In this document: in pieces, positions 1 through 10,350 of the stretch
How the letters are laid out: each line of letters opens with the position of its first letter
Position numbering within the stretch: the first letter of the stretch is position 1
From: Globomyces pollinis-pini
Lineage: Eukaryota > Chytridiomycota > Chytridiomycetes > Rhizophydiales > Globomycetaceae
Direction of reading: 5' to 3'
Length of the DNA stretch: 10,350 nt
Assembly: GCA_025399215.1 (NCBI GenBank)
Contig: MU621558.1
Coordinates: 1 to 10,350 of the forward strand
Notes under the pieces: model-generated
The model's database searches: none
The model's input: only the letters and a program-made list of their open reading frames with translations
Told to the model about the DNA's origin: nothing
Position numbers and translations under genes: made by a program

Positions 1-898
1 TATATGGACAATGCTTATCCTTGGAGAAATGTGGATTTGGTTTTCCATCAAGATAAGTGGCAATAATATTGGAATGGTCACCAAGTTTTACGATGGAGGA
101 GTGTTTACCAGCCTTTAAAATGAACTTGAGCTATTTTACCTTATGAGGACATCCAGAATTTTGATATGGACAATCATGCAATTTTTCCGGGTTGGATTTC
201 ATTTTGTCAAAGTACTTGCACTTTCCGGCCAATGGGCATTTTTCAGTATTCCAGTCCAGTGTGAGAGAATCTTTCTTCTCATCATTAGAAGAATAATAAG
301 GGCAGTTAGAAATTGGACAATCTTTCGATTTGGAGTTGAAATGTGGGCATGAAGTGCCTTTATATGGGCACTGGCCTTTCTCTTGAGTTTTCTGAATTCA
401 TTAACAAAAAATATTACTAAAAATGGACATTCAGAAGCGTCTCCGTCCATATCATGTTTGATATCTTTTTGAAAGTGAGGACAAGTTTTCAATAGTGGAC
501 AGTGTGTCAGTTTTGATGGATCTGATTTAGCTTTTGAATAATACGGGCAGCCTTTTGCAAGTGGACACTCTGATTTCCCCCAATCGTAATCTTTCTTGAT
601 GCCATTTTTGATATCAGTGTAAAATGAACATTTTCCTTTTAGGGGGCAATGATCAGTTGATTTGAACAGATTAACATAATCCTTATCATTTTGGTGCTTC
701 AAATAATAAGGGCAGTTTCCAGTTTTTAATGGACAAGGTTTCTGTTGATCCTAAAGTATCAGAAAAGAAAAGCGATACTTGATCAAATGAGTTTGGATCG
801 ATATTATAATTGTGATAGAAAGGACAGATACCGGCTACCGGACAGTCCTTTATAGTAGCCTTCACAAAGATCAGGAATAGTGAAATCAAATGAATCAT
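1..898 (-). CDS. Secreted Cys-Pro repeat protein, 3' end beyond window
   Basis: I do not recognise this family. It reads on the minus strand from ATG at 898 and runs off the left edge; 272 residues are visible after removing three short phase-0 introns (751-778, 28 nt; 392-417, 26 nt; 113-139, 27 nt). Each intron is GT-AG and restores the same sequence style across a frame break. Residues 1-16 are a hydrophobic signal-like segment, so export is inferred. The remainder has 20 cysteines, 18 of them followed by proline, mostly in pairs of the form CP-x(3-5)-CP-[YFH]. A longer unit recurs from residues 19, 102 and 203: CPxAxxCxY, then a KSxPxKL-like stretch, then CPxxxxCPH. Two of these copies are preceded by DW (96-97 and 197-198). 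Paired cysteines suggest metal or heme binding or disulfides; none is proven. The gene is divergent from the Nur1-like gene, 164 bp away. Confidence 0.72.
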
Positions 899-1062
899 TT
901 TCGTAATTAAAGGGAAAGAAAAGCGCCCACTACATCCACAATTACGCGATTGATCATGAGATAAAATTAAACAAATTGATTCTTGAAGTTAATTAAATGA
1001 AATCAGTTTTAGGAAGTTTTGTTAATTTCAGTTGCTTGTATAGTTTTTGATTTTTTAATTCA
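899..1062. promoter_or_regulatory. Divergent intergenic region between two start codons
   Basis: This 164-bp AT-rich gap separates the ATG of the Cys-Pro repeat gene (minus, 898) from the ATG of the Nur1-like gene (plus, 1063), so it must hold both promoters. I see no convincing TATA box for either. An ACGCG core lies near 943-948 and resembles part of the fungal MCB cell-cycle element (ACGCGT), but one partial match is weak evidence. In-frame stops directly upstream of 1063 support that start. Confidence 0.4.
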
Positions 1063-2093
1063 ATGCCAATCACTTCTCCATTTAAACGTACAAAACCTAC
1101 CTCTCCTCGGAAACCAACTAAACCTCCTGTTAAACTTTCTTCATTGAAGAATTCTTTCTTGTCTTTCTTTCCAGATTTATGGCTTACTTTGTCGGTTTGA
1201 AATTGTATTTATAACCATAGGTTCAATGGAATTCATTAGACTTGGATTATAGCCAAACCTCGTAAGTTTGTGATTGATTCACCATTCTAGAACTATGTTG
1301 GCCTTCTTGTTGAATATCTCATTGCTCTTAATCAAATTGTACAAAAATGATCAATCAGCTACAATTGACTCTCGTTACTTCAAATCAACTCAAATAATTA
1401 TAAATGAGAACCAGTCTGGATTATATGTACCAATTATTTCACTAATTAATGCCAGTGGGATTTACTTGAATATTTATTGATCATTGTGAGTTTTGCCAAT
1501 GCTGGGATACTTGGATTTCAGTCCAAATCATTAATATTATTTCATCAACCAACAGCAGTAAATATTTCGTATATTAACAAATATCAGCCCCAATATCCAG
1601 ATAGCGAGTTTGATACGAATTGGGATTTGTCCAAGAAGACTAGAAATGCTCAAATAGTCTTAGTTGATAACCCGGCCACTAATCAATTGGAAAATCATTG
1701 GGAATTGCGAATTTGGAGTCCATCGGGTATGTGTAATTTATACAATTAATCTCTTTAGAATTCTCTTTGAAGATATTTACTTGGTTTTCTCCTCTTCAAG
1801 TACATTTAAATATATTAATAAATCTAGGGTATCGTTTACTACAATCTAATAGAATAGTGTTACTGATCCATCTCTCGGACAATGAACAATGTGCGACATT
1901 TATCTTGGCTGCATATACAACTTCACTCACGGTATTATAACAGCTTCACTAATGAAAGTTATGGTTTGTGATATCATCCTATCAGCAATTGGTGATGGAT
2001 TCCAATATATTGGGTGGACAATTGTTACTCGATAGCACTGGAATAAACGATCCAATCAAATTTGCAGTACCTCCAAAGCCTGAAATTAGTTAA
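1063..2093 (+). CDS. Nur1-like nuclear rim protein (DUF2418), seven exons
   Basis: Nur1 is a fungal inner-nuclear-membrane protein that works with Lem2 in peripheral heterochromatin and rDNA anchoring. Predicted introns are 1195-1220, 1262-1290, 1427-1455, 1727-1758, 1829-1852 and 1932-1958 (26, 29, 29, 32, 24, 27 nt); the product is 287 residues. Family-like landmarks appear in the right order: a basic SP/KR-rich N-terminus (1-25), a PDLWLTLS-like segment near 37-44, hydrophobic helices near 58-75 and 105-125, and the diagnostic block WELRIWSPS-EFSLKIFTWFSP near 185-205, which matches the family's WELxVWDP...LFCLFSP. A third helical region and a conserved-looking tail with SSYQQ and IKFAVPP follow. 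A TGA lies four codons upstream of the ATG. The intron at 1829-1852 is uncertain: reading through it is also open. Recognition is from remembered family motifs, not a search. Confidence 0.72.
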
Positions 2094-2387
2094 TCAGTTA
2101 CGATATACAGCAATCAAATATATGCTTTTATTCACATATTGCTTATACTATTCCATGTAAGGTACAGAAAGATGATTTCTCTTGGATTTTATTTAGTTTC
2201 AAGTTCAATTATCTTCTTTATTTGATATCTTTATTCGTTATTAAAATAGTCTGCTAAACTTACGATTCAAATGTATTAGAAATCAAGAATCTCCCAAAAT
2301 ATCTTTATAAAAACGAAGTGGTAATACATTGTTATTTTAGAATAAGCAACATTAATTCAACTGCAAGTCAATAATGATTTATTTGAT
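2094..2387. other. Convergent 3' intergenic region
   Basis: This AT-rich gap of 294 bp lies between the stop codons of two convergent genes and should hold both 3' ends. On the minus strand an AATAAA hexamer lies at 2378-2383, just past the stop of the LRR/chromodomain gene, and is a possible polyadenylation signal. A hydrophobic open stretch follows the Nur1-like stop in the same frame, but it has no convincing start and I treat it as untranslated. Confidence 0.4.
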
Positions 2388-4286
2388 CTAATTCGGTTTA
2401 TCTGGATATTCTTCATGAAATTCAACAATAGCATCTTGTGCTTCATTAGGTAGATACTTGGCAGCAATCCATTCTTCACTTCCACCGTCAAATTTCACAT
2501 AATATTGTAGAACTTTGTTTTTTCCAAAGTATCGAGAATCAGTGATTTTATATGGTTCCACTTCTTCATCCGAACTCTCTTCTTTTCTCGACGATTTAGA
2601 CTTTCGTCTGTCATTTTCATAAAATTCAGCAATGAGAAGAGGTGCATTGATCGATGCTGCAGGCTCCCATGAATCATCTGCCGCTGAATACCCTCTCCAA
2701 CGAATTTTGAACTGCAATCCTTGTTTGGTAGTTCTGGTGTCTAAAATTTTCTCCACCACATATACTTCGGTTTCTGCGCTGCTACTATTTGATTTCTCTT
2801 TAATGGTACTGGATTTCTTTGCCTTTTTCGTTTGTTTCTGTGGAACAACCTTGGTTTTGACTGGTGGGCTACTGGTGGTTCTTCTAGTAACCCGTGGAGA
2901 TAATGGCTTTGGAGATAGTTCTCTTATGGCTCTTTTTTTGGGTAACACTTTACTTGCAGAGTTACTAGGTTTTGACTTTACAAGGATTGGCTCCTCCTTT
3001 GGTGTAACACCTTTTGGTCTCATCATTCTGTCGCCTGATGGTTTATCAGGGTAGCTACGGTGAAAAATATTTACTAAACGCGAGGCGGAAGTAGTGTCGC
3101 TAGCAGGAATCCATGTGCAATCGTCACGACTATATCCTTTCCATAAAATCATATATTCAAGGCCATTGACTTTTGAAAGTCTTGAATCCAGAATACTTTC
3201 AATTTCGAATTGCTCATCGTCATCTTCTCCAGATTCTTCTTCTTTAGACTTTTCCGCTTCAGAATCTTCTTTAGTTTCATGAACAGGTGTCCCAATGATA
3301 TCATCATGAGTATCGATATTGTCATCACTATCGTCAACTTCAACAGGTAAATCAAGAATCATATTATCAATTTCATCATTGATATCATCGTCAAGATCGA
3401 AAAAATCTTTCACATCTGCTCTTTTCTTACGAGACACCGTCGTTGGAGCCGCTGGAGCTGGACGTGGTCGCTTCACAGGGGAAAGTGGTCTTTTTAAAGG
3501 TGACTTTGAATTTCGGGTTTGTCGAGTACTTCTTGTGGTCGCAGCAGGTTTAGTTAATTCATCTTCCTCATACCCTTCGGCATGACCTCGTTTACCAGAG
3601 GTACTTCTCCTAGTCTTCATTTGAGGAGGACCAGAAGGTTTCCCTGGATATGCATTATGAAATGCATTCAACAGGAAGTCGGCATCCACTACAGATTCTT
3701 TCGGAATCCATGATCGATCCTTATAAGGATATCCTTTCCACAAGACACAATATTCAAGTCCCTTAGATTTCGTATATTTTGAATCAATGATATCTTCAAT
3801 TTCGTATTCTTTTGACTTTTTAGGTGATGAATGTACTGGCTCGGTAGGTTTGTTTGGATTTTTCTTGTGAAATGCTTTAATTAAAAACGGACATCCTTTT
3901 AACTCTCGTTTAAACAGCCATGATCGATCATTATAACCGTGACCTTTCCACAATACACAGTATTCCAGACCATTGTTTTTGGTATAACGAGAATCAATGA
4001 TATCCTCAATTTCCCAAACTTCATCATCTTCGTCCTCTGATTTTTCAGCATTATTTTCTTTAACTGCTCTTCTTTTTGGAGATGTAACTACTGGTTCTAT
4101 CGGAGGCCCAGATACAGCATTTGGATGCTCTACGTGAAATAAAGTAACCATATCTTTAGCTTCTTTCAGATTGTCAACACTTATCCACGTTCTGTCAGCC
4201 CAACTATATCCTTTCCACAGTACACAGTATTCCAATCCATCCGCTTTTGTATATCTTGAGTCCACAACTGCTTCGATTTCATACAA
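2388..4286 (-). repeat. Intronless block of six chromodomain repeats
   Basis: This is most of the final exon of the LRR/chromodomain gene. It carries chromodomains 5-10 without introns. Repeats 5, 6 and 7 are the closest to one another, sharing DSRYTK or DSKYTK followed by GLEYCVLWKG, so they are the youngest copies by eye. Repeat 9 is the most HP1-like (VYVVEKILDTR and DDSWEP). Repeat 10 is the most degenerate and ends the protein with YPDKPN. The intron found before the FHE codon in repeats 1-4 is absent in all six. Confidence 0.8.
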
Positions 4287-7209
4287 AGTATTACTATCAT
4301 CCTTTTTGACTTTTCGCTTCTTCAGAGGAGACGTTCTCGGTTTAGCAACCTTTTTAGCAGAGTCAACGTCCTTCTCTAATGTTTCAAACGCTTTGAAAAA
4401 TCAAATAATAGAGAACTTACAAACACGATTTCTTTTTGCGGGCGATCTCAATTCCTCTGACGTTTCTATTCGTCGTTTATTTGCTGGTGCTTGCTTGGGT
4501 CGAGGTGAGATTATAACAACAGAGTTTCTATCTGGCTTCTCTGGATATTTTTCATGAAACTAGCATAAACAAAATAGTCGATTTACCTTGGCTTTAGCTT
4601 CTTCGGTAATTCGTAAGCTCTTAGAATTTTCCCACGTGGAATAGTCAGCAGGGTAACCTTCCCATTGAATTAGGTACTCCAGTTTGTCACCGTTCAATGA
4701 AACGCGGGAGTTCAGAATAGTTTCTACTATTTTTCCTTTTGGGACCCGTTTAGCAACTGTACTAGTTTCCGATTTTTCCGGATGATCTTTATGAAACTAT
4801 CTGTTAAATAAAAACCACCATTACTTGCTCAATCAAATCCTTAGCTTTGTCCAATTTTTTCACATTCTCCCAAGTTGCTTTATCAGCTGACAGCCCTTCC
4901 CACTCCACCAGATATTTCCTATGTACTTTATTTTTCGTTGGTCTGAAATCCAATATTTTAACAGGCTTAAGTGTTTCAGCAGGAGATTTTTGTTTTGGTT
5001 TACGCTCAAACCTGTCTGGATGCTCTTTCTTATACTACAAAAAATGAATTTTGAAATTTCCAAATACATTTTCAATTAACTTGGCTCCATTTGATACATT
5101 CTTTGCCAATTCCCAAGTTGCTTCTTCTTCAGTTTGACCTTCCCAGTGAACCAAAAACTTACTATGGTTTTTATTACGGGCAACATGACAATCCAAAATT
5201 GCCAAGGGTTGACGATCGGTCTTTTTTTGAGTTTTGACCAACATTCCTGGATTAGGTTTATCAGGATTCTTCTCATGAAACTAAAAACGAAGTTAACCAT
5301 TAACCAATAACTTACCTCATCAATCAACATTTGAGAATTTTCCAAAAATTCATAATTTTGCCATGTAGCATCTTCAATAGGATACCCGTCCCATTTAATC
5401 AAATACTCGAGCTTTCGTTTATTTTTTGAAATTCTAGAATTCAAAATGTCCTCAATTTCATATTCTTGATCACTAACTTCATCTTGTCCTTCTATTTTCG
5501 CAACATCACGCAATAGCTTTTGACATCTTGTAAGTAGACTCCAAGCTGTTACATCATGCAACTCTGCCTTGATGTATTGATAATTTTCTTCATTGATACA
5601 ACCATGAATTAAAGTTAATCTTTCAGATTCATTAAACTAAATATTAAAAGTAATTGACCAATTTACATATTCAATATCGTTTGATTTATCTAATAGCAGG
5701 TATTGAGCAGTCAATTCAACTGCTGGCTTTCCGATTTGTGGAATTAATTTGATCAATGGAGGTACAGACTGGAAAAATGTACTAGCCTTCTCATTTCTTT
5801 TTTCGTTGAATTCCACGTTATCGACCAAAGTTACATCTGGATGTAAATCGGTCTTTTCAAGAAATCCATTGTATTTCAGTTGTTCCAAACAACCTTTAAT
5901 ACCATCTTCATTGATATCATTTCCTTCAGCAATATATAGCTCCATTAATGTTCGGTTCTTTTTCAAAAAGGAACAGAGCACTTCGGCACCAAAATTGGAA
6001 ATACTATTGTTTGTCAAACGAATTTGCCGAAGTGATGGGTTTTGTTCAAGAGCTTTGGCCAATAAGGTAATTCCAACATCAGTTATCTTGTTGTCTAATA
6101 GGTTAATAGTTTCTATTACTATTTAGATTCAAAGACAGTAGGGTAGTGTTGGTATGTAAAAACTGTACTAATGAAATAATACCATCATCGGAAATATCAT
6201 TGTTTGCAATTGATATTGATACAAGAAATTCATTGTTTTTCAACCCTACCATGTGAGGAGAAACAAATATACCTTCCAAGAGAAAAGAAAATCCATCATC
6301 TGTAATTGTATTGCTGTCCAAGTCCAATTCCTCTAATGTTGACTTTTCATCAATCAAAAATTTAAGTGCTCGGACACCTTCATCATCCACAATACTCTGT
6401 GCAAGAGACAGATGAACCAGGTAAGGATGCTGCCTTAATTTGGTCGATAAGAGCCGAATGGCCTTATTTGGGATGTCATCGGATTTTAAAAAGAATGATT
6501 CCATTGTGGAATTGATTAATCCAGGACTAAGTACATCAATCATATTTCTGGAAATATGAGGGGATGAAATTCCAAGACTAGATAATGGTAAAACTTTCAG
6601 TGTATCGCGTAATCCCAATAGTCCTTGTTCAGTGAAAGTGACGTTCATCAATACCAACTCATTCAAATGCTCAGGAATGGAGGTACTAATAAACTGATTC
6701 ACTTCCATATCTGATATGATTAACTTTTTGTTTTCAAATGGTATCACTCCCCATGGTGGAAGAATTACCTCTGAAGATGATAAGTCATCTACTCCAACTA
6801 CTTCAGAATCTTCACTGAGTTTTGATTCAGATATTGTGGCATCTTCATTATTGATACTAGATTCAGCCGGATTCGAATCTTCATTGTTGGAAATCTGTTC
6901 AGTTTCAGACATACTTGAATCCGGATTGTTATCAGCATTCTCCTTCTGGACCTGGTCGGAACCTTCAAGTTCAGGCGAATCACTTTCTGGGAGTAAAACA
7001 AACCCTTCGCCAATGGAAGAAGTTCCAGTTTCTTCAAGAAATTTATCAATGGTGGAGTCCTCATTCGTTTGTGCAGAATCAATTAGAGACTCCGTATTAA
7101 CGAGATCTGAATCCAAAGTGTCAGTATATGAATTCTTACCTTCCATCACAATATCTGACGTGGGATCTACGATATCCGTAGTGTCGGATTGTTCGTTGAA
7201 AAATTCCAT
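2388..7209 (-). CDS. LRR protein fused to ten chromodomain-like repeats
   Basis: One nine-exon gene encoding 1528 residues after removing introns 6246-6272, 6095-6119, 5637-5666, 5281-5315, 5035-5067, 4797-4824, 4560-4586 and 4391-4420 (27, 25, 30, 35, 33, 28, 27, 30 nt). A TGA directly precedes the ATG at 7209. Residues 1-150 are acidic and Ser-rich; about 182-430 are RanGAP/RNase-inhibitor-type LRRs. A helical linker leads to chromodomains ending near 612, 683, 753 and 825, then six more near 897-953, 986-1041, 1056-1111, 1255-1311, 1403-1456 and 1470-1528. Basic linkers contain likely nuclear signals (PLKKRKVKK near 884-892; PLKRPLSPVKRPRP near 1159-1172) alternating with acidic tracts. 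Expected role: nuclear multivalent reader of methylated histones, with the LRR as a protein-binding platform. That role is inference; the domains are direct. The chromodomain part has no in-frame ATG before its first domain, supporting one gene. Confidence 0.82.
4587..5280 (-). repeat. Exon-sized chromodomain repeats with equivalent introns
   Basis: Exons 5068-5280, 4825-5034 and 4587-4796 are 213, 210 and 210 nt (71, 70 and 70 codons). Each starts at the codon for the F or Y of the FHEKxP-like tail of one chromodomain and ends just before the same codon of the next. All flanking introns are phase 0. One exon is therefore one repeat unit, which is direct structural evidence of tandem exon duplication. 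The nucleotide sequences have diverged considerably, so the duplications are not recent. Confidence 0.8.
6246..6272 (-). other. In-frame 27-nt intron inside LRR coding sequence
   Basis: The segment begins GTATAT and ends GGTAG, is 27 nt long, and contains no stop, so it can be read straight through. Removing it turns an odd insertion between LLEG and NNEF into GLKNNEFLVSISIANN, the expected LRR sequence following FSFLLE. The LRR period is restored only if it is spliced, and its length matches the other introns of the gene. Confidence 0.75.
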
Positions 7210-7345
7210 TCAAGTGGAAAAGAATGAACAAAAGAAATTACACTACAAACGATTCGAGACTTCAAGGTATTAGTTCTAATAAAGTGTTTGGATATAGATG
7301 CATTTGGAAAATATTAAAAGTGCATTCATTATATTATTACAGAAA

Positions 7346-8074
7346 CTAATCACGGTACTTCAAATCTCTGGTGGTTCTGTACTGATAGGCAATTCCAACT
7401 CCAGTAAAGACTACTACTCCAGCCAGCATTAAGAGCACTGCTGTCGGCTGGTATTGAATCTCCCCAACACTGGTGGTACCTGTTAATAATCCTTTCACAG
7501 TAGCTCTAAATCCAGTCTTCAAAAAGTAGTCCAATCCGAAAAATAATGCATATGATCCAATCAGAGATGTCCCACCAATCAAACTCGGTTTTTCAAAGAT
7601 GTTCACCAACACAGCACCTGCAATACCAAATACGATAATAAAGATCAGTCGAGCTACGTCATTTTCAATTAAACCATTCTCTTTGACTCCCAAAATCATC
7701 ATGGCTACAGTCATACCTCCCAAGAAACCTGCAAGAGATATACCAAACTTCCATATAGTGCGAGAGAGAATTCCACCAAGAATACCTATAGCAAAGGGCA
7801 CTAATAGGAGTATCCAAGTTCTTTGACCATATCCACCAGCTGGTTCATACCTGAGAAGTAAGCCGTAAGATAGATTGGAGAAGAAGAAGAAACCAAGTAT
7901 GAATAAAGTAGCTCTAAACACTTTCAATCCAGAGAATATCAACAGAGCACCAATCAAAATGGACAGAATAGCGAATATGAAATCCCAAGGACCATTGGAA
8001 TAACCCCCTTTGTCACCATCAATTTCGACTGCCAATGCAAAAGCTGAAGAGCATAACCCAATTAATTTGAACAT
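7346..8074 (-). CDS. DUF4203/TMEM198-like seven-helix membrane protein
   Basis: A single-exon gene of 242 residues from ATG at 8074 to TAG at 7346. Residues 1-15 form a signal-like hydrophobic segment. After a short lumenal or extracellular stretch there are seven hydrophobic helices, at about 31-50, 55-75, 86-104, 109-130, 141-160, 164-184 and 210-231, and a basic C-terminal tail with RTTRDLKYRD. Glycine-rich helix packing motifs (GILGG, AGFLGG) and the LRYEPAGGY loop near 74-82 fit the TM7S3/TM198-like DUF4203 family found in fungi and animals. Its function in fungi is not established; vertebrate TMEM198 is linked to Wnt signalling, which should not be transferred here. The stop lies 136 bp upstream of the LRR/chromodomain start on the same strand, so they are neighbours with separate promoters. 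Confidence 0.75.
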   Translation of the reverse strand: MFKLIGLCSSAFALAVEIDGDKGGYSNGPWDFIFAILSILIGALLIFSGLKVFRATLFILGFFFFSNLSYGLLLRYEPAGGYGQRTWILLLVPFAIGILGGILSRTIWKFGISLAGFLGGMTVAMMILGVKENGLIENDVARLIFIIVFGIAGAVLVNIFEKPSLIGGTSLIGSYALFFGLDYFLKTGFRATVKGLLTGTTSVGEIQYQPTAVLLMLAGVVVFTGVGIAYQYRTTRDLKYRD

Positions 8075-8100
8075 TCTGTAAAGTGAGAAGGAAAGTGAGT

Positions 8101-8110
8101 TCTTTTTATA
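8101..8110 (-). promoter_or_regulatory. Possible TATA box of the DUF4203 gene
   Basis: On the minus strand this reads TATAAAAAGA, starting about 36 bp and ending 27 bp before the ATG at 8074. The match to a TATA box is good, but the spacing would leave almost no 5' untranslated region. A pyrimidine-rich stretch ending in TTTACAG sits directly before the ATG and could instead be a splice acceptor or an initiator region. Confidence 0.35.
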
Positions 8111-8394
8111 GTGCTATGGCGGTACCAAGAGGGGTAGGAAAGGCTTAGCAAATCCTTTAAGTGCTTAATGGAACAATCCTGCAACCAATTTAGTAAAAGA
8201 CTTAATCCAATCCATTGCACAAGACCAGCAATTAATATCCCATTGCTCATAATATTTTTTTTATTGTTCAAAACCTGATAATCTACATTTTAAGGTCTCA
8301 TCTTGAACCTGATCACATTTTCACACGTTTCATTGACTTTGACTCATGATTCCTTCCACTAATAAAGGAGACTTCAACATCAATTTCAACCTCT
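8111..8394. other. No gene seen; upstream region of DUF4203 gene
   Basis: I find no supported gene here. A minus-strand open stretch of about 60 codons overlaps the DUF4203 start, but its composition and lack of any recognisable motif do not support coding. The right edge grades into the decayed leucine-rich-repeat gene. Confidence 0.4.
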
Positions 8395-8700
8395 TGTCAA
8401 TCCTTGAGTTGATAGAGAGAGAGTTGAGATGTATCAAAAGAACTAAGTGTTCTAAGTCCGCTCAGTTGTTATATATCAACTATTTGATTCGAATCAAGTC
8501 AAAGTTCATAAAGATTAACCAAAAATGACAATGGGGATACATCAGAGATTTGATTCTTATCCAGACACAGGTCTTCAAGCCCGACCAAGGGGATATATCA
8601 ATTATTCGATTCTCATATATATTAAGGTCTTCAAGTTTGATCAAGGTCGATAATGGAGACTTATACAACGTATCACTGATATGGTTGTTTCATAAACATT
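8395..8700 (-). pseudogene. Decayed SDS22-like leucine-rich-repeat gene
   Basis: Minus-strand pieces read as 22-residue LRR units of the SDS22/internalin type: NNHISD, then SPLSTLIKLEDLNIYENRII, then LEDLCLDKNQISDVSPLS, then LYEL-LDSNQIVDI, then LSGLRTL. Two successive units start 66 nt apart (8579 and 8513), exactly one repeat. The preceding spacing is 56 nt (a 10-nt deletion, hence a frameshift) and the following one is 57 nt. In-frame stops interrupt at least three units. No single frame runs through, and the defects are not flanked by GT-AG sites, so introns do not explain them. It is unrelated in LRR class to the RanGAP-type repeats of the large gene. Confidence 0.65.
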
Positions 8701-9221
8701 TGGTTGAAATTCTCACCTTTATTCAAACCATGGAACGAATCAGCAAACTACGCACTCCATTAATGCACTCATTGAATTTGTTAAGAATCTAAACAAAAAG
8801 AATCTTAAACAACTCATTGAAGAACTGCAACAGGAACCAAGTTCGATTTCTGTTTATTTACAACGGACCGAAGCTCAGTGGGAAAGACTATTTGGACCTC
8901 CAGGAATTGACATATACAAACACCTCCAACCACAAGAAAAAGGTACGCTCATTGATTGTTAACAGTAGGAACCTAGTAACCTTATTAGTATAATCAGAAG
9001 GGTCATGAAAGTTTGTATTAATCAGAACAAACTTATCAAAAAGTACCTGACTCCTGTTGGGAGCGGTCCGTCTACATCTTCTCAAAGTCCTCCTACAACA
9101 ATCGACCTTTCTACGTTAGCTTTAAAGCTGGACAATCCAAATGTTTAACACCAACTCGTCCTTCAGATACTGGTGGACTGTCGACAACCAAGTTTTGCAT
9201 TCCTTAACCCATCAACAACGA

Positions 9222-9401
9222 TTGTTCTTATTACAGCGTTTAATGATAAACCTTTGAATGAAGTGTTAGTGCATGATGAATTTAACCGTGTAATGACTGA
9301 AATTTAACCGTGTAAATGACTGATTGGCATTACACGGTTAAATTCATCATGCACTAACACTTCATTCAAAGGTTTATCATTAAACGCTGTAATAAGAACA
9401 A
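9222..9401. repeat. Perfect 74-bp inverted repeat with 32-bp spacer
   Basis: Bases 9222-9295 and 9328-9401 are exact reverse complements, separated by 9296-9327. The left arm is the coding side: it continues the plus-strand frame as ITAFNDKPLNEVLV. The right arm is therefore the inverted copy. Perfect identity implies a recent event or an assembly or amplification artefact. Confidence 0.95.
9279..9323 (+). repeat. Tandem direct repeat at hairpin apex
   Basis: AATTTAACCGTGTAATGACTGA (9279-9300) is followed immediately by the same sequence with one extra A (9301-9323). The first copy straddles the inner end of the left inverted-repeat arm. The inverted arm repeats part of it again on the other strand, so the motif is present three times around the apex. 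Confidence 0.9.
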
Positions 9402-9643
9402 GAAAGAAACGGGCACCGTGGATACATCACCCGAAACATAAAACCCCGTGTTATGTCCTTTGCATAGATTGAAGAGTGTTATGTAGACGATACAACGCTT
9501 CTTGACGCTGAAAATTTGAATAAATTGAAGCATCATCTTCTTTCACTTGGGGGGTCTCACAGCAAATGCGGAATTTGTAGATTCTGACGAGGAAGAAAGC
9601 GAGGACGGCGATGTTGAAGTGTGGTATAACAGTTAAGGTTAGA

Positions 9644-9699
9644 TCTAATCTTAATAGTTTCTAATCTATTTATTATAACATTAAAGTCAAATCTAATCT
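9644..9699. repeat. Three TCTAATCT octamers
   Basis: TCTAATCT occurs at 9644-9651, 9660-9667 and 9692-9699, starting 16 and 32 bp apart. The cluster lies between the end of the broken plus-strand gene and the 3' end of the NTPase gene. It may only be AT-rich low-complexity sequence, but the exact copies and doubling spacing are worth noting. Confidence 0.6.
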
Positions 9700-10350
9700 A
9701 ATATTACCTCTTCTGGGATCGTTTGTTTCATTGGATTGATCGTTGCTACTTATCGTGACCACTGGCAGTAGTGGTTTATTCTTAAAAATTCCTTATTACC
9801 TTGTTTGTTAGTAAAACCTCCATTCAGCAAATCTTCAAGTACATCTTCACAGAGGTCATTTGTTGGCAATAAGAGATGAACTTTTGAGGCCATTAGATAT
9901 TTACAGTAAAAGCAGTACCGGTATTTAGTAATAATATCATAATGTTCCAAGGAGTCTCAATATCAAAAGGCCATACGAGAGGATCCAAGGCCCGTTGCTT
10001 GAGTTCAGCGTCTCTGTCAACATCCATATCTCCAACATCATATTGTGTAGCAACAATTGAGAAGGTTCCAGCACAAACAATTGATGAAAAATTGCCCAGA
10101 GTATTGCGGTTGTGTGAAATCAACCTGTTCATTTGCACCAAAAAGACTGGATTTTTTCTACAAACTTTTAGAAATGCATCGTATTCGTCAATGAGCAATA
10201 TAGGCGCTGTAGTTCCTTTATGTAGTTCTTCCGACCATTTACAAAAATGATTCGCCCCCCAAAAGTTTGGTAGAAGTTCAAGATGGTCAGTCATTGCCCC
10301 TGCCAAGAATTGGAATATAGTTTGGTCATGCAAACAACATCTTTCCAAGG
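9673..10350 (-). CDS. Crinkler-like P-loop NTPase, 5' part beyond window
   Basis: The gene enters from the right edge. The secure exon, 9893-10350, gives 151 residues. Walker B is clear at ILLIDEYDAF (fragment residues 50-59), and a sensor-like strand follows at SIVCAGTFSIVATQ (89-102). A later ETPWNI (131-136) sits where related proteins have SPFNV. This layout fits the AAA-like NTPase of Crinkler proteins and related accessory ATPases in basal fungi. The Walker A loop must lie outside. Two optional 38-nt introns (9881-9918 and 9762-9799) would extend the protein to a stop at 9673-9675; without splicing it stops at 9893. Introns of 38 nt are longer than others here, so the 3' end is uncertain. 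No ATG start is visible inside the window. Confidence 0.55.

Follow-up and report, generated by a model that had tools for sequence, protein, structure and literature searches.

The window analyzed is the entire 10,350-bp contig of the chytrid Globomyces pollinis-pini. In-silico splicing of its minus strand gave one coding gene (2388..7209) of nine exons that encodes 1528 amino acids, and the parts of this gene described below lie on that strand. The eight introns are 25 to 35 nt each, have GT-AG ends, and leave a single open frame of 1,528 codons. The protein begins with an acidic N terminus followed by approximately eight ribonuclease inhibitor-type leucine-rich repeats (LRRs), a linker, and ten chromodomains. 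The original prediction placed LRRs and ten chromodomain-like repeats in one protein, and its coordinates, 30-nt phase-0 intron, 1,528 residues, and repeats were all reproduced. A gene-model script using a codon table taken from other genes agrees with the spliced gene apart from the LRR interior and the last few codons. The public model on the same contig, BC833DRAFT_328221 (P0010), has 519 amino acids and ends after chromodomain 1 because the 35-nt intron at 5281..5315 is read through. Introns of 27 nt (6246..6272) and 25 nt (6095..6119) split the LRR region, and both are also spliced in P0010. The 27-nt intron contains no in-frame stop, and splicing it out brings back the 28-residue spacing of the LRRs. 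The junction intron (30 nt, phase 0; 5637..5666), likewise spliced in P0010, separates the LRR and chromodomain halves. Phase-0 introns lie in chromodomain 1 (35 nt; 5281..5315, preceding FHEKNPDKP and unspliced in P0010), chromodomain 2 (33 nt; 5035..5067), chromodomain 3 (28 nt; 4797..4824), and chromodomain 4 (27 nt; 4560..4586). The last intron, of 30 nt and phase 1 (4391..4420), separates chromodomains 4 and 5.

The N-terminal region (amino acids 1–150; 6760..7209) contains 40 Asp/Glu and 4 Lys/Arg residues for a net charge of −36. The LRR region (amino acids 238–437; 5847..6498) is supported by the LRR_6 family, a structure model, and Foldseek. Its Pfam LRR_6 match (E = 5.2e-14) was obtained with a first model of 1,537 amino acids that still included one LRR intron, and the LRR part of structure model m6334498f9bb3 has block pLDDT values of 68–96. 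The 28-residue beta-alpha repeats and the LRR_6 profile identify the ribonuclease inhibitor type. The repeats had been called RanGAP-type, and that label was replaced: the matches of known structure comprise ribonuclease inhibitor, NOD2/NLRP, and LRR proteins of the axoneme, and RanGAP is absent among the matches listed (32 of 32; best 60 of 112; best 50 of 980). By sequence, P0010 is closest to NOD2 and ribonuclease inhibitor among the best 60 of 112 matches. Three axonemal DRC5 chains rank first among the best 50 of 980 Foldseek matches to the LRR part, a ranking that would suit a protein of the flagellum better than one of the nucleus. A 207-residue frame on another contig (C151) scores better than P0010 against bovine TCTE1 (3e-21 versus 2.1e-18) and human DRC5 (1.4e-18 versus 1.3e-17), whereas P0010 scores better against Chlamydomonas DRC5 (2.5e-23 versus 5.5e-14). 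On this mixed evidence, DRC5 is one candidate identity for the LRR half. The 28-residue beta-alpha LRRs are common to ribonuclease inhibitor, NLR, and DRC5 proteins, and we know of no case where such LRRs are joined to chromodomains. The linker between the LRRs and chromodomain 1 (amino acids 438–552; 5472..5846) holds the junction intron and has no confident fold; the linker and chromodomain 1 are of low confidence in the P0010 structure model.

The ten chromodomains were compared at the three aromatic cage positions of HP1. The cage is complete in five of the ten: chromodomains 1 (Y/W/Y; amino acids 553–613; 5254..5471), 5 (Y/W/Y; 895–954; 4113..4292), 7 (Y/W/Y; 1054–1113; 3636..3815), 8 (F/W/Y; 1253–1312; 3039..3218), and 9 (Y/W/Y; 1402–1459; 2598..2771). 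Partial cages are present in chromodomains 2 (R/W/Q; 626–684; 5008..5217), 3 (L/W/L; 696–754; 4770..4974), 4 (K/W/Y; 764–824; 4533..4742), and 6 (W/W/H; 984–1043; 3846..4025). The tenth, chromodomain-like repeat (1470–1527; 2394..2567) is degenerate, and its cage is gone (V/F/G). Pfam Chromo (PF00385) matched the 1,537-amino acid first model in nine stretches with E = 4.7e-104. A six-frame genome search gave nine Chromo matches above cut-off on this contig that correspond to repeats 1–9; repeat 10 is absent from these Pfam matches and was recognized by alignment only. The array domains are 15–58% identical to each other. Introns 4–7 interrupt chromodomains 1–4 at an identical alignment column and in phase 0, at the residue that precedes the F-H/Y-K end, and the intervening exons are 213, 210, and 210 nt. 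This shared column and phase suggest that the chromodomain 1–4 part probably grew by duplication of an intron-flanked module.

The genome search also found 15 chromodomain matches outside this contig. Thirteen of the 15 (C412 and C165 being the other two) were inspected by eye, and none belongs to a second array, each gene having one or two chromodomains. They comprise CHD-type genes (C155 twice, C100), eEF3-like genes (C90, C43), two small separate chromodomain genes on C266, and single chromodomains on C253, C97, C48, C377, C36, and C73. A tree and motif set was assembled from the ten array domains, the chromodomain of a Ty3/Gypsy integrase (P0016), eight chromodomains of this genome, CBX5, and CDYL. 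The HP1-like chromodomain on C97 and the C73 chromodomain entered the tree as partial pieces, and the CHD-type and eEF3-like domains, C412, C165, and DNMT5 stood outside it. The array and P0016 separate from the ten other chromodomains with a local support of 0.971, the retrotransposon side being one element, retrieved because it resembled the query and through a length filter favoring such proteins. Supports within the tree range from 0.067 to 0.971 and are lowest on the deeper branches of these 60-residue alignments. The motif [FY][HYK]xx[HNYD]P is shared by nine of the ten array domains and P0016 and is absent from the ten other chromodomains. Chromodomain 1 ends in FHEKNPDKP and P0016 in FHEQNPDKP. 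The two are close in sequence, and P0016 differs in having one chromodomain behind an integrase. The Pfam scan of the array protein returned no integrase, reverse transcriptase, or polymerase domain. The genome search returned three integrase matches, two above cut-off, on C221, C82, and C286, and none of these three contigs has a chromodomain match. A search of viral contigs for chromovirus relatives yielded one stretch that fitted the pattern and none that was confirmed.

Two accounts of the origin of the array were weighed. It may have arisen from a host-type chromodomain, for example one derived from DNMT5 or HP1, that was duplicated within the host gene, without a contribution from any retrotransposon. 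We regard this as a serious possibility, although short of an even one; it concerns origin only and is compatible with a reader function. The same kind of terminal motif (FYRKNPGKP) was read by eye, outside the tree, in PDB 7r76, a chain deposited as DNA repair protein Rad8 that we take to be the Cryptococcus DNA methyltransferase DNMT5. Its chromodomain aligns with residues 1–62 of the 64-residue chromodomain 1 query, and the chain differs from the array protein in having 2,348 residues and one chromodomain match. The best score of chromodomain 9 is against CBX5, which also speaks for a host-type source. Against such a source, chromodomain 1 scores 155 with P0016 compared to 160 with its best sister domain, and all eight other host chromodomains compared from this genome lack the motif. 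We also propose, with less certainty than for the reader function, that the founding chromodomain derived from the integrase of a Ty3/Gypsy element (chromovirus), or from something closely related, and then multiplied inside the host gene. In its fullest form this becomes a domesticated targeting module: a chromovirus chromodomain would have entered a host LRR gene, multiplied tenfold, partly through the duplicated intron-flanked exon module, and now act as a multivalent bridge between H3K9-methylated nucleosomes. The array would then perhaps silence or outcompete its source elements. We consider the complete scenario rather unlikely.

The fold and the cages bear on function. Chromodomain 7 has a predicted fold with a mean pLDDT of 93.8, and its Foldseek matches include chromodomain structures of CDY1, Rhino, MPP8, and Chp1 in complex with H3K9me3. 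The same genome encodes a Clr4/SUV39-type gene model with Chromo, Pre-SET, and SET, and it has three chromoshadow matches, of which two, on two contigs, exceed the cut-off. A search for the E(z) CXC domain, associated with the Polycomb mark, gave no match in this genome, nor in any control genome, and is therefore uninformative. We propose that the LRR–ten-chromodomain protein is a multivalent scaffold of heterochromatin whose array may stem from a retrotransposon, and on the sequence evidence we put this reading at an even balance. The protein would be nuclear, and its LRR horseshoe would form a partner-binding surface joined to ten chromodomains in series. Each caged domain would make a weak contact with a histone tail carrying methylated H3K9 (or H3K27), and these contacts would jointly produce avid binding and bridge several nucleosomes. 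The domains lacking a full cage might space the others apart or engage in different contacts, and the LRRs together with the acidic N terminus could recruit a partner to methylated chromatin. Alternatively, the gene may be single and its array a structural or protein-binding scaffold that does not read methylated histones, by analogy to cpSRP43, whose chromodomains bind non-histone peptides. The incomplete cages in domains 2, 3, 4, 6, and 10 and the wide spread of identity within the array favor this alternative, as does the match of cpSRP43 chromodomains to chromodomain 1 (best 1.7e-5). We judge it unlikely given that all three aromatic positions are kept in five domains and that H3K9me3-bound readers are among the fold matches of domain 7.

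The array protein shares the chromodomain profile and fold with the HP1/Swi6/CDY/MPP8-type readers, and five of its ten domains share their three-aromatic cage. These readers have one chromodomain each, whereas the array protein has ten and an N-terminal LRR domain. The chromoshadow domain of HP1 was not found; Chromo_shadow reached 16.1 bits, below the cut-off of 22.4, and overlapped chromodomain 9. More than one chromodomain per chain is a feature shared with the CHD remodelers and cpSRP43, which have two or three compared to ten. The Pfam scan of the array protein detected neither an SNF2 or helicase family, as in CHD, nor an ankyrin family, as in cpSRP43.

The junction bears on whether there is one gene or two. 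The junction intron has consensus ends, and its 3' end is an in-frame TAG that would otherwise close the LRR frame. The coding signal in one frame reaches both of its splice sites. Over the opening 150 nt of exon 4, this frame is free of stops and has a log-odds score of 5.2, compared to −20.3 and −33.6 for the remaining frames of the minus strand. The spliced continuation is 118 codons, 107 in exon 4 and the remainder reading into the next intron. When the sequence following the junction was dinucleotide-shuffled 3000 times, with intron lengths of 24–39 nt allowed, no shuffle gave a spliced continuation of at least 105 codons, three reached 60, and the maximum was 73. Introns of this size are common in the other genes of this genome. 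The gene-model script links the two halves through the same intron, and the junction intron of P0010 is identical, P0010 itself being a prediction from the same DNA. One-frame coding, intron size, the script, and P0010 agree with the original prediction that two apparent genes become one through the 30-nt intron. It had also stated that the chromodomain side lacks an in-frame start, and this was upheld: no chromodomain-frame ATG lies between 5900 and 5331, and the only one listed from 5900 to 5317, at 5330, falls close to where chromodomain 1 ends. These sequence features support one gene over two. Two adjacent same-strand genes, an LRR gene ending at the TAG at 5637–5639 and a chromodomain-array gene starting downstream, would account for the stop of the unspliced LRR frame at 5637, and the genome does have LRR reading frames and other chromodomain genes apart from each other. 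This arrangement is highly improbable considering the one-frame coding at the start of exon 4, the missing ATG, and a junction intron that resembles the other introns in size and ends and is spliced in P0010. A decaying or unexpressed lineage-specific gene, or an assembly chimera, is suggested by the short contig (complete at 10.35 kb and number 453 of 459), a broken LRR relic and inverted repeat nearby, and the lack of an orthologue in the protein searches, but it is very unlikely against one run of 1,528 codons that stays open once the GT-AG introns are removed, codon use resembling that of coding DNA in the tested stretches, and the exact splice-compatible breakpoint that a chimera would need.

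The combination of LRRs with a long chromodomain array had been put forward as unfamiliar, and the searches bear this out. Among the proteins retrieved with this one as the query, no other carries both the LRR and Chromo families, and no report of an LRR–chromodomain combination or of at least four chromodomains was found in the literature. The join of the LRRs to chromodomain 1 is already in the public annotation BC833DRAFT_328221, and the ten-domain extent goes beyond it. What is new here is the shared intron column in chromodomains 1–4, the five full cages, and the grouping with P0016. The protein searches, in a database that includes a second annotated Globomyces (JEL0801, P0007), found no orthologue of the fusion, so the gene may have arisen very recently, be evolving fast, or be wrongly annotated in other genomes.

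To our knowledge, chromatin readers have one to three chromodomains and gain avidity through dimers or engineered tandems. A natural ten-domain chain would be a test case for how multivalency determines how strongly and how far heterochromatin is bound, and the array might supply reagents that detect methylated chromatin. The intron pattern is a record of the growth of part of the array. Its possible retrotransposon affinity makes the array a candidate case of an early-diverging fungus having domesticated a targeting domain, and the arrangement may allow a simultaneous grip on many marked nucleosomes.

The window is one complete contig of an 18.5 Mb assembly in 459 contigs. In-silico splicing gives a fused gene of nine exons that runs from 7209 to 2388 on the minus strand and encodes 1,528 residues, the length given in the original prediction. 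Its eight introns measure 27, 25, 30, 35, 33, 28, 27, and 30 nt in order. The 27-nt intron at 6272–6246 contains no stop codon, is used by the public gene model P0010 (NCBI hypothetical protein BC833DRAFT_328221 of Globomyces pollinis-pini, 519 residues), and restores the 28-residue LRR spacing when it is spliced out. In-frame ATGs at residues 1, 22, 100, 168, and 188 are candidate starts.

The LRR and chromodomain halves meet at a 30-nt intron (5666–5637) with GT-AG ends, and its last bases form the stop codon that would otherwise terminate the LRR frame. The 150 nt on each side are open, and codon usage there looks coding in just one frame; the coding log-odds are 10.3 for the last 150 nt before the intron and 5.2 for the first 150 nt after it, and −20 to −34 in the other minus-strand frames. 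The proposed joining of both halves by this intron was recovered by a gene-model script run on the window, although within the LRR the script erred by making a 70-nt join at 6182–6113 and missing the 27-nt intron. P0010, itself a prediction from the same DNA, uses the same intron and agrees with one spliced gene. A separate chromodomain gene would lack an in-frame ATG ahead of its first repeat, as originally claimed, because none occurs in that frame between 5900 and 5331. The real spliced continuation past the junction is 118 codons, 107 of them in exon 4. Among 3000 dinucleotide shuffles, three gave at least 60 codons and none at least 105 (longest 73); these shuffle and coding-frame controls address chance rather than transcription, the junction being known here from DNA. 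The script predicted 61 introns at eight other loci in the genome: 28 are 24–35 nt, 2 are shorter than 24 nt, and 31 are 39–129 nt, some of which are probably false joins between genes. All four predicted introns of one such gene, eEF3-like by reading, are 28–32 nt.

Splicing the window DNA reproduces every letter of P0010. This minus-strand model starts at 6754, internal to the fused gene, removes introns at 6747–6711 (an additional 37-nt intron), 6272–6246, 6119–6095, and 5666–5637, and stops at 5076. The premature end arises because the 35-nt intron at 5315–5281 is read through. P0010 therefore lacks nine of the ten chromodomains and keeps one of them together with the LRRs and the linker.

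Residues 1–150 are acidic, with 40 D/E and 4 K/R. The predicted structure of the LRR part has about eight beta-alpha repeats with block pLDDT values of 68–96; in the same prediction, the linker and chromodomain 1 fall almost entirely below 50. The top three Foldseek chains for the LRR part are DRC5 or TCTE1, followed by NLRP14, NOD2, designed LRRs, and ribonuclease inhibitor, and the sequence search ranked NOD2 and ribonuclease inhibitor first. Bovine and human DRC5 are matched better by an LRR frame on another contig of the genome (C151) than by P0010, whereas Chlamydomonas DRC5 is matched better by P0010. We treat the LRR half, which may or may not be related to DRC5, as a generic ribonuclease-inhibitor-type LRR. 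Elsewhere in the genome, LRR frames at L028 (contig C43) and L030 (C100) continue into a region that is similar between both by eye and is possibly a family of its own. A decayed LRR-like reading interrupted by stops (8360–8700, minus strand) is apparently a relic of an LRR gene of another type.

Ten chromodomain-like repeats had been predicted. All ten domains could be aligned, and Pfam recorded LRR_6 and only nine Chromo stretches in a scan of the 1,537-residue first model, in which the intron at 6272–6246 was unspliced. Chromodomain 7 is predicted with a mean pLDDT of 93.8, and its Foldseek matches past E = 0.001 are CDY1, Rhino, and the human chromodomain 2dnt (CDYL), with MPP8, Chp1, Swi6, and others ranked after them. 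All three cage positions of methyl-lysine readers hold aromatic residues in domains 1, 5, 7, 8, and 9; in domains 2, 3, 4, 6, and 10 at least one of them does not. The gene model, its domains, and the cages are shown at the level of sequence or prediction.

The ten chromodomains share 15–58% pairwise identity and their DNA repeats are 61–79% alike, too divergent for the array to be a tandem expansion of recent date. Domains 1–4 are each split by a phase-0 intron at an equivalent place, just before residues 605, 676, 746, and 816, where an F-H or Y-K begins the final nine residues of each domain. The exons between these introns are 213, 210, and 210 nt, and duplication of an intron-flanked module would explain the shared place simply. 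Domains 5–10 lie in a single intronless 2,003-nt exon, and domains 5–8 cluster in the tree (support 0.950). Exon shuffling could account for the fusion, given that the junction intron has phase 0 as well.

The junction search, limited to proteins of about 464–1,475 residues and thus favoring retrotransposon proteins over small host readers, returned one chromodomain protein besides P0010, namely P0016 at E = 3.6e-8. This integrase carries a chromodomain at its C-terminus and matches Ty3 Pol in the PDB. The array and P0016 separate with local support of 0.971 from ten other chromodomains (eight of the same genome and two from solved structures); several inner branches of this tree are weak, with support as low as 0.067. 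Nine of ten array domains and P0016 carry the motif [FY][HYK]xx[HNYD]P, which occurs in none of the ten comparison chromodomains. Against a retrotransposon origin, fungal DNMT5 carries FYRKNPGKP in its chromodomain, and the best score of array chromodomain 9 is against CBX5. Published work lists Chromo among candidate domains of fungal host-transposon fusions, described as not exclusively transposon-derived (PMC10799480), and reports that the MAGGY retrotransposon chromodomain binds H3K9me (PMC3350952). Weighed together, these data make a domesticated retrotransposon chromodomain plausible only.

The neighboring membrane-protein gene (7346–8074, PF13886) has four matches besides the window. 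Three are proteins of G. pollinis-pini and the fourth is from Globomyces sp. JEL0801, so all belong to Globomyces, a chytrid in the Rhizophydiales. Strain Arg68 of G. pollinis-pini, from which this contig may come, and its JGI genome are named in PMC11797018. The window also holds a repetitive, cysteine-rich protein in which C-P units recur and no Pfam family passes its cut-off (199–702, minus strand), a 74-nt inverted repeat whose arms match perfectly across a 32-nt spacer (9222–9401) and which may be what is left of a mobile element or a fold-back of the assembly, and, at the contig end, a fragment with ATPase-like LLIDEYDAF and weak Pfam matches, none over cut-off (9893–10348, minus strand).

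Among 4 + 10 hits in a 5.8-billion-sequence set, where each query was scored against only the roughly 8,000 candidates with the most words in common, within length limits, no protein besides P0010 had both LRR and Chromo families. The literature matches listed included nothing on this combination or on four or more chromodomains. The component domains are known, and their architecture appears new. A six-frame Chromo search that scored only the best candidates found at least 24 matches in the genome, nine in the fused gene and 14 of the 15 others above cut-off, these counts being lower bounds; no second array was seen among 13 of those 15. Outside the fused gene, chromodomain reading frames lie on contigs C266 (21381–21512 and 23166–23315), C377, and C48. 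The genome also encodes a Chromo, Pre-SET, and SET gene model, which we take to be the Clr4/SUV39 layout, and chromoshadow matches above cut-off on C97 and C73, each with a chromodomain match close by. H3K9 machinery is likely present.

Known from the sequence of one contig, the fused gene is better seen as a strong curiosity than as an established system. Binding of a single chromodomain to a methylated H3 tail is weak. We infer a nuclear protein in which five caged domains on one chain would bind histones, holding and bridging several nucleosomes simultaneously, and the LRR and acidic region may recruit a partner.
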